NCBI RefSeq assembly: GCF_900102785.1
Contig: NZ_FNGC01000010.1
Span: forward strand, 1 to 64,000
DNA from: Arthrobacter sp. ok362
Lineage (GTDB): Bacteria; Actinomycetota; Actinomycetes; Actinomycetales; Micrococcaceae
DNA: 64,000 bases
Direction: 5' to 3'
Position numbers and translations under genes: made by a program. Within the stretch, counting starts at the first letter, position 1, and every line of letters starts with the position of its first letter. The notes beneath the pieces are model-generated. The model did no database searches. It was not told where the DNA came from and worked only from the letters and a program-made list of their open reading frames with translations. This document shows, in pieces, positions 1-64,000 of this stretch.

Positions 1-2534
1 GTGGCGGGCGACCAGTGGATGTTGCCGCCTTGGAACTTCTGGTAGCAGCCGCCGTTGATCAGGCCGCAGGTTTCCTTGCCCGTCGGGTAGCCGAGCTTTC
101 CGCGGGAGGAACCCAGGCTCGCCCAGGCGGTCCAGATCGGCCCTGAGGTAGCGACAGCGCCCGCCGCAGCGGTCCAGTGGATGAGACCTCCCTGGAAGGA
201 CTGATCGCAGCTGCCGACCTGTCCGCAGATTTCATTGCTGGTCGGGTAACCGAGCTTTCCGTTTTCGTAGCCCTGGGCGCCCCATGCTTTGCGGATCGGG
301 TCCCACGTGGCGAACGCTCCGACTCCGGGAGCGTAGTGGATTGCCCCTCCCTGGAACGTCTGGGAGCAGCCTCCCTTAGCCAGGCCGCAGACCTCATTAG
401 CGGTGGGGTAGCCGAGCCTTCCGTTTTCGTAGGCAAGGTTTCCCCAAGCACCGCGGATGCCGCCCCATGTGGCAACCGCGCCGGTGCCGGGCGACCAGTG
501 GATGGTGCCGCCTTGGAACGTCTGATAGCAGCCGCCGTTTACCAGTCCGCAGGTTTCCTTGCCGGACGGGTAACCCAATTTCCCCTTTTCGTAGCCCAAG
601 CTCGCCCAAGTGGCGCGAATGGCGCCCCAGGTGGCGAAGGCGCCGCTGGCCGGCGACCAGTGGATGGTGCCGCCTTGGAAGCTCTGGTAGCAGCCGCCGC
701 TAAGCAGCCCGCAGACCTCATTGGCCAACGGGTAGCCGAGCTTGCCGTTCTCGTAGCCCACGCTGGCCCAGGCCGCGCGGATCGCACCGAGGGTGGCAAC
801 CGCGCCGGTGCCGGGCGACCAATGGATGGTGCCGCCTTGGAACGTCTGATAGCAGCCGCCCCGAGTCAGCCCGCAGCGCTGACTGCTGGTCGGGTAGCCA
901 AGTTTGCCCTTTTCGTATCCCAAGGCGCCCCAGGAGGCGCGGATCGCACCGACCGTTGCGACGGCGCCGGTGCTTGGTGTCCAGTGGACAGAACCGCCCT
1001 GAAAACTTCTGTAGCACCCGCCGGCCCTTAGCCCGCACGCGACGGCGGATGTCGGGCTGCCAAGGGCGGGTGTGGCTTGAGCGACAGGGTCGATTGCTCT
1101 GCCGGCTATTGAGAGTATCGACTCGACCGTCACGCTTGCGGAGGCGGAGGTGATCGCGTCAATGCTTACCCGTGTGCCGGCATGGGTGGTAAAGGTTTGT
1201 CCCACTTGCCAGGTCTGGCGGGGATTGTAGTAGCCGGAGAACGGTTTGGAATCCGGCAGCAGAATCAGCGAGCCGGCCCCCAGCTGCTGGACAATTTTGA
1301 CGCCGCTATTCAGATCCACAGCCTCGGTGGTGTCATAGCTGACGGGCAGCCGCAGCTCCAGGAAATAGACTTCCCCGCTGACGGGATCCGTAAACTTCAC
1401 TGCCCGGTTCGCGTCGGTGCCAGCCCATGCCATCAGGGTGAATTTCTTCGCGCCGGTGAGGGTCCCTGCGTCTACGATTTCGTCGCCGCGGCCAAACCCC
1501 CCGTAGGCCCAAAGGGTTGAGCTGATGGCGGGCTGGCTGCGCTGAGAGATGCCCATCAGATCCAGGCTGTCGCCGTATTCACGGATGTAGCAGCTGGAAT
1601 CGGCGAATGTCCCGTCCGGGTTCGTGGCGACATCTTGGGCGCCGCTTCCGCACTGAAGGCTGTTTGCGTGCATGAGGCCGAGCACGTGCCCGAATTCGTG
1701 CGTCAGGACGCTGTTGGTTAATGTCGCGGGGAGCGGCATGATGACCCGCCCGCTGGTGCCCTGATAACTCCAGCCGGCGCCATACGCGCCGTCGGAGAGT
1801 GTGGGTGTGGAGACGAAGACCACGAGGGCGGTATTGGGGCTGGGTGTCCATCCGAGTTCTCCGGCAATCGTGTTCATCATGTCCGGGTAACGCTGCGTTG
1901 AGGTGGCCTTGCTGCTGCGGCTCTCCACCTTGGTCACGGTCATCGACAAGCGGCCGTTGGACATTCTCTTCCAGTAGTTGCTGCTGGTGGTGATGGCAGC
2001 CTGGGCGGCTGCTTGTGGAATGGTTGCCTTCTTGTCGGCCAACTGGACCAGGACCAGGCGTACTTTGATGTCGCCGGTGCGGGTAAGCGAGTAGGACTCC
2101 GTGGTCCGTGCCGTCGCTGAGGCGCCGGCTGGTGCACCCTTTTTGCCGACCGGGGGCGGGTTTTCGAACGTGTGCGCAATGAAGGGCTCGTCGGAGCCTC
2201 CCACCGGGAGCGACTCAACCGTTGTGAGCGGCGGGCTGACCCTGGCGGTGGCGGAGGGACTTGGCGTCGGCTGGACCGTTTCCGCGCTGGGTGCCGGGGC
2301 TGCAGTGGGTGGCGGCGTCGGGGTTGCTGCCGGAGCTACCGGAGCAGGCGGCGTCGAGGTTGCTGCCGGAGCTACCGGAGCAGGCGGCGTCGGGGTTGCT
2401 GCCGTAGCTGCCGAAGCGGTTGCGGTAGCGGCCGCGACGGGCGTCGGCGATTGCTCAGCGCGGGCTGGCGCCGTGCCGGTGGCTGGGACCGAAGCCAAGG
2501 CAAGGACTAGCGCGGCAAACAACGCAGTCTTCAT
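1..2534 (-). CDS. Secreted metzincin-type zinc metalloprotease with C-terminal LGFP repeats (3' end cut off by window edge)
   Basis: An open frame of at least 844 codons starts at ATG 2534 and runs off the left edge without a stop. Residues 1-27 form a signal peptide (MKT, hydrophobic core, ARA-EQ). Residues 28-110 are a Pro/Ala/Thr-rich linker with a 36-bp tandem duplication (about 2328-2400). The catalytic domain carries the full metzincin zinc motif HEFGHVLGLMH at residues 279-289 and a downstream LDLMG Met-turn around Met327. From residue 491 to the edge run six complete and one partial LGFP repeats of about 54 residues. Each has LGYP, a CGL..GGC cysteine pair and FQGG.IHW. LGFP repeats are known in secreted actinobacterial proteins and are thought to bind the cell envelope. 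I infer an exported or wall-associated protease; the substrate is unknown. It resembles M11/M12-like 'reprolysin-type' bacterial proteins, but the exact family is not certain. Confidence 0.85.
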   Translation of the reverse strand, partial: MKTALFAALVLALASVPATGTAPARAEQSPTPVAAATATASAATAATPTPPAPVAPAATSTPPAPVAPAATPTPPPTAAPAPSAETVQPTPSPSATARVSPPLTTVESLPVGGSDEPFIAHTFENPPPVGKKGAPAGASATARTTESYSLTRTGDIKVRLVLVQLADKKATIPQAAAQAAITTSSNYWKRMSNGRLSMTVTKVESRSSKATSTQRYPDMMNTIAGELGWTPSPNTALVVFVSTPTLSDGAYGAGWSYQGTSGRVIMPLPATLTNSVLTHEFGHVLGLMHANSLQCGSGAQDVATNPDGTFADSSCYIREYGDSLDLMGISQRSQPAISSTLWAYGGFGRGDEIVDAGTLTGAKKFTLMAWAGTDANRAVKFTDPVSGEVYFLELRLPVSYDTTEAVDLNSGVKIVQQLGAGSLILLPDSKPFSGYYNPRQTWQVGQTFTTHAGTRVSIDAITSASASVTVESILSIAGRAIDPVAQATPALGSPTSAVACGLRAGGCYRSFQGGSVHWTPSTGAVATVGAIRASWGALGYEKGKLGYPTSSQRCGLTRGGCYQTFQGGTIHWSPGTGAVATLGAIRAAWASVGYENGKLGYPLANEVCGLLSGGCYQSFQGGTIHWSPASGAFATWGAIRATWASLGYEKGKLGYPSGKETCGLVNGGCYQTFQGGTIHWSPGTGAVATWGGIRGAWGNLAYENGRLGYPTANEVCGLAKGGCSQTFQGGAIHYAPGVGAFATWDPIRKAWGAQGYENGKLGYPTSNEICGQVGSCDQSFQGGLIHWTAAAGAVATSGPIWTAWASLGSSRGKLGYPTGKETCGLINGGCYQKFQGGNIHWSPA

Positions 2535-2739
2535 CCGTAAGGAGTTCACGTTTATCTTTCATGAGACGGCCGTCCAGCCGACGGGTCAGCTGAACGGCCG
2601 CAAGAGACCAAAGAGGACGTCAGTCTACGGATGGCAGGCCGTAATAACGGGGAACCTGCGCCAAACTTTCGACTTGGGTGTCCAATCGTTGCCGAATCTT
2701 GAGCAACCGCGCTTGTGAAGAAATACGGGCCCGGCCAGC

Positions 2740-3918
2740 TCAGCCGGCCAGCTCGAGTTCCAGCGCGTTGGCCTCAACGAAGTCCAGGGCATGCCGGATG
2801 GCGCCCACCGTGACGATCTTGTCGCCTAGGGGCGAGACCGTCACGCGCGGCGGGGTGGCGGTGAAGCGGGGGAGCCGCGCTGTGATGCCCGGCAGGAGGG
2901 CGCCGGCCGACTCGGCGACGGCGCCGCCGATCACCACTTGCTCGGGGTTGATCAGGCTCGCGATCGAGGCGATGACGCGCGCCATGCGCTCCGAGATCCG
3001 GTCCAGGATCGCCAGCGCCGCCGCGTCTCCTGCCGCCGCGTCCTCGAAGACGCGCGGCGCGCTTGCAGGGCCGCCCGCGGACGGTCCGCCGCCCGCCGCT
3101 GACCACTGCCTCGCCAGGGCAGCAATGCCGTCGCTGGAGCCAACGCCCTCCACCATGTCCAGATAGCCCATCTCGCCGGCGGCCCCGCCGCGGCCGTGGA
3201 GCAGTCGCCCGGATTCCATCACCCCGGCGCCCAGGCGTTCGCCCGCCAGGAGCACCACCAGATCGTCCACGCCCGCGCCGGAGCCGCGCCAGCGCTCACC
3301 GAGCGCGGCCAGGTTGGCGTCGTTCTCCAGGAGTACCGTCCAGCCGTGCAGGTCCTTCAGCGCGGAGCGGAGCCCGACGTCGAACAGGCTCCAGAACCGC
3401 TGGGTCACGAGCACGTTCCCGTCCCGGTCCACCGGTGCGGCGATTCCGGCACCGACGGCCAGCACCGTGCCCGGGTCTGTTCCCGCGGCCTCCAGCGCCT
3501 GGCGGCAGGCGAGATCGATGACGCCGATCCGCTCCTGCGCAGGGATGTCCGCCGCGCGGAAGCTCTCGCTGGACCGGCCGATGACCGTGCCGCGGAGGTC
3601 TGCCACGGCGGCTGTGGTGGTTGCGGCGCCGATGTCGAGGCCCAGCACGAACCCTGCCTCCCGGTTGAAGGCAAACCGTCGGGCCGGGCGGCCCTTCCGC
3701 GGATTGGCCGGGACTGTGCGGGGCTGGTCCAGCTCCACGATCCAGCCCCGGCCGATCAGGTCCTCGCAGACGGCAATCACCGAGGCCCGGGTGAGTCCGG
3801 TCAGGGCCATCAGCTCGGTTCCGGTGGCAACGTCGGCTCCGCGGATGTGGCGCAGCACGGCCTGGGCGTTGACGCGGCGCAGCAGCTGCGGTGTGGCGGC
3901 GGCTGCGTGCGGCATCAC
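2740..3918 (-). CDS. ROK-family transcriptional repressor
   Basis: The protein has 392 residues. An N-terminal winged helix-turn-helix (about residues 10-70, with ELMALTGLTRASVIAVCEDLIGRG) is followed by a ROK sugar-kinase-like domain beginning GLDIGAATTTAAVADLRG. The cysteine cluster that binds structural zinc in many ROK proteins (CxCGxxGCxE) is missing: after HGRGGAAGEMGYLDM the sequence goes on without Cys, so zinc-dependent folding is not expected. The start is GTG 3918 (or ATG 3915), behind AGGAGAGG. It is transcribed divergently from the alpha-glucosidase at 4018, so it most likely represses that operon and itself in response to a glucoside or its breakdown product. The ligand cannot be read from the sequence. 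Confidence 0.9.
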   Translation of the reverse strand: MMPHAAAATPQLLRRVNAQAVLRHIRGADVATGTELMALTGLTRASVIAVCEDLIGRGWIVELDQPRTVPANPRKGRPARRFAFNREAGFVLGLDIGAATTTAAVADLRGTVIGRSSESFRAADIPAQERIGVIDLACRQALEAAGTDPGTVLAVGAGIAAPVDRDGNVLVTQRFWSLFDVGLRSALKDLHGWTVLLENDANLAALGERWRGSGAGVDDLVVLLAGERLGAGVMESGRLLHGRGGAAGEMGYLDMVEGVGSSDGIAALARQWSAAGGGPSAGGPASAPRVFEDAAAGDAAALAILDRISERMARVIASIASLINPEQVVIGGAVAESAGALLPGITARLPRFTATPPRVTVSPLGDKIVTVGAIRHALDFVEANALELELAG

Positions 3919-3963
3919 TTCTTGACCTCTCCTGTTCCCGGACCCATAATTGTTCAGGAATAT

Positions 3964-3982
3964 ATTTAGCTTGTATCTAAAT
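3964..3982. promoter_or_regulatory. Candidate ROK operator (inverted repeat)
   Basis: ATTTAG-N7-CTAAAT lies in an AT-rich patch of the 99-bp gap between the divergent ROK and GH13 genes, 36 bp before the GH13 start. Its position and symmetry suit a shared operator. The assignment is inferred from position only. Confidence 0.45.
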
Positions 3983-4017
3983 TACCAGAAGCCCTCCCAG
4001 ACCCGAAGGAATCTCCT

Positions 4018-5724
4018 TTGACCAACACCGCCACGCTGGCAACCCTGTCCGGTTCCGACCTCGCCGCCGACCCCAACTGGTGGCGCCAGGCCTCGGTGTA
4101 CCAGATCTACCCGCGGAGCTTTTCCGATTCCAACGGTGACGGCCTGGGCGATATCAAGGGCATCACCGCCAAGGTCCCGTACTTGAAGGAACTCGGGATC
4201 GACGCCGTCTGGCTCTCCCCGTTCTACCCCTCGGCGCTGGCCGACGGCGGCTACGACGTCGACGACTACCGCGACGTGGACCCCAAGCTCGGCACCCTGG
4301 CGGACTTCGACGAGATGTCCGCCGCGCTGCACGCTGCCGGCATCAAGCTGATCGCCGACATCGTCCCCAACCACTCCTCGAACCGGCACGAATGGTTCCA
4401 GGAGGCCTTGGCCTCCCCGCGCGGATCCGCCGCCCGCGAGCGCTACATCTTCCGCGACGGCCTCGGCGAGAACGGCGAGCTCCCGCCCTCGGACTGGGAG
4501 TCCGTCTTCGGCGGCCCTGCCTGGGAGCGGATCACCGAGCCCGACGGCACGCCCGGCCAGTGGTACATGCACATCTTCGCCAAGGAACAGCCGGACCTGA
4601 ACTGGGCCAACCGCGAAATCCGTGACGACTTCCTCAAGACGCTCCGCTTCTGGTCGGACCGCGGCGTGGACGGCTTCCGCGTCGACGTCGCCCACGCGCT
4701 GACCAAGGACCTCACCGAGCCGCTCATCTCCAAGGTGGAGCTCAGCGCCGCCAACACCGGCACGGACGGATTCCCCGACGGCTCGCACCCGTTCTGGGAC
4801 CGCGACGAAGTCCACGAGGTCTACGCCGAATGGCGCGAGGTGTTCAACGAGTACAACCCGCCGCGCACCGCCGTCGCCGAGGCTTGGGTGCACGCCACCC
4901 GGCGCGCCCGCTACGCCAGCCCGGAGGGCCTGGGCCAGGCGTTCAACTTCGACCTCCTGCAGGCCGACTTCGACGCCGGCGAGTTCCGCGAAATCATTGC
5001 CCGGAACCTCGCCGAGGCCACGGAATCCGGGGCCTCCTCCACCTGGGTCTTCTCCAACCACGACGTCGTCCGCCACGCCACCCGCTACGGCCTGCCCCGG
5101 GGCGGCGGCAAGCACGCCCAGGGCCAGGACGGTAAGGGCTGGCTGCTGGCCGGCGCCCCGGTCGAAGAGCTCGACGTCGAGCTCGGCCTGCGCCGGGCCC
5201 GCGCCGCCACCTTGCTGATGCTGGCCCTGCCGGGTTCCGCCTACCTCTACCAGGGCGAGGAACTGGGCCTGCAGGAAGTCGCGGAGATCCCCGACGCCGA
5301 GCGCCAGGACCCCACCTTCTTCCGGAACAAGGGCGTAGAGATCGGCCGCGACGGCTGCCGCGTGCCGCTGCCGTGGGCTCCGGAGGGCACTTCGTTCGGC
5401 TTCGGCGCCGGCGCGGCTCACCTGCCCCAGCCGGCCTGGTTCAGCCGCTACGCCGTGGCAGCCCAGGACGGCGTGGAAGGCTCCACCCTGGAGCTCTACC
5501 GCAAGGCCCTGAGGCTGCGCCGCGAACTGCAGACCTCGGAGGAACTGCAATGGCAGGAGTCCGGCAGCGCCGACGTCCTGCGCTTCAGCCGTCCCGGCGG
5601 CTGGCAGACGGTGACCAACTTTGGCGACGCACCGGTTGACCTGCCTGCCGGCGAGGTGCTGGTCAGCAGCGGCCCGCTGGCGGGTGGACAGCTGCCGGCC
5701 AACACCACCGTCTGGCTGCGGTGA
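4018..5724 (+). CDS. Glycoside hydrolase family 13, alpha-glucosidase type
   Basis: The protein has 568 residues and starts at TTG 4018, 7 nt after GAAGGA. The (beta/alpha)8 amylase fold is evident from WWRQASVYQIYPRSF near the N-terminus and the conserved region ADIVPNHSSNRHEWF. The expected catalytic triad is present: nucleophile Asp223 in GFRVDVAHAL, acid/base Glu288 in VAEAW, and Asp349 in FSNHD. There is no signal peptide, so it should act in the cytoplasm on imported maltose, isomaltose, sucrose-like or trehalose-derived oligosaccharides. The region II motif fits the actinobacterial alpha-glucosidase branch, but exact linkage specificity cannot be read. It overlaps the next gene by 4 bp (GTGA), so the two form an operon, probably under the ROK repressor. 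Confidence 0.9.
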   Translation: MTNTATLATLSGSDLAADPNWWRQASVYQIYPRSFSDSNGDGLGDIKGITAKVPYLKELGIDAVWLSPFYPSALADGGYDVDDYRDVDPKLGTLADFDEMSAALHAAGIKLIADIVPNHSSNRHEWFQEALASPRGSAARERYIFRDGLGENGELPPSDWESVFGGPAWERITEPDGTPGQWYMHIFAKEQPDLNWANREIRDDFLKTLRFWSDRGVDGFRVDVAHALTKDLTEPLISKVELSAANTGTDGFPDGSHPFWDRDEVHEVYAEWREVFNEYNPPRTAVAEAWVHATRRARYASPEGLGQAFNFDLLQADFDAGEFREIIARNLAEATESGASSTWVFSNHDVVRHATRYGLPRGGGKHAQGQDGKGWLLAGAPVEELDVELGLRRARAATLLMLALPGSAYLYQGEELGLQEVAEIPDAERQDPTFFRNKGVEIGRDGCRVPLPWAPEGTSFGFGAGAAHLPQPAWFSRYAVAAQDGVEGSTLELYRKALRLRRELQTSEELQWQESGSADVLRFSRPGGWQTVTNFGDAPVDLPAGEVLVSSGPLAGGQLPANTTVWLR

Positions 5725-6716
5725 GCCCGGCGCCGAAGGATTCGTTGGGCACGTCCGCGCTCGAGGTGAACCTCGCCCAGGAGCTCGTCTATGGCTGCAT
5801 GGGCCTGGGCGGCAGCTGGGCGGCGGAATCGTATTCGTCCGCAGATGTGGAGGAGGCGGCCACCGCCGTCGATGCCGCCATGGGCGTGGGCATCACGCTC
5901 TTTGACCATGCGGACATCTACCGCCATGGCAAAGCCGAGGCCGTCTTCGGCGAGGTCCTGGCCCGGACCCCCGGGCTGCGGGAGAAGATCCGGCTGCAGA
6001 CCAAGTGCGGCATCCGGCTGGGCGAGCAGGGCCTGGAGACGTACTACGACCTCAGCCGGGACGGCATCCTGGAGCGGGTCAACGAAAGCCTGGCCCGGCT
6101 CCGGACGGACTACGTCGACGTGCTCCTGCTGCACCGTCCCGATCCCCTGATGGATCCGGCGGAGGTGGCGTCCGCCGTCGGGCAGCTCATGGCCGAGGGC
6201 AAAGTGCGTGCCGTGGGCGTGTCCAACATGTCCGGCCCGCAGATCGAGATGCTGCAGGACCGGCTCGAGGTGCCCGTGGTGGCCAACCAGCTCGAAATGA
6301 GCCTGCTGAAGCGTGCCTGGCTCGAAAGCACGGTGCTGGTCAACCATGCCGAGGGCACGGACTACAGCTTCCCGCACGGCACCGTGGAGCACTGCGTCCG
6401 GAACGGCATCCGGCTGCAGGCATACGGGTCGCTGGCCCGGGGCCTGTACACCGGGGCGCCGGCCGCCGTGCCGACGCCGGCAGAAGAGGCCACCACCGCC
6501 ATTGTGGCCGCCCTGGCCGCAGAGAAGGGGACCACGGGGGAGGCGATTGTGCTGGGCTGGCTCATGAAGCACCCAGCCGGGATTGCGCCCGTGATCGGCA
6601 CGGCCAACCCGGACAGGATCCTCGCCTGCGCCGGTGCCGCCGAGGCCGCCGCAGCGATGACCCGCGCCGAATGGTACGGCCTCTGGGTCGCGGCCAGGGG
6701 AAGCAACATCCCCTAG
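5721..6716 (+). CDS. Aldo/keto reductase (YdhF-like)
   Basis: The protein has 331 residues. Its GTG start overlaps the stop of the alpha-glucosidase gene by 4 bp, so the two are translationally coupled. The AKR catalytic tetrad is visible: Asp62 and Tyr67 in FDHADIY, Lys95 in LQTKCG, and His138 in LLLHRPDP. Further AKR landmarks are the GVSNMS stretch and the C-terminal PVIGTANPDRI nucleotide-binding loop. It should reduce a carbonyl, or oxidise a sugar alcohol, with NADP(H). Co-transcription with a glucosidase suggests a sugar-derived substrate, but that is inference. Confidence 0.85.
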   Translation: MSPAPKDSLGTSALEVNLAQELVYGCMGLGGSWAAESYSSADVEEAATAVDAAMGVGITLFDHADIYRHGKAEAVFGEVLARTPGLREKIRLQTKCGIRLGEQGLETYYDLSRDGILERVNESLARLRTDYVDVLLLHRPDPLMDPAEVASAVGQLMAEGKVRAVGVSNMSGPQIEMLQDRLEVPVVANQLEMSLLKRAWLESTVLVNHAEGTDYSFPHGTVEHCVRNGIRLQAYGSLARGLYTGAPAAVPTPAEEATTAIVAALAAEKGTTGEAIVLGWLMKHPAGIAPVIGTANPDRILACAGAAEAAAAMTRAEWYGLWVAARGSNIP

Positions 6717-6735
6717 CCCGTCCCGCCGGCACTCA

Positions 6736-6801
6736 CCCAACCAGCTGGCAGTCGAGGCCGTTTTGAGCGCTGAAAACGGCTTCTGCTGCCGGCTGGTTGG
6801 G
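6736..6801. repeat. 66-bp intergenic imperfect palindrome
   Basis: The outer arms are CCCAACCAGCTGGCAG (6736-6751) and a 15/16 complementary copy at 6786-6801. A symmetric 5x5 internal loop follows, then perfect inner arms GCCGTTTT/AAAACGGC (6757-6764, 6773-6780) and an 8-nt loop. There is no T-tract, so a simple terminator is a poor explanation. A REP-like interspersed element is more likely. Confidence 0.6.
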
Positions 6802-6874
6802 CATGGACGTGATTTTGGTCGTAATGGTCGCCCCTGAGGGCCGGATCGCTTAGCGGCAAGTGCCCTCGGGCGGC

Positions 6875-6880
6875 TAGCGT
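6875..6880 (+). promoter_or_regulatory. -10 box TAGCGT, leaderless start
   Basis: TAGCGT sits exactly 6 nt before ATG 6887, which has no ribosome binding site. This predicts transcription starting at the start codon. Confidence 0.6.
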
Positions 6881-6886
6881 AGATGC

Positions 6887-7750
6887 ATGACCTCTACCAC
6901 CACCGCCGAATCACTTCGGCCCCAGCGCAACATCCCGGCCGACATCGCCCGCTCCTGGCTGCTGGTGAACGCGATGAAGACCGACCTCTTCGACCAGTCC
7001 GCCGTCTCCCGGGCCGATGCGATCATCCTCGACATCGAAGACGCGGTGGACCCCTCCCAGAAGGACACCGCCCGCGCCAACGTCGTGAACTGGCTGACCG
7101 CCGGTGGCAGCGCGTGGGTCCGGATCAACGACGCCACCAGCCCGTTCTGGGCCGACGACCTCGCCGGGCTGCGCGGCACCCCCGGCCTGCTGGGCATCAT
7201 GCTGGCCAAAACCGAATCGGCCGACCAGGTCACGGAGAGTTTCCACCGGATGGACGGCAAGACCCCGGTCATCGCCCTGGTCGAGTCCGCCGTCGGCATC
7301 GAGGAAGCCAACAACATCGCGAAGGCCCAGGGTGCCTTCCGCCTGGCCTTCGGCTCGGGCGACTTCCGCCGCGACACGGGCATGGCGGCCACCGCCGAAG
7401 CCATGGCCTACCCCCGCGCCAAGCTGGTGGTGGCCAGCCGCGTCGGCAACCTGCCCGGCCCCATCGACGGCCCCACCGTCGGCACGAACCACCCGATCCT
7501 GCGCGAACAGACCGGCATCACCGTGATGATGGGGATGACCGGGAAGCTCTGCCTCGCGATCGACCAGACGCCGGTCATCAACGAGGTCATCAGCCCCACG
7601 CCCTCCGACGTCGCGTGGGCCACGGACTTCATGGCCGACTTCGAAGCCAGCGGCCGCGTCATCCGCGACGGTTCCGACCTGCCGCGCCTGGGCCGCGCCG
7701 AGAAGATCATGAAGCTCGCGGTAGCCTTTGGCGTGCAGCCGGCGCTGTAG
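6887..7750 (+). CDS. HpcH/HpaI aldolase / CitE-like CoA ester lyase
   Basis: The protein has 287 residues. The family core is visible: RSWLLVNAMKTD, then ADAIILDIEDAVDPSQK (the acidic pair that helps bind Mg2+), VRINDATSPFW, and ALVESAVGIEEANNIA (the metal-binding Glu region). Family members cleave or form C-C bonds of CoA-linked acids such as citryl-, malyl- or citramalyl-CoA. No partner lyase subunits (CitD/CitF) are nearby, so it is the stand-alone type whose substrate is usually unknown. Translation probably starts on a leaderless mRNA. The downstream DUF2797 gene starts 25 bp later. Confidence 0.85.
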   Translation: MTSTTTAESLRPQRNIPADIARSWLLVNAMKTDLFDQSAVSRADAIILDIEDAVDPSQKDTARANVVNWLTAGGSAWVRINDATSPFWADDLAGLRGTPGLLGIMLAKTESADQVTESFHRMDGKTPVIALVESAVGIEEANNIAKAQGAFRLAFGSGDFRRDTGMAATAEAMAYPRAKLVVASRVGNLPGPIDGPTVGTNHPILREQTGITVMMGMTGKLCLAIDQTPVINEVISPTPSDVAWATDFMADFEASGRVIRDGSDLPRLGRAEKIMKLAVAFGVQPAL

Positions 7751-7775
7751 CCGCCACACCACTCGAGGAGACCCC

Positions 7776-8732
7776 GTGACCGATACCCGCTATCTGGTTC
7801 ACGGGGTCTTTTGGGATGGTCCGGCTCCGGTGCCCGCCGCGCCGGGACTTGGACAGGCCGGCGGCGGGCTCCCGGTGTTGCGCCTGCAGGACCCTGACGG
7901 CACACGCACCGAACTGGCGCTCGGCGCCGGCGCCCGGCTCGGTTTCCGGCTCGCCGCCGAGGGGAAGCACTGCCTCGGGCACCACCAGGTGCACGGTCCC
8001 GCGGACAGGGACCACGTCCTTTGCCCCGCCCGGGCTGCCGCCACCCAGGGCAGCCAGTGCGAACGGTGCTTCGTGCTGGACGACTCCCGGCTCATCCACG
8101 ACTTCCACCGCGGCGGCCGGGTCCCGCCGGGCCTGCGCGCGTACCTGATGCAGCCGCACTGGCTTTACGTGGCCACCTTCGCCAACGGGGCCAGCAAGGT
8201 CGGCACCGCGTCCCACCTGCGCAAATGGAACCGGCTCGCCGAGCAGGGCGCCGTCGTCGCCCGGTACGTCGCCCGCGCCGAGGACGGCCGCGTGGTCCGC
8301 ATCCTTGAGGACATGATCACGCGCGACGCCGGGCTGCCGCAGCAGGTCCGCGCCGCTGCCAAGGCGGCTGCGCTCGTGGCGCCGGCAGCCGCCGTCGAAC
8401 TCGATGCCGTGAACGGGCGGCTGGCAGGGGAGGCCCGGACATTGCTCGCCGGCACCGGCGGGGAGGGCTTCGAGGTGGTGGATGAGCGGTGGGTCCGCCC
8501 GGAGCTCGCTGCCAGGGCCTGCGCCCAGGCCGCCCGGCATGCCTACCCCCACGACCTGGGCACCGGAGCGCACGGGTTCCGGGTCGACTCGCTGAGCGGC
8601 AGCATTGCGCTGGCGGCGCTGGAGGGCAGTGAACTGGAATTCGTGGTGAACCTGGGGCAGCTCAAGGCACGGATGATCGAACTCGGTGACCACGGCTCGG
8701 ACGTCCCGGCCGTGCAGGAGGCATTGTTCTGA
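7776..8732 (+). CDS. DUF2797 family protein
   Basis: The protein has 318 residues and starts at GTG 7776, 5 nt after GAGGAG. The central part carries a Cys/His pattern (HCLGHHQVHGP, CPARA, CERCF) that probably binds a metal. WLYVATFANGASKVGTA follows, a hallmark of DUF2797 proteins, and then a basic RKWNRLAEQG segment. That segment is loosely reminiscent of GIY-YIG nuclease folds. No biochemical role is established. It lies 25 bp after the CitE-like gene and may be co-transcribed, although the two functions have no obvious link. Confidence 0.75.
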   Translation: MTDTRYLVHGVFWDGPAPVPAAPGLGQAGGGLPVLRLQDPDGTRTELALGAGARLGFRLAAEGKHCLGHHQVHGPADRDHVLCPARAAATQGSQCERCFVLDDSRLIHDFHRGGRVPPGLRAYLMQPHWLYVATFANGASKVGTASHLRKWNRLAEQGAVVARYVARAEDGRVVRILEDMITRDAGLPQQVRAAAKAAALVAPAAAVELDAVNGRLAGEARTLLAGTGGEGFEVVDERWVRPELAARACAQAARHAYPHDLGTGAHGFRVDSLSGSIALAALEGSELEFVVNLGQLKARMIELGDHGSDVPAVQEALF

Positions 8733-8848
8733 GGCTGGAATTCCCCCGCGACGCGCAGAATACCGTGCGCGCCCGTATTCGGGGGTCGTCAGGCATTATG
8801 AGTGCCGCCAGGAATTTTACGGCTCGCGGCGTTGCCGGCGCGCCCCGG

Positions 8849-8854
8849 TAGACT
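8849..8854 (+). promoter_or_regulatory. -10 box TAGACT, leaderless start
   Basis: TAGACT lies exactly 6 nt before GTG 8861, where no ribosome binding site is present. It fixes the start of the small membrane protein. Confidence 0.65.
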
Positions 8855-8860
8855 GGCACG

Positions 8861-9085
8861 GTGCTGAATGAATTCTGGGCCACCGCGTCAACCACCTATA
8901 AGGTGCTCGTTTTCAGCGCCATGGGCCTGATCGCCCTCGGCATCATCCTCAACGTGGTGGGCAACAGCACTGGCAACCAGGCCCTGGCCCTCGCCTCGCT
9001 TCCCGTGATCGGGCTGGGCCTGATCCTGCACCTTGCCGGGATTGTGGTCCGCGGCCAGACGATCCGGAAGAACCTCAAGCGCTAG
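8861..9085 (+). CDS. Small two-helix membrane protein (DUF3188-like)
   Basis: The protein has 74 residues. Two hydrophobic segments (about residues 14-34 and 43-63) are joined by a short polar loop NSTGNQ, with a basic tail RGQTIRKNLKR that should stay in the cytoplasm. It resembles the small DUF3188 proteins of Arthrobacter relatives; I recognise the pattern but cannot confirm it. Its 3' end overlaps the convergent SulP gene by 11 bp (stops at 9083-9085 and 9075-9077), so the two transcripts are complementary at their ends. Function unknown. Confidence 0.75.
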   Translation: MLNEFWATASTTYKVLVFSAMGLIALGIILNVVGNSTGNQALALASLPVIGLGLILHLAGIVVRGQTIRKNLKR

Positions 9086-10772
9086 CGGCCGCATTTCGTA
9101 CCACATGGCTCCGGGCATGCTCCACGGCGTCCGGGAGAGACGTGAACAGGTGCTTGTGATGCCGCAGTGAGCGGATAACCCCCACGTTGGTCACGAGATC
9201 CAGATGCTGCGGCTGGACCCCCTTCAGCAGGACCGTGACGCCGCGCAACTCCAGCGCCGAGATCACCTCGACGAGCATATGTGCGCCCGTCGCGTCCAAC
9301 ATCCGCAGCTGGGACAGCCGGATGATGGCCACCTGGACGTCCTTGACCCGGCTGATCTCCTGCAGGACCCGCTCCGCGGCGCCGAAGAACATGGCCCCGT
9401 CCAGCCGGAAAATGGCAATGTGATCGTCCCCCGGAACCGGCGTCCCGGGAATGCCCTCGCGCCGGACTCCACTTAGGGAAGCGAACGTCCGCAGCGTGAA
9501 CACGGCTGCCGCGGCAAGTCCGATCTGGATCGCCACGATGAGGTCGAAGGCGACGGTGATGAGGGCCGTGATCACGAACACCGCGGCGTCGGCCCGGGTA
9601 GAGCGGAGGATCGCTGTCACCGTGTGCCGCGAGACCATGCGGGCGGCCGTGACCATGAGGATGCCGGCCAGCGCCGCCAGGGGAATCCTGCCGACGAGCC
9701 CCGCCGCCAGGTAGATGATGGCCAGCAGCACCAGGGCGTGCACCACCGCGGAGAGCCGGGTCTTGGCCCCGGAACGGACGTTCACGGCGGTGCGGGCGAT
9801 CGCGCCGGTGGCGGGCATGCCGCCAAAGAATCCGGCAGCGATCGAGGCCAGCCCCTGGCCGGTAAGCTCCCGGTCCGGGCTGTACGCGCCGGACGGACGG
9901 CCGTCCGGTCCTACGATGCCGGCGGCCACCCGGGCCGAGAGCAGGGATTCTATGGCGGCGAGCGTCGCGACGGAGACGGCAGGCATCAGCAGACCGCCCA
10001 GAGCGGCCGGATCCACAGAGGGCATGGAGGGTGCCGGCAGGGAGTGCGGAAGTGCGCCGATCCGGGGTATGTCCAGCGCCAGCAGCTCTGCGGCCACGGT
10101 GGTGAGCAATACCGCGATCAGGCTCGCCGGCAGGGACTTGTTGAACATGGGCAGCAAGTACATCAGGGCCGCGACGCCCGCCACCACCGCGAGGGTCTGC
10201 AGCACGGCCGGCACGGTGGCCTGTGACGCGCTCTCGACGGCGGCCATGAGGGTGTTGTGGCCCGGCGTTCCCTCGGTGCCCGTGGCCAGGGGAACTTGCT
10301 GGAGGAAGATGATGGCGGCGATGCCGAGGGTGAAACCCTCCACGACCGGCCAGGGGATGAACGCGACGGCCCGGCCCAGCCCACTTGCTCCCAGGATCAT
10401 GACGAGCAGCCCGGCCAGCAAAGAGACCAAGGCAATGCTGGCGACGCCGTGGGCGGCGACCACCGGGGCCAGGACCACCACCATGGCGCCGGTCGGGCCG
10501 GAGACCTGGACGTTGGATCCGCCCATGACGGCGGCGACCAGTCCTGCCACGACCGCGGTGATGAGTCCGGCCTCCGCCCCGACTCCGGAACTCACCCCGA
10601 AGGCCAGCGCCAGGGGAAGCGCCACAATGCCGACCGTGATGCCGGCGAACAGGTCTGTCTTCCAGGCGTACCGCAGGAGCTCGTAGTCGCGGCGGGACGG
10701 CACAAACCGGGCGAGGCGTCCCCGGGTCGTGTGAGAGGTCGGGGCCGCGTTTGGTGCGTGGGCCGCGCTCAC
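9075..10772 (-). CDS. SulP/SLC26-family anion transporter with C-terminal STAS domain
   Basis: The protein has 565 residues. A polytopic membrane domain (about residues 35-430) contains GITVGIVALPLALAFGVSSG and VSGPTGAMVVVLAPV, the conserved SulP substrate-binding helices. It is followed by a STAS domain (about 455-555) with IIRLSQLRMLDATGAHML. A Thr sits where anti-sigma antagonists often have the phosphorylatable Ser. SulP proteins move sulfate, bicarbonate, nitrate or dicarboxylates; the substrate cannot be told here. The start overlaps the end of the ArsR gene by 4 bp, so the pair is an operon controlled by that regulator. Confidence 0.9.
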   Translation of the reverse strand: MSAAHAPNAAPTSHTTRGRLARFVPSRRDYELLRYAWKTDLFAGITVGIVALPLALAFGVSSGVGAEAGLITAVVAGLVAAVMGGSNVQVSGPTGAMVVVLAPVVAAHGVASIALVSLLAGLLVMILGASGLGRAVAFIPWPVVEGFTLGIAAIIFLQQVPLATGTEGTPGHNTLMAAVESASQATVPAVLQTLAVVAGVAALMYLLPMFNKSLPASLIAVLLTTVAAELLALDIPRIGALPHSLPAPSMPSVDPAALGGLLMPAVSVATLAAIESLLSARVAAGIVGPDGRPSGAYSPDRELTGQGLASIAAGFFGGMPATGAIARTAVNVRSGAKTRLSAVVHALVLLAIIYLAAGLVGRIPLAALAGILMVTAARMVSRHTVTAILRSTRADAAVFVITALITVAFDLIVAIQIGLAAAAVFTLRTFASLSGVRREGIPGTPVPGDDHIAIFRLDGAMFFGAAERVLQEISRVKDVQVAIIRLSQLRMLDATGAHMLVEVISALELRGVTVLLKGVQPQHLDLVTNVGVIRSLRHHKHLFTSLPDAVEHARSHVVRNAAASA

Positions 10773-11182
10773 AGCGCTGTGCTGTTGAGGTGGCCCGTAC
10801 TGTCGACGTCGCCCGAACTGTCGAGGTGGCCGGCGGGAAGCTCCTGAGCTATCCGGAGCCGTTCGCTGGAACCGGCCAGGCTGTCCAGCAGGAAGACCCG
10901 GGCGATCGCGAGCAGTTCCGAGATCTTGGGATGGGCCAGCCGGTAGGTCACCACGTTCGCCGTCCGGACCGACGTCACGACCCCGTGTCGGCGCAGTGTC
11001 GCCAGATGCTGGGACAGATGCGAGGCCTCCAGGCCCGTCTCGGCGAGCAGGTAGCCGACCGGCGCTGCCGTGTCCGGTGCGGCGGCCAGAAGCTCGAGGA
11101 TCCGGATGCGGGCCGGGTGGGCGAGGGCCTTGAACAGGTTGGCCTTGATTTCGTAGAGCGGGGTCTGCGCGGCGGAGATCAT
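10769..11182 (-). CDS. ArsR-family winged-helix repressor
   Basis: The protein has 137 residues. A compact winged helix (residues 12-95) has KALAHPARIRILELL and ETGLEASHLSQHLATLRRHGVV, the usual ArsR recognition region. No cysteine pair for As/Cd/Zn sensing is present, so the signal is probably not a thiol-bound metal. The last 20 residues are a hexapeptide repeat (GHLDSS, GDVDST, GHLNST) encoded by an 18-bp tandem repeat at about 10785-10840, which looks like a recent in-frame expansion. It is coupled to the SulP transporter by a 4-bp overlap and probably represses its own operon. Confidence 0.9.
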   Translation of the reverse strand: MISAAQTPLYEIKANLFKALAHPARIRILELLAAAPDTAAPVGYLLAETGLEASHLSQHLATLRRHGVVTSVRTANVVTYRLAHPKISELLAIARVFLLDSLAGSSERLRIAQELPAGHLDSSGDVDSTGHLNSTAL

Positions 11183-11256
11183 GCGCGAAGGAAGATCATG
11201 GCAGGAAGACGCTTTCTCGCATCGCAGCCCGGCGGGGCGATGGCGCGGATTGATGG

Positions 11257-11274
11257 ATTGATGTTTTCATCATA
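11257..11274. promoter_or_regulatory. Candidate ArsR operator
   Basis: TGATG-TTTT-CATCA (11259-11272) with matching AT flanks lies 77-90 bp upstream of the ArsR start. It is the most AT-rich patch in the gap and is ArsR/SmtB-like in shape. The assignment is inferred. Confidence 0.4.
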
Positions 11275-11368
11275 TCGTGCCGGTCAAGCCCTGCCGGAGC
11301 GCCGGTCGATACCCGTCCGAGCCCGGCCCGCACCCTGTCACGAAGCCGGAGGGTCCGGGGCGTGGCGA

Positions 11369-11374
11369 TAGGCT
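11369..11374 (+). promoter_or_regulatory. -10 box TAGGCT, leaderless start
   Basis: TAGGCT lies exactly 6 nt before ATG 11381, which has no ribosome binding site. Confidence 0.65.
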
Positions 11375-11380
11375 GGAACC

Positions 11381-11860
11381 ATGACTATCAATCCGGACCT
11401 GCAGGGGCGCAGCTACCCTGCCGCAGAGGTGTATGACGTCGGCCGCGAGAAGATCCGCGAGTTCGCGCGTGCGGTCAAGGCCACCCACCCCGCCCACTTC
11501 GATGTTGCCGCCGCCGAGGCCCTGGGCCACAGCGACCTCGTGGCGCCGCCGACCTTCGCCATCATCGTCGCGCAGCGCGCCGACGCGCAGCTGATCGAGG
11601 ATCCGGATTCCGGGATCGACTTCTCCCGCGTGGTCCACGCCGACCAGCGGTTCACCCACCACCGCCCGATCATCGCGGGCGACCGGCTGGTGGCCGAGCT
11701 GCACGTCGACGGCGTCCGCGCCATGGGCGGCGGAGCCATGATCACCACCCGTTCGGAAATCTTCGCGCTTGCCCCCGGCGATGCCACCGATGCCGCCGGC
11801 GTCCGCGAGCCGGTCGCCACCACCACGTCGTCCATCCTGGTCCGCGGAGAGGGACAATAG
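11381..11860 (+). CDS. MaoC-like dehydratase, N-terminal (HadA-like) subunit
   Basis: The protein has 159 residues and a hot-dog fold of the FAS1/MaoC-N type: YPAAEVYDVGREKIREFARAV, then PAHFD and APPTFAIIVAQ, then HADQRFTHHRPIIAGDRL. Subunits of this kind lack the hydratase Asp/His pair and work with a catalytic partner, encoded here by the next gene 2 bp downstream. In mycobacteria the equivalent HadA/HadB dimer is the (3R)-hydroxyacyl-ACP dehydratase of FAS-II. Micrococcaceae make no mycolic acids, so a role in other fatty acid or acyl-CoA metabolism is more likely. Confidence 0.8.
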   Translation: MTINPDLQGRSYPAAEVYDVGREKIREFARAVKATHPAHFDVAAAEALGHSDLVAPPTFAIIVAQRADAQLIEDPDSGIDFSRVVHADQRFTHHRPIIAGDRLVAELHVDGVRAMGGGAMITTRSEIFALAPGDATDAAGVREPVATTTSSILVRGEGQ

Positions 11861-11862
11861 CC

Positions 11863-12300
11863 ATGAACGTCAACATCGCAGAACTCGCGGTCGGCCAGGA
11901 CATCGGCAGCCGCAGCATCACCGTCACCCGCACCGACCTCGTCAAGTACGCAGGCGCATCCAGTGACTTCAACCCAATCCACTGGAACGAGGCTTTCGCC
12001 ACGGGCGTCGGCCTGCCGGGCGTGATCGCCCACGGCATGTTCACCATGGGCGCCGCCGTCCAGCTCGTGACTGACTGGGCCGGCGACCCCGCCGCCGTCG
12101 TCGACTTCCAGACCCGCTTCACGAAACCGGTGCCCGTCGCTGACACCACGGGGACGCCGGAGGCCGGTGCCGTGATCGAGGTCAGCGGAGCCATCGGAGC
12201 GCTCGACGTCGACGCCGGCACCGCCCGCGTCGACCTCACGGTCCTCTCGTCCGCCCAGAAGGTCCTCGTCAAGGCCCAGGCCGTCGTCAGGGTGGCCTAG
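11863..12300 (+). CDS. MaoC-like dehydratase, catalytic (HadB-like) subunit
   Basis: The protein has 145 residues and starts 2 bp after the stop of the HadA-like gene. The hydratase-2 motif is complete: YAGASSDFNPIHWNEAFA, with Asp and His in the positions that activate water. GLPGVIAHGMFTMG closes the substrate tunnel. Together with the upstream subunit it should form a heterodimeric (3R)-hydroxyacyl thioester dehydratase. The MFS gene begins 15 bp further on and murB follows that. Confidence 0.85.
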   Translation: MNVNIAELAVGQDIGSRSITVTRTDLVKYAGASSDFNPIHWNEAFATGVGLPGVIAHGMFTMGAAVQLVTDWAGDPAAVVDFQTRFTKPVPVADTTGTPEAGAVIEVSGAIGALDVDAGTARVDLTVLSSAQKVLVKAQAVVRVA

Positions 12301-12314
12301 CCCTTGGCTATGCT

Positions 12315-13628
12315 GTGACTAAGTCTGCTGCGACCAAGGATGTCTTCGTCCCGGCCGCCGAGATCACGCGCTGGCGGAACGCTGTGGTGGTGGCCTACGG
12401 GGCGAGCGGAATCGCGTTTTCCACGTGGGTGTCCCGGCTGCCGGCCATCCGCGACGGCCTGGACCTGACTCCCGGCACCATCGGACTGCTCCTGCTCTGC
12501 ATGACGGCGGGATCCTTCCTGTCCGTGTCCGCGTCGGGCCTGATTGTCCTTCGGCTCGGCTCCAAGCTCACCATCCGGATCGGCAGCACCATGGTCGGCT
12601 TCGGGCTGATTCTGGCAGGCTTCGGCACCTCCGTGGTCGCCAACCCGGTGGTGGTCGCCGCGGGACTGGCGATAATCGGACTGGGCACCGCCAGTTGGAA
12701 CACCGCGTCGAACGTCGAAGGCGCCGCGGTGGAACGCGCGGTCCGGCGGCACATCATGCCCCGGCTGCACGGTTCCTTCAGCCTGGGCACAGTGGCAGGC
12801 GCCGGGCTGGGTGCCTGGGCTGCCGGCGCCGGGATCCCCGTCTTCTGGCACCTCGCCGCGGTGGGCCTGCTGGTGGCGGGCTCGGTGACCACAGCTGCTG
12901 CGTGGTTCCGGGCGGACATCACGCCGGTTGAGGGGGACCGCCCCTTCAAAGCATCCGGGACAGATACGTTTGAGGATCCTTCCACCGGGCCCATCCCGAT
13001 CGTCCGGCAGGCGGACGCGGTCCCGGAGCAGCCGCTGGATAACAAACGCCAGATCGCGCAGGCTTGGCGTGACAGGCGCACCCTGCTCCTGGGCGTGCTG
13101 GTCCTCGGACTTGCCCTCGCCGAAGGGGCGGCCGGGGACTGGGTGGCCCTGGCGCTGGCCGACGGCCACGGCCAGACCGACGCCGCCGGAGCCGCTGGGT
13201 ACGGGCTGTTCGTCACGTTCATGACCATCGGCCGCTTCGCCGGCACCGTGGTACTTGACCGCTTCGGCCGGGTCCCAGTGATGCGCTGGTGTGCCGCGCT
13301 GGCGGTCCTGGGCCTCGGCTTGTTCGTCTTCGCCCCAGTGCCGTGGCTGGCCTACGTGGCCTTGGCCGTCTGGGGACTCGGCGCCTCGCTGGGCTTCCCG
13401 GTGGGCATGTCCGCCGCGGCCGACGATCCCGTCAAGGCCGCTGCCCGGGTGTCCGTGGTGTCCACGATCGGCTACGGAGCGTTCCTGTGCGGGCCGCCGC
13501 TGCTGGGTCTGCTGGCCGAGCACGTCGGCATTCTCCACTCGCTGCTTGCCGTCATGGTGATGCTGATCGTCAGCTTCCTGCTGTCCCCGGTGGCGCGCAA
13601 ACTCCCCGTGCCCGCCCGGGCCCTCTAG
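12315..13628 (+). CDS. MFS transporter
   Basis: The protein has 437 residues and about 12 hydrophobic segments, with a polar loop of about 45 residues at mid-length (PVEGDRPFKASGTDTFEDPS) as in 12-helix MFS carriers. GIAFSTWVSRLPAIRDGLDL near the N-terminus resembles the YfkF/Bmr-like sugar or drug permease group. The GTG start at 12315 has no ribosome binding site; TATGCT lies directly in front of it, so the true start is uncertain and could be internal. Substrate unknown. Confidence 0.75.
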   Translation: MTKSAATKDVFVPAAEITRWRNAVVVAYGASGIAFSTWVSRLPAIRDGLDLTPGTIGLLLLCMTAGSFLSVSASGLIVLRLGSKLTIRIGSTMVGFGLILAGFGTSVVANPVVVAAGLAIIGLGTASWNTASNVEGAAVERAVRRHIMPRLHGSFSLGTVAGAGLGAWAAGAGIPVFWHLAAVGLLVAGSVTTAAAWFRADITPVEGDRPFKASGTDTFEDPSTGPIPIVRQADAVPEQPLDNKRQIAQAWRDRRTLLLGVLVLGLALAEGAAGDWVALALADGHGQTDAAGAAGYGLFVTFMTIGRFAGTVVLDRFGRVPVMRWCAALAVLGLGLFVFAPVPWLAYVALAVWGLGASLGFPVGMSAAADDPVKAAARVSVVSTIGYGAFLCGPPLLGLLAEHVGILHSLLAVMVMLIVSFLLSPVARKLPVPARAL

Positions 13629-13658
13629 CACCGGCTTAGGCCAGCGGATGATCCCGGC

Positions 13659-13664
13659 TAGGCT
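13659..13664 (+). promoter_or_regulatory. -10 box TAGGCT, leaderless murB
   Basis: TAGGCT lies exactly 6 nt before GTG 13671. No ribosome binding site is present. Confidence 0.65.
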
Positions 13665-13670
13665 GGTCAG

Positions 13671-14738
13671 GTGACCCAGATCCAGCTCTCCACCCTGACC
13701 ACCTCCGCCGTCGGCGGCCCCGCCGGCAGCTACATCGAGGCCCGCAGCGAGGCCGGGATCATCGACGCCGTGCGCACGGCGGACGCCGCCGGCCAGCCCT
13801 TGCTGATCATCGGCGGCGGCTCCAACCTGCTGGTGTCCGACGACGGGTTCCCCGGCACGGTGCTCAAGATCGCCTCGGAAGGGTTCACCGTCAACGCCGA
13901 GGACTCCTGCGGCGGCGTGGCGGTGGTGGTCCAGGCCGGCCACAACTGGGACGCCTTCGTTGACCACGCCGTGAAGCATGCCTGGTCCGGCGTCGAGGCT
14001 CTCTCCGGCATCCCCGGCGCCACGGGCGCGACTCCCGTGCAGAACGTCGGCGCCTACGGGTCCGACGTCTCGCAGACGATCGCCGCGGTGCGCACCTGGG
14101 ACCGGGAACGCAACGCGGTGAAGACCTTCACGAATTCCGAACTCAAATTTGGCTACCGTGACTCCATCCTGAAGCGGACCACCGTCAACGGCTCGCCGCG
14201 GTATGTGGTGCTCACCGTGGAATTCCAGCTCCCGCTCGGCAGGATGAGCGCCCCGGTCCGCTACGCCGAACTCGCCCGGGCGCTCGGCGTCGAGCAGGGC
14301 CGGCGGGCCTACTCCAACGACGTCCGGCGCGAAGTGCTGCGGCTCCGGGCGTCCAAGGGCATGGTCTGGGATGCGAACGACCGTGACACCTATTCCACGG
14401 GATCCTTTTTCACCAATCCGATCGTGTCCGAAGACGTCGCGTCACGGCTGCCGCAGGAGGCCCCGCGTTACCCGGCGGGTGCGGACGGGCTGATCAAGCT
14501 CTCGGCGGCCTGGCTGATCGACCAGGCCGGGTTCGTCAAGGGCTTCGGTCTGGACCCGGACAGCGTCTCGGGCGGCCGGGCATCGCTTTCCACCAAGCAC
14601 ACGCTCGCCATCACCAACCGGGGAGGGGCGAGCGCGGCCGACATGCTGGCCGTTGCGCGAGAGGTGCGCCACGGCGTCAGCGAACGTTTCGGCATTGAAC
14701 TGCACCCGGAACCGCTGCTGATCGGCGTCGCCCTGTAG
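13671..14738 (+). CDS. murB: UDP-N-acetylmuramate dehydrogenase
   Basis: The protein has 355 residues, the size of type I MurB. It reduces UDP-GlcNAc-enolpyruvate to UDP-MurNAc with NADPH, an essential cytoplasmic step of peptidoglycan synthesis. FAD-binding PCMH features are clear: LLIIGGGSNLLVSDDGFPGTVLKI, and SGIPGATGATPVQNVGAYG with the pyrophosphate loop. In the C-terminal lobe, STGSFFTNPIV carries the catalytic serine proton donor and LHPEPLLIG closes the active site. It is predicted to be translated from a leaderless mRNA. Confidence 0.95.
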   Translation: MTQIQLSTLTTSAVGGPAGSYIEARSEAGIIDAVRTADAAGQPLLIIGGGSNLLVSDDGFPGTVLKIASEGFTVNAEDSCGGVAVVVQAGHNWDAFVDHAVKHAWSGVEALSGIPGATGATPVQNVGAYGSDVSQTIAAVRTWDRERNAVKTFTNSELKFGYRDSILKRTTVNGSPRYVVLTVEFQLPLGRMSAPVRYAELARALGVEQGRRAYSNDVRREVLRLRASKGMVWDANDRDTYSTGSFFTNPIVSEDVASRLPQEAPRYPAGADGLIKLSAAWLIDQAGFVKGFGLDPDSVSGGRASLSTKHTLAITNRGGASAADMLAVAREVRHGVSERFGIELHPEPLLIGVAL

Positions 14739-14791
14739 GAAAAGGCCGGTTCTCTAGGAAAGCCGGATCTTGAGGAAGGCCGGTTCTCTAG
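14737..14791. repeat. Degenerate short tandem repeat after murB
   Basis: Three imperfect units of about 17-21 bp (AGGAAAAGGCCGGTTCTCT and two variants) begin at the murB stop codon. They fill most of the gap to the convergent gene. Confidence 0.6.
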
Positions 14792-14805
14792 GCGGCCGGG
14801 GGCGC

Positions 14806-15324
14806 CTACCGGTCCGTGTGGCGGGGGGCCACCTTGCTGAACAGCATGAAGGTGAAACCGGAGGCCGCGGCCCCGAGCAGGAAGACCTGGCAGAACGCCA
14901 CGGACTGAACGCTGGGCCCGCTCTGCAGCACCAGTCCGGCGCACGCAAACGCCACGGCGCCGGCGAGAAACGCCAGGGAGCCGAGCAGGAAGGCCTGTAC
15001 GGTGGCCGGAAATTCGCCGGCGTAGTCGAGCTGGAGCTCCCGGCCCCGCGGGGCAATGCTGCCGCGCTCCACGCCCGCCTGCGTCCGTGCCTGAGACCGT
15101 GCCCGCGGCTGCAGCGCAGCGGCCGTGACGAAGCTGCCCACGGACACTGCCATGCACAAACCGGCAACCAACTGCAGGGTGCTCATGATGGGCGAGAGCC
15201 GGGTGCCGCTGGCGATGGCGACGGCGAGCCCGGCAGCCATGCCGGCGGCGCTGGAGGCCCAGCCCAGCAGGGCCAGCTTCCGGCACAGGGGCCGCAGCAG
15301 CGGCCACACCTCACTCATAGTCAT
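14806..15324 (-). CDS. Hypothetical four-helix membrane protein
   Basis: The protein has 172 residues. Four hydrophobic segments are seen (about residues 15-40, 47-68, 108-130, 140-163) with a polar, Arg/Gln-rich loop between the second and third (ALQPRARSQARTQAGVERGS). I do not recognise a family. The start ATG 15324 is supported by a leaderless box TACCCT exactly 6 nt upstream. It is convergent with murB. Confidence 0.65.
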   Translation of the reverse strand: MTMSEVWPLLRPLCRKLALLGWASSAAGMAAGLAVAIASGTRLSPIMSTLQLVAGLCMAVSVGSFVTAAALQPRARSQARTQAGVERGSIAPRGRELQLDYAGEFPATVQAFLLGSLAFLAGAVAFACAGLVLQSGPSVQSVAFCQVFLLGAAASGFTFMLFSKVAPRHTDR

Positions 15325-15330
15325 GCATCA

Positions 15331-15336
15331 AGGGTA
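15331..15336 (-). promoter_or_regulatory. -10 box TACCCT, leaderless start
   Basis: Read on the minus strand, TACCCT lies exactly 6 nt before ATG 15324. Confidence 0.55.
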
Positions 15337-15442
15337 AAGAGGCCCGCTGGACGGCGGCTGGGAAGAGCCGGGCAACAGCCCGACAGCCAGCACAGGCAGG
15401 GGTCACCAGCGTCCTGCCATGGGCGTCTCACGATAGGCGTCC

Positions 15443-15448
15443 TACCAT
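15443..15448 (+). promoter_or_regulatory. -10 box TACCAT before an out-of-frame ATG
   Basis: TACCAT is followed by exactly 6 nt and ATG 15455, the arrangement of the other leaderless genes. The frame from this ATG meets a stop (TGA) after 14 codons because of the G7 tract at 15469-15475. Confidence 0.5.
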
Positions 15449-15463
15449 TGGTCCATGGCAATA

Positions 15464-15516
15464 GTGGCGGGGGGGCAACAGTGGCGGGGGCAACAGTGAC
15501 AGGGGCAACAGTGACG
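15464..15516. repeat. 15-bp tandem repeat with a G7 homopolymer (possible phase-variable tract)
   Basis: Successive units are GTGGC-G7-CAACA (17 bp, 15464-15480), GTGGC-G5-CAACA (15 bp), GTGACAGGGGCAACA (15 bp) and a partial unit. The two extra G in the first unit break the reading frame from ATG 15455 into the winged-helix gene. With five G the frame would read M-A-I-V-A-G-A-T-V-A-G straight into the gene. Confidence 0.7.
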
Positions 15517-16638
15517 GGCATCCGGCTCAGCCCCGGGATCATGGGCAGGCTGCGGCTCGCCGCGCAGGGTTTGCTGGGACCCGGTTTTGAGACCGTCCCG
15601 GAAGCAGCCCGCGCCATGACGGCGATGCAGGCGCAGGACCTTTCGGCCGTTCTCTGGGCTGTCGGCCAGCGCGTTCCGGGTGCCCGCGTTGACGATGTCC
15701 GCGGGGCGCTGGATCGGGCGGAGGTGGTCCGCTCGTGGCCTATGCGCGGCACCCTGCACGTGCTGGCCCCCGAAGATTTGAAGTGGATGCTGGCCATCAC
15801 CTCCGATCGACTGATCCGTGGCATGGCGGGGCGTCACCGAGAGCTGGAGATCGATGCCCGGGACGTGGAAGCAAGCCGTGAGGCAGCCCTGGAACTCGTC
15901 CAAGGTGGAGGATCGGCGACGCGCCAGCAGCTATTCGCAGCTTTTGAGGCTGCGGGCCAGTCCACGGCGGGCCAGCGCGGAATCCACCTGCTGGGGATGC
16001 TGTGCCAGCGGGCCTGGCTGGTCTTGGGACCGACCGCGGGGAGCCAGCAGCTCATCAAAGCCTTTGACGAGTGGATCCCCAAATCCCGCGAACTGGACCG
16101 TGCCGAAGGCATTGCGGAACTGCTGTTGCGGTACATGCTCAGCCACGGCCCGGCCACGGAACGCGACTTCGCGTGGTGGTCGAACACGCCGGTGACAGAG
16201 GTCCGCACCGCCTTGGCTCTGGTGAAGGACCAGCTCGTTGGGCTGGAGTTCGAAGGAGCCACCTATTGGCTGTCGCCGGCCACCGCGGCACTGCTCGAGG
16301 ACGGTGTGCCCGGACAGCGCACCGTGCTGGCCCTGCCAGGGTTCGATGAGTTCCTGCTGGGCTACACGGACCGGTCCCTCGTGCTGCCGCCGGAGCACGC
16401 CGACAAGATCGTCCCGGGCGGCAACGGCGTGTTCAAGAAAACAATCGTCTCGGGCGGTCAAGTGATCGGCACATGGGCGCGGGCGGGCATTGGCAAAACG
16501 GGCACTGGCAAAACGGGCACTGGCAAGGCGGCCGGCGTCGTGCCCGAACCCTTCGACGCTGTTAACGGCCTGCGGCCTGCCGCACAAAAGTCTCTTGAGC
16601 TGCAGGCCGCGAAGTACCGCAGATTCCTTGGTGCCTGA
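15481..16638 (+). CDS. Winged-helix DNA-binding domain protein (HTH_42/YcaQ-like)
   Basis: From GTG 15481 the protein has 385 residues; 15496, 15511 and ATG 15541 are alternative starts. Family features include ARAMTAMQAQDLSAVLWAVGQRV, VVRSWPMRGTLHVLAPEDLKWML, and the later winged-helix stretch LLRYMLSHGPATERDFAWWS. PGFDEFLLGYTDRSLVL, near the C-terminus, is the most conserved part of the family. Relatives include DNA interstrand crosslink glycosylases of the YcaQ/AlkX group, but most members are uncharacterised. Near the C-terminus a 15-bp tandem repeat (about 16486-16530) encodes GIGKTGTGKTGTGK. The most likely native start, ATG 15455, is out of frame in this sequence, so the gene may be phase-variable or misread. 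Confidence 0.8.
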   Translation: MAGATVTGATVTGIRLSPGIMGRLRLAAQGLLGPGFETVPEAARAMTAMQAQDLSAVLWAVGQRVPGARVDDVRGALDRAEVVRSWPMRGTLHVLAPEDLKWMLAITSDRLIRGMAGRHRELEIDARDVEASREAALELVQGGGSATRQQLFAAFEAAGQSTAGQRGIHLLGMLCQRAWLVLGPTAGSQQLIKAFDEWIPKSRELDRAEGIAELLLRYMLSHGPATERDFAWWSNTPVTEVRTALALVKDQLVGLEFEGATYWLSPATAALLEDGVPGQRTVLALPGFDEFLLGYTDRSLVLPPEHADKIVPGGNGVFKKTIVSGGQVIGTWARAGIGKTGTGKTGTGKAAGVVPEPFDAVNGLRPAAQKSLELQAAKYRRFLGA

Positions 16639-16668
16639 ACGGGTGGCTGAAGGGGCGCCTGAACGGCC

Positions 16669-17811
16669 CTAGAGGTTTCCGGTGGCGATGCGGAGCATGC
16701 GCCGCAGCGGCTCGGCGGCGCCCCACAGCAGCTGGTCGCCGACCGTGAACGCGCTGATGTACTCCGGACCCATCTCCAGCTTGCGGATCCGGCCGACAGG
16801 GATGTCCAGGGTGCCGGACGCCGCCACGGGCGTGAGCTCGGCCATCGAGGCTTCCTTGGTGTTCGGCACCACGCGGGCCCACTGGTTGTCCGCGTCCACG
16901 AGCTTCTCGATTTCGGCCACCGAGAGGTCCTCGCGCAGCTTGAGGGTCAGGGCCTGGGAGTGCGAGCGCATCGCACCGATCCGGACGCACAGGCCGTCCA
17001 TGATGATCCGATTCCCGGCGGAGGTGCCAAGGATCTTGTTCGTCTCCACCCCGGCCTTCCACTCTTCTTTGGACTGGCCGTTGCCGAGGTCCGCATCGAT
17101 CCAGGGGATCAGGGAACCGGCCAGCGGGACGCCGAACTGCGTGGCGTCGATGCCGGAACGCTGGTGCGCCAGGACCTTCCGGTCGATCTCCAGGATCGCC
17201 GACGCCGGGTCGTCCAGTTCGGTGCTCACCTCGGCGTTGAGGCTGCCGAACTGGTTCAGCAGCTCACGCATGTGGCGCGCCCCGCCGCCGGAAGCCGCCT
17301 GGTACGTCATGGACGTGCCCCACTCGACGAGGTCGTTCTTGAACAGCCCGCCCAGTCCCATCAGCATGCACGACACGGTGCAGTTGCCCCCGATGTAGTC
17401 CTTCACCCCGCCGGAGAGGCCGGCGTCGATGACGTCCCGGTTGATGGGGTCCAACACGATGATGGAGTCCTCGTTCATGCGCAGCGTGGAGGCAGCATCG
17501 ATCCAGAGGCCGTCCCAGCCGCGGCTGCGGAGCTCGCCGTGGACCTGCTTGGTGTAGTCCCCGCCCTGGGCGGTGACAATAATGGGCAGCTTCGCCAGCG
17601 TCTCGAGGTCGAACGCGTCCTCGAGCTTGCCGGCCGCGCCCGCGGCGGCACCCGCAATGGCCGGGGCGGCACCGCCCGCGTTCGAGGTGGAGAAGAAGAC
17701 CGGGTTGATGGTGGCGAAGTCGCCCTCGTCCTGCATGCGCTGCATCAGGACGGAACCGACCATGCCACGCCAACCGACCAGGCCGACGGACGGGGTAGCT
17801 GCTGTAGTCAT
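16669..17811 (-). CDS. asd: Aspartate-semialdehyde dehydrogenase, gammaproteobacterial-type
   Basis: The protein has 380 residues and makes aspartate semialdehyde from aspartyl phosphate for lysine/diaminopimelate, threonine and methionine synthesis. The NADP-binding start [18 protein letters not shown], catalytic Cys144 in [15 protein letters not shown], and [15 protein letters not shown] are all present. It closely resembles the E. coli Asd as I recall it, including the C-terminal [20 protein letters not shown], and not the shorter Gram-positive/mycobacterial form. No lysC lies next to it. A TAAACT box exactly 6 nt before ATG 17811 predicts a leaderless mRNA. Confidence 0.95.
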
Positions 17812-17817
17812 GGGCCC

Positions 17818-17823
17818 AGTTTA
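17818..17823 (-). promoter_or_regulatory. -10 box TAAACT, leaderless asd
   Basis: On the minus strand TAAACT lies exactly 6 nt before ATG 17811. Confidence 0.6.
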
Positions 17824-17865
17824 GACTTCACAGCCCGCCCGGCGCAGTCGGTTACGTCACGGGTG

Positions 17866-18084
17866 TTATTCGCCGCGCGGCTCTTCCAGCAACGCCGCCT
17901 TGCGCCGGCGCAGCGCAAAGACCGCCCCGAAGGTGAAGACCTGGGTCACCACCACCAGCACGATCGCCCCGAGGATCTTGTTGCCGCCCAGGATCATGGT
18001 CAGGCCCACGATGGCCGAGAGCAGCGCGAGCAGGGGCAGGAGCATGTACCCCAGGACAAAGAGTGTCTCGGGCTTCCGCAGCAT
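17866..18084 (-). CDS. Small two-helix membrane protein, thyA-folA operon
   Basis: From ATG 18084 the protein has 72 residues ([13 protein letters not shown]...). That ATG overlaps the folA TGA by one base (TGATG), so coupling with folA makes it a better start than the GTG 24 nt upstream. Two hydrophobic helices are separated by GGNK, with a basic then acidic tail FALRRRKAALLEEPRGE. No known domain. It is the last gene of thyA-folA-orf; a link to folate metabolism is positional only. Confidence 0.65.
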   Translation of the reverse strand: MLRKPETLFVLGYMLLPLLALLSAIVGLTMILGGNKILGAIVLVVVTQVFTFGAVFALRRRKAALLEEPRGE

Positions 18085-18677
18085 CACTTGGCCTCCGTCC
18101 GGCGCCACAGCGTGATCCGGTAGCGGGTGCCGTTGGCGGAGGTCAGCCAGCCGTTGGCCGGGAGGCTGGCGGAGGCGGTCCAGTCGTAGCCGAGTTCGGG
18201 AGCGAAGGTGTCCCCTTCGGCGGTGGTGTCGATTGTGGTTACGACGGCCACGTCGGCAAGGTCCAGCGCCTGCGCAAAGATCTCGCCGCCGCCAATGATC
18301 CAGACGGTCTCATGGCCGGGAACGAACTGGGATTCGAGCAAAGCGTCGTCGAGCGACGCGACCGCGACGGCGCCGTCCGCGCCGGGGGTGTCCCGCCAGG
18401 CGGCCTGGCGGGTGATGACGATGTTAGTCCGGCCGGGCAGCGGGCGGTACTGGTCCGGGAATGACTCCCAGGTCTTGCGTCCCATGACGACCGGGTGGCC
18501 GGAGGTGAGGCTGCTGAAGTGCCTCATGTCCTCGGGCAGGTGCCACGGCATGGCGCCGGCGTGGCCGATGACCCCGGTGCTGGTCTGGGCCCAGACCAGC
18601 CCCAGCCCAGTGGTGGACGCGCGGAGTTGTTCAGTGAAATCGGCGGGCTGCACGCCCGGGGTGTCTTCGTTGCTCAT
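18084..18677 (-). CDS. folA: Dihydrofolate reductase
   Basis: The protein has 197 residues and reduces dihydrofolate to tetrahydrofolate with NADPH. The active site is clear: [20 protein letters not shown] (Trp and the catalytic acidic residue), then [12 protein letters not shown], then [14 protein letters not shown] for cofactor binding. An N-terminal extension of about 20 residues precedes the usual DHFR start. It overlaps the thyA 3' end by 4 bp, and the two form the classical pair in which ThyA produces the dihydrofolate that FolA recycles. Confidence 0.95.
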
Positions 18678-19477
18678 ACGGCTATCGGGGCCTTAATCGT
18701 CGGGTGGTGCTGGTAGCCGACCACCTCGAAGTCCTCGAGGGTGTAGTCGAAGATGGAGTCCGGCTTGCGGGTGATGTTCAGCTGGGGGTAGTCGTAGGGC
18801 TCGCGGGCGAGCTGCTTGAGGACTTGGTCCATGTGGTTGTCATAGATGTGGACATCCCCGCCTGTCCAGACGAATTCGCCCGGTTCCAGGCCCGTCTGCT
18901 GCGCGATCATGCGCGTCAGCAGGGCGTAGGACGCAATGTTGAACGGCACGCCCAGGAAGGTGTCCGCCGAGCGCTGGTACAGCTGGCAGGAGAGCTTGCC
19001 GTCGGCGACGTAGAACTGGAAGAACGCGTGGCACGGGGGCAGCGCCATGTCCTTGAGTTCGGAGACGTTCCAGGCCGAGACAATGTGCCGGCGCGAGTCC
19101 GGGTTGGACTTCAGGTTCTCGATGAGTTCGGCGATCTGGTCGATGTGGCCGCCGTCGGGCGTGGGCCAGGAGCGCCACTGGACCCCGTAAACGGGACCGA
19201 GTTCGCCGTCGGCGTCGGCCCATTCGTCCCAGATGGTGACGCCCTGGTCCTGCATCCATTTGACGTTCGTGTCGCCGCGGAGGAACCAGAGCAGCTCCAC
19301 GGCCACGGACTTGAAGTGTACCCGTTTGGTGGTGATGAGCGGGAAGCTCTTGCTCAGGTCAAAGCGGAGCTGGCGGCCAAAAACGCTGAGGGTGCCAGTT
19401 CCGGTACGGTCTGATTTGTGCGTGCCGTGCTCGAGGACGTCGCGCAGGAGGTCTTCATAGGGCGTAGGAATGCTCAC
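18674..19477 (-). CDS. thyA: Thymidylate synthase
   Basis: The protein has 267 residues and converts dUMP to dTMP with methylenetetrahydrofolate. The signature [12 protein letters not shown] contains the nucleophilic Cys. [17 protein letters not shown] and [13 protein letters not shown] bind substrate and folate, and the C-terminus ends near PIAV as usual. The GTG start at 19477 has no ribosome binding site but has TAGACT exactly 6 nt upstream, so the mRNA is probably leaderless. It is the first gene of the thyA-folA-small membrane protein operon. Confidence 0.97.
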
Positions 19478-19483
19478 GGTTCC

Positions 19484-19489
19484 AGTCTA
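19484..19489 (-). promoter_or_regulatory. -10 box TAGACT, leaderless thyA
   Basis: On the minus strand TAGACT lies exactly 6 nt before GTG 19477. Confidence 0.65.
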
Positions 19490-19509
19490 CTGAGAACTCG
19501 CTGGCTCCC

Positions 19510-19914
19510 TTATTCGTGTGACCATCCCTGTCTCGCTCGGAGGATCTCCAGCAGGGCGGCGTCGTCCAGGCCGGCATTGCGGCCTTCCGCAATGTAGCGG
19601 TCGACGGCGGCGAGCACCTCCGCGGTGGCGGCCTCTTGCCCATGGGCGTCCGTACGGGCCGGCGGGGCAGGCGTCCCCGCGACCACCGTGCCGTTGCGCC
19701 GCCGGGTTTCGATCAGTCCCGCCAGTTCGAGTTCCTTGTAGGCCCGCGCGACCGTCCCGGCCGCCAGACCCAAGTCCGATGCAAGGCTGCGGACTGTCGG
19801 CAGCCGGATTCCCGGTGCCAGCGTCCCGACTGTGATGAGGGAGGCGATCTGCGCCCGGATCTGTTCGAAGGGGGGAACAGGCGAACGCAGGTTGACGGAG
19901 ATCCCTGCGTTCAC
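19510..19914 (-). CDS. GntR-family regulator, short YtrA type
   Basis: The protein has 134 residues from GTG 19914, which overlaps the stop of the upstream membrane protein gene by 4 bp. The GntR winged helix is typical: PPFEQIRAQIASLITVGTLAPGIRLPTVRSLASDLGLAAGTVARAYKELELAGLIETRRRNGTVV. Only a short C-terminal tail of helices follows, as in the YtrA subfamily, which dimerises without a separate ligand domain. YtrA members usually control a neighbouring membrane transport operon that contains them. Here that would be the 552-residue protein, through the palindrome at 21596-21613. Confidence 0.9.
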   Translation of the reverse strand: MNAGISVNLRSPVPPFEQIRAQIASLITVGTLAPGIRLPTVRSLASDLGLAAGTVARAYKELELAGLIETRRRNGTVVAGTPAPPARTDAHGQEAATAEVLAAVDRYIAEGRNAGLDDAALLEILRARQGWSHE

Positions 19915-21569
19915 GTGGCTGGCTCCTTGTCCGGCCGCCGAAGTTGAGCTGACCGTGCCCGGGCCAGCGTACGGACAGGGATGACGGCGATGACCATGGC
20001 CGCGGCGCCCAGCACAGAGCCTGCCAGGGTTGCCGGCCACCACGTTCCGGCGGCCGGATTGACGGCATTCCCGAACGCGTCCGGCCCGAACACTGCCGCC
20101 CACGCCAGGCTCTGGGTCAACAACAGGACACCGGCCTGGGCGGTGAGGGCGGCCGCGAGGGTCCGCACTGTCCGGTGGAGGGTGACCGCGCGCAGGGCAG
20201 CGTCCAGGCCGCGCGGGGCGTCGCGAACACCTTGGCGGAACCTGGCCGTGAGGAACGCCGGGAGGGAGGCAGCGCAGGCCCCGGCCGTGAGCAGCCCGGC
20301 CGGAACCCAGCCCGGTCCTTCGGCGAGGCGTGCCTGCCCCACCGCCGTGACGCCCAGGACGGCAAGGAAGACGAGCAGCGCCAGGACAGCCGTGGTCAGC
20401 AGGGCGGGGCTCACCGGTTGCCGCGGCCAGCCGCGCGGCGCTTGGGGACTTCCGTAGTTGTGCTGCAACAGGAACTCGCCGGCGGCAATGACCAGCAGCA
20501 CGGAAGCGGCCGTGAGCGCCACGACGCCCGCGACACCGTAGCTGGCAGCCATGAGGAGCTGGGCGAGGAAGACGCCGGCGACCAGGGGCACAGCGGCCGC
20601 CAGCCCCAGCAGCGCCCCGAGGGACGAGACCAGCCTAGCGGCCGGGTGCTGGCGGCCGGTGGCGACCCCTGATTCCGGCCGGTTCCGGACGCCCAGGGTG
20701 GCGGCCGCGAGCCGAGGGGGCCGCCACCACCACATGACGAGGAGGACCGCGGTTGCCGCGAGGCCGGCGAAATTCGTCCACGACGTCAGCCCCTGAGCGG
20801 GATCGGGACGGGTCGCGAAATTCCCCGCGATGACCGCCAGCCCGGCAGCCACCGTGGACACTGTGCGCAGCAGCCGGTTCATCGCGATGGTCCGCAGTAC
20901 AGCGTTGTCGGCGGCGTCGAGGGACTCCAGCTGGCGGCGGCGGGCGATCAGCCACAAAACCAGCCACGTCCCGACGGCCAGCACCAGCAGGGCGCCGCCG
21001 AGCCAGGCGGCCACTTCCGGTCCGGGGATGCGGCCGTCGCCTCCGGCTGTGTAGTAGTAGTTGTTGTACTGATCGTCGCTGACCGTGGTGGGAGCCACGG
21101 CCGCAAATCCGGGCAGCGTGGCGGCCCGGGCGATGGCCGCGGCGGCCGAGACGAAGATCGCAGCCGTGGTCAATGCCAGCCTGCGGGGCACGAAGTCTCT
21201 GATACCCCGCACGGACAGCACGGCCTCCCGCCGCATCCGCCGCGGACCCGGGTAACTGACCTGGCCCAGGGCGTGCACGGTCAGGCAGCCCAGGACCGGC
21301 CATGCCAGCGCCGGGACGATCGACTCGGCGCTCACCACGGCGACGGCCGCTGACGGATTGGCCGGGATGATGCCCAGAGTCATGGCGCCCTGGAGCGAGC
21401 TCGCCAGCCAGCCGATCACACCCACCCACAGCCCGTGCTCCGACACGCTCTGCGGCGAGGTTCCGGCCCCGGGAGGCCAGATCACCCACCGGAGCACGGC
21501 ATAGACGAGCAGTGCTGCGATCGCCGGGCCGAGCAGCAGCATCGGCGGCAGGTAGAACAGGACCGGCAT
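19911..21569 (-). CDS. Large polytopic membrane protein of unknown function with internal duplication
   Basis: From ATG 21569 (GGGGG upstream; TTG 21581 is an alternative) the protein has 552 residues and about a dozen hydrophobic segments. No ATPase or transporter signature is visible. The two halves look related: LDAADNAVLRTIAMNRLLRT in the first half aligns with LDAALRAVTLHRTVRT in the second. Each is preceded by a hydrophobic segment and an Arg-rich loop (IARRRQ, TARFRQ) and followed by another hydrophobic segment. A tyrosine-rich extracytoplasmic stretch DDQYNNYYYTAGG lies in the first half. It is co-transcribed with a YtrA-type GntR regulator, a position normally held by ABC transporter genes. 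Confidence 0.75.
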   Translation of the reverse strand: MPVLFYLPPMLLLGPAIAALLVYAVLRWVIWPPGAGTSPQSVSEHGLWVGVIGWLASSLQGAMTLGIIPANPSAAVAVVSAESIVPALAWPVLGCLTVHALGQVSYPGPRRMRREAVLSVRGIRDFVPRRLALTTAAIFVSAAAAIARAATLPGFAAVAPTTVSDDQYNNYYYTAGGDGRIPGPEVAAWLGGALLVLAVGTWLVLWLIARRRQLESLDAADNAVLRTIAMNRLLRTVSTVAAGLAVIAGNFATRPDPAQGLTSWTNFAGLAATAVLLVMWWWRPPRLAAATLGVRNRPESGVATGRQHPAARLVSSLGALLGLAAAVPLVAGVFLAQLLMAASYGVAGVVALTAASVLLVIAAGEFLLQHNYGSPQAPRGWPRQPVSPALLTTAVLALLVFLAVLGVTAVGQARLAEGPGWVPAGLLTAGACAASLPAFLTARFRQGVRDAPRGLDAALRAVTLHRTVRTLAAALTAQAGVLLLTQSLAWAAVFGPDAFGNAVNPAAGTWWPATLAGSVLGAAAMVIAVIPVRTLARARSAQLRRPDKEPAT

Positions 21570-21595
21570 GAAATCCCCCAAGATTCAGCAGTAAT

Positions 21596-21613
21596 GTATC
21601 AAGCTATTGATAC
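21596..21613. promoter_or_regulatory. Perfect 18-bp palindromic operator of the GntR operon
   Basis: GTATCAAGCTATTGATAC (arms GTATCAA/TTGATAC, 4-bp spacer) lies 27-44 bp upstream of the membrane protein ATG. It is strikingly AT-rich for this genome. Position and symmetry fit an autoregulatory YtrA/GntR operator; the link to this regulator is inferred. Confidence 0.6.
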
Positions 21614-21647
21614 AAACTAGGCCTGCGGGCCCCGGGGGTCAAGGACC

Positions 21648-22631
21648 TCAGTCGTCGAACGGCTTGAACCGCTCCACCCCAACTATTTTGTTCTTGCTGT
21701 GGTGCGCCACATGGCACACGATGATCTCGCCCGGCGCCAGATACGGGTCCGAGGACGGCAGCCGATCCCGGAGGCGGGAGTTCATGTGCTTTGCGAGCTG
21801 TTTCAGGACGGTCGGCAGTGCCGGGCGGTGCGTACACACGGCCACGGCCCGCTGCTTGTCGAACAGCGCCTCGACGACGGCGGCCGTCTTCTGCGGGCTG
21901 CGGCCGTGCCGGTGTTCGGTGAGGGCCTCGTTGAGCTTCACCTTGGCGTCGGCCGCCTTTACGTACGGCGCGATGGTGGCCACGCACCGCAGCCACGGGC
22001 TTGAAACGATCCGCGCGGGCTTCCACGCCTGCAGGAGCCGCCCCACCGCCTGCGCCTGCCGCATGCCGGTGGCGGCCAGCGGGCGGTCGCCCTCGGCCTT
22101 GGACCACGAAGAGCGGGGTTTGGCCTTCGCATGGCGCACGATCAGCAGCGGCCAGGTCTCCAGTTCCCCGCGGTCGTGGGCGTTCACGAGGTGCTGGAGC
22201 GGTTCGATGTCGCTCGGGTTGCTCAGGAGGCGGGCCGCCTTCTCGGGCGGGCACCACATGACGCTGTCGACTTCACTGCCGTCCGGCAGCAAGGCAGCGC
22301 CGTCGACGTCGACCGCCCAGTAGTGGACCACCTTCAGCCCGGCCGCCACGTGGTAGTGGATGGGCGGAAGCGGGATCCCCAGAGGAGCGCTGAGCCCGAT
22401 CTCCTCCTCCACCTCGCGGACGGCGCACTCCGGGATGGTCTCGCCGGGGTCGATTTTGCCCTTCGGCCAGGACCAGTCGTCATAGCGCGGGCGGTGAATC
22501 AGCAGGACCTCAAGCTGGTCCTTGGTTGCCGAATTGAAGCGCCAAGGGATGGCGCCTGCAGCCGTGACGGCAACCTCTTCGCCGGGATGGTCAGCCTGGT
22601 CCGCAACCAGGGCATCGCTGCTCACACTCAC
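21648..22631 (-). CDS. NUDIX hydrolase fused to histidine phosphatase (MutT1-like)
   Basis: From GTG 22631 the protein has 327 residues; GTG 22625 is a close alternative. The N-terminal NUDIX box is complete (GKIDPGETIPECAVREVEEEIG, matching Gx5Ex7REUxEExGU). The C-terminal SixA-like histidine phosphatase has LLIVRHAKAKPRSSW and a late VCTHRPALP histidine. This two-domain layout is that of mycobacterial MutT1, which acts on 8-oxo-GTP/dGTP and on diadenosine polyphosphates. It starts 5 bp after the ppk stop and is surely co-transcribed with it, so a role linked to nucleotide and polyphosphate turnover is plausible. Confidence 0.9.
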   Translation of the reverse strand: MSVSSDALVADQADHPGEEVAVTAAGAIPWRFNSATKDQLEVLLIHRPRYDDWSWPKGKIDPGETIPECAVREVEEEIGLSAPLGIPLPPIHYHVAAGLKVVHYWAVDVDGAALLPDGSEVDSVMWCPPEKAARLLSNPSDIEPLQHLVNAHDRGELETWPLLIVRHAKAKPRSSWSKAEGDRPLAATGMRQAQAVGRLLQAWKPARIVSSPWLRCVATIAPYVKAADAKVKLNEALTEHRHGRSPQKTAAVVEALFDKQRAVAVCTHRPALPTVLKQLAKHMNSRLRDRLPSSDPYLAPGEIIVCHVAHHSKNKIVGVERFKPFDD

Positions 22632-22636
22632 GATCC

Positions 22637-24901
22637 CTACCGCAGGCTGGTCGAGCGCTGGCGGGAGCGGGAAGCGAGCAGCCAGGACTGGACGTCCTTG
22701 AGGTTCTGGCCGTCTTCTGCCAGGTGGTGGCGGGTCCATTCGCCCTGCCTGTCCAAATGCCAGCTGGCGGTTTCCGGAACCATGTAACGGTTGAGTAGAT
22801 CCAGGACATAGCTCGTGTCGTCGCCGCTTGTCAGCTGCACGAGGGCCTCCACCCGGCGGTCGAGGTTGCGGTGCATCATGTCGGCCGAGCCGATGTAGAC
22901 CACCGGGTCCCCGGCATTGGCGAAGGCGAAGACGCGGGAGTGCTCCAGGAAGCGGCCCAGCACGGAGCGGACCGTGATGTTCTCGCTCAGGCCGGGAACG
23001 CCGGGCCGCAGGGAGCAGATGCCGCGGACAATGACGTCCACCTGCACCCCGGCCTGGGACGCGCGGTACAGGGAATCGATGATGGCCTCGTCCACCATCG
23101 AATTGACCTTGATCTGGACGCGCGCGGCGATGCCGGCGCGGGCGTTCCTGATCTCGGTTTCGATCCTGTCGATCAGCCCGGACCGGACCGAGCGCGGCGC
23201 CACGAGCAGCCGCTTGAACGTGGACTTCGGCGCGTACCCGGAGAGCTGGTTGAACAGCTTCGACAGGTCTTCGCCGACCTGTTCGTTCGCCGTCAGCAGG
23301 CCCAGGTCCTCGTAGTAGCGGGCCGTGCGCGGGTGGTAGTTGCCGGTGCCGATGTGGCAGTAGCGGCGCAGCCCGTCCACTTCCTGGCGGACCACGAGGG
23401 AGAGCTTGCAGTGGGTCTTCAGGCCCACGATGCCGTACACCACATGGACGCCGGCCTGTTCCAGTTTCCGGGCCCAGGAGATGTTGGCCTGCTCATCGAA
23501 GCGGGCCTTGATCTCCACGAGGGCCAGGACCTGCTTGCCGGCCTCGGCGGCGTCGATCAGTGCATCGACAATCGGGGAGTCCCCGGAGGTGCGGTACAGG
23601 GTCTGCTTGATGGCCTGGACTTTCGGGTCCGCGGCCGCCTGTTCCAGGAACGCCTGGACGGACGTGGAGAAGGAGTCGTACGGGTGGTGCAGGAGGATGT
23701 CCCGCCGCCGCATGGCCGCAAAGACGTTGGCCGCCTTGGAGGTTTCCGATTCGTTGAGGTACCGCGAGGTGTGCGGGACGTGCTTGGGGTAGTGCAGATC
23801 CGCCCGGTCGATCCCGGCAATCACCGAGAGCCCGCGCAGGTCCAGCGGCGCCGGAACGGAGTAGACCTCGGATTCCTCGACGCCGAGCTCGCGGATCAGC
23901 AGGGCACGGATGTTCGGGTTGATGTCATTGGTGACCTCAAGCCGGACCGGCGGCCCGAACCGGCGGCGCAGGAGTTCCTTCTCCAACGCCTGCAGGAGGT
24001 TCTCGGCGTCGTCCTCTTCGACCTCGACGTCCTCGTTGCGGGTCACACGGAAGATGTGGTGCTCCAGGACCTCCATGCCGGCGAACAGCTGGTCCAGGTG
24101 CACGGCGATGACTTCCTCGAGCGCGATGAACCGTGCCACACGCCCGGGGACGGAACCGGCGCGGGCGCCGTCGATGGAGATCAGGCGGGGGAGCTGGTCA
24201 GGGACCTTGACACGGGCGAAGAGCTCCTTGTCGCTGACCGGGTTGCGGACCACCACGGCGAGGTTCAGGGACAGTCCGGAAATGTAGGGGAACGGGTGCG
24301 CCGGATCCACGGCAAGCGGCGTCAGGATCGGGAAGACCTTTTCCGCGAACATGGCACTGAGCTGGTCCTTGGCCTGAGAGTCGAGTTCCTCCCAGTGCAT
24401 GAGGTGGATGTGCTCGTACGCAAGGGCGGGACGGATCTGTTCGGCGTAGACCCGGGCGTGGCGCTGCTGCAGCCGGTGGGCCTCCTCGCCGATCTGCTCC
24501 AAAACCTGCATGGGGCTCAGCCCGGCGGGGGAGGGGACCGCGAGGCCCGTGGCGATCCGTCGCTTCAGCCCGGCCACCCGGACCATGAAGAACTCGTCCA
24601 GGTTGGAGGCAAAGATGGACAGGAAGCTGACCCGCTCCAGCAGATACAGGTTGGGGTCTTCGGCCAGTTCCAGGACCCGGGCGTTGAAGGCGAGCCAGCT
24701 CAGCTCCCGGTCCAGGAACCGGTCGGGGCGGATGTCGCCTTCCGGTTCCAGGTTCGGCGCGAACTCCGGAATGTCGATCCGGTCCTGGGTGGCGCGTGAG
24801 GCCGGCACTTCGGAGGAGCCAAAGCGCGCACGTACCGGACGCGCCCGCTTTTCCGGCGTTGCTGGTTCAGACGTGGATGTCCGGGCTGTATCCCGTGGCA
24901 T
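22637..24901 (-). CDS. ppk: Polyphosphate kinase 1
   Basis: The protein has 754 residues and reversibly polymerises the gamma-phosphate of ATP into polyphosphate. The N-terminal region has [20 protein letters not shown]. The phospholipase-D-like catalytic domains carry [36 protein letters not shown], the autophosphorylated histidine (His497 in [11 protein letters not shown]), and [19 protein letters not shown]. About 50 basic, Ser/Thr-rich residues precede the conserved start. The ATG 24901 is preceded by GAGGAG. The downstream NUDIX-phosphatase gene follows after 5 bp. Confidence 0.97.
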
Positions 24902-24989
24902 AGGGTCTCCTCAATGCTGGCGCGATGTAGCTTCAACCTTACAAGCAATCACGGCCAGATGACCCCAGATTTCGGCCCGGTCCGGGCGG

Positions 24990-26012
24990 TCATCCGCCGA
25001 CTTGACTAACGCCGTCCGGCGCGGGGGTGACAGCCGGTGAGTGCTGCTGCGGCAGCGGCGCGTACATGACGTCGACATCCCAGCGGGTGAATCCGAGCCG
25101 GCGGTAGAGGGCGACGGCGGGCGCGTTGTCGGCATCGACGTAGAGCATGACCGCGCGGAGCCCGAGGTCCTGCAGATGCCTGATGCCTGCGACGGTGAGG
25201 GCCTTGCCCAGTCCGGAGCCCTGGGCATCCGGGGTCACGCCCACCACATAAACCTCGCCGATCGCGGGGTGATCGCCGTGCCGGGGGTGGACCTTGGTCC
25301 AGTGGAACCCCAAAAGCCGGTCCGCCGCGTCCACGGCCAGCAGGAAGCCTGTGGGGTCAAACCAGGGCTCGGCCATCCGGGCGTCCAAATCGGCGGGCGT
25401 CATGTTGCCCTGCTCCGGGTGGTGGGCGAAGGCGGCCTTGTTTGCGGCCAGCCAGGCGTCCTCGTCCCGGCCGGGCACGAAGGCGCGGAGCTGTACGCCC
25501 TCCGGGAGTTGGACCTCCGGCAGGGCAGCCGCTGCCGTCATCAGCCGCATTTTCCACAGCTCGCGGACGGCGCCGTAGCCGTAGCGGGCCGCGAGGTCCG
25601 CCGCGGCCTCGTGGTTCCCGTGGGACCAGGCTTTTAGGCCCGCGAAGCCGCGGACGCTTTTCAGTTCGCCCACCAGACGGTCGCCCACGCCCTGGTTGCG
25701 GTAGCTGGGGTGGACGGCGATCTCAAGGATCCCGGTGCCGTCGGGCTCTTCGATGACGACGGCGACGCCGGCGAGGTCCTGCGCCGTCGCGGGATTCAAC
25801 TTATCGTCCGGGGCGTAGAGGGCCAAGGCCAATACCGAATGCTCGCCCGCGTCGGCGGCGCGCAGCGTGACAAGAGTCTGTTCGGACAGCGGCGGATTGC
25901 CGTCGGACTCCTCCGCCGCGGCGACCAGGCCGGCGACGTCCCGCAGCAGCCTGCTGTCCACGGTTCCTTTGAGGGCAAGTACGGGCCAGTTTTCCGGGTG
26001 CGCAGGGCTCAT
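24990..26012 (-). CDS. mshD: Mycothiol synthase (double GNAT)
   Basis: The protein has 340 residues. It acetylates Cys-GlcN-Ins with acetyl-CoA in the last step of mycothiol synthesis. Two GNAT domains are present. The N-terminal one has ILEIAVHPSYRNQGVGDRLV. The C-terminal one has GEVYVVGVTPDAQGSGLGKALTVAGIRHL and YVDADNAPAVALYRRLGF. The arrangement, size and FHWTKVHPRHGDHPAIGEVYVVGV signature match MshD. It sits between ppk and glnR, as I recall for streptomycetes. A TAGCCT box exactly 6 nt before ATG 26012 predicts a leaderless mRNA. Confidence 0.93.
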   Translation of the reverse strand: MSPAHPENWPVLALKGTVDSRLLRDVAGLVAAAEESDGNPPLSEQTLVTLRAADAGEHSVLALALYAPDDKLNPATAQDLAGVAVVIEEPDGTGILEIAVHPSYRNQGVGDRLVGELKSVRGFAGLKAWSHGNHEAAADLAARYGYGAVRELWKMRLMTAAAALPEVQLPEGVQLRAFVPGRDEDAWLAANKAAFAHHPEQGNMTPADLDARMAEPWFDPTGFLLAVDAADRLLGFHWTKVHPRHGDHPAIGEVYVVGVTPDAQGSGLGKALTVAGIRHLQDLGLRAVMLYVDADNAPAVALYRRLGFTRWDVDVMYAPLPQQHSPAVTPAPDGVSQVGG

Positions 26013-26018
26013 GGTGCA

Positions 26019-26024
26019 AGGCTA
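26019..26024 (-). promoter_or_regulatory. -10 box TAGCCT, leaderless mshD
   Basis: On the minus strand TAGCCT lies exactly 6 nt before ATG 26012. Confidence 0.6.
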
Positions 26025-26052
26025 TCGGGTGCCTGGCTGCCAGCGGCCGATT

Positions 26053-26253
26053 TTGTTGAACTCGGGACGGCGCGTATAGTCGTTATCTCGTCCGGCGTTG
26101 CGCCAGATGCGAGGGGGATCCACCACTGGGGTGGCCTCGATACGTTCGACCCGTATGTCCTCCACTGAGATTGTTTTATTGAGAAGATTGTGCGCCGATG
26201 AATCGGTGCACCACGAAGGCCCCGGACTCTGGATTCCAGAGTCCGGGGCCTTC
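26053..26253 (+). ncRNA. Candidate small RNA (promoter plus terminator, no ORF)
   Basis: In the 303-bp gap between mshD and glnR, a promoter-like pair TTGTTG-N16-TATAGT (26053-26080) faces right. About 130-170 nt later comes a strong hairpin (26215-26253). Between them there is no convincing ORF with a start signal, but a small hairpin CGATACG/CCGTAT lies near 26136-26155. This is a prediction from layout alone. Confidence 0.35.
26215..26253. terminator. 19-bp perfect inverted repeat, bidirectional terminator
   Basis: GAAGGCCCCGGACTCTGGA and its exact complement are separated by one base. It lies 63 bp beyond the glnR stop on the minus strand and would also end the putative plus-strand RNA. 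T-tracts are weak on both sides. Confidence 0.7.
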
Positions 26254-26315
26254 TGCGTTCAGTGCTTCTGTGTTTACGTGCTTCCGTTTTTCTGGGTTCG
26301 GAGGCCGAGGTGCGC

Positions 26316-27014
26316 TCAGGCCTCGGTGAGTTCGTCCTCGGGCTGGCGGACCAAGGTCAGGCGGTAGCCGACGTTGCGGACGGTGCTGATCAGGTTCTCG
26401 TGGTCGGCGCCCAGTTTGGCGCGCAGCCGCCGGACGTGGACGTCCACGGTGCGGGTGCCGCCGTAGTAGTCGTAGCCCCAGACTTCGGTCAGCAGCTGCT
26501 GGCGGGTGAATACCCGGCCGGGGTGCTGGGCGAGGTATTTCAGCAGTTCAAATTCCTTGAAGGTCAGGTTGAGCGCGGCGCCGTTGACCCGAGCGGTGTA
26601 GCTGGCCTCGTCAATTACGACGCCGGCGGCCCGGATTTCGGTCGGCACGTCCTCCTTCTCCGGCACGGCACGCGCGACGCCGAGGCGGATCCTGGCTTCG
26701 ACTTCGGCCGGGCCCGCAGATTCCAGGAGGATGTCGTCCACGGCCCACGCTGAGGAGACGGCGGCCATGCCGCCTTCGGTGAGGATAAGCATCAAGGGGG
26801 CGCTGAGGCCGGTGGCCTTGAGCAGCTGGGTGAGGGAACGTGCGCCGACCAGATCCTTGCGGGCATCCAGCAGGACGATGTCGCAGGGGTCAGTCTCGAG
26901 CAGTGCGGTGGGCTCGGCCGGCAGGATATGCACCCGGTGGTTCAGCAGTTCCAGAGCAGGCAGGACGTCCACGGATGTTCCGGTGCTGTTCGTCAATAGC
27001 AGGATGTGCGACAT
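26316..27014 (-). CDS. glnR: GlnR-type OmpR-family regulator of nitrogen metabolism
   Basis: From ATG 27014 (GGAGGA upstream) the protein has 232 residues. The receiver-like domain begins [23 protein letters not shown] and contains [32 protein letters not shown]. The winged helix has [51 protein letters not shown]. From memory these stretches match Streptomyces GlnR almost residue for residue. GlnR is an orphan regulator without a cognate kinase; it activates or represses ammonium uptake and assimilation genes. No kinase gene is adjacent here either. Nearby mshD and ppk match the neighbourhood I recall from streptomycetes. Confidence 0.88.
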
Positions 27015-27257
27015 TGTTCCTCCAAGGGGTGTCCGCGCATCGTTGGGCGTCTTGTTGCTGATCCCGAGTATACCTAAAGGCCCCATTCCGGCCATGGTCC
27101 CGTCACCTCCGGCCACTGCTTTTGCGACACATATCGTTCATATAAGGCAGGATTGAACCGTCAGGGCCCGCGGCCCGTTGAAATTGAGCCGAGTCGAATT
27201 GGGGTCCGCAGTGAGCGAAGGTACGACCATGGTGGGTCTGCCGATGGCGAGTAGACA

Positions 27258-27992
27258 GTGAAGCCGTGGAGCGTCGGGATCATCGGCCTGGCCGGTCTCG
27301 CGGCCATTGTTGCCGGTGCCTATTCCTCGCCTGTAATCCTCCTGGCAGTCGCGTCCCTCGCCGCCGTCGGCATCGGTATCGGCTGGCCCTACTTTCTCGG
27401 TATTCCCGCCAAGAAGACCCTCGCGGCCTTGATTGGCCTGCCCGGAGTGGGGTCGGCGGTGGCGGCGACCTATCTTCCGGCTCCCGGCTTCCTGGACTGG
27501 ACGCCGTCGTTCATGGCGGTCGGGGTCATGGCAATCTTCATCATGCAACTGATCCGGGGCACCGGGCAGGCCCAGCGCCTCGAATCCACCCTGGGCTCGT
27601 GCTCGGGTGTCCTGCTGTCCTGCCTGGGCGCCGGCTGGATTGCCAGCTCGCGCTTCAACGGGGTCCGCGAAATGATCCTCGTGGCCGCCATCAGCGCCGC
27701 CATCGCCCTGATGGCGGGGCTGATCCGCTGGCCTGACCGGATCGTGGCGCCGCTGGGCATCGTCAGCGCGGGGCTCGCCGGGCCGCTGGCCGGCCTGGTG
27801 TTTTCCGACATTGCCGTGCTGCCGGCCGCCCTCGCCGGCGTCGTAGTGGGAGCGGTGCTGGTGAGTTTCCGCCGCCTCGTCATCCTCAGCGGTGAGAGCT
27901 TGAACGTTTTCGCGGCCGTGGGCATGGGGCTGGGGCCGGTGTCGGCGGTCGGTTCCCTGGCCTACTTCATAGACAAACTACTCATCTACTAA
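27258..27992 (+). CDS. Hypothetical polytopic membrane protein
   Basis: The protein has 244 residues and seven to eight hydrophobic segments with little between them; polar loops occur at GIPAKKT, RGTGQAQRLES and RFNGVREM. The pattern suggests a small permease or an integral membrane protein of unknown fold. No catalytic motif is seen. The GTG start 27258 has no ribosome binding site and follows TAGACA directly, so the start is uncertain. The next small gene begins 16 bp after its stop. Confidence 0.7.
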   Translation: MKPWSVGIIGLAGLAAIVAGAYSSPVILLAVASLAAVGIGIGWPYFLGIPAKKTLAALIGLPGVGSAVAATYLPAPGFLDWTPSFMAVGVMAIFIMQLIRGTGQAQRLESTLGSCSGVLLSCLGAGWIASSRFNGVREMILVAAISAAIALMAGLIRWPDRIVAPLGIVSAGLAGPLAGLVFSDIAVLPAALAGVVVGAVLVSFRRLVILSGESLNVFAAVGMGLGPVSAVGSLAYFIDKLLIY

Positions 27993-27996
27993 GGGT

Positions 27997-28002
27997 TAGG
28001 AT
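27997..28002 (+). promoter_or_regulatory. -10 box TAGGAT, leaderless start
   Basis: TAGGAT lies exactly 6 nt before ATG 28009 and supports the reality of the 37-codon gene. Confidence 0.6.
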
Positions 28003-28008
28003 GGCATC

Positions 28009-28122
28009 ATGTCCGTACTTGCATATGAGATCTTTTTCCTTGTCCTGCTTGGCGTGGCCAGCCTCTCCATGGCATGGTTTGCCGGCTTTGTCGTGTACCG
28101 CCTCTTCAAAGGCCAGAAGTAA
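28009..28122 (+). CDS. 37-residue single-span membrane peptide
   Basis: The frame ATG 28009 to TAA 28122 encodes 37 residues. MSVLAYE is followed by one hydrophobic helix (FFLVLLGVASLSMAWFAGF, continuing VVY) and a basic end RLFKGQK, so the tail should be cytoplasmic. A leaderless promoter box at the canonical distance supports expression. It is probably one of the small membrane proteins often missed in annotation. Function unknown. Confidence 0.6.
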   Translation: MSVLAYEIFFLVLLGVASLSMAWFAGFVVYRLFKGQK

Positions 28123-28159
28123 CACCTTCCAGACCCCGTAGCTTCCAGAGGTAGATGCT

Positions 28160-28774
28160 GTGCCGATTGAAATCCCTACTGATCTGACCCCCGAAATCGT
28201 TCCGCTGTCCTGGCTCATTGGTGAGTGGGAGGGCAGCGGCCGTCTGGGGGCCGGGGACGAGGACTCCGAGCACTTCCTGCAGCACGTGTCGTTTACGCAC
28301 AACGGCCTGCCGTACCTGCAGTACCGCGCCGAGAGCTGGCTGACCGACGACGAGGGCACCAAGCTGCGTCCCCTCACCGTCGAGACCGGCTTCTGGGCCC
28401 TCGAGCGTAAGCAGCGCGAGGAGGACGGCGGTCCCGGCCTGAACCCGGCGGACATTGTCCCCGTGCTCAGGAGCGCCGACGAGGTCGAGGCCCTGCGCAA
28501 CAGCGACGGCGGCTTCGACATCTCGGTCTCCATTGCCCACCCCGGCGGGATCTCGGAGCTGTACTACGGTCAGATCAAGGGACCCCAGATCCAGCTCAGC
28601 ACCGACATGGTGATGCGCGGCAGCCACTCCAAGGAGTACACGGCGGCCACCCGGATCTTCGGGCTCGTGGAGGGGAACCTGCTGTGGCGCTGGGACGTGG
28701 CCACCGGCAAGAATTCGGCGTCCGGCGGCGGCCTGGAGGCCCACGCATCGGCCATCCTCGCCAAAGTAGGCTAA
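28160..28774 (+). CDS. Nitrobindin-like heme-binding beta-barrel (FABP-like family protein)
   Basis: The protein has 204 residues and starts at GTG 28160 behind AGAGG. The family entry motif PLSWLIGEWEGSGRL (GxWxGxG) is present, followed by LPYLQYRAESW and LTVETGFWALE. The C-terminal EAHASAILAKVG contains the His that ligates heme iron in nitrobindins. Relatives bind ferric heme and react with NO or peroxynitrite. The protein is likely a cytoplasmic heme or nitrosative-stress protein; this is inferred from the family. Confidence 0.85.
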   Translation: MPIEIPTDLTPEIVPLSWLIGEWEGSGRLGAGDEDSEHFLQHVSFTHNGLPYLQYRAESWLTDDEGTKLRPLTVETGFWALERKQREEDGGPGLNPADIVPVLRSADEVEALRNSDGGFDISVSIAHPGGISELYYGQIKGPQIQLSTDMVMRGSHSKEYTAATRIFGLVEGNLLWRWDVATGKNSASGGGLEAHASAILAKVG

Positions 28775-28827
28775 AGGCGCGGTCTCACTGATTTTTCCGT
28801 TGTCAGCATCGACCCAGGAGAAACACC

Positions 28828-29589
28828 GTGAGCGACGAAGTCACTAGCACAGTCAACAGCCCAGCCCCCAGCATCGACGCCGGTAACACCAGCTACGCCG
28901 ACCTCAAGGCCGTGTACTTCAACGGCACCCTCAAGAAGTCCCCCGACGTGTCCAACACGCAGGGCCTGATAGAGGTCAGCCGCCGGATCATGGAAAAGCA
29001 GGGCGTCACCACCCGCGTGATCCGCACCGTGGACCACGACATCGCCAGCGGCGTCTACCCGGACATGCGCGAACACGGCTGGGCCACCGATGAATGGCCG
29101 GAAATCTACCCGGCCGTCCAGGAAGCGGACATCGTGGTCGTCGCCGGGCCCATCTGGCTGGGGGACAACTCCTCGCAGACCAAGAAACTCATCGAGCGCC
29201 TCTACGCCCACTCCGGGCAGCTGAACGCAAAGGGCCAGTGGGCCTATTATCCGAAGGTGGGCGGCTGCCTCATCACCGGCAACGAGGACGGGATCAAGCA
29301 TTGCGCCATGAACATCCTGTACAGCCTCCAGCACATCGGCTTCACCATCACACCGCAGGCCGACGCCGGGTGGATCGGCCCCGTCGGGCCGGGACCCAGC
29401 TATCTTGACGAGGGGTCCGGGGGCCCCGAGAGCGATTTCACCAACCGCAACACCACCTTCATGACCTGGAACATGCTCCACCTGGCACGGATGCTCAAGG
29501 ATGCCGGCGGCATTCCCGCCTACGGAAACCTCCCCGACGCCTGGAAATTGGGCACCCGCTTCGACTTTGAAAATCCGGAATACCGCTAG
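28828..29589 (+). CDS. Flavodoxin-family NAD(P)H:FMN oxidoreductase-like protein
   Basis: The protein has 253 residues and starts at GTG 28828 behind AGGAGA. After a 25-residue variable N-terminus comes LKAVYFNGTLKKSP, the phosphate-loop region of an FMN-binding flavodoxin fold. IVVVAGPIWLGDNSSQTKKLIERLYAHSGQ (the characteristic P-x-W/Y-x-G-x-x-S/P loop) and GGCLITGNEDGIKHCAMNIL follow. It is probably a cytoplasmic reductase, possibly of quinones or azo compounds. It is unlinked to its neighbours except by direction. Confidence 0.85.
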   Translation: MSDEVTSTVNSPAPSIDAGNTSYADLKAVYFNGTLKKSPDVSNTQGLIEVSRRIMEKQGVTTRVIRTVDHDIASGVYPDMREHGWATDEWPEIYPAVQEADIVVVAGPIWLGDNSSQTKKLIERLYAHSGQLNAKGQWAYYPKVGGCLITGNEDGIKHCAMNILYSLQHIGFTITPQADAGWIGPVGPGPSYLDEGSGGPESDFTNRNTTFMTWNMLHLARMLKDAGGIPAYGNLPDAWKLGTRFDFENPEYR

Positions 29590-29685
29590 GGCCGGCCGGC
29601 CCCACAGCCCGGCAAAGCCCCGTCCGGCCCCGACACTCCATGCAGGGGCCGGAATACGCGCAGAGCTAAGGACGTTCCTTTCAAT

Positions 29686-30768
29686 ATGACTATCAAAAGC
29701 CCCCTGTTGTCGCGCCCGGCCGCCGTTGAGGCCAGCGGTGCCGACGCCGGCGTCGCCGCCCACTACGGCGAGCCGCTTCGTGAGCAGCGGGCGCTGGCTG
29801 CCGGCACCGCCGTCGTCGATCTCTCAAACCGCGGCGTGGTCACGGTCACCGGGCCGGACCGGCTCAGCTGGCTCAACACCCTGTCCTCCCAGCAGCTCAC
29901 TTCCCTGGCCCCCGGCCAGTCCACCGAACTGCTGTTGCTGAGCGTCCAGGGCCGGATCGAGTTCGACGCCCGGGTGGTGGACGACGGCGCAACCACCTGG
30001 CTGATCGTCGAGGGGGCCGAGGCAGGCCCGCTCGCCGAATGGCTGAACAAGATGAAGTTCATGCTCCGGGTCGAGATCGCCGATGTCTCCGCGGACTGGG
30101 CCGTGCTCGGCTCCACCCAGCGCATCCCGGACTGGTCTGCGCTGCAGGTGTGGGAAGACCCGTGGCCGCATGTCGGTGCCGGCGGCTACTCCTACGCGGT
30201 GGTGGGCGAGGACGCCCACCCCGGACTCGAGCGGCCGTGGTTCGAGTACCTTGTCCCCGCGGCTGAGCTGGTCCAGACGGTGGGCGAGCGTGCCCTCGCC
30301 GGCACCATGGCGTCAGAGGCGCTGCGGATTGCCGCGTGGCGGCCCCGGTGGGGCGCGGAAACCGACGACAAGACCATCCCGCACGAACTCGACCTCCTCC
30401 GCACCGCCGTGCACCTCGCCAAAGGCTGCTACAAGGGCCAGGAGACGATCGCCCGCGTCCACAACCTGGGCCACCCGCCGCGGCGGCTCGTGTTCCTCCA
30501 GCTCGACGGCTCCCAGCACACCCTGCCCGCGTCCGGCAGCGAGGTGCGTGCCGGCGACCGCAAGGTGGGCGCCGTGACTTCCGTGGCGCAGCACTACGAG
30601 ATGGGCCCCGTGGCCCTGGCTGTGATCAAGCGCTCCGTCGCCCCGGACGATGTCCTGACCGTGGTGGACGGTGACGAGCCCTATGCCGCGGCCCAGGAAG
30701 TCATTGTGGCTCCCGACGCAGGCCAGGTGGTGGGCCGCCAGACCGGCTTCCTGCGGGGTCCCCGATGA
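29686..30768 (+). CDS. ygfZ: Folate-binding Fe-S cluster assembly/repair protein YgfZ-like
   Basis: The protein has 360 residues with the GcvT-like tetrahydrofolate-binding fold. The diagnostic motif K-G-C-Y-K-G-Q-E is at residues 246-253, with the conserved Cys248. RLSWLNTLSSQQLTSL and VQGRIEFDARV match the N-terminal signatures. YgfZ/IBA57 proteins help assemble or repair certain [4Fe-4S] enzymes with folate. The TGA overlaps the ATG of the ankyrin gene (ATGA), so the two are translationally coupled. Confidence 0.92.
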   Translation: MTIKSPLLSRPAAVEASGADAGVAAHYGEPLREQRALAAGTAVVDLSNRGVVTVTGPDRLSWLNTLSSQQLTSLAPGQSTELLLLSVQGRIEFDARVVDDGATTWLIVEGAEAGPLAEWLNKMKFMLRVEIADVSADWAVLGSTQRIPDWSALQVWEDPWPHVGAGGYSYAVVGEDAHPGLERPWFEYLVPAAELVQTVGERALAGTMASEALRIAAWRPRWGAETDDKTIPHELDLLRTAVHLAKGCYKGQETIARVHNLGHPPRRLVFLQLDGSQHTLPASGSEVRAGDRKVGAVTSVAQHYEMGPVALAVIKRSVAPDDVLTVVDGDEPYAAAQEVIVAPDAGQVVGRQTGFLRGPR

Positions 30769-31223
30769 GCACCGAGTCCCCATTGAGCGGTTCCGCCCCC
30801 AACAACTCCGCCCCCAACAACTCCGCCCCCAACAACTCCGGCGCCGCGCCCGACGACGAGACGCTGGCGCTGGCCCATGTGCTCTTCGACGCGGCCCGCG
30901 AGGGCAACTCCGCGCTGCTGGGCGGCTACCTGGCCGCCGGCGCGCCGGCCACGCTGACCACTTCCTCCGGCGACTCGCTCGTCATGCTGGCGGCCTACCA
31001 CGGTCACGCCGACACCGTTCGGCTGATCCTGGACCACGGCGGAGACGCGAACATGCCCAATGACCGCGGCCAGACGCCGCTGGCCGGTGCTGTCTTCAAG
31101 GGCTACACGGACGTCGCCCGCGAACTCTTGGACGCCGGGGCCGACCCCGACGCCGGCACCCCCACCGCGCGGGCCGCCGCGCAAATGTTCGCCCGCACGG
31201 AGATCCTGTCCCTCCTCAGCTGA
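30765..31223 (+). CDS. Ankyrin-repeat protein
   Basis: The protein has 152 residues. After a Ser/Asn/Pro-rich N-terminus (NNSAP repeated through a 15-bp tandem repeat at 30801-30840) come about three ankyrin repeats: LFDAAREGNSALLGGYLAAGAPA, GDSLVMLAAYHGHADTVRLILDHGGDAN and GQTPLAGAVFKGYTDVARELLDAGADPD. It is likely a cytoplasmic binding partner. It overlaps ygfZ by 4 bp, so a supporting role for that protein is possible. Confidence 0.88.
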   Translation: MSTESPLSGSAPNNSAPNNSAPNNSGAAPDDETLALAHVLFDAAREGNSALLGGYLAAGAPATLTTSSGDSLVMLAAYHGHADTVRLILDHGGDANMPNDRGQTPLAGAVFKGYTDVARELLDAGADPDAGTPTARAAAQMFARTEILSLLS

Positions 31224-31300
31224 CGAAACTCTGACCAAACTCAGTCCGGGTCCGGTGCTGAGGCCCGGCCGGGGCGGTTCCGGGGAAGATTGCCCCCGAA

Positions 31301-31331
31301 TACTCCACGTGGAATAATCTTTAGTGGAGTA
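31301..31331. promoter_or_regulatory. Candidate PadR operator with three half-sites
   Basis: TACTCCAC (31301-31308) abuts GTGGAATA (31309-31316), forming a near-perfect 16-bp palindrome. A third half-site, GTGGAGTA (31324-31331), is the exact complement of the first and lies 15 bp after the second. It lies 81 bp upstream of padR, in an AT-rich island. Assignment to PadR is inferred. Confidence 0.55.
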
Positions 31332-31346
31332 ATTGCAGTTTAGGCC

Positions 31347-31410
31347 GAAGAGCACTTCGACCAAAGAGCACACCGACCAAAGAGGACACCGATCAGAGAG
31401 GACATGGCAC
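31347..31410. repeat. 16-bp tandem repeat in the padR leader
   Basis: About four imperfect units (GAAGAGCACTTCGACC, AAAGAGCACACCGACC, AAAGAGGACACCGATC, then AGAGAGGACATGGCAC) run up to the start codon. The last one supplies the ribosome binding site, so copy number could alter leader length and translation. Confidence 0.65.
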
Positions 31411-31411
31411 C

Positions 31412-31975
31412 ATGGCCCGGGCAACCGCACTGACACCGCTGGGTGTCGCCGCACTCTCCCTGCTCGTGGAAGAACCGATGCATCCCTACGAGATGTACCA
31501 GCTCCTGATCGCCCGGCACGAGGACCGGCTGGTCAAGGTCCGGCCAGGAACTCTCTATCACGCCGTCGGGCGGCTCGAAGAGCAGGGCCTCGTCGCAGCG
31601 ACGGGAACGGACCGGGGAGGCAACCGTCCGGAGCGCACCACGTACACGATCTCGGCAGCCGGCCGCGAAGCGTTCACGAAGTGGCTGCAGGACATGCTCG
31701 CCGCCCCGGTCAACGAATACCCGTCCTTCCCCCTGGCCATCTCCGAGGCCTACAACCTGCCCGCCGGCGTCGTCGTCGAACTCCTCGAACGGCGGCTCCA
31801 AGCGCTGCAGGAGCAGCTCGACTTCCTGGTCTCCGGCGAGGAACTGCTTAAGAAGAAGGGTGTGGAGCGCAAGTACTGGATCGACGTCCAGTACCAGCAG
31901 TGCACGCTGCAGGCCGAAATCGCCTGGGTCCGCACCCTTCAGGTCCAGCTCCGCTCCGGCGAACTGCCGTGGTGA
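31412..31975 (+). CDS. PadR-family transcriptional repressor
   Basis: The protein has 187 residues. The N-terminal PadR winged helix is clear: LGVAALSLLVEEPMHPYEMYQLL, then VRPGTLYHAVGRLEEQGLV, then RPERTTYTISAAGREAFTKWL. The C-terminal helical half (LLERRLQALQEQLDFLVSGEELL) is the dimerisation arm of the Vir-type PadR group. The multidrug MFS gene 83 bp downstream is the likely target, with the regulator responding to an aromatic or drug-like ligand. Confidence 0.92.
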   Translation: MARATALTPLGVAALSLLVEEPMHPYEMYQLLIARHEDRLVKVRPGTLYHAVGRLEEQGLVAATGTDRGGNRPERTTYTISAAGREAFTKWLQDMLAAPVNEYPSFPLAISEAYNLPAGVVVELLERRLQALQEQLDFLVSGEELLKKKGVERKYWIDVQYQQCTLQAEIAWVRTLQVQLRSGELPW

Positions 31976-32058
31976 ACCCTTTGCAGGACCCCCGGCCGGG
32001 ACCCGGCCGCCCCAACACTTAGCCCGTCCAACGTTCACACCAGCCCCTAAGGAAGCCC

Positions 32059-33600
32059 ATGGAAAACGTAGCCCGGCCATGGCCGGCACTCTGGTCCCTG
32101 GTGATCGGCTTCTTCATGATCCTGATCGACACCACCATCGTCTCGGTGGCCAACCCGAGCATCATGGAGGGCCTCAACACTGACATCAACTCGGTGATCT
32201 GGGTGACCAGCGCCTACCTGCTCGCCTACGCCGTGCCGCTGCTCATCACAGGCCGGCTCGGAGACCGTTTCGGACCCAAGAAGCTCTACCTCTCCGGACT
32301 CGTCGTCTTCACCATGGCATCGCTGTGGTGCGGCCTCTCGGGCGACGTCCAGACCCTCATCGCGGCCCGCGTGGTCCAGGGCCTCGGCGCGGCCATGATG
32401 ACGCCGCAGACCATGGCCGTCATCACCCGCATCTTCCCCCCGGACGGCCGCGGGGCGGCCATGGGCATCTGGGGCGCCACGGCCGGCGTCGCCACCCTGG
32501 TCGGCCCGATCCTCGGAGGCGTCCTGGTGGACGGCCTCGGCTGGGAATGGATCTTCTTCATCAACGTCCCCGTCGGGATTGCCGGCTTCATCCTCGCCCA
32601 GCGCTTCGTGCCCACGCTGACCACCCACCCGCACAAGTTCGATATTCCCGGCGTGCTGCTTAGCGCCCTCGGCCTGTTCCTCCTGGTCTTCGGCATCCAG
32701 GAGGGCGAGACGTACGACTGGGGCACCATCGCCGGCCCGATCACCGTCTGGGGCCTGATCATCAGCGGCATCGCCGTGCTGGTGGTCTTTGTCCTGTGGC
32801 AGCGGTTCAACAAGGGCGAACCGTTGCTGCCCCTGTCCCTTTTCAAGGACCGGAACTTCTCGCTCGCAAACATTGCGATCACCACGGTGGGCTTCACCGT
32901 TACGGGGTTCAGCCTGCCGCTGATCTTCTACTACCAGATCGTCCGCGGCCTGACGCCGACCCAGTCGGCGCTCATGATGGTGCCGATGGCGCTGATTTCG
33001 GGCGGCCTGGCACCCGTGGTCGGACGGATCATCGACAAGGTCAACCCGAAATTCATTACCGCGACCGGTCTGGTCCTGATGTCCGTGGCGCTGTTCTGGA
33101 ATGCCCTGCTCATGCACCCGGACACGCCCATCTGGCTGTTCCTGCTGCCGAGCGCCGTGCTGGGCTTCGCCAATGCGGGCATTTGGGCGCCACTGAGCTC
33201 CACCGCCACGCGCAACCTGCCGCCGCGGCAGGCCGGAGCTGGCTCGGGCGTCTACAACACGACCCGCCAGATCGGCGCCGTGCTCGGCAGCGCCGCCATC
33301 GCCGTCCTCATCCAGGCGCGGCTGGCAGCCGAGCTTCCCGCCCGTCCCGGAGCAGGCGGAGACGCCAGCCCAATGGGCTTCGGCGGCGCCCTGCCCGAGG
33401 CGCTGCATGACGGGTTCTCGACGGCGATGGGTCAGTCGATCCTGCTGCCCGCGGCGGTCATCCTGCTCGGCGCTGCCGTGGCGCTCTTCTTCGCTAAGCC
33501 CAAGCCGGTCCAAGGCTGGGGCGAGCCGGCTCCCGCGGCCGCCGGCATGGCTGCGGACGCAGACCAGACCGCGGACCAAGCCGCCGCAGAACGCCGCTAG
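32059..33600 (+). CDS. DHA2-family (EmrB/QacA) MFS drug exporter
   Basis: The protein has 513 residues and about 14 hydrophobic segments. Motif A appears as GRLGDRFGPKKLYL, and motif C-like sequence as GVATLVGPILGGVLVDGLGWEWIFFINVPVG. The Asp in helix 1 (FFMILIDTTIVSVANPSI) is typical of DHA2 antiporters that exchange protons for cationic or hydrophobic drugs. The C-terminus is Ala/Asp/Gln-rich and hydrophilic. It follows padR in the same direction, a common regulator-exporter pair. Confidence 0.92.
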   Translation: MENVARPWPALWSLVIGFFMILIDTTIVSVANPSIMEGLNTDINSVIWVTSAYLLAYAVPLLITGRLGDRFGPKKLYLSGLVVFTMASLWCGLSGDVQTLIAARVVQGLGAAMMTPQTMAVITRIFPPDGRGAAMGIWGATAGVATLVGPILGGVLVDGLGWEWIFFINVPVGIAGFILAQRFVPTLTTHPHKFDIPGVLLSALGLFLLVFGIQEGETYDWGTIAGPITVWGLIISGIAVLVVFVLWQRFNKGEPLLPLSLFKDRNFSLANIAITTVGFTVTGFSLPLIFYYQIVRGLTPTQSALMMVPMALISGGLAPVVGRIIDKVNPKFITATGLVLMSVALFWNALLMHPDTPIWLFLLPSAVLGFANAGIWAPLSSTATRNLPPRQAGAGSGVYNTTRQIGAVLGSAAIAVLIQARLAAELPARPGAGGDASPMGFGGALPEALHDGFSTAMGQSILLPAAVILLGAAVALFFAKPKPVQGWGEPAPAAAGMAADADQTADQAAAERR

Positions 33601-33616
33601 CCGGCCGGCATCCGGA

Positions 33617-34327
33617 TCAGCCCAGCAGCACGCTGGTCTGGATGCCGCCCGCGGAGAAGCCCAGGCTGCGGGCCAGCGCCAGTGAACCCTTGTTGCTGAC
33701 CTCTGAACGCCACTGCAGCGTCAGCCCGGCGGCGAGGGCCTCGTGGGCGGCTATCGAGGCGGCCAGCTTGCCCAGGCCGCGGCGCCGCCATTCGGGCGCA
33801 ACCAGCACGCCAAGATGAGCCAGGAGCCCTTCCCATTCGGCGTAGGCCCCGCAGGCCACGGGCGTCCGGCGCCCGTCTTCCAGATGCAGGACAGTGAAGC
33901 GGTGCTCGAGCTCGGCGAGCCCCACCTCATTGATGTCGTCGGGCGGGCAGAACGTCTCCAGCTCGATCGCTTCCGGGTTCCCGTGCGAGACGGTGAGCTC
34001 CTCGGAAGGCTGCTGCAGGGGGAGGTCGTCGGCGAAGAAGAGTGCGGCGGCGCCCAGCCCGTGGCCGCCGTGCCCGCGGGTGATGGTCAGCAGCGTCACG
34101 TGCTGGGCCAGTTCCTCGTCGGAGAGGCCGACGGCGGCGTCCAAAGCCCATTGCGGGCCCACCAGGGCGGAGTTGCCGAACAGGCGGACGAACTGCACGG
34201 CCCGGGCGCTCTCGTCCGCCCGGGTGAGCCGCAGGCCGGCGGCGGCCGCGAAAGCGCCGTCGTCGAACCCCAAGCGACGTGCCCATGCAAGCTGGACAAT
34301 TTCAGCGGAACCGGGCTCAAGAGTCAT
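33617..34327 (-). CDS. GNAT-family N-acetyltransferase
   Basis: The protein has 236 residues. The acetyl-CoA binding loop is in the C-terminal third: AHLGVLVAPEWRRRGLGKLAASIAAHEALAAG, followed by WRSEVSNKGSLALARSLGF. The N-terminal half is diverged and may be a second, degenerate GNAT or a substrate-recognition domain. Substrate unknown. TAGGGT lies exactly 6 nt before ATG 34327, so the mRNA is probably leaderless. Confidence 0.82.
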   Translation of the reverse strand: MTLEPGSAEIVQLAWARRLGFDDGAFAAAAGLRLTRADESARAVQFVRLFGNSALVGPQWALDAAVGLSDEELAQHVTLLTITRGHGGHGLGAAALFFADDLPLQQPSEELTVSHGNPEAIELETFCPPDDINEVGLAELEHRFTVLHLEDGRRTPVACGAYAEWEGLLAHLGVLVAPEWRRRGLGKLAASIAAHEALAAGLTLQWRSEVSNKGSLALARSLGFSAGGIQTSVLLG

Positions 34328-34333
34328 AAATCA

Positions 34334-34339
34334 ACCCTA
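34334..34339 (-). promoter_or_regulatory. -10 box TAGGGT, leaderless start
   Basis: On the minus strand TAGGGT lies exactly 6 nt before ATG 34327. Confidence 0.6.
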
Positions 34340-34405
34340 CCCACCGCGGGCCGCGCTTCCGGCCGGATCGCGCCGTCCACCCAATCCGGACAGCCCACGT
34401 GGCGC

Positions 34406-35431
34406 TTAGCCGAAGAGGACCGCGGCCTCGTCGTAGCGGCTCTGCGGTACGGACTTGAGGTTGCCGAGCGCGGCGTCGAAACCGACGTGCACAATATCCG
34501 TGCCGTGGAGCGACACCATCGTGCCCCAGCGCTTCTCCACCACCGAATCGATGGCCGCCATGCCCAGGCGGGTGGCCAGGACGCGGTCGAACGCGGTCGG
34601 GACGCCACCGCGCTGGATGTGGCCAAGGACCGTCGCGCGGGTCTCGATGCCCGTGCGCGCCTCCAGCTCGGGCGCCAGCATTTCGGCGATGCCGCCGAGG
34701 CGGGGGCGGCCAAAGGTGTCGAGGCCGCGCTCCGAATGCGGGGACTCCTGGCCTTCGGGCACGAACCCCTCGGCGACGACAAGCAGCGGGGCGCGGCCAC
34801 GGTCGTGGGCGGAGACGACCCACTCGGCGATCTGTTCCATGGAGGCCTTCTGCTCCGGGATCAGGATGGCGTGGGCGCCCGAGGCCATGCCGGCGTGCAA
34901 GGCGATCCAGCCCACATGGCGTCCCATGACTTCGGCAATCATGCAGCGGTGGTGGGACTCTCCAGTGGTGCGCAGCCGGTCGATTGCCTCGGTGGCGATT
35001 TCCACGGCAGTGTCGAAGCCGAAGGTGTAGTCCGTGGCGTCGAGATCGTTGTCGACCGTCTTGGGCACGCCCACGATCTTGAGGCCGGCGTCGGTGAGCC
35101 GCTTTGCGGCGGCCAGGGTGCCTTCGCCGCCGATGGCGATGATGGCGTCGATCCCTAGCCGGTCCATGTTGGCTTTGATGACCTCTGGACCGCCGCCGTT
35201 CTCAAACGGGTTGGTGCGGGACGTGCCGAGGATGGTGCCGCCCTGCTTGGCGATGCCGCGGACCATGGTGCGGGGAATCTCCACGATGTCGCCTTCGACA
35301 ACGCCGCGCCAGCCATCCCTGAATCCCACGAACTGCTGGCCGTGGACCGCGATCCCCTTGAGGACGGCGCCACGGATGACGGCGTTCAGGCCGGGGCAGT
35401 CTCCGCCGCTGGTGAGGATTCCAATTTTCAT
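34406..35431 (-). CDS. pfkA: 6-phosphofructokinase
   Basis: From ATG 35431 (MKIGILTSGGDCPGLN) the protein has 341 residues; a 57-nt longer frame upstream is not conserved sequence. It phosphorylates fructose 6-phosphate in glycolysis. GGDCPGLNAVIRG binds the nucleotide phosphate. GGEGTLAAAKRL has Gly at the E. coli 104 position (ATP users), while PKTVDNDLD has Lys at position 124 (typical of PPi users), the mixed type III pattern of actinobacteria. MGRHVGWIALHAG and QRGGVPTAFDR complete the active site. ATP use is likely. Confidence 0.93.
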   Translation of the reverse strand: MKIGILTSGGDCPGLNAVIRGAVLKGIAVHGQQFVGFRDGWRGVVEGDIVEIPRTMVRGIAKQGGTILGTSRTNPFENGGGPEVIKANMDRLGIDAIIAIGGEGTLAAAKRLTDAGLKIVGVPKTVDNDLDATDYTFGFDTAVEIATEAIDRLRTTGESHHRCMIAEVMGRHVGWIALHAGMASGAHAILIPEQKASMEQIAEWVVSAHDRGRAPLLVVAEGFVPEGQESPHSERGLDTFGRPRLGGIAEMLAPELEARTGIETRATVLGHIQRGGVPTAFDRVLATRLGMAAIDSVVEKRWGTMVSLHGTDIVHVGFDAALGNLKSVPQSRYDEAAVLFG

Positions 35432-35535
35432 GTGTTGGCTCAAATCCTGGTTTGAAGGTGTACAGGCAGAGCGCCACGCTGAGCTCACCTAGAGTCTAGT
35501 GGCGCGTGTGGGGCAGGACACAAACGGTTACACAA

Positions 35536-35566
35536 GGATGCCCCCGCCTTGAACGCGGGGGCATCC
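35536..35566. terminator. 12-bp stem hairpin
   Basis: GGATGCCCCCGC and its complement have a 7-nt loop (CTTGAAC). It lies 80 bp past the stop of the small PspC gene on the minus strand and so separates that operon from pfkA. There is no clear T-tract. Confidence 0.65.
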
Positions 35567-35645
35567 ATTCGTGGTGCGGCGCAGCTACCGGGCGCCGAAT
35601 GCCGCGGGGCCGGGACGGCCTGTGATGCGCGGCCTGTGGCGGACG

Positions 35646-35900
35646 TCAGGGCCGGGAGGAACGCTTCGAGAGGAAGCTTTCGAGGGCGATTGCGTTGCGC
35701 TGGTCCGGGAGGAGCAGCCACGCCACGAGGTAGACCACGAACGCCGGCCCGGGGAGCAGGCTCAGGAGCAGGTAGGCGATCCGGACATAGGCCACATCAA
35801 CATTTAGTTTGGCGGCAATTCCGCCGCAGACGCCGCCTAGCCAGCGCTGCGGGCCACGTTTCAGGCCGAAGCCCCGGATGGTGTCGAAGAATTTATCCAT
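35646..35900 (-). CDS. Small PspC-domain membrane protein
   Basis: The protein has 84 residues, almost all of them one PspC domain: RGPQRWLGGVCGGIAAKLNVDVAYVRIAYLLLSLLPGPAFVVYLVAWLLLPDQ. There are two membrane segments. A short tail ends in KRSSRP. It is the last gene of a three-gene minus-strand operon with spacers of 3 and 1 bp. PspC domains sense or signal envelope stress, often by binding partner proteins; this one has no output domain of its own. Confidence 0.88.
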   Translation of the reverse strand: MDKFFDTIRGFGLKRGPQRWLGGVCGGIAAKLNVDVAYVRIAYLLLSLLPGPAFVVYLVAWLLLPDQRNAIALESFLSKRSSRP

Positions 35901-35903
35901 GGT

Positions 35904-36164
35904 TCAAGACTTCCCTGTAGTTGACTTATTGTCACGCCTGCGTGCCGAGACGAGTCCGCCCACTATCAGGGCGGCCCCGGCTCCGATCATCAGGCCGATC
36001 AGGACATAGGTGCCGTTGAGGGCCACGATGCCGAGCCGGGAAATGATGATCAGCGCGGCCAGTGCCACCACTGTCAGTCCCCAGACCACTGTGCCCACCC
36101 GGGCGGGGGAACCCGCTTCCGGGTCCTGCTCGTCGGCGGTCCGCGAGTCGTCGTAGCTGCTCAT
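35904..36164 (-). CDS. Small two-helix membrane protein in the PspC operon
   Basis: The protein has 86 residues. An acidic N-terminus of about 20 residues (SSYDDSRTADEQDPEAGS) precedes two hydrophobic helices, and a basic tail SARRRDNKSTTGKS follows. No recognised domain. It lies between the LiaF-like PspC gene and the small PspC gene with nearly no spacing, so it is part of the same envelope-stress unit. Confidence 0.75.
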   Translation of the reverse strand: MSSYDDSRTADEQDPEAGSPARVGTVVWGLTVVALAALIIISRLGIVALNGTYVLIGLMIGAGAALIVGGLVSARRRDNKSTTGKS

Positions 36165-36165
36165 G

Positions 36166-37719
36166 TCAGTTGCCTTCCTGGATGGTCACGTTGCTGACGG
36201 TGCCGGAGATCTTCAGGACCAGCCGGGCGCCCGGCTTCGAGGTGTTGTAGTCGCTTTGCTGCTTCGTCATGCCGCCGTGGTCCTGGTTGCCGTCGTGGAG
36301 GTTGCCCATGGTCATGTCCGCCTGGACCTGTACGGGGACCGCGGTGGGGATGACGACGGTGAGGTTGCTGGCCGTCGCGTCGATCGGAACAACGACGTCG
36401 GAGCCCAGGGGCGGATTCAGTGCCAGCTTGGTCAGGTCCACGGTTCCGGCGCCGCCGGTGATCTCGAAGCCGCTGCGGGCCTGTTCAATGCTCGACGGCG
36501 TCCAATCGGCGTTCTGGAAGCGGAACCGGTCACCGTGCGGGACCACGCTGAAGATTGCGCCGATCAGCAGGGCCACGACCGCGAAGAAGCCCAGGATTCC
36601 GGAGGTCCGGCCCCGCAATCCTGCGAACAGGATTCCGAGACCCAGGATGGCCGCACCGATGGCCCAGACCAGCGCGTTGCCGGCATCGCCGAGATCGATC
36701 ACGTTGGCGGCGTCGAGGGCCTTGATGCCGCCGCCCACCAGGAGGGCGGAGCCGACGGTAATGGCGACGGCCGGAGTGCCGGGGCCAAGGTTGCGCGGCG
36801 CGGCGGGAGGGGGTGGTGTGGCCCCGGACCCCGGGCCATAGCCGCCGGGGGGAACAGGGCCGGGCGGAACAGGGCCGGACGGCGGGGGCGGACCCCAGGC
36901 CGGGCCGGCGCCCTGCGGGTAGCTGGCGGCGGATTGCTGCTCAGTGCCAGTGGAGGAAGTGCCGGTGCGGGAGCTGCCCGCAAAAGTCGCGGCGCCGGCT
37001 GGGCTGCTGGACTCGTAACGCGATGGCATGGGAGGGGCTCCGTTCCGGATCTTATTGCGCTGGGTCAGGTAGTAGACGAGGTAGATGGCGCCGCCCACCC
37101 AGAAGACAGTCCAGACGAAGGCGCCAAAGCCGAAGCGGTCCCAGCCCCAGACACCGGTGCCCAGGCTGGGGAAACCGATAACCGAGGTGATGAGGGCGCC
37201 GGTCATGCCAGCCGTCCACCGCCCTGCGGCGGCCTCCTGGACGTGAATGCGGCCGTCAGGTTCGGGCAGCAGTGCCCAGGCGAGACCGTAGGCGAGAACG
37301 CCAATTCCAGCGAAAACGGTCAGGACGATCAGGACGCCGCGAATGATCAGGGGGTCGACGCCGAGCCGGTGGGCTATGCCGCTGGCCACGCCGCCGATCC
37401 AGCGGTCGCGTCCGCGGTAGATCCCCTGGCTGCGGATCCAGTCGAAGAAATTCTGGGTTTCTCGGCCGGGCAACGGTCCCGTCAGGTCGCCGGGCGGGTA
37501 AAGCGGTGGCGGCTCCGTCGGCGGGGGGCTGACCGGCCCGGAGCTGGCAGCCGGGGCGGCGGGCTGGGCTGTGCCTGGACGTTCGGTGTCCGGACCTTCT
37601 GTGTCCGGGCGTTCTGGGTCTGGACGTTCTGAGTCTGGATGTTCTGGGTCTAGTCGGTCGGTGGCTGGCCGGTCTGCGGAGGCCTGGCCTTCATCGGGGT
37701 GCGGAGTGTGCGGGTTCAT
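36166..37719 (-). CDS. PspC-domain protein with LiaF-like C-terminal domain
   Basis: From ATG 37719 (GGGAAGGA upstream) the protein has 517 residues. The cytoplasmic N-terminus is a Pro/Asp/Glu-rich tract with 5-residue repeats (DSERP, DPERP, DTEGP, DTERP; 15-bp repeats at about 37590-37665). A PspC domain follows (YRGRDRWIGGVASGIAHRLGVDPLIIRGVLIVL), then membrane segments, a Gly/Pro-rich linker, and a C-terminal beta-rich part (VDLTKLALNPPLGSDVVVPIDATASNLTVVIP) like the LiaF/DUF2154 domain. In Firmicutes LiaF inhibits the LiaRS system. Here it is divergent from a histidine kinase and response regulator of that kind, so the same role is likely. Confidence 0.85.
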   Translation of the reverse strand: MNPHTPHPDEGQASADRPATDRLDPEHPDSERPDPERPDTEGPDTERPGTAQPAAPAASSGPVSPPPTEPPPLYPPGDLTGPLPGRETQNFFDWIRSQGIYRGRDRWIGGVASGIAHRLGVDPLIIRGVLIVLTVFAGIGVLAYGLAWALLPEPDGRIHVQEAAAGRWTAGMTGALITSVIGFPSLGTGVWGWDRFGFGAFVWTVFWVGGAIYLVYYLTQRNKIRNGAPPMPSRYESSSPAGAATFAGSSRTGTSSTGTEQQSAASYPQGAGPAWGPPPPSGPVPPGPVPPGGYGPGSGATPPPPAAPRNLGPGTPAVAITVGSALLVGGGIKALDAANVIDLGDAGNALVWAIGAAILGLGILFAGLRGRTSGILGFFAVVALLIGAIFSVVPHGDRFRFQNADWTPSSIEQARSGFEITGGAGTVDLTKLALNPPLGSDVVVPIDATASNLTVVIPTAVPVQVQADMTMGNLHDGNQDHGGMTKQQSDYNTSKPGARLVLKISGTVSNVTIQEGN

Positions 37720-37843
37720 ACTTCGATCCTTCCCGTTCCCGGCGCCGGGCTCTACTGGGGAACACCCTGATCGGTCCCTGAGTGGCCCCCGGTTGGGCCC
37801 CCAAACGCGTCCGGGGAAGCCCGATCCGTGCTTGGATTGATGC

Positions 37844-39208
37844 ATGACAACCGCGCCCGCCCGCCCGCCGCTGGTCCGCAGCAGCGATCGGGTGATTGCC
37901 GGCGTTTGCGCAGGCCTCGCCAACCACCTGGGCTGGCCTGTGCGCATGGTCAGGATCGGCATGGTAGTGGCTGCGCTCGCGGGCGGCGCCGGAGTGGCTT
38001 TCTACGCCTGGCTCTGGATCATGGTCCCCACAGCAGATGAAAGCGCCCGGCGCAACGCCCGCCGCCCGGCGTCGCCCATCGCTCCGGCAGTGAGCTCCCC
38101 GGCAGCCCCCGGCGCCGCCGGAGTTCCCGGAGACCCCGGAACACTTGGCGCACCCGGGACCCCAACGCCGGGATCCTGGTGGTCCAAGGTGCCGGGCATG
38201 CCCTTCGGCAAGGAGATCCTGCTGGGCGCAGGCCTGTTGCTGGCCGCCGGGATCCTGATCGCCCGGCTGCTCGGCGTCGACGTGCCGCTGGGCACCCTGA
38301 TCCCGGTTGCCGCCATCCTGGGCGGTGCCGCGATCGCCTGGATGCAACTGGACGAGACCCGCCGGGCGGGGCTCGTGGATAAGACCAAAGCGGACCAGGC
38401 CGGCGGCTGGGCACGCCTCGCAGCCGGGCTCGCCCTCGTCGTGGCCGGCGTCCTGGTCATGGTGTCCGGCTCGGGATCCTGGGAACAGACCTGGCTGGCC
38501 CTCCTGGCCTCGGTGGCCGTGCTCGGCGGCGTTGCCCTGGTGCTGCTGCCCTGGGGGCTGAAGTTCTGGCGGGACCTGGAAACCGAGCGCGCCGGACGGG
38601 TGCGCGCCACCGAGCGTGCCGAGATCGCAGCCCACCTCCACGACTCCGTGCTGCAGACCCTCGCCCTGATCCAGCGCCGTGCCGGCAATGAGCACGACGT
38701 CATCCGGCTGGCCCGCGCGCAGGAGCGCGAACTGCGGGGCTGGCTGTACCGGGACGCCGACAAGGAATCCGGCCAGCTCTCCGTTGGCATCAAGGCCGCC
38801 GCCGCAGAGGTCGAAGACGCCCTCGGGCACGCGGTCGAAGTGGTCAGCGTGGGGGACTGCGTCATGACCCAGCGCCACGAGGCCCTCGTCCAGGCAGCCC
38901 GCGAAGCCATGCTGAACGCCGCCCGGCACGGCGGCGGGGCCGTATCCGTGTACCTGGAAGTCACCGACTCCGCCGCAGAAGTTTTCGTCAAGGACCGGGG
39001 ACCGGGATTCGACCCGGATTCGGTTCCCCCGGACAGGCTCGGCGTCCGGGAATCAATCGTCGGCCGAATGAACCGCCACGGCGGCACCGCCGCCATCAGC
39101 AGCAGCCCGGACGGCACCGAAGTGCGGCTCCGGCTGCCCGCCACCGCCGCACCTGCCGGAACTGCCGCGGCCGCCGCCAACAACGCCAACGGAGAGGCCA
39201 AGCCGTGA
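37844..39208 (+). CDS. PspC-fused sensor histidine kinase (LiaS/DesK-like)
   Basis: The protein has 454 residues. The N-terminus is a PspC domain (RSSDRVIAGVCAGLANHLGWPVRMVRIGMVVAALAGGAGVAFYAWLWIMVP). A Pro/Gly linker follows, then four membrane helices, then a HisKA_3 dimerisation domain with phospho-acceptor His266 in AAHLHDSVLQTL. The HATPase_c region has EAMLNAARHGGG, DRGPGFDPDSVPPDRLGVRESI and GTEVRLRLP. Fusing the stress-sensing PspC directly to the kinase puts sensor and signal in one chain. TTGGAT lies 6 nt before ATG 37844, a possible weak leaderless box. It overlaps the response regulator gene by 4 bp. Confidence 0.92.
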   Translation: MTTAPARPPLVRSSDRVIAGVCAGLANHLGWPVRMVRIGMVVAALAGGAGVAFYAWLWIMVPTADESARRNARRPASPIAPAVSSPAAPGAAGVPGDPGTLGAPGTPTPGSWWSKVPGMPFGKEILLGAGLLLAAGILIARLLGVDVPLGTLIPVAAILGGAAIAWMQLDETRRAGLVDKTKADQAGGWARLAAGLALVVAGVLVMVSGSGSWEQTWLALLASVAVLGGVALVLLPWGLKFWRDLETERAGRVRATERAEIAAHLHDSVLQTLALIQRRAGNEHDVIRLARAQERELRGWLYRDADKESGQLSVGIKAAAAEVEDALGHAVEVVSVGDCVMTQRHEALVQAAREAMLNAARHGGGAVSVYLEVTDSAAEVFVKDRGPGFDPDSVPPDRLGVRESIVGRMNRHGGTAAISSSPDGTEVRLRLPATAAPAGTAAAAANNANGEAKP

Positions 39209-39906
39209 CCAGCCCAGCACCAGGAAACCGAGCACCAGACAGCTCCACGCCAGCAAGCCCAACACTGATTCGGGTGGTGATCGTGGACGATCACGCCATC
39301 TTCCGCTCCGGGTTGAAGGCGGACCTGGACCCGGACATAGTCGTCGCAGGGGAGGCCGGAACCGTGGAGGAGGCAATCGCCGTCATCGCAGCCCAGCGCC
39401 CCGACGTCGTACTGCTTGATGTCCACCTCCCCGGTGGCCGGGGTGGCGGCGGACGCGAGGTCCTGGCCGGCTCGGCGCCGCTGTTGGGCGCCACGCGGTT
39501 CCTGGCGCTGAGCGTCTCCGACGCGGCGGAAGATGTCGTGTCCGTGATCCGGGCCGGCGCGCGTGGCTACGTGACGAAGACAATTTCCGGCGCCGAGATC
39601 AGCGGCGCCGTCCGCCGGGTGGCCGGCGGCGACGCAGTCTTCTCGCCTCGGTTGGCGGGCTTCGTCCTGGACGCGTTCGGCACAGCGCCCGCTGACATCG
39701 CCGACGACGAGCTGGACAAGCTCTCGGCGCGGGAGCTCGAAGTGATGCGCCTGATCGCCCGCGGCTACAGCTACAAGGAGGTGGCCAAGGAACTGTTCAT
39801 CTCGATCAAGACAGTTGAAACCCACGTCTCGGCCGTGCTGCGCAAGCTCCAGCTCTCCAGCCGCCACGAGCTGACCCGCTGGGCCGCCGAGCGCCGCCTC
39901 CTCTAA
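39205..39906 (+). CDS. NarL/LuxR-family response regulator
   Basis: The protein has 233 residues from GTG 39205, which overlaps the kinase stop by 4 bp. The receiver domain has VVIVDDHAIFRSGL and phospho-acceptor Asp72 in VVLLDVHLPGG, with a Lys in GYVTKTISGAEI. The C-terminal LuxR helix-turn-helix has LSARELEVMRLIARGYSYKEVAKELFISIKTVETHVSAVLRKLQL. It should be phosphorylated by the adjacent PspC-kinase and act on the divergent PspC/LiaF operon and itself. Confidence 0.95.
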   Translation: MTSPAPGNRAPDSSTPASPTLIRVVIVDDHAIFRSGLKADLDPDIVVAGEAGTVEEAIAVIAAQRPDVVLLDVHLPGGRGGGGREVLAGSAPLLGATRFLALSVSDAAEDVVSVIRAGARGYVTKTISGAEISGAVRRVAGGDAVFSPRLAGFVLDAFGTAPADIADDELDKLSARELEVMRLIARGYSYKEVAKELFISIKTVETHVSAVLRKLQLSSRHELTRWAAERRLL

Positions 39907-39912
39907 CCCAAG

Positions 39913-39972
39913 GATGCGCTATCACTTAGCGTCCCTCTGAGGCTGGCAAAGGACCGTAAGTGATAGCGCATC
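39913..39972. repeat. 60-bp intergenic palindrome with 16-bp perfect arms
   Basis: GATGCGCTATCACTTA (39913-39928) and its exact complement (39957-39972) enclose 28 nt, which include a further GTCC/GGAC pair after a 2x2 internal loop. It lies between convergent genes and could terminate both ways, but it lacks T-tracts and its sequence is not that of a typical terminator. Confidence 0.65.
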
Positions 39973-39988
39973 GCGGGTTTGGGGCGGG

Positions 39989-41206
39989 CTACTTCGCTTT
40001 GCCGAGGAAGTCCTGCAGGCGGGCGACGCCCGTGGCCAGGTCGTCGTCGCCCAGCGCATAGGACAGGCGCAGGTAGCCGGACGGCCCGAACGCCTCGCCG
40101 GGAACCACAGCGACCTCGACCTCGTCCAGGATCAGCGCCGCGAGTTCGGCAGAGGTGGCCGGGCGCACCGGACCGTTCGCAGACGGGAACTCCTTGCCCA
40201 GCAGCGCGCGGACGTCCGCATACACGTAGAACGCGCCCTTAGGCGTCGGGCAGTCAACGCCGTCAATCGCGTTCAGGCCCGCGACGATTGCCTTGCGGCG
40301 GCGGTCAAATGCCACTTTCATCTCATCGACGGCGGTCAACGGCCCGGATACGGCCGCGAGGGCGGCGACCTGGGGGATGTTGGAGACGTTCGACGTCGCG
40401 TGGGACTGCAGGTTGGTGGCGGCCTTGATGACGTCCGCGGGCCCGATCATCCAGCCCACGCGCCAGCCGGTCATGGCATAGGTCTTGGCGACGCCGTTGA
40501 GGATGACCACCTTGTCGCCGAGCTCGGGAACTGCGGTGGCAATCGACGTGAACGGCACGCCGTCGTAGGTCAGGTGTTCGTAGATCTCGTCGGTGACAAC
40601 CCACAGGCCCTTGGACGCTGCCCACTGGCCGATCTCCTTGACCTGCTCCGGCGAGTACACGGCACCGGTGGGGTTGGAGGGGGAGACGAAGAGAAGGATC
40701 TTCGTGCGCTCCGTGAGGGCCGCTTCCAGCTGGTCCACGGTGGCAAGGTACCCCTGATCCGGGCCCGCGAAGACCTCCACCGGCACGCCGCCGCCGAGCC
40801 GGATGGCCTCGGGGTACGTGGTCCAGAACGGGGTGGGCACAATGACCTCGTCGCCCGGATCCAGGAGGGTGGCGAAGGTGTTGTAGACGGCCTGTTTGCC
40901 GCCGTTGGTCACCAGCACTTGGGATGCCTCGGCCTTGTAGCCGGAATCCCGGAAGGTCTTGTCCGCGATGGCCTGCTTCAGCTCGGGCAGCCCGCCCGCG
41001 GGGGAGTAGCGGTGGTACTTCGGCTGGCTGGCGGCCTCGATGGCCGCCTGCACAATGTAGCCGGGCGTCGGGAAATCGGGTTCCCCGGCGCCGAAGCCAA
41101 TGACCGGCCGGCCGGCTGCCTTCAGCGCCTTCGCCTTGGCATCGACGGCCAGAGTGGCGGATTCGGCTATGGCGGAAATGCGCTGGGAAATGCGGGCAGC
41201 AGACAT
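39989..41206 (-). CDS. Class I pyridoxal-phosphate aminotransferase (aspartate aminotransferase type)
   Basis: The protein has 405 residues. The fold type I features are complete: [62 protein letters not shown] with the Asn that contacts PLP, DEIYEHL with the PLP-ring Asp, and the PLP lysine in [16 protein letters not shown]. The C-terminal Arg that binds the substrate carboxylate lies in GYLRLSYA. It belongs to subgroup Ib as in actinobacterial AspC/AspB, probably making aspartate from oxaloacetate and glutamate. Confidence 0.92.
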
Positions 41207-41367
41207 GGGCGGGTCCGTTCTTCGCTTGCAGCTGGAAGGCTGGATGTGGGATTCGACGAAATCTACTCTATGCTGTTCAGCGGATCCTCCGGGGTGCCTG
41301 AACTCGAATATGACTGACGGCTGTCAGTTGGTTTGCGCAGGCACGCAGGGGTCCGGAAGAGGGCCGG

Positions 41368-41397
41368 TTCGACGTAGGCGCAGTTGTTGCGTAGACT
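41368..41397 (+). promoter_or_regulatory. Putative promoter of the tRNA-Trp-secE-nusG unit
   Basis: TTCGAC-N18-TAGACT (41368-41373 and 41392-41397) lies 87 bp before the tRNA. It is the best plus-strand promoter candidate in the 277-bp gap after the divergent aminotransferase. Confidence 0.4.
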
Positions 41398-41483
41398 GGT
41401 TCTCCGGTGTTGAAAACACGATGATGGCCTGCGCCTCAGGGAAGCCTGGGGAATGCGTCGGCCGGAGCGAATTTTCTCCCCGA

Positions 41484-41556
41484 AGGGTAGTGGCGCAATT
41501 GGTAGCGCAGCGGTCTCCAAAACCGCAGGTTGCAGGTTCGAGTCCTGTCTGCCCTG
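41484..41556 (+). tRNA. tRNA-Trp (anticodon CCA)
   Basis: The gene is 73 nt. The acceptor arm is AGGGTAG/CTGCCCT (one T-G pair). The D-arm region is GCGCAATTGGTAGCGC. The anticodon stem CGGTC.../...CCG has loop CTCCAAA with CCA at 41517-41519, and the T-arm is CAGGTTCGAGTCCTG. The discriminator is G and no 3' CCA is encoded. It sits just upstream of secE, as is common in actinobacteria. Confidence 0.95.
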
Positions 41557-41635
41557 CGCATGCTGTTCCGGATCATCCGGAACAAGCGCAGCAACCATGG
41601 TTCACTTCAGAGCCGGGTATCCGATCATTGCGAGG

Positions 41636-41920
41636 ATGAGTGAGGACCAGGTGACCGAAACAGCTGCCAGCAGCTCCAAAGGCCGCCCCGCCAAGAATGC
41701 CGCCAAGCCCGGCATCTTCGCTCGCATCGCGATCTTCATCCGCCAGGTCATTGGCGAACTGAAGAAGGTCGTCGCACCGACCCGTAAAGAACTGATCAAC
41801 TACACGCTCGTGGTGCTGGTGTTCGTGACCATCATGATGGTGATCGTCACCCTGCTGGACTTGGCCTTCGGGACCGCAGTCGGCTGGGTCTTCGGCGGCA
41901 GCAGCCCCACGAACAGCTAA
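41636..41920 (+). CDS. secE: Preprotein translocase subunit SecE
   Basis: The protein has 94 residues from ATG 41636. GTG 41651, with GAGGA in front of it, is an equally good start and would give 89 residues. The single-span form is typical of Gram-positives: an amphipathic helix IRQVIGELKKVVAPTRKELINYT followed by one hydrophobic helix. It stabilises SecY in the export channel. It heads the secE-nusG-rplK-rplA order common to most bacteria. Confidence 0.95.
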   Translation: MSEDQVTETAASSSKGRPAKNAAKPGIFARIAIFIRQVIGELKKVVAPTRKELINYTLVVLVFVTIMMVIVTLLDLAFGTAVGWVFGGSSPTNS

Positions 41921-42033
41921 GGCGACCGGTCCGCAGACTGCGTGGATGCCCGGGAAAACCGGAGATTCCACGGGGTGTGCGGAATTGAGTCATTTAAATA
42001 GGCATGTTAGGCAATGAGGAAGCAGGAGACCAA

Positions 42034-42906
42034 GTGTCTGAGCAGGAGCTCGAGGTAACTGAGACTGAGCTGGATAAAAGCCAGGGCGCCGCGGTGGAAG
42101 CCGCGGAAGAGTCCGAGGCTGTGTCTGCTGCGCCCGAATCCGACGTCACTGACGAGGCCGAAGCCACGGAAGAAGTAGCCAGGGAAGAAGACGCAGAGGC
42201 AGCTGTTGCCGAAGCCGTCGATGCTGAAGGCGCCGACGCCGAAGGCGCTGAAGATGCCGACACTGAAGACGCCGACGCGCTGGCAGCGGCGGCCGCCAAG
42301 GCCGACGTCGACCCCGCCGACGAGTTCAAGGCCAAGCTGCGCCGCCAGGAAGGTGACTGGTACGTCATCCACTCCTACGCAGGCTACGAAAACCGCGTCA
42401 AGGCCAACCTTGAGACCCGCATCCAGACCCTGGACATGGAAGATTACATCTTCGAAATCCAGGTTCCGATGGAGGAAGTCGTTGAGATCAAGAACGCTCA
42501 GCGCAAGGTCATCAACCGCGTCCGCATCCCCGGTTACGTTCTGGTCCGCATGGACCTGACGGACGCTTCCTGGGGCGCCGTCCGCCACACCCCCGGCGTC
42601 ACCGGCTTCGTGGGCAATGCCCACAACCCGGTCCCGCTGCGCCTTGATGAGGTCTTCTCCATGCTCGCGCCGGTCTTCGAAGAAGAGCAGGCCGAGAAGG
42701 GGAAGCCGGTCAAGCACGCCGCCGCCCAGGTCGACGTCGACTTCGAGGTCGGCGAGTCGGTCATCGTCAAGGAAGGTCCGTTCGAGACCCTCCCCGCCAC
42801 GATCTCCGAGATCAAGATCGATTCCCAGACCCTCGTGGTGCTGGTGTCCATCTTCGAGCGCGAGACTCCGGTCACCCTGGCGTTCAACCAGGTCAGCAAG
42901 ATCTAG
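42034..42906 (+). CDS. nusG: Transcription termination/antitermination factor NusG
   Basis: From GTG 42034, 5 nt after AGGAG, the protein has 290 residues; an ATG at 42004 has no ribosome binding site. An Ala/Glu/Asp-rich N-terminal extension of about 90 residues, common in actinobacterial NusG, precedes the NGN domain ([39 protein letters not shown] ... [32 protein letters not shown]). The KOW domain follows ([24 protein letters not shown]). It links RNA polymerase to Rho or ribosomes. Confidence 0.96.
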
Positions 42907-43035
42907 CTGTTCCCTAAGAATTCGCCCCGGGCTGCCCGCTTAGCAGCCACGGAGCGGCCGGTCGCCTTGCCATGGCGGCCACCAACCTGAGGCACGCTCC
43001 TGTGCCCCAGGACGTATTTGAGAGAAGGACCTACA

Positions 43036-43464
43036 TTGGCTCCCAAGAAGAAGGTCACCGGCCTCATCAAGCTGCAGATCCAGGCAGGTGCCGCTAACCC
43101 GGCCCCGCCGATCGGTCCTGCGCTCGGCCAGCACGGTGTCAACATCATGGAATTCTGCAAGGCGTACAACGCTGCGACGGAAGCCCAGCGCGGCAACGTC
43201 ATCCCCGTGGAGATCACGGTCTACGAAGACCGTTCCTTCACGTTCATCACCAAGACCCCGCCGGCTGCAGAGCTCATCAAGAAGGCTGCAGGCGTCGCCA
43301 AGGGTTCGGCTACCCCGCACACCGTCAAGGTTGCCAAGCTGACCCAGGCCCAGGTCAACGAGATCGCCACCACCAAGATGGAAGACCTCAACGCCACGAG
43401 CCTCGAAGGCGCAGCGAAGATTATCGCCGGCACCGCCCGCTCCATGGGTATCACCGTCGAATAG
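43036..43464 (+). CDS. rplK: 50S ribosomal protein L11
   Basis: The protein has 142 residues from TTG 43036, 7 nt after AGAAGGA; the start MAPKKKVTG matches the family. The N-terminal domain has [36 protein letters not shown] (the thiostrepton/RelA-activation region). The C-terminal rRNA-binding domain has [42 protein letters not shown]. It forms the GTPase-associated centre with 23S rRNA. Confidence 0.97.
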
Positions 43465-43701
43465 TCGAGGAATGAACGGACGGTGAGGGCTGAGGAACGA
43501 AGCACTCGCCGGAAGTGAGTCCCGCAGACTTTCGACAAGTTAGATACCGTCGAAGGCTAATAGCCTTCCCCGCCGGGCGACCGGCACCACCTAAACATTG
43601 AAATGTTGGGAACCCGGCACGGATAAACCAGCCGGAATCCTGACTGTGGCAGGGCCCAGCGCGGTCCGCAGACCACAACTGCACAAGGAGAAATAAGCAG
43701 C
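43465..43701 (+). promoter_or_regulatory. Long rplK-rplA intergenic region, candidate L1 autoregulatory leader
   Basis: The 237 nt between rplK and rplA contain two clear foldable elements. One is CTTTCGAC/GTCGAAGG (43529-43536, 43549-43556). The other is a composite with outer GCCGGG/CCCGGC arms around a small ACAT/ATGT hairpin, ending near 43650. No ORF is evident. Such a long gap inside this pair suggests a separate rplA leader; L1 is known to repress its own mRNA in several bacteria. Confidence 0.4.
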
Positions 43702-44409
43702 ATGGCAAAGCGCAGCAAAGCATATGAGGCAGCCGCGGCCAAGATCGACGCGGAGAAGTTCTACGCGCCGTTCGAGGCAGTGACGCTCGCCAAGGACACC
43801 AACCCGTCCAAGTTCGACGCCACCGTTGAGGTCGCTTTCCGCCTGGGCGTTGACCCTCGCAAGGCCGACCAGATGGTCCGCGGCACCGTCAACCTGCCGC
43901 ACGGCACCGGTAAGGTCGCCCGCGTCCTCGTCTTCGCAACGGGCGACAAGGCTGAGGCTGCAATCGCAGCCGGCGCCGACTTCGTTGGTTCCGATGACCT
44001 GATCGAAAAGATCGCAGGCGGCTGGACGGACTTCGACGCCGCCGTTGCCACCCCTGACCTCATGGGCAAGGTAGGCCGCCTCGGTAAGGTCCTGGGTCCG
44101 CGTAACCTGATGCCGAACCCGAAGACCGGCACCGTGACCGCTGACGTCGCGAAGGCTGTCAACGACATCAAGGGCGGCAAGATCGACTTCCGCGTCGACA
44201 AGCACTCGAACCTGCACTTCATCATCGGCAAGGTTTCGTTCGACGCCATCAAGCTGGCCGAGAACTACGCGGCAGCACTGGAAGAGGTTCTTCGCCTCAA
44301 GCCGTCCGCTTCCAAGGGCCGCTACATCCAGAAGGCCACCGTCGCCACCACGTTTGGCCCGGGCATCTCGGTTGACCCCAACGTCACCAAGGTCCTGACC
44401 GAGGTCTAA
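43702..44409 (+). CDS. rplA: 50S ribosomal protein L1
   Basis: The protein has 235 residues, with AAGGAG upstream of ATG 43702. It forms the mobile L1 stalk that helps release E-site tRNA, and it represses translation of its own mRNA. Recognisable parts include [58 protein letters not shown] (the most conserved RNA-binding region) and [20 protein letters not shown]. Confidence 0.97.
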
Positions 44410-44460
44410 TCCTCACCGAATCAACGGCGTCGCCAGCAACACCGGCGTCACCAGTTTCCA

Positions 44461-44498
44461 GCGAAAGGCCGTCCCGCAACTGCGGGGCGGGCTTTCGC
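44461..44498 (+). terminator. Terminator of the rplK-rplA unit
   Basis: A 17-bp stem (GCGAAAGGCCGTCCCGC with G-U pairs) with AACT loop lies 52 bp after the rplA stop. It is followed by CGTTTCT. Confidence 0.8.
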
Positions 44499-44520
44499 CG
44501 TTTCTATGCCCTACGTCATT

Positions 44521-44585
44521 GGCGTCTGACATCATCAGTGTCTCGACCCCTTGATGCCTGACATCATCGGCGTCCCGACCCCTTG
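44521..44585. repeat. 32-bp imperfect tandem duplication
   Basis: Two copies with period 32 share TGACATCATC (44527 and 44559) and CGACCCCTTG. They sit between the rplA terminator and the GNAT promoter box. Confidence 0.65.
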
Positions 44586-44605
44586 GAGCCGCCGGACTTG
44601 CCGGT

Positions 44606-44611
44606 TAGGCT
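44606..44611 (+). promoter_or_regulatory. -10 box TAGGCT, leaderless start
   Basis: TAGGCT lies exactly 6 nt before GTG 44618. This favours that codon over the in-frame GTG at 44612. Confidence 0.65.
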
Positions 44612-44617
44612 GTGCCG

Positions 44618-45736
44618 GTGACTACGCCGTCGTACTTCATCGAACAACTCTCCCTGCCCGCTAGCGTTGATGCCGCCGATGTTGATGCGGACGCAGCGGA
44701 GTTCCTGGAATTCATGGAACTCTGCGATGAGCTCGTCCTGCAGACCTGGGGCAACCTTGACCGGTCGATGTCCCCAGCGGCACGACTTCAGTACTGGCAG
44801 GACACTGCCTACACCCGCACGCGGCTCTTCTTCGTCCGTGTCGACGGGCGCATTGCGGCCAAATCCTGGGTCCGCTGCGAAATGCAGGACAATCTCAGCA
44901 GTGCGCTGCTGCACGTGAGCGTCCTGGATTCCTTCGCCGGCGCAGGGATCGGCCGGGCTCTGCTGGAGCACGCCGAAGCGCTGGCGGCCGCCGACGGGCG
45001 GACAATACTGCAGACCTTCACGGAGCACCCGGCCGACTTCGACGTCGACGGCCCGAATATCATCAAGCCCGCCACGGGGGCCGGAGCGCTGCCAGCCGGC
45101 GCGCGCGGCGTCCGCTTCGCCGGGCGGGCCGGCTACCGGCTGGAGCAGGTCGAACGGTTTAGTTCGCTCGACGTCCCGCCCCCTTCGGACCTCGACGGCC
45201 TGGAGCGGGACGCCCAGGCCAGCGCGGGGGAGTACGAAGTGCTGCACTGGGCCGATTCATGCCCGGAGGAACATGCCGCCCAGCTCGCGGTCCTCATGTC
45301 ACGCATGAGCACCGACGCGCCCACCGGCGCGCTGAGCTACGAGCCGGAAACCTGGGACGTCGCCCGGGTCCGCCACGTCGAGGACACCTGGCGGCGGGCC
45401 GGCCAATCCGCCTTGGTGGTGGCGGCACGGCACCGGGCCACCGGTGAACTGGCCGCCTATACCGTCCTGCAGACATCAGCCGACAAACCATGGCTGGCCA
45501 GCCAGGACGACACCCTCGTCGCGGCGAACCACCGCGGCCACCGGCTCGGCATGCTCATCAAAATCCTCAACCTGCGGCTGCTGGTTGAGGCTTACCCCGC
45601 AGTGCGGCGCGTCCTGACCTACAACGCCGCCGAAAACGATCACATGCTCGCCATCAACATCGCGCTGGGGTTCAAACCGGCGGGCTACGACGGGGAGTGG
45701 CAGCGGACCGCCGCGGGCGCAGCCACCGTGAACTGA
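44618..45736 (+). CDS. Double-GNAT acetyltransferase, paralogue 1
   Basis: The protein has 372 residues from the leaderless GTG 44618. It carries two GNAT units. The N-terminal one has LLHVSVLDSFAGAGIGRALLEHAEALAAADG. The C-terminal one has VAANHRGHRLGMLIKILNLRLLVEAYPAVRRVLTYNAAENDHMLAINIALGF. The QLAVLMSRMSTDAP stretch between the units is typical of this family. It is homologous along its length to the protein at 45939-47048 and similar in layout to mshD. Its substrate is unknown. The pair is wedged between rplA and rplJ. Confidence 0.82.
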   Translation: MTTPSYFIEQLSLPASVDAADVDADAAEFLEFMELCDELVLQTWGNLDRSMSPAARLQYWQDTAYTRTRLFFVRVDGRIAAKSWVRCEMQDNLSSALLHVSVLDSFAGAGIGRALLEHAEALAAADGRTILQTFTEHPADFDVDGPNIIKPATGAGALPAGARGVRFAGRAGYRLEQVERFSSLDVPPPSDLDGLERDAQASAGEYEVLHWADSCPEEHAAQLAVLMSRMSTDAPTGALSYEPETWDVARVRHVEDTWRRAGQSALVVAARHRATGELAAYTVLQTSADKPWLASQDDTLVAANHRGHRLGMLIKILNLRLLVEAYPAVRRVLTYNAAENDHMLAINIALGFKPAGYDGEWQRTAAGAATVN

Positions 45737-45782
45737 CCGCACGCGCAACCGACGGCACCCGCAACTGACGGCACCCGCAACT
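45735..45782. repeat. 16-bp tandem repeat at a stop codon
   Basis: Three units (GACCGCACGCGCAACC, then two exact copies of GACGGCACCCGCAACT) begin inside the TGA of the first double-GNAT gene. Confidence 0.75.
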
Positions 45783-45938
45783 GACAGCCCGCGGCGGCCG
45801 GGCGCCGAATGGAGCAGAAACTGCCCGGCGTCACCAATGGAACAGCGGCCCAAACCAGCATATGCTGGCGGTTGAAAGCCCGGTTTGAGCCGGGCCGTAC
45901 CGATGGTGGGTGGCACAACGGCTGGGATGATGCCCTCT

Positions 45939-47048
45939 ATGGCAAACGAAGTACGGATTGAGCAGGTGTGGATCCCCGATTCCCTTGACGCGCCCGATGC
46001 CGCCGACTTCCTCGCCGCCATCGAAGTGGGGCGGCGGGTCCGGATGCAGACCTGGGGCACGGACGACCTCGCCTACGCGCCGCAGGAGAAGCTTCTGGAG
46101 ATGGCGGACCCGTACGAACGCCAGGTGATCCTGGTGGCCAAGATCGACGGCGTGATTGTCGGGACGGCGGACATCGCGCTGCCACTCATGGACAACCTCG
46201 ACCTCGCCGAATTCACGCTCGATATCCTTCCGGAGTTCCGGCGCCAAGGCGTGGGCAGGCAGCTGCTGGAGGCCGCGGAGCACTTCGCACGGGACGAGGG
46301 CCGCCACACGATCCTGATCGACACCAACCATCCGGGATCAACCCTGACGGACCCGGACGCCGAACAGCTCGTGCCCGGCAGCGGCGTCGGGTTTGTTCCG
46401 TTGGGAAGCCGTGACGTGGAATTTGCCCGCCACACCGGCTACACGCTGCAGCACATCGAACAGTTCAGTTCCTGCGCGCTGCCGCTGGACACCAAACTCG
46501 TCGCCGAGCTTGAGGCAGAGGCCGAGGAGGCCAATGCCGGCCGTTACCGTCTGCACCACTGGACGGACCGGTGCCCGGACCAGTGGCTCGAGGCTTTCGC
46601 CGCCCTGGAGAACGAGGCAGGCGAAGACGAAGTGCCGGGTCCGGATGCCCAGGAAATGGTGTTCGACGGCGACCTCCTCCGGGGGGCGGAGGAGGTCACC
46701 ATTGCCCAGGGCCGCCGGACGGTGGTCACCGCCGTCGAGCACATTGCCAGCGGAACGCTCGTGGGCCTGACCACCATCAGTGTCCTGGCCCTGCGCCCGG
46801 ACGTCGTCTTCCAGGACGACACTGTGGTGCTGCAGGAACACCGCGGCAACAAACTCGGGCTGCTGATCAAGGTCGCCAACATGGAACGGCTGAGCGAACA
46901 GTTCCCGGACGCCCGGGTCCTGTACACGTGGAACGCCCCGGAGAACCGCTACCTCCTCAAGGTCAACCAGCAGCTCGGATTCACGACGGCGGGCGTGACG
47001 GGTCTCTGGCAGAAAGAACTCCCCAACTTCGGCCCTGCCGTCAGCTGA
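45939..47048 (+). CDS. Double-GNAT acetyltransferase, paralogue 2
   Basis: From ATG 45939 (MANEVRIEQ) the protein has 369 residues; the start lacks a clear ribosome binding site, and in-frame codons upstream are possible. The N-terminal GNAT has AEFTLDILPEFRRQGVGRQLLEAAEHFARDEG. The C-terminal one has VLQEHRGNKLGLLIKVANMERLSEQFPDARVLYTWNAPENRYLLKVNQQLGF. It aligns throughout with the preceding gene, so the pair arose by tandem duplication and then diverged strongly. Substrate unknown. Confidence 0.8.
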   Translation: MANEVRIEQVWIPDSLDAPDAADFLAAIEVGRRVRMQTWGTDDLAYAPQEKLLEMADPYERQVILVAKIDGVIVGTADIALPLMDNLDLAEFTLDILPEFRRQGVGRQLLEAAEHFARDEGRHTILIDTNHPGSTLTDPDAEQLVPGSGVGFVPLGSRDVEFARHTGYTLQHIEQFSSCALPLDTKLVAELEAEAEEANAGRYRLHHWTDRCPDQWLEAFAALENEAGEDEVPGPDAQEMVFDGDLLRGAEEVTIAQGRRTVVTAVEHIASGTLVGLTTISVLALRPDVVFQDDTVVLQEHRGNKLGLLIKVANMERLSEQFPDARVLYTWNAPENRYLLKVNQQLGFTTAGVTGLWQKELPNFGPAVS

Positions 47049-47092
47049 GGCCGCAGGCTGACGGCGCGCGGAGCCGGTCCTCGCGGCCCGAT

Positions 47093-47122
47093 TTGGAACA
47101 CGCGCGCCGCGTCCCGTAAGCT
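47093..47122 (+). promoter_or_regulatory. Putative rplJ promoter
   Basis: TTGGAA-N18-TAAGCT (47093-47098, 47117-47122) lies in front of the rplJ leader. It would give a leader of about 255 nt. Confidence 0.45.
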
Positions 47123-47148
47123 TGGAGGACCAAAGACCGTCGGTTGTT

Positions 47149-47323
47149 GGAAATCCACTCTCCCAAGCAAGACTCACTTCTGCAGTCGCGCCGGGAGAGC
47201 GCAGTGGATTTCCGGACGAAGGACCCTGAACATAGGGCGGCCGGCGCAGGTGAACGAAGCAAAGCTCCGCGGTCATGGACCGCGTCGAGACAAGCCCCGT
47301 GCATCTGCGCGGGGCGTTTTTTT
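47149..47323 (+). promoter_or_regulatory. L10 leader with internal terminator (attenuator)
   Basis: A long hairpin is formed by GGAAATCCACT/AGTGGATTTCC (47149-47159, 47203-47213) and continues with CTCCC/GGGAG after a 5-nt one-sided bulge. This is the kind of kinked stem bound by the L10-L12 complex. It is followed by a classical intrinsic terminator GCCCCGTGC-ATCT-GCGCGGGGC (47294-47315) with seven T, 60 bp before rplJ. Excess L10 could thus lower read-through. The role is inferred from known L10 leaders. Confidence 0.7.
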
Positions 47324-47383
47324 GTTTTAGCTCTTTTTGAGCGGGGACCCGGACACACCGGCACTATCCCCGGAAGGAGGGTT

Positions 47384-47977
47384 ATGGCAACGCCTAGCAA
47401 GGTTTCAGCAGTAGCTGAGATCACTAACGATTTCAAGGAATCGAACGCCGCTGTCCTGACCGAATACCGTGGGCTCACCGTTGCACAGCTCAAGCAGCTG
47501 CGTGTCTCTCTCGGCCAGGACACCAAGTTCTCGGTCGTCAAGAACACCCTGACCGCTATTGCAGCTAAGGAAGCTGGTGTCGAAGCATTCGACAATCAGC
47601 TCGCCGGCCCCACTGCAATCGCGTTCATCAAGGGTGACGCAGTTGCCGCTGCCAAGAGCCTGACGGATTTTGCCAAGGCTAACAAGCAGCTGGTCATCAA
47701 GACCGGTTACTTCGAGGGCAAGGCTCTGAACGCCAGCGAAGTTGCTGCCCTGGCAGCACTCGAGTCCCGCGAGCTGCAGCTCGCTAAGGTTGCAGGCATC
47801 CTCAAGGCTCCTGCTGCCGCTGCTGTACGCATCATTGACGCACTGCGCCTCAAGCTTGAAGAAGAGAACGGTGCACCGGCAGCAGCCGAAGCACCCGCCG
47901 CTGAAGAAGCTCCCGCAGCAGATGCAGCAGCCGAGGCCGAAGCACCGGCCGAAGCCGCAGCCCCCGAAGAGAACTAG
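47384..47977 (+). CDS. rplJ: 50S ribosomal protein L10
   Basis: From ATG 47384, just after GGAAGGAGG, the protein has 197 residues. The N-terminal rRNA-binding part has VAEITNDFKESNAAVLTEYRGLTVAQLKQLR and FSVVKNTLTAIAAKEAG. The C-terminal helix LRLKLEEENG binds L7/L12 dimers. An Ala/Glu/Pro tail of about 40 residues is longer than in E. coli (165 residues) but usual in Arthrobacter-like species. Confidence 0.96.
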   Translation: MATPSKVSAVAEITNDFKESNAAVLTEYRGLTVAQLKQLRVSLGQDTKFSVVKNTLTAIAAKEAGVEAFDNQLAGPTAIAFIKGDAVAAAKSLTDFAKANKQLVIKTGYFEGKALNASEVAALAALESRELQLAKVAGILKAPAAAAVRIIDALRLKLEEENGAPAAAEAPAAEEAPAADAAAEAEAPAEAAAPEEN

Positions 47978-48054
47978 TCCTCTTCTCCATAAGACTCCGG
48001 TGCGACAGCGAGCCTCAGGGCCGCCGCGCACCACTATAGGAAGGACGCCACACC

Positions 48055-48426
48055 ATGGCGAAGCTCACCAACGAAGAGCTCATTGAAGCTTTCAAGGAAC
48101 TGACCATCATCGAGCTCTCCGAGTTCGTCAAGCTCTTCGAAGAGACCTTCGAAGTTACTGCTGCTGCCGTTGCCGTTGCCGGCCCGGCCGCCGCTGCTGA
48201 AGAAGCCGAAGAGAAGACTGACTTCGACGTCATCCTCGAAGCTGCTGGCGACAAGAAGATCGCAGTGATCAAGGAAGTTCGCGCCATCACCTCCCTGGGC
48301 CTCAAGGAAGCCAAGGACCTGGTTGACAGCGCACCCAAGGCTGTTCTCGAAGGCGCCACCAAGGAAGCTGCCGAGAAGGCAAAGGCTCAGCTCGAAGAAG
48401 CTGGCGCCCGCGTTACCCTCAAGTAA
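48055..48426 (+). CDS. rplL: 50S ribosomal protein L7/L12
   Basis: The protein has 123 residues. It forms the flexible stalk dimers that recruit translation GTPases. The N-terminal dimerisation domain is followed by an Ala-rich hinge ([18 protein letters not shown]). The C-terminal domain has [43 protein letters not shown], the factor-binding face. Confidence 0.97.
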
Positions 48427-48465
48427 CTCCCGCCGTCCGGATCCATCGCGATCCGCACTGCTCAA

Positions 48466-48501
48466 AGGAAACCCCGTCCACTCAGGTGGGCGGGGTTTCC
48501 T
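48466..48501 (+). terminator. Terminator of the rplJL unit
   Basis: A 16-bp stem (AGGAAACCCCGTCCAC with one G-U pair) and TCAG loop lie 39 bp after the rplL stop. The following sequence is only weakly T-rich. Confidence 0.8.
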
Positions 48502-48666
48502 GCGTTCCCGGGCCTCTCCGGGCCGGAAACCGACTGCCCGCGGGCGCCGGTGAACGGCACCCAAGGATTCGGCAAAGTTTTTCTGATACCCCTGTCGCAC
48601 TTGATGCCGCGCCCCTAGACTTTGGATTTGTGCCCACCGGCCCCAACGTTCAGGAGTTCACCCACA

Positions 48667-50529
48667 ATGACGGACCCAAACACTTCCCCCTCCCGCCGCG
48701 CCATGCTCGCGGCAGCCCTCGTGGGCGGCGGCGCAGCCGCCGCCGCGCTGGCCGGAGCCCCGGCGGCACAGGCCGGCCCCGGCGAGGCCGGCGGCAAGGC
48801 CGGAGGCAAAGCAAGCGCCAAGAAACAGTTCACCCTCACGGTGCTTGGCACCACGGATCTGCACAACAACGCCTTCAACTGGGACTACTACAAGAACGTC
48901 CCCTATGCCGACGCCGCCGGGAACAAGATCGGGATTGCCCAGGCCGCGACCCTGATCAACGCCATGCGAACCGAGCGCGGCGCCGCCAGCACGCTGACCA
49001 TCGACGCCGGGGACACCATCCAGGGCACGCCCTTGGCCTACTACTTCGCCAAGATCAACCCCATCTCGGCAACCGTGAAACACCCCATGGCGCTGGCCAT
49101 GAACACGATCGGCTACGACGCCGTGGGGCTGGGCAACCACGAGTTCAACTACGGCATTGGGCTTCTGCGCACCTGGGAGCGGCAACTGGACTTCCCGCTG
49201 CTGGGCGCCAACGTCCACGACGCCGTGTCGGGCGGGCGGGCCTTCACCCCCTACGTCCTGAAGCGGATCAAGACGGACAGCGGTTGGCTGACGGTCGGCC
49301 TGGTCGGTTTTGTGACGCCGGGCTGCGCCCTCTGGGACCGGGACAACGTCCAGGGCAAGCTCGATTTCAATGGCATCGTCGAGGAGGCCAGGACTGTCAT
49401 CCCGCGGGTGAAGGCCGCTGGAGCCGACGTGGTGATCGTCACGAGTCATTCGGGCGCGACCCCCGGATCCTCCTACGGCGACGCCCTGCCTTTCCCTGAG
49501 AACGCGTCCACCCAGCTTGCCGAGGAAGTCCCGGGCATCGACGCGATCCTGGTCGGGCACGCCCACCTGGAGGTCCCCGAGCGCTTCGTCACGAACAAGG
49601 CCACCGGCAAGCAGGTGCTCCTGACCGAGCCGCTGAAGTGGGGCATGCGCGTGTCCGTCATGGACCTCGAGCTCGCCAAGGAAAAGGGGCAGTGGACCGT
49701 CACCGCGGCGCATTCGCTCCTTTTGGACGCCAAGACCGTCGACGCCGATCCCGCCGTCGTCCGGGCCGTTCAGGCCGGGCACGAGGCCACGGTTAAATAT
49801 GTCAACGAGGTCATCGGGACCTCGACGGCGCCGCTTAGCACGGCCACCGCCTGCTGGGAGGACTCCGCCGCGATCGACGCCATCAATTACGTACAGGCCA
49901 GCACCATCAAGGCCGAGCTGGCCAACACTCCCGCGGCAGGGCTGCCTGTATTGTCCATTGCGGCGGCCTTCTCCCGGGCTGTGGACGTCAAGGCCGGACC
50001 TTTGACCATCCGCGATGTCGCGGGGCTGTACATCTTCGACAACACGCTGCTCGCCATCAAAGTCACCGGAGCGCAGGTCAAGGCTTACCTGGAGTGGTCC
50101 GCGCAGTACTTCAAGCCGGTGACCGCCACCACGGCCAAGGCCCAGGACGTCACCAACGCCGTGACGGCCACGGCCCCGAACGGCACGCCCGACTACAACT
50201 ACGACGTCGTCTACGGACTCGATGCGCCGCTGAACTATGAGATCGACCTCGCCCGTCCGGCGGGGGACCGGATCGCCAAGCTCAGCTACGGTGGCCAGGC
50301 GCTGCAGCCTGAGCAGGAATTTGCCTTGGCCATCAACAACTACCGGCAGAGCGGCGGTGGCAACTTCCCGGCCGTGAAGAGCGCGCCGGTGCTCTCGAAC
50401 AGCCAGCAGGAGATCCGGCAGCGCATCATCGACTATGTCGTGGACCGCGGCACCCTGGACGTTGCCGTGTTCAGCCAGGCCAACTGGCGGCTCACCGTCA
50501 ACGGGGCGCCACTGACGGTCACCGCTTAG
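48667..50529 (+). CDS. Exported 5'-nucleotidase / 2',3'-cyclic phosphodiesterase-type metallophosphatase
   Basis: From ATG 48667 (CAGGAG upstream) the protein has 620 residues. A Tat signal (SPSRRAMLAAALVGGGAAAAALAGAPAAQA) sends it folded across the membrane. The calcineurin-like metal sites are visible: TTDLHNN, IDAGDTIQGTPLAYYF, GLGNHEFNYG, VTSHSG and VGHAHLEVP. The C-terminal 5'-nucleotidase domain has GLYIFDNTLLAIKVTGAQVKAYLEWSAQYF. It should release phosphate and nucleosides from extracellular nucleotides. No phosphate-box was identified. Confidence 0.92.
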   Translation: MTDPNTSPSRRAMLAAALVGGGAAAAALAGAPAAQAGPGEAGGKAGGKASAKKQFTLTVLGTTDLHNNAFNWDYYKNVPYADAAGNKIGIAQAATLINAMRTERGAASTLTIDAGDTIQGTPLAYYFAKINPISATVKHPMALAMNTIGYDAVGLGNHEFNYGIGLLRTWERQLDFPLLGANVHDAVSGGRAFTPYVLKRIKTDSGWLTVGLVGFVTPGCALWDRDNVQGKLDFNGIVEEARTVIPRVKAAGADVVIVTSHSGATPGSSYGDALPFPENASTQLAEEVPGIDAILVGHAHLEVPERFVTNKATGKQVLLTEPLKWGMRVSVMDLELAKEKGQWTVTAAHSLLLDAKTVDADPAVVRAVQAGHEATVKYVNEVIGTSTAPLSTATACWEDSAAIDAINYVQASTIKAELANTPAAGLPVLSIAAAFSRAVDVKAGPLTIRDVAGLYIFDNTLLAIKVTGAQVKAYLEWSAQYFKPVTATTAKAQDVTNAVTATAPNGTPDYNYDVVYGLDAPLNYEIDLARPAGDRIAKLSYGGQALQPEQEFALAINNYRQSGGGNFPAVKSAPVLSNSQQEIRQRIIDYVVDRGTLDVAVFSQANWRLTVNGAPLTVTA

Positions 50530-50577
50530 TCCCGGCTCCAACAACGCGGGCAAACAACGCGGGTGTCAACAACAAGA

Positions 50578-50630
50578 CGGGGCCACTTCCGGTCCATCCC
50601 GGCTGTCCGGATGGGCCGGAAGTGACCCCG
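50578..50630. terminator. Bidirectional terminator between convergent genes
   Basis: A long hairpin has arms CGGGG-CACTTCCGGTCCATCC and the matching complement ending at 50630, with one G-U pair and one mismatch. It is followed by CGTTGGTTTT on the plus strand. It serves the 5'-nucleotidase and the opposing ybaK gene. Confidence 0.75.
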
Positions 50631-50652
50631 CGTTGGTTTTAACCCGGGCGGG

Positions 50653-51141
50653 CTAGTTTGGTTCGGTGATGTCGGCGACGACGGCGCCGAGGGCAGCCGT
50701 CAGGGCGTCCGCGTCCACGAACGCGCTGTAGCCATGTTCCCCGGCGCCCATGGAGATCCGCCGGCCCGTGATGGTCTGATCGGCGTAGACCGGCCAAGGG
50801 CGGCTGCTGCCGAGCGGCGTGATGGTCCCGCGCTCGTACCCGGTGGCCTCGAAGGCGGTATCAGCCGCGGGGAGCGAGAGCTTGTTGACGCCCAGCAGCG
50901 CCCGCAGCTTGGGCCAGGAGATCTGACGGTCGCCCGGGACCAGGGCGAACAGGAAACTGTCGTCCTTGTGCTTGACCACGAGCGACTTCACAATATCCGC
51001 CGGCCGGATCCCGAGGATTCCGGCCGCCTCCTCAAGGCTGCGGGCGGCGAGGCGTTCCACGATCTCGACGTCCAGGCCGCGGGCCGCGGCGTCGGCCAGA
51101 AACCGCTCGCGGCCCCCGCGGGGCGTTCCCTGCTTCGCCAT
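50653..51141 (-). CDS. ybaK: YbaK/EbsC-family Cys-tRNA(Pro)/Cys-tRNA(Cys) deacylase
   Basis: From ATG 51141 (GGGAAAGG upstream) the protein has 162 residues, the family length. It hydrolyses mischarged Cys-tRNA(Pro) as a free-standing editing enzyme. Landmarks are RSLEEAAGILGIRPADIVKSLVVKHKDDSFLFALVPGDRQ with the catalytic Lys, KLSLPAADTAFEATGYERGTITPLG, and a C-terminal GAGEHGYSAFVDADAL. Confidence 0.92.
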   Translation of the reverse strand: MAKQGTPRGGRERFLADAAARGLDVEIVERLAARSLEEAAGILGIRPADIVKSLVVKHKDDSFLFALVPGDRQISWPKLRALLGVNKLSLPAADTAFEATGYERGTITPLGSSRPWPVYADQTITGRRISMGAGEHGYSAFVDADALTAALGAVVADITEPN

Positions 51142-51201
51142 ACTGTCAAACCTTTCCCTGACCCGTCGTGGCTGTTCGCGGTTCCGCTCGGTCTGCTGCC
51201 G

Positions 51202-51237
51202 GTTCTCCGGTTCAGTCGCGTTCTCCGGTTCAGTCGC
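51202..51237. repeat. Exact 18-bp tandem duplication spanning the thiolase stop codon
   Basis: GTTCTCCGGTTCAGTCGC occurs twice head to tail. The copy at 51220-51237 holds the last codons and TGA of the thiolase gene; the other copy lies just downstream of it. Confidence 0.85.
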
Positions 51238-52429
51238 GGTAGAGCAGCAGCGCCTCGCCCTGTCCGCCGCCGCCGCACAGGGACACGGCCGCCTTGCCGG
51301 TGCCCCGGCGTTTGAGTTCGTGGGCTGCGTGCAGGGCCAGCCGGGCGCCGGAGGCCCCGATCGGGTGGCCCAGGGCGATGGCCCCGCCATGGATGTTGCA
51401 CTGCTCCAGCGGATAGTTGAGGTCCTTCAGGGACTGCACCGCGACGGAGCCGAAGGCCTCGTTGATTTCGATGAAGTCGAGGTCCGCGGCCGACCAGCCG
51501 GCCTTATCCAGGGCGTTCTTGATGGCGTTCGACGGCTGGGAGTGCAGCGAGTTGTCCGGCCCGGCCACCTGGCCTGGCTTGCCGACCACCGCGAGGTACT
51601 CGAGGCCGTTCTCTTCGGCGAACTTCCGGCTGGTCAGCACCAGGGCGGCTGCGCCGTCGGACAGGGGGGAGGAGTTGCCTGCGGTGATGGTTCCGTCCGT
51701 GACGAAGGCCGCGCGCAGCCCGGCCAGCGATTCGACTGTCGTGTCGGGCCGGATGCCCTCGTCGGAGGTGACGGCGATCGGATCGCCCTTGCGCTGCTTG
51801 ACGCTCATCGCGGCGATCTCGCCGTCGAAGACGCCGTCCTTGGCGGCCCGGGCGGCACGCTGGTGCGACTGGGCCGCCACCTCGTCCTGGGAGGCCCGGT
51901 CGATGCCGAGGGCCAGGTTCTTGCTCTCGGTCGACAGGCCCATGGACTGCCCGTCGAAGGCATCGGTCAGGCCGTCGTGCGCGGCCACGTCGAGGGCCTG
52001 GACCGTGCCGTACGCCCATCCCTGCCGGGAACCGGGCAGCACGTGCGGTGCGCGGGTCATGGACTCCTGGCCGCCGGCAACCACCACCGTGGCGTCCCCA
52101 CTGCGGATCATCCGGGCGGCGTCGATCACTGCGGTGAGGCCGGAAAGGCAGACCTTGTTGATGGTTACCGTGGGGACGTTCCAGCCGATGCCGGCGCCGA
52201 TGGCGCTTTGGCGCGCCGGGTTCTGGCCCGCCCCGGCCTGCAGGACCTGGCCCATGATCACGCTGTCCACCTGGTCGGCTTTGACGCCGCTGGCGGCAAG
52301 GGCCGCCCGGATGGCGTGGGTGCCGAGCTCGACGGCGGTGAAACTGGCCAACTGTCCGTTCAGCCGCCCCTGGGGGGTGCGGGCGGCTGCGAGGATGACA
52401 ACATCATTGTTGTCTGCGGGATTGCTCAT
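51230..52429 (-). CDS. Acetyl-CoA C-acetyltransferase (thiolase)
   Basis: The protein has 399 residues. The thiolase active site is complete: nucleophile Cys94 in INKVCLSGL, FIEINEAFGSVAV, His in GGAIALGHPIGASGAR, and the second Cys in SLCGGGGQGEALLL. It catalyses reversible condensation of two acetyl-CoA, or beta-oxidation thiolysis. It is a single gene, not in a phaB or beta-oxidation operon, so the direction of use is open. The upstream gap to rpoB is 398 bp. Confidence 0.93.
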   Translation of the reverse strand: MSNPADNNDVVILAAARTPQGRLNGQLASFTAVELGTHAIRAALAASGVKADQVDSVIMGQVLQAGAGQNPARQSAIGAGIGWNVPTVTINKVCLSGLTAVIDAARMIRSGDATVVVAGGQESMTRAPHVLPGSRQGWAYGTVQALDVAAHDGLTDAFDGQSMGLSTESKNLALGIDRASQDEVAAQSHQRAARAAKDGVFDGEIAAMSVKQRKGDPIAVTSDEGIRPDTTVESLAGLRAAFVTDGTITAGNSSPLSDGAAALVLTSRKFAEENGLEYLAVVGKPGQVAGPDNSLHSQPSNAIKNALDKAGWSAADLDFIEINEAFGSVAVQSLKDLNYPLEQCNIHGGAIALGHPIGASGARLALHAAHELKRRGTGKAAVSLCGGGGQGEALLLYRD

Positions 52430-52827
52430 GGTGTTTTCTTCCGATCTACTTTCGACTTATGTCTACGTTATCGTGAGCCCCGTCACCTATCCATTCGGCC
52501 CGGCCCGGGCCGCCGCCTGCCGGGACTCCGCCAAAAGTCCGCCAGAACTTCGTGCTTGCAATCCCGCCGGAAGTGGGGTAGACAAGTAGGTTGCTTTGCC
52601 GTATCGTAGATATTTGCGTCTTCCCTGTTTACCTTCAGCCTTCATATAGCGGTGGGCTTAGCCTGACAGCTGTTCCATCAATGTGCCGTCTACAACGTGC
52701 ACCAGCATGGACAGCGCGGGTCCCGGGTCATATAGCGGAACCGGACTGGTAGCGCTGCGGAGTCATTCTGCAGAGTGCATAACGGGGGAGATCTGACAAC
52801 GCCTGAAGGTCTGTGGAAGGATCCCTC
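52430..52827 (+). promoter_or_regulatory. rpoB upstream region
   Basis: This 398-bp gap holds no convincing ORF. TCATATAGCGG occurs twice, at 52642-52652 and 52728-52738, 86 bp apart in the same orientation. These are the most likely positions of two -10 regions or of a repeated regulator site. The last 15 bp contain the GGAAGGA ribosome binding site of rpoB. Confidence 0.4.
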
Positions 52828-55800
52828 TTGGTCGCCTCGAGCACCTCTAATGTAAACAACGCTACCGCTATCAATGCCGACAGCACCGACGGTGCAACCC
52901 GCCGGCTCTCATTCGCAAAGATTCACGAACCTCTTGATGTTCCGAATCTGCTCGCCCTGCAAACCGACAGCTTTGACTGGCTGGTCGGAAACGAACGCTG
53001 GCAGGCGCGCGTTGCGAAGGCCGTCGAAGAAGGCGACCTCAGCGTCGCCACCTCCTCGGGTCTGTCCGACATCTTCGAAGAGATCTCCCCGATCGAAGAC
53101 TTCCAGGGCACCATGTCCCTGAGCTTCTCCGAGCCGGAGTTCGCTGACCCCAAATACACCATGGCCGAGTGCAAGGACCGGGACGCAACGTACTCGGCTC
53201 CGCTGTACGTCAAGGCCGAGTTCATGAACAACAACACGGGCGAAATCAAGCAGCAGACCGTGTTCATGGGTGACTTCCCGCTGATGACCGAGAAGGGCAC
53301 CTTCGTCGTCAACGGCACCGAGCGTGTCGTCGTCTCCCAGCTGGTCCGCTCGCCGGGCGCCTACTTTGAGCGCACCGCCGACAAGACCAGCGACAAGGAC
53401 ATCTTCACCGCGAAGATCATCCCGTCCCGCGGCGCCTGGTTCGAACTCGAAATCGACAAGCGCGACCAGGTCGGCGTCCGTCTTGACCGCAAGCGCAAGC
53501 AGTCCGTCACCGTGCTGCTGAAGGCCCTCGGCTGGACCGAAGGCCAGATCCTCGAGGAATTCGGCCAGTACGACTCCATGCGCGCAACGCTGGAGAAGGA
53601 CGCCACCGAGACCCGCGAAGACGCGTTGCTGGACATCTACCGGAAGCTGCGACCGGGCGAGCCGCCCACGGTTGAGGCTGCCCAGTCCCTGCTGGACAAC
53701 CTGTACTTCAACTCCAAGCGCTACGATCTGGCCAAGGTTGGCCGTTACAAGATCAACCGCAAGCTTGGCATCGACCGCTCCCTTGGCGACAAGGAAGCTT
53801 CGGTCCTGCACGTTGAAGACATCGTGGCCATGATCAAGTTCCTGGTTGCCCTGCATGCCGGCGAGAAGACCCTCATGGGCAAGCGCGACGGCCAGGACCA
53901 CGAGCTCCGCGTCGAGATCGATGACATCGACCACTTCGGCAACCGTCGCATCCGCGCCGTCGGCGAGCTCATCGAGAACCAGGTCCGCACCGGCCTGTCC
54001 CGCATGGAGCGCGTTGTCCGCGAACGCATGACGACCCAGGACGTCGAGGCCATCACGCCGCAGACCCTGATCAACATCCGTCCCGTCGTGGCAGCCATCA
54101 AGGAGTTCTTCGGAACTTCCCAGCTGTCCCAGTTCATGGACCAGAACAACCCGCTCTCGGGTCTGACCCACAAGCGCCGCCTGTCCGCGCTTGGCCCGGG
54201 TGGTCTGTCCCGTGACCGTGCCGGCATGGAAGTTCGTGACGTGCACCCGTCCCACTACGGACGTATGTGCCCCATCGAAACTCCTGAAGGCCCGAACATT
54301 GGTCTGATTGGTTCGCTGGCTTCCTACGGACGCATCAACCCGTTCGGTTTCATCGAGACCCCGTACCGCCTTGTCTCCGAGGGTGTCGTCTCCGATGAGG
54401 TCAAGTACCTCACGGCCGACGACGAAGCCGAGGTCCTGATCGCTCAGGCCAACGCCCCGCTCGACGAGAACAAGCGTTTCGCGGAAGAGACCGTCCTGGT
54501 CCGTGCCCGCGGTGGTGGAGGCGAGCCCGTGCTGGTTCCCGCCGCCGACGTCGAGTTCATGGACGTTTCCCCGCGCCAGATGGTGTCCGTGGCTACCGCC
54601 CTGATCCCGTTCCTCGAGCATGACGATGCTAACCGTGCACTCATGGGTGCCAACATGCAGCGCCAGGCCGTGCCGTTGGTCCGTTCCGAGGCGCCGTTCG
54701 TCGGCACCGGCATGGAGCGTGCCGCCGCCGTCGACGCCGGTGACGTTGTCATCGCGAAGAAGGCCGGTGTGGTCACCGAGGTTTCCGCTGAGCTGGTCAT
54801 CATGCTCAACGACGACGGTACCGAAACCAACTACCGCATCAACAAGTTCGCCCGCTCCAACCAGGGCAACTGCTACAACCACCGTGTCCTGGTGAGCGAA
54901 GGCCAGCGCCTGGAGGTCGGCGGCATCATCGCTGACGGCCCGGCAACGGACCAGGGCGAGCTCGCCCTCGGTAAGAACCTCCTCGTGGCATTCATGTCAT
55001 GGGAAGGCCACAACTTCGAGGATGCCATCATCCTGTCCCAGCGCATCGTGGCCGAGGACGTCCTGTCCTCCATCCACATCGAGGAGCACGAGATCGATGC
55101 CCGCGACACCAAGCTTGGTGCCGAGGAAATCACCCGTGACATCCCCAACGTGTCTGAGGAAGTCCTGGCAGGGCTGGACGAGCGCGGCATCATCCACATT
55201 GGTGCCGAGGTTGAGGCCGGCGACATCCTGGTCGGTAAGGTCACCCCCAAGGGCGAGACCGAGCTGACCCCGGAAGAGCGCCTGCTGCGCGCCATCTTTG
55301 GTGAGAAGTCCCGCGAAGTGCGCGACACCTCCCTGAAGGTGCCGCACGGCGAGTCCGGCACCGTGATCGGTGTCCGCGTCTTCGATCGCGACAACGACGA
55401 CGAGCTGCCCCCGGGCGTCAACCAGCTGGTGCGCGTGTACGTGGCTGCCAAGCGCAAGATCACCGACGGCGACAAGCTCGCCGGCCGCCACGGCAACAAG
55501 GGCGTTATCTCCAAGATCCTGCCGATCGAGGACATGCCCTTCCTTGCCGACGGCACCCCCGTTGATATCGTCCTGAACCCGCTGGGTGTTCCGGGCCGCA
55601 TGAACGTCGGCCAGGTGCTGGAAACGCACCTCGGCTGGGTTGCCAAGACCGGCTGGAAGATCGAGGGCGAGCCCGAGTGGGTCAAGCAGCTGCCGAACCT
55701 GCCGCGCGAGAGTGGCCAGACCACTGTGGCGACGCCGGTCTTCGACGGTGCGCGTGAAGAGGAAATCACGGGCCTGCTCGACTCCACCAACGTCACCCGA

Positions 55801-56343
55801 GACGGCGACCGCCTGATCAACTCCTCCGGCAAGACCCGTCTGTTTGACGGCCGCTCCGGCGAGCCGTTCCCGGATCCGATCTCGGTCGGCTACATGTACA
55901 TCCTGAAGCTCCACCACCTGGTGGACGACAAGATCCACGCCCGCTCCACCGGCCCGTACTCCATGATCACGCAGCAGCCGCTGGGTGGTAAGGCACAGTT
56001 CGGTGGCCAGCGCTTCGGTGAAATGGAAGTGTGGGCGCTCGAAGCTTACGGCGCCGCTTACACGCTCCAGGAACTGCTGACGATCAAGTCGGATGATATC
56101 CACGGTCGTGTGAAGGTCTACGAAGCCATCGTCAAGGGCGAGAACATCCCCGAACCGGGCGTTCCTGAGTCCTTCAAGGTCTTGATCAAGGAAATGCAGT
56201 CGCTGTGCCTGAACGTGGAAGTGCTTTCCACGGACGGAACCACAATTGAAATGCGTGACTCTGATGACGCAGTCTTCACGGCTGCGGAAGAACTGGGCAT
56301 CGATCTGTCTCGTGCAGAGCCCAGTTCCGTAGAAGAGGTTTAG
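52828..56343 (+). CDS. rpoB: DNA-directed RNA polymerase subunit beta
   Basis: The TTG 52828, 5-6 nt after GGAAGGA, gives 1171 residues. The rifampicin-binding segment (about residues 430-460) reads [30 protein letters not shown]: the Asp, His and Ser positions that mutate in resistance are all wild type, so the strain should be sensitive at this locus. Other landmarks are [19 protein letters not shown], the Lys-rich [18 protein letters not shown] of the catalytic centre, and the C-terminal [28 protein letters not shown]. rpoC starts 120 bp downstream. Confidence 0.98.
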
Positions 56344-56463
56344 CAGGGGGTTTACCGGGAAAAGCAGGCGGCCCCGCCGCGCTGACTTTTCCCGGTAAGC
56401 CACCTCCCTCTTCCCGTAACCCAAGACTTCAGAATTTAGAGAACAAGAGAGAACAGGGACCAT

Positions 56464-60363
<3,900 letters not shown>

Positions 60364-60364
60364 C

Positions 60365-60425
60365 GGGCAGGGCGGGCCCTTTCGTGTCGCGTTCCGCGCC
60401 ACGTAGGGACCCGGCCGCCCTGCCC
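60365..60425 (+). terminator. First hairpin after rpoC
   Basis: GGGCAGGGCGG (60365-60375) and its exact complement (60415-60425) begin one base after the rpoC stop. The long GC loop holds a further GGGCCC/GGGACC pairing. There is no T-tract, so it may act as a processing or stabilising structure. Confidence 0.55.
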
Positions 60426-60451
60426 TGACGGCCTGTTCAGAGCCTGACCAA

Positions 60452-60487
60452 GGGATGGTCCCGCACCGCAAGGTGGGGGACCATCCC
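60452..60487 (+). terminator. Terminator of the rpoBC operon
   Basis: An 11-bp stem GGGATGGTCCC/GGGACCATCCC with an inner CACC/GGTG extension lies 89 bp after the rpoC stop. It is followed by CGTTTAA. Confidence 0.75.
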
Positions 60488-60500
60488 CGTTTAACGATCG

Positions 60501-60552
60501 ATTGCTGAGCAAAGGCCCTTTAGACCCTCCAAAAGGGCCGCACCTCAGCAAT
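60501..60552. repeat. 52-bp palindrome between rpoC and rpsL
   Basis: Outer arms ATTGCTGAG/CTCAGCAAT (60501-60509, 60544-60552) are followed by a symmetric 4x4 internal loop. Perfect inner arms GGCCCTTT/AAAGGGCC (60514-60521, 60532-60539) then close a 10-nt loop. Its architecture matches the element at 6736-6801. Confidence 0.65.
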
Positions 60553-60571
60553 GGACGGGATTCCCCGCCGA

Positions 60572-60601
60572 TTAAGGGCTGGGACCCGTCCGTGTTAGAC
60601 T
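60572..60601 (+). promoter_or_regulatory. Putative str-operon promoter
   Basis: TTAAGG-N18-TAGACT (60572-60577, 60596-60601) is followed by the AT-rich stretch TTGAGACTAATTGTTATTG. It would give an rpsL leader of about 290 nt. Confidence 0.4.
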
Positions 60602-60854
60602 TGAGACTAATTGTTATTGTGGCAGTGGATGAGTGCGCCGGTTTGAGTTGGACAGCCAGTAGCTGAAAGGTTCAACCAGGACGACGTTTCCGGTTTGCAG
60701 GGTTCTTGTGCAACGTATGCCACATTTTCGCATGCCTAGGGGCAATTCGGATCGAAAGTCCTAGGACCCCGGCGTGCGGTCCGACTATTAAGGCTTCGCC
60801 TCAGCTGCTCTGGAGAGAACTTCAAAGCTCGGGCGGCGAGGCGCAGCGACAAGA

Positions 60855-60876
60855 GAGCGGCCGCGAACGGCCGCTC
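60855..60876 (+). promoter_or_regulatory. Leader hairpin 24 nt upstream of rpsL
   Basis: GAGCGGCCG-CGAA-CGGCCGCTC is a 9-bp perfect stem with a CGAA loop, ending just before the CGGAG ribosome binding site. It has no T-tract, so it may modulate translation or mRNA stability. The rest of the 60610-60850 leader shows no ORF with a start signal. Confidence 0.5.
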
Positions 60877-60899
60877 CGGATAAAACGGAGAACACGAGA

Positions 60900-61274
60900 G
60901 TGCCTACGATTAACCAGCTGGTCCGCAAGGGCCGCACGCCTAAGGTCAAAAAGACCAAGGCTCCCGCGCTTAACGGCAGCCCGATGCGCCGCGGTGTTTG
61001 CACCCGCGTCTACACGACGACCCCGAAGAAGCCGAACTCGGCTCTGCGTAAGGTTGCTCGCGTGCGCCTCAACGGCGGCATTGAAGTCACCGCATACATC
61101 CCCGGTGTAGGCCACAACCTGCAGGAGCACTCCATTGTGCTCGTCCGCGGCGGCCGCGTGAAGGACCTTCCGGGTGTCCGCTACAAGATCGTCCGTGGCG
61201 CCCTCGATACCCAGGGTGTCAAGAACCGTAAGCAGGCTCGCAGCCGCTACGGCGCAAAGATGGAGAAGAAGTAA
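60900..61274 (+). CDS. rpsL: 30S ribosomal protein S12
   Basis: The protein has 124 residues from GTG 60900, behind CGGAG. It takes part in decoding at the A site. [19 protein letters not shown] and [19 protein letters not shown] hold the lysines (E. coli 43 and 88 positions) where streptomycin-resistance mutations arise; both are wild type. It is the first gene of the str operon; rpsG follows one base after the stop. Confidence 0.98.
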
Positions 61275-61275
61275 T

Positions 61276-61746
61276 ATGCCTCGCAAGGGTCCGGCCCCCA
61301 AGCGGCCGCTAGTTCTAGATCCCGTTTACGGCTCCCCGCTGGTCACCCAGCTCATCAACAAGGTGCTGGTTGACGGCAAGAAGTCCACCGCAGAGCGCAT
61401 CGTTTACGGTGCACTCGAGGGTGCTCGCGCCAAGTCCGGCGGCGACCCCGTTGCAGCCCTCAAGAAGGCCATGGAGAACGTCAAGCCTTCCCTTGAGGTC
61501 CGCTCCCGCCGCGTTGGTGGCGCCACCTACCAGGTTCCCGTTGAGGTCAAGCCGGGCCGTTCCACGGCTCTCGCCCTCCGCTGGCTGGTTGGCTACTCCA
61601 AGGCCCGCCGCGAAAAGACCATGACCGAGCGCCTCCAGAACGAAATCCTGGATGCCTCGAACGGTCTCGGTGCCGCTGTGAAGCGTCGCGAAGACACCCA
61701 CAAGATGGCCGAGTCCAACAAGGCCTTCGCACACTACCGCTGGTAA
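61276..61746 (+). CDS. rpsG: 30S ribosomal protein S7
   Basis: The protein has 156 residues from ATG 61276, one base after the rpsL stop. It nucleates assembly of the 30S head. [47 protein letters not shown] and the C-terminal [20 protein letters not shown] are diagnostic. It is coupled to rpsL by proximity. Confidence 0.98.
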
Positions 61747-61815
61747 TACTTCCCGGACGCCGCCGGCTCGACTGAGCCGGCGGCGAACGTGCAGTCCATC
61801 CGAAAGGGAGACACC

Positions 61816-63930
61816 GTGGCACAGGACGTGCTTACCGACCTTAGCAAGGTCCGCAACATCGGCATCATGGCCCACATCGATGCCGGCAAGACCACTACTA
61901 CCGAGCGCATCCTGTTCTACACGGGTGTGAACCACAAGATCGGCGAAACGCACGACGGCGCTTCGACGACTGACTGGATGGAACAGGAAAAGGAACGCGG
62001 CATCACCATCACGTCTGCCGCCGTGACCTGCTTCTGGGAAAACAACCAGATCAACATCATCGACACCCCCGGCCACGTTGACTTCACGGTCGAGGTTGAG
62101 CGCTCCCTGCGCGTCCTCGACGGCGCAGTCGCCGTGTTCGACGGCAAGGAAGGCGTGGAGCCGCAGTCCGAGACTGTTTGGCGCCAGGCCGACAAGTACA
62201 ACGTTCCGCGTATCTGCTTCGTCAACAAGATGGACAAGCTCGGCGCTGACTTCTACTTCACCGTCGACACCATCATCAGCCGCCTCGGTGCCAAGCCGCT
62301 CGTCATGCAGCTGCCGATCGGCGCCGAGAACGACTTCATCGGCGTCGTCGACCTTCTCTACATGCGCGCGCTGGTCTGGCCCGGCGACGCCAAGGGTGAC
62401 GTCACCATGGGTGCGAAGTACGAGATCCGCGAGATCCCGGCTGACCTCCAGGCGAAGGCCGAAGAGTACCGCGCAACTCTCGTTGAGACTGTTGCCGAGG
62501 CCTCCGAGGAACTCATGGAGAAGTACCTCGAGGGCGAAGAGATCAGCATCGATGAGCTCAAGGCCGGCATCCGCAAGATGACGATCAACTCTGAGCTGTA
62601 CCCGGTCTTCTGCGGTTCCGCCTTCAAGAACCGCGGCGTCCAGCCGATGCTCGACGCAGTTGTGGACTACCTGCCGAACCCGCTCGACGTCCCGCCGATG
62701 ATCGGTCACGATCCCCGCGACGAAGAGAAGGAACTTACCCGTAAGCCCTCCTCTGAAGAGCCCTTCTCCGCACTGGCCTTCAAGATCGCCGCGCACCCCT
62801 TCTTCGGCCAGCTCACCTTCATCCGCGTGTACTCCGGTCACGTGGAAGCAGGCTCGCAGGTGGTCAACTCCACCAAGGGCAAGAAGGAGCGCATCGGCAA
62901 GCTGTTCCAGATGCACGCCAACAAGGAAATGCCCGTCGAGGGCGCTACCGCCGGCCACATCTACGCAGCGATCGGCCTGAAGGACACCACCACGGGTGAC
63001 ACCCTGTGCGATCCGGCCAACCAGATTGTCCTCGAGTCCATGAGCTTCCCGGAGCCCGTGATCTCGGTTGCGATCGAGCCGAACACGAAGGGTGACCAGG
63101 AGAAGCTCTCCACGGCCATCCAGAAGCTCTCCGCTGAGGACCCGACCTTCCAGGTCTCCCTCAACGAAGACACCGGCCAGACCATCATCGCCGGCATGGG
63201 CGAGCTCCACCTGGACATCCTGGTGGACCGCATGCGCCGCGAATTCAAGGTCGAGGCAAACGTTGGCAAGCCGCAGGTTGCTTACCGCGAAACCATCAAG
63301 CGTGCTGTAGAGCGTCACGACTACACGCACAAGAAGCAGACCGGTGGTTCCGGCCAGTTCGCAAAGATCCAGATCGCGATCGAGCCGCTGGACACTGCGG
63401 AAGGCGAGCTGTACGAGTTCGAGAACAAGGTCACCGGTGGCCGCGTTCCGCGCGAGTACATCCCGTCGGTCGACGCCGGCATCCAGGATGCGCTGAACGA
63501 CGGCGTCCTGGCCGGTTACCCGGTTGTCGGCATCAAGGCGACGCTGATTGACGGCGCTTACCACGATGTTGACTCCTCGGAAATGGCGTTCAAGATCGCC
63601 GGCCGTATGGCTTTCAAGGAAGCCGCACGCAAGGCGAACCCTGTTCTGCTCGAACCGCTGATGGATGTCGAGGTCCGCACCCCTGAGGAATACATGGGTG
63701 AAGTTATCGGTGACCTCAACTCCCGCCGTGGCCAGATGCAGTCCATGGAAGATGCCCAGGGCGTCAAGGTTATTCGCGCGCACGTCCCGCTGTCCGGCAT
63801 GTTCGGCTACATCGGTGACCTGCGCTCGAAGACCCAGGGCCGCGCTGTGTACTCCATGACGTTCAACAGCTACGCCGAGGTCCCGAAGGCAGTTGCCGAC
63901 GAGATCATCCAGAAGAACCGCGGCGAGTAG
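61816..63930 (+). CDS. fusA: Translation elongation factor G
   Basis: The protein has 704 residues from GTG 61816, behind AAAGGGAG. It is the GTPase that translocates tRNA and mRNA on the ribosome. G-motifs are [14 protein letters not shown] (G1), [14 protein letters not shown] (G2), [23 protein letters not shown] (G3) and [10 protein letters not shown] (G4). Domain IV has [15 protein letters not shown] and [33 protein letters not shown]. It follows rpsG in the conserved str-operon order; tuf would be expected to the right of the window. Confidence 0.98.
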
Positions 63931-64000
63931 TCCCTAGGACGCTTCGCAGCAACAAAAACTCGGATGCGTCTCCGCCAACGGAGATTCATCTGGTGCAAGT
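63931..64000 (+). other. Start of the fusA downstream intergenic region
   Basis: Seventy bases follow the fusA stop and run to the window edge. TGCGTCTCCG and CGGAGA can pair weakly (about 63964-63985). No gene start is seen; the next gene is outside. Confidence 0.4.

Follow-up and report, generated by a model that had tools for sequence, protein, structure and literature searches.

A candidate slippage-prone G7 tract behind the leaderless-type start of a predicted AlkZ-like DNA glycosylase gene in an Arthrobacter genome

Among bacteria that lack MutS, phase variation through short G/C runs has been described for Mycobacterium tuberculosis. In its glpK gene a seven-base run varies (PMC11898584), and frameshifts in the tract are reported to inactivate the gene (PMC11898584, PMC10159617). 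Changes in repeat copy number beside leaderless promoters have been described in the same species at lpdA and cysG (PMC12817950). Outside the actinobacteria, a frameshift in a tract at the 5' end of Listeria monocytogenes inlA leaves a short peptide of 8 aa (PMC2831843), and repeat slippage in the Salmonella DNA-repair gene mutL has been proposed to act as a switch (PMC2955026).

The locus described here lies in a stretch of 64,000 nucleotides from Arthrobacter sp. ok362 (the window). It shares with the glpK tract the form of a seven-base G/C run within a coding gene, in an actinobacterium with NucS-type repair. Variation at glpK was seen in clinical isolates, whereas the tract in the window is known from one genome and sits inside a tandem repeat at a leaderless-type start. 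The inlA tract is poly(A), its frameshift frequencies were measured, and the short frame in the window is longer, with 14 residues. The repeats of lpdA and cysG are upstream of the promoters, whereas the present repeat is within the reading frame. Moreover, mutL is a mismatch-repair gene with a changing repeat copy number, whereas here the length of a G run would act on an alkyl-base glycosylase. The locus is a single candidate in one draft genome (4.71 Mb, 32 contigs; the window is on contig C7), with the following features.

15443..15448, + strand: -10 element TACCAT, the sole TANNNT within 15380-15541
15455..15457, + strand: ATG, predicted ancestral leaderless start codon from the orthologue comparison, here out of frame with the gene
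15455..15499, + strand: 14-codon frame from ATG 15455, with its stop TGA at 15497-15499
15464..15510, + strand: tandem repeat with units of 17, 15 and 15 bp, ahead of the ancestral GTGACGGGC; array absent from the other 85 orthologue rows
15469..15475, + strand: G7 tract, which reads GC[G GGG GGG] C in the frame of ATG 15455, an in-phase slippery-type heptamer
15496..15499, + strand: GTGA, a GTG in the gene frame overlapping the TGA of the 14-codon frame, spacing -4 nt
15511..16638, + strand: predicted AlkZ-like DNA glycosylase gene (PF06224), taken from the GTG of GTGACGGGC, its ancestral N-terminal stretch
15481 (GTG), 15496 (GTG) and 15541 (ATG), + strand: other in-frame starts of the glycosylase gene
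16484..16526, + strand: second 15-bp in-frame array (GTGKT repeats), within a variable linker near the 3' end of the gene (C-terminus of the protein)

The first-pass annotation had described a TACCAT element spaced from ATG 15455 as in other leaderless genes nearby, with a frame that stops after 14 codons. This layout was confirmed. Six bases separate TACCAT from the ATG, and the translation is MAIVAGGQQWRGQQ, 14 residues, followed by TGA. Twelve coding-like ORFs in the window have a TANNNT at a spacing of 5-7, 11 of these at 6, compared with 5, 2, 2, 2 and 3 at five control spacings. In mycobacteria, ATG or GTG at the mRNA 5' end is described as necessary and sufficient for leaderless initiation (PMC4633059). 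From the layout we infer a transcript 5' end at 15455 for the glycosylase gene. The starts at 15324 (- strand) and 15455 (+ strand) form a divergent pair of leaderless-looking genes, 130 bp apart.

The comparison covered 140 loci, which gave 96 rows once identical ones had been merged. The 88 rows of at least 300 bits were kept; the eight left out (<300 bits) are seven distant homologues and L155, from genome G053. A TANNNT-N5-7-RTG start is present ahead of the gene in 86 of the 88 rows, the window included, with a spacing of 6 in 68 rows, 5 in 11 and 7 in 7; the start codon is ATG in 84 and GTG in 2. In the remaining two rows, L130 and L132, no such start was found, and for L132 the best match begins at residue 122 and the 5' end is poorly placed. 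In 85 of the 86 rows the frame of this start runs on into the conserved RLRx block, with the window as the sole exception. As judged from these alignments, the leaderless-type start of the glycosylase gene is ancestral, beyond what chance would give.

The N-terminal part of the orthologues varies in length and sequence. After the -10 element and spacer, the near relatives L015, L020 and L021 read ATG GCA GCA GTG ACG GGC, and L022 reads GTG GCA ACA GTG ACG G. None of the other 85 rows has the array of 15464-15510. Within the first 75 nt, G/C runs reach at most 3 bases in 37 rows, 4 in 36 and 5 in 12, against 7 in the window. Over the first 120 nt, Tandem Repeats Finder picked up repeats in three of the 86 rows: the window (L002), L007 and L096, the latter two with units that differ from those of the window. 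This suggests that the N-terminus of the glycosylase gains repeats now and then. In L007 (genome G020) the N-terminal tandem repeat has a 24-bp unit and the frame is kept. The repeat and G run of the window appear to be new, being seen in this genome alone among the rows compared. In L164 (G204), the start is in frame and a frameshift occurs later in the gene; this may be an assembly error.

The array consists of units at 15464-15480 (17 bp, G7), 15481-15495 (15 bp, G5) and 15496-15510 (15 bp), and GTGACGGGC follows from 15511. The last two units share the form GTG-(A/G)C(G/A)-GGG-GCA-ACA. As had been proposed, the frame break is caused by the first unit, which has seven G where its sister unit has five, and a tract of G5 or G8 puts ATG 15455 in frame with the gene. 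The computed outcomes for other lengths are an open frame with 11 as well, a stop after 13, 14 or 15 codons with 4, 7 or 10, and a stop after 43, 44 or 45 codons with 3, 6 or 9. A mononucleotide run near the start sets the reading frame here, as in contingency loci. On both strands of the window the G7 at 15469-15475 is the only G/C run of at least seven bases, where dinucleotide shuffles gave a mean of 36.6 seven-base G/C matches. Poly(G) and poly(C) runs are reported to be generally underrepresented in prokaryote genomes (PMC2831843).

The frame of the glycosylase is open far 5' of ATG 15455 (ORF 14770-16638), and the break therefore touches the leaderless start and not the body of the gene. 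PF06224 (HTH_42) was matched with 226.7 bits against a curated cut-off of 25.9 (E 7.8e-67), while the NCBIfam profiles gave no family match for the glycosylase. Counted from 15499, the domain starts at residue 38, and every alternative in-frame start (GTG 15481, 15496 and 15511, and ATG 15541) precedes it. The protein matched the solved AlkZ structure 5UUJ (E 1.8e-10) with QAQ aligned on QAQ. The motif (Q/H)-aliphatic-Q that defines the AZL subfamily (PMC9040887) is present as this QAQ, which is predicted to be the catalytic motif. By this likeness to the AlkZ/AZL glycosylases, the gene product is a predicted AlkZ-like DNA glycosylase. In Streptomyces, AZL genes are described as lying mostly in or near biosynthetic clusters (PMC9040887), whereas the two identified neighbours here are a MurB-type gene and one of semialdehyde-dehydrogenase type. 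The protein has a match in 194 of 198 genomes of the genus, which in GTDB takes in Arthrobacter, Pseudarthrobacter and Paenarthrobacter. Among the best 80 of 99 loci, its relatives are mostly from Arthrobacter, Pseudarthrobacter and Paenarthrobacter, with weaker ones from Subtercola, Cryobacterium, Micrococcales, Microbacteriaceae and Actinomycetota.

The dN/dS values were 0.18-0.23 in seven pairs with the window gene and 0.11-0.27 in 21 pairs without it. Purifying selection on the glycosylase gene is not visibly relaxed. From such ordinary constraint it follows that the break of the frame arose recently, can revert or is bypassed.

The NucS_C domain was found in the genome, as it was in 7 of 14 control genomes, and the profile search gave no match to MutS_V, which was present in 11 of the 14. 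In Mycobacterium smegmatis NucS is reported not to repair indels of 1-2 bp (PMC11551767), and in mycobacteria the frameshift frequency is described as strongly affected by run length (PMC10159617). With NucS and without a MutS_V match, the genome may, like those of mycobacteria, leave indels of such runs unrepaired, and variation in tract length at the G7 is plausible.

The reading that we prefer, with a probability of about 0.5, is slippage at a hypermutable leaderless start, with reduced and coupled expression in the present state and switching as a possibility. The lineage would have gained extra 15-bp units and the G run right after the start codon, for which slipped-strand replication is the simplest route given the form of the repeat. 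NucS-type repair would leave such indels in place, and the length of the tract would change at a raised frequency. In the G7 state the glycosylase gene would not be dead; its product would be made at a lower level. Ribosomes that terminate at the end of the short frame would reinitiate at GTG 15496, or alternatively initiation could occur internally at GTG 15481, GTG 15511 or ATG 15541.

Coupling of this kind would pass through the GTGA. Among closely spaced ORFs, NTGA is described as by far the commonest spacing, and coupling as most efficient at spacings of -4 to +3 nt (PMC12548453). Taken together with leaderless initiation, the overlap allows the G7 state to be read as a short leaderless frame coupled to the gene. 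Because the TGA that ends the 14 codons shares bases with a GTG of the gene frame, G7 need not be OFF; a frame state that carries its own possible bypass describes it better. The overlap would allow a graded outcome in place of an on/off one. It follows from the repeat sequence itself, and selection for the overlap is not implied. By eye, the G-rich stretch before each GTG bears a loose likeness to a Shine-Dalgarno site.

The locus had been taken for a classical on/off contingency switch. In that form, a selected locus at which the glycosylase is either expressed or absent, so that subpopulations differ in alkylation tolerance, the claim did not hold up well; it is a plausible minority reading that we consider unlikely. 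The tract stands directly after the start codon, G7 is the length of the hypermutable glpK tract of M. tuberculosis (PMC11898584), the genome has a NucS_C domain and no MutS_V match, and the gene is under constraint. Nevertheless, the searches for recurrence speak against it. The pattern TAGGAT-N6-ATG-N0-30-G7 occurred in none of 206 genomes, and TACCAT-N6-ATG-N0-30-G6 in one, the window itself, whose recovery indicates that the search works. With these two -10 variants and 206 genomes the tract was neither kept in relatives nor seen to recur in the genus, and the other 85 rows carry no G/C run longer than five among their first 75 nt. A long-selected design would be expected in some relatives, and a young locus would not. 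The possible bypass at the GTGA also argues against an OFF state. Another G7 near a start, at C19:24421 (L222 1501-1507), separates TATAGAT from the GTG start of a PadR-type regulator. It was considered as a second case and rejected: in closer relatives the GTGTATAG block and the start are conserved with differing bases between them, so that this run looks like a chance product of the spacer.

No second strain of the species was found in DNA and protein searches of the genus (198 / 206 genomes), nor in the wider contig search among its best 80 of 99 loci, from which the genome's own or very near records were possibly omitted. Over the first part of the gene, the closest DNA recovered shares 84-85% identity with the window. 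Among the Arthrobacter papers of one open-licence library on leaderless genes, phase variation and homopolymers, no title or opening of an abstract concerned the locus. If true, a run of this kind in a free-living relative, at a conserved leaderless start that belongs to a DNA-repair gene, would extend what is described for phase variation by short G/C runs.

Similarly doubtful is a plain loss of the old start, in which the frame broke once, no switching occurs and GTG 15496 or 15511 serves as the present start of the gene. An open frame with the conserved domain wholly downstream, orthologue N-termini that vary in length and sequence, and a dN/dS that is not raised are all consistent with such a loss. 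Nevertheless, the only TANNNT in 15380-15541 still points at ATG 15455, and a transcript from it would open with a translatable ATG ahead of the GTGs.

The G7 could also be a sequencing or assembly error in a G-rich repeat whose true tract is in frame. All of the other 85 rows with a leaderless-type start are in frame, and the genome is a 32-contig draft in which contig C3 contains, at 4580-4651 (L221 1501-1572), a run of 72 G that is probably an artefact of sequencing or assembly. In addition, L155 is broken in the same region. Its genome is 79% complete and 6% contaminated, the start is in place, and the frame is lost about 12 codons later, at a G4 that corresponds to G5 in the relative L024. 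Here the poor genome may be in error, or the break may be another of the kind seen in the window. Against an error stand the other long runs of the genome. The seven-base G/C matches number 107 (overlapping), and the 100 listed fall into 31 runs. Apart from the 72 G of C3 there is one run of 11, and the other 29, that of the window among them, have a length of 7. Thirteen of the 30 other tracts of at least seven G/C examined sit within ORFs that score as coding-like (codon score of at least 60) and stay open across the tract; two of these tracts (L207 and L230) are within 20 nt of an uncertain predicted start. Uninterrupted ORFs at these 13 tracts argue against a general assembly failure at such runs. 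Moreover, the array of about 50 bp would fit within single reads, and the nearest lower in-frame tract length is two bases away. The suggestion of a sequencing error in the first-pass annotation is weakened by these runs and is kept here as a rival that we hold to be quite unlikely, as is an assembly error at the G7. The repeat with its G7 is probably a real, slippage-prone site.

An elaboration of slippage at the leaderless start would be a three-state rheostat, with direct translation at G5 and G8, termination and reinitiation through the GTGA at G7, and little or no translation at G6. If true, the cells of a clonal population would differ in their repair of alkylated DNA, which would be high in some, low in others and absent from the rest; we regard this as improbable.

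Programmed -1 frameshifting or transcript slippage on G GGG GGG, restoring the gene frame from ATG 15455, is very improbable: the heptamer at 15469-15475 is in the zero frame and a -1 slip would give GCA ACA GTG GCG in the frame of the gene, but such a phase would arise by chance in one case out of three, the tract is not conserved, and in place of a downstream stimulatory structure no unusual RNA structure was found (z +1.23 for 15455-15600 and +0.60 for 15480-15560).

The second array of the gene, at 16484-16526, was absent from the 10 orthologues whose C-termini were compared. The window as a whole is rich in tandem repeats (21 rows, for example 1-988, 30792-30840 and 37569-37676). In many of its short arrays the period is divisible by three, which does not hold for several of 16-17 bp.
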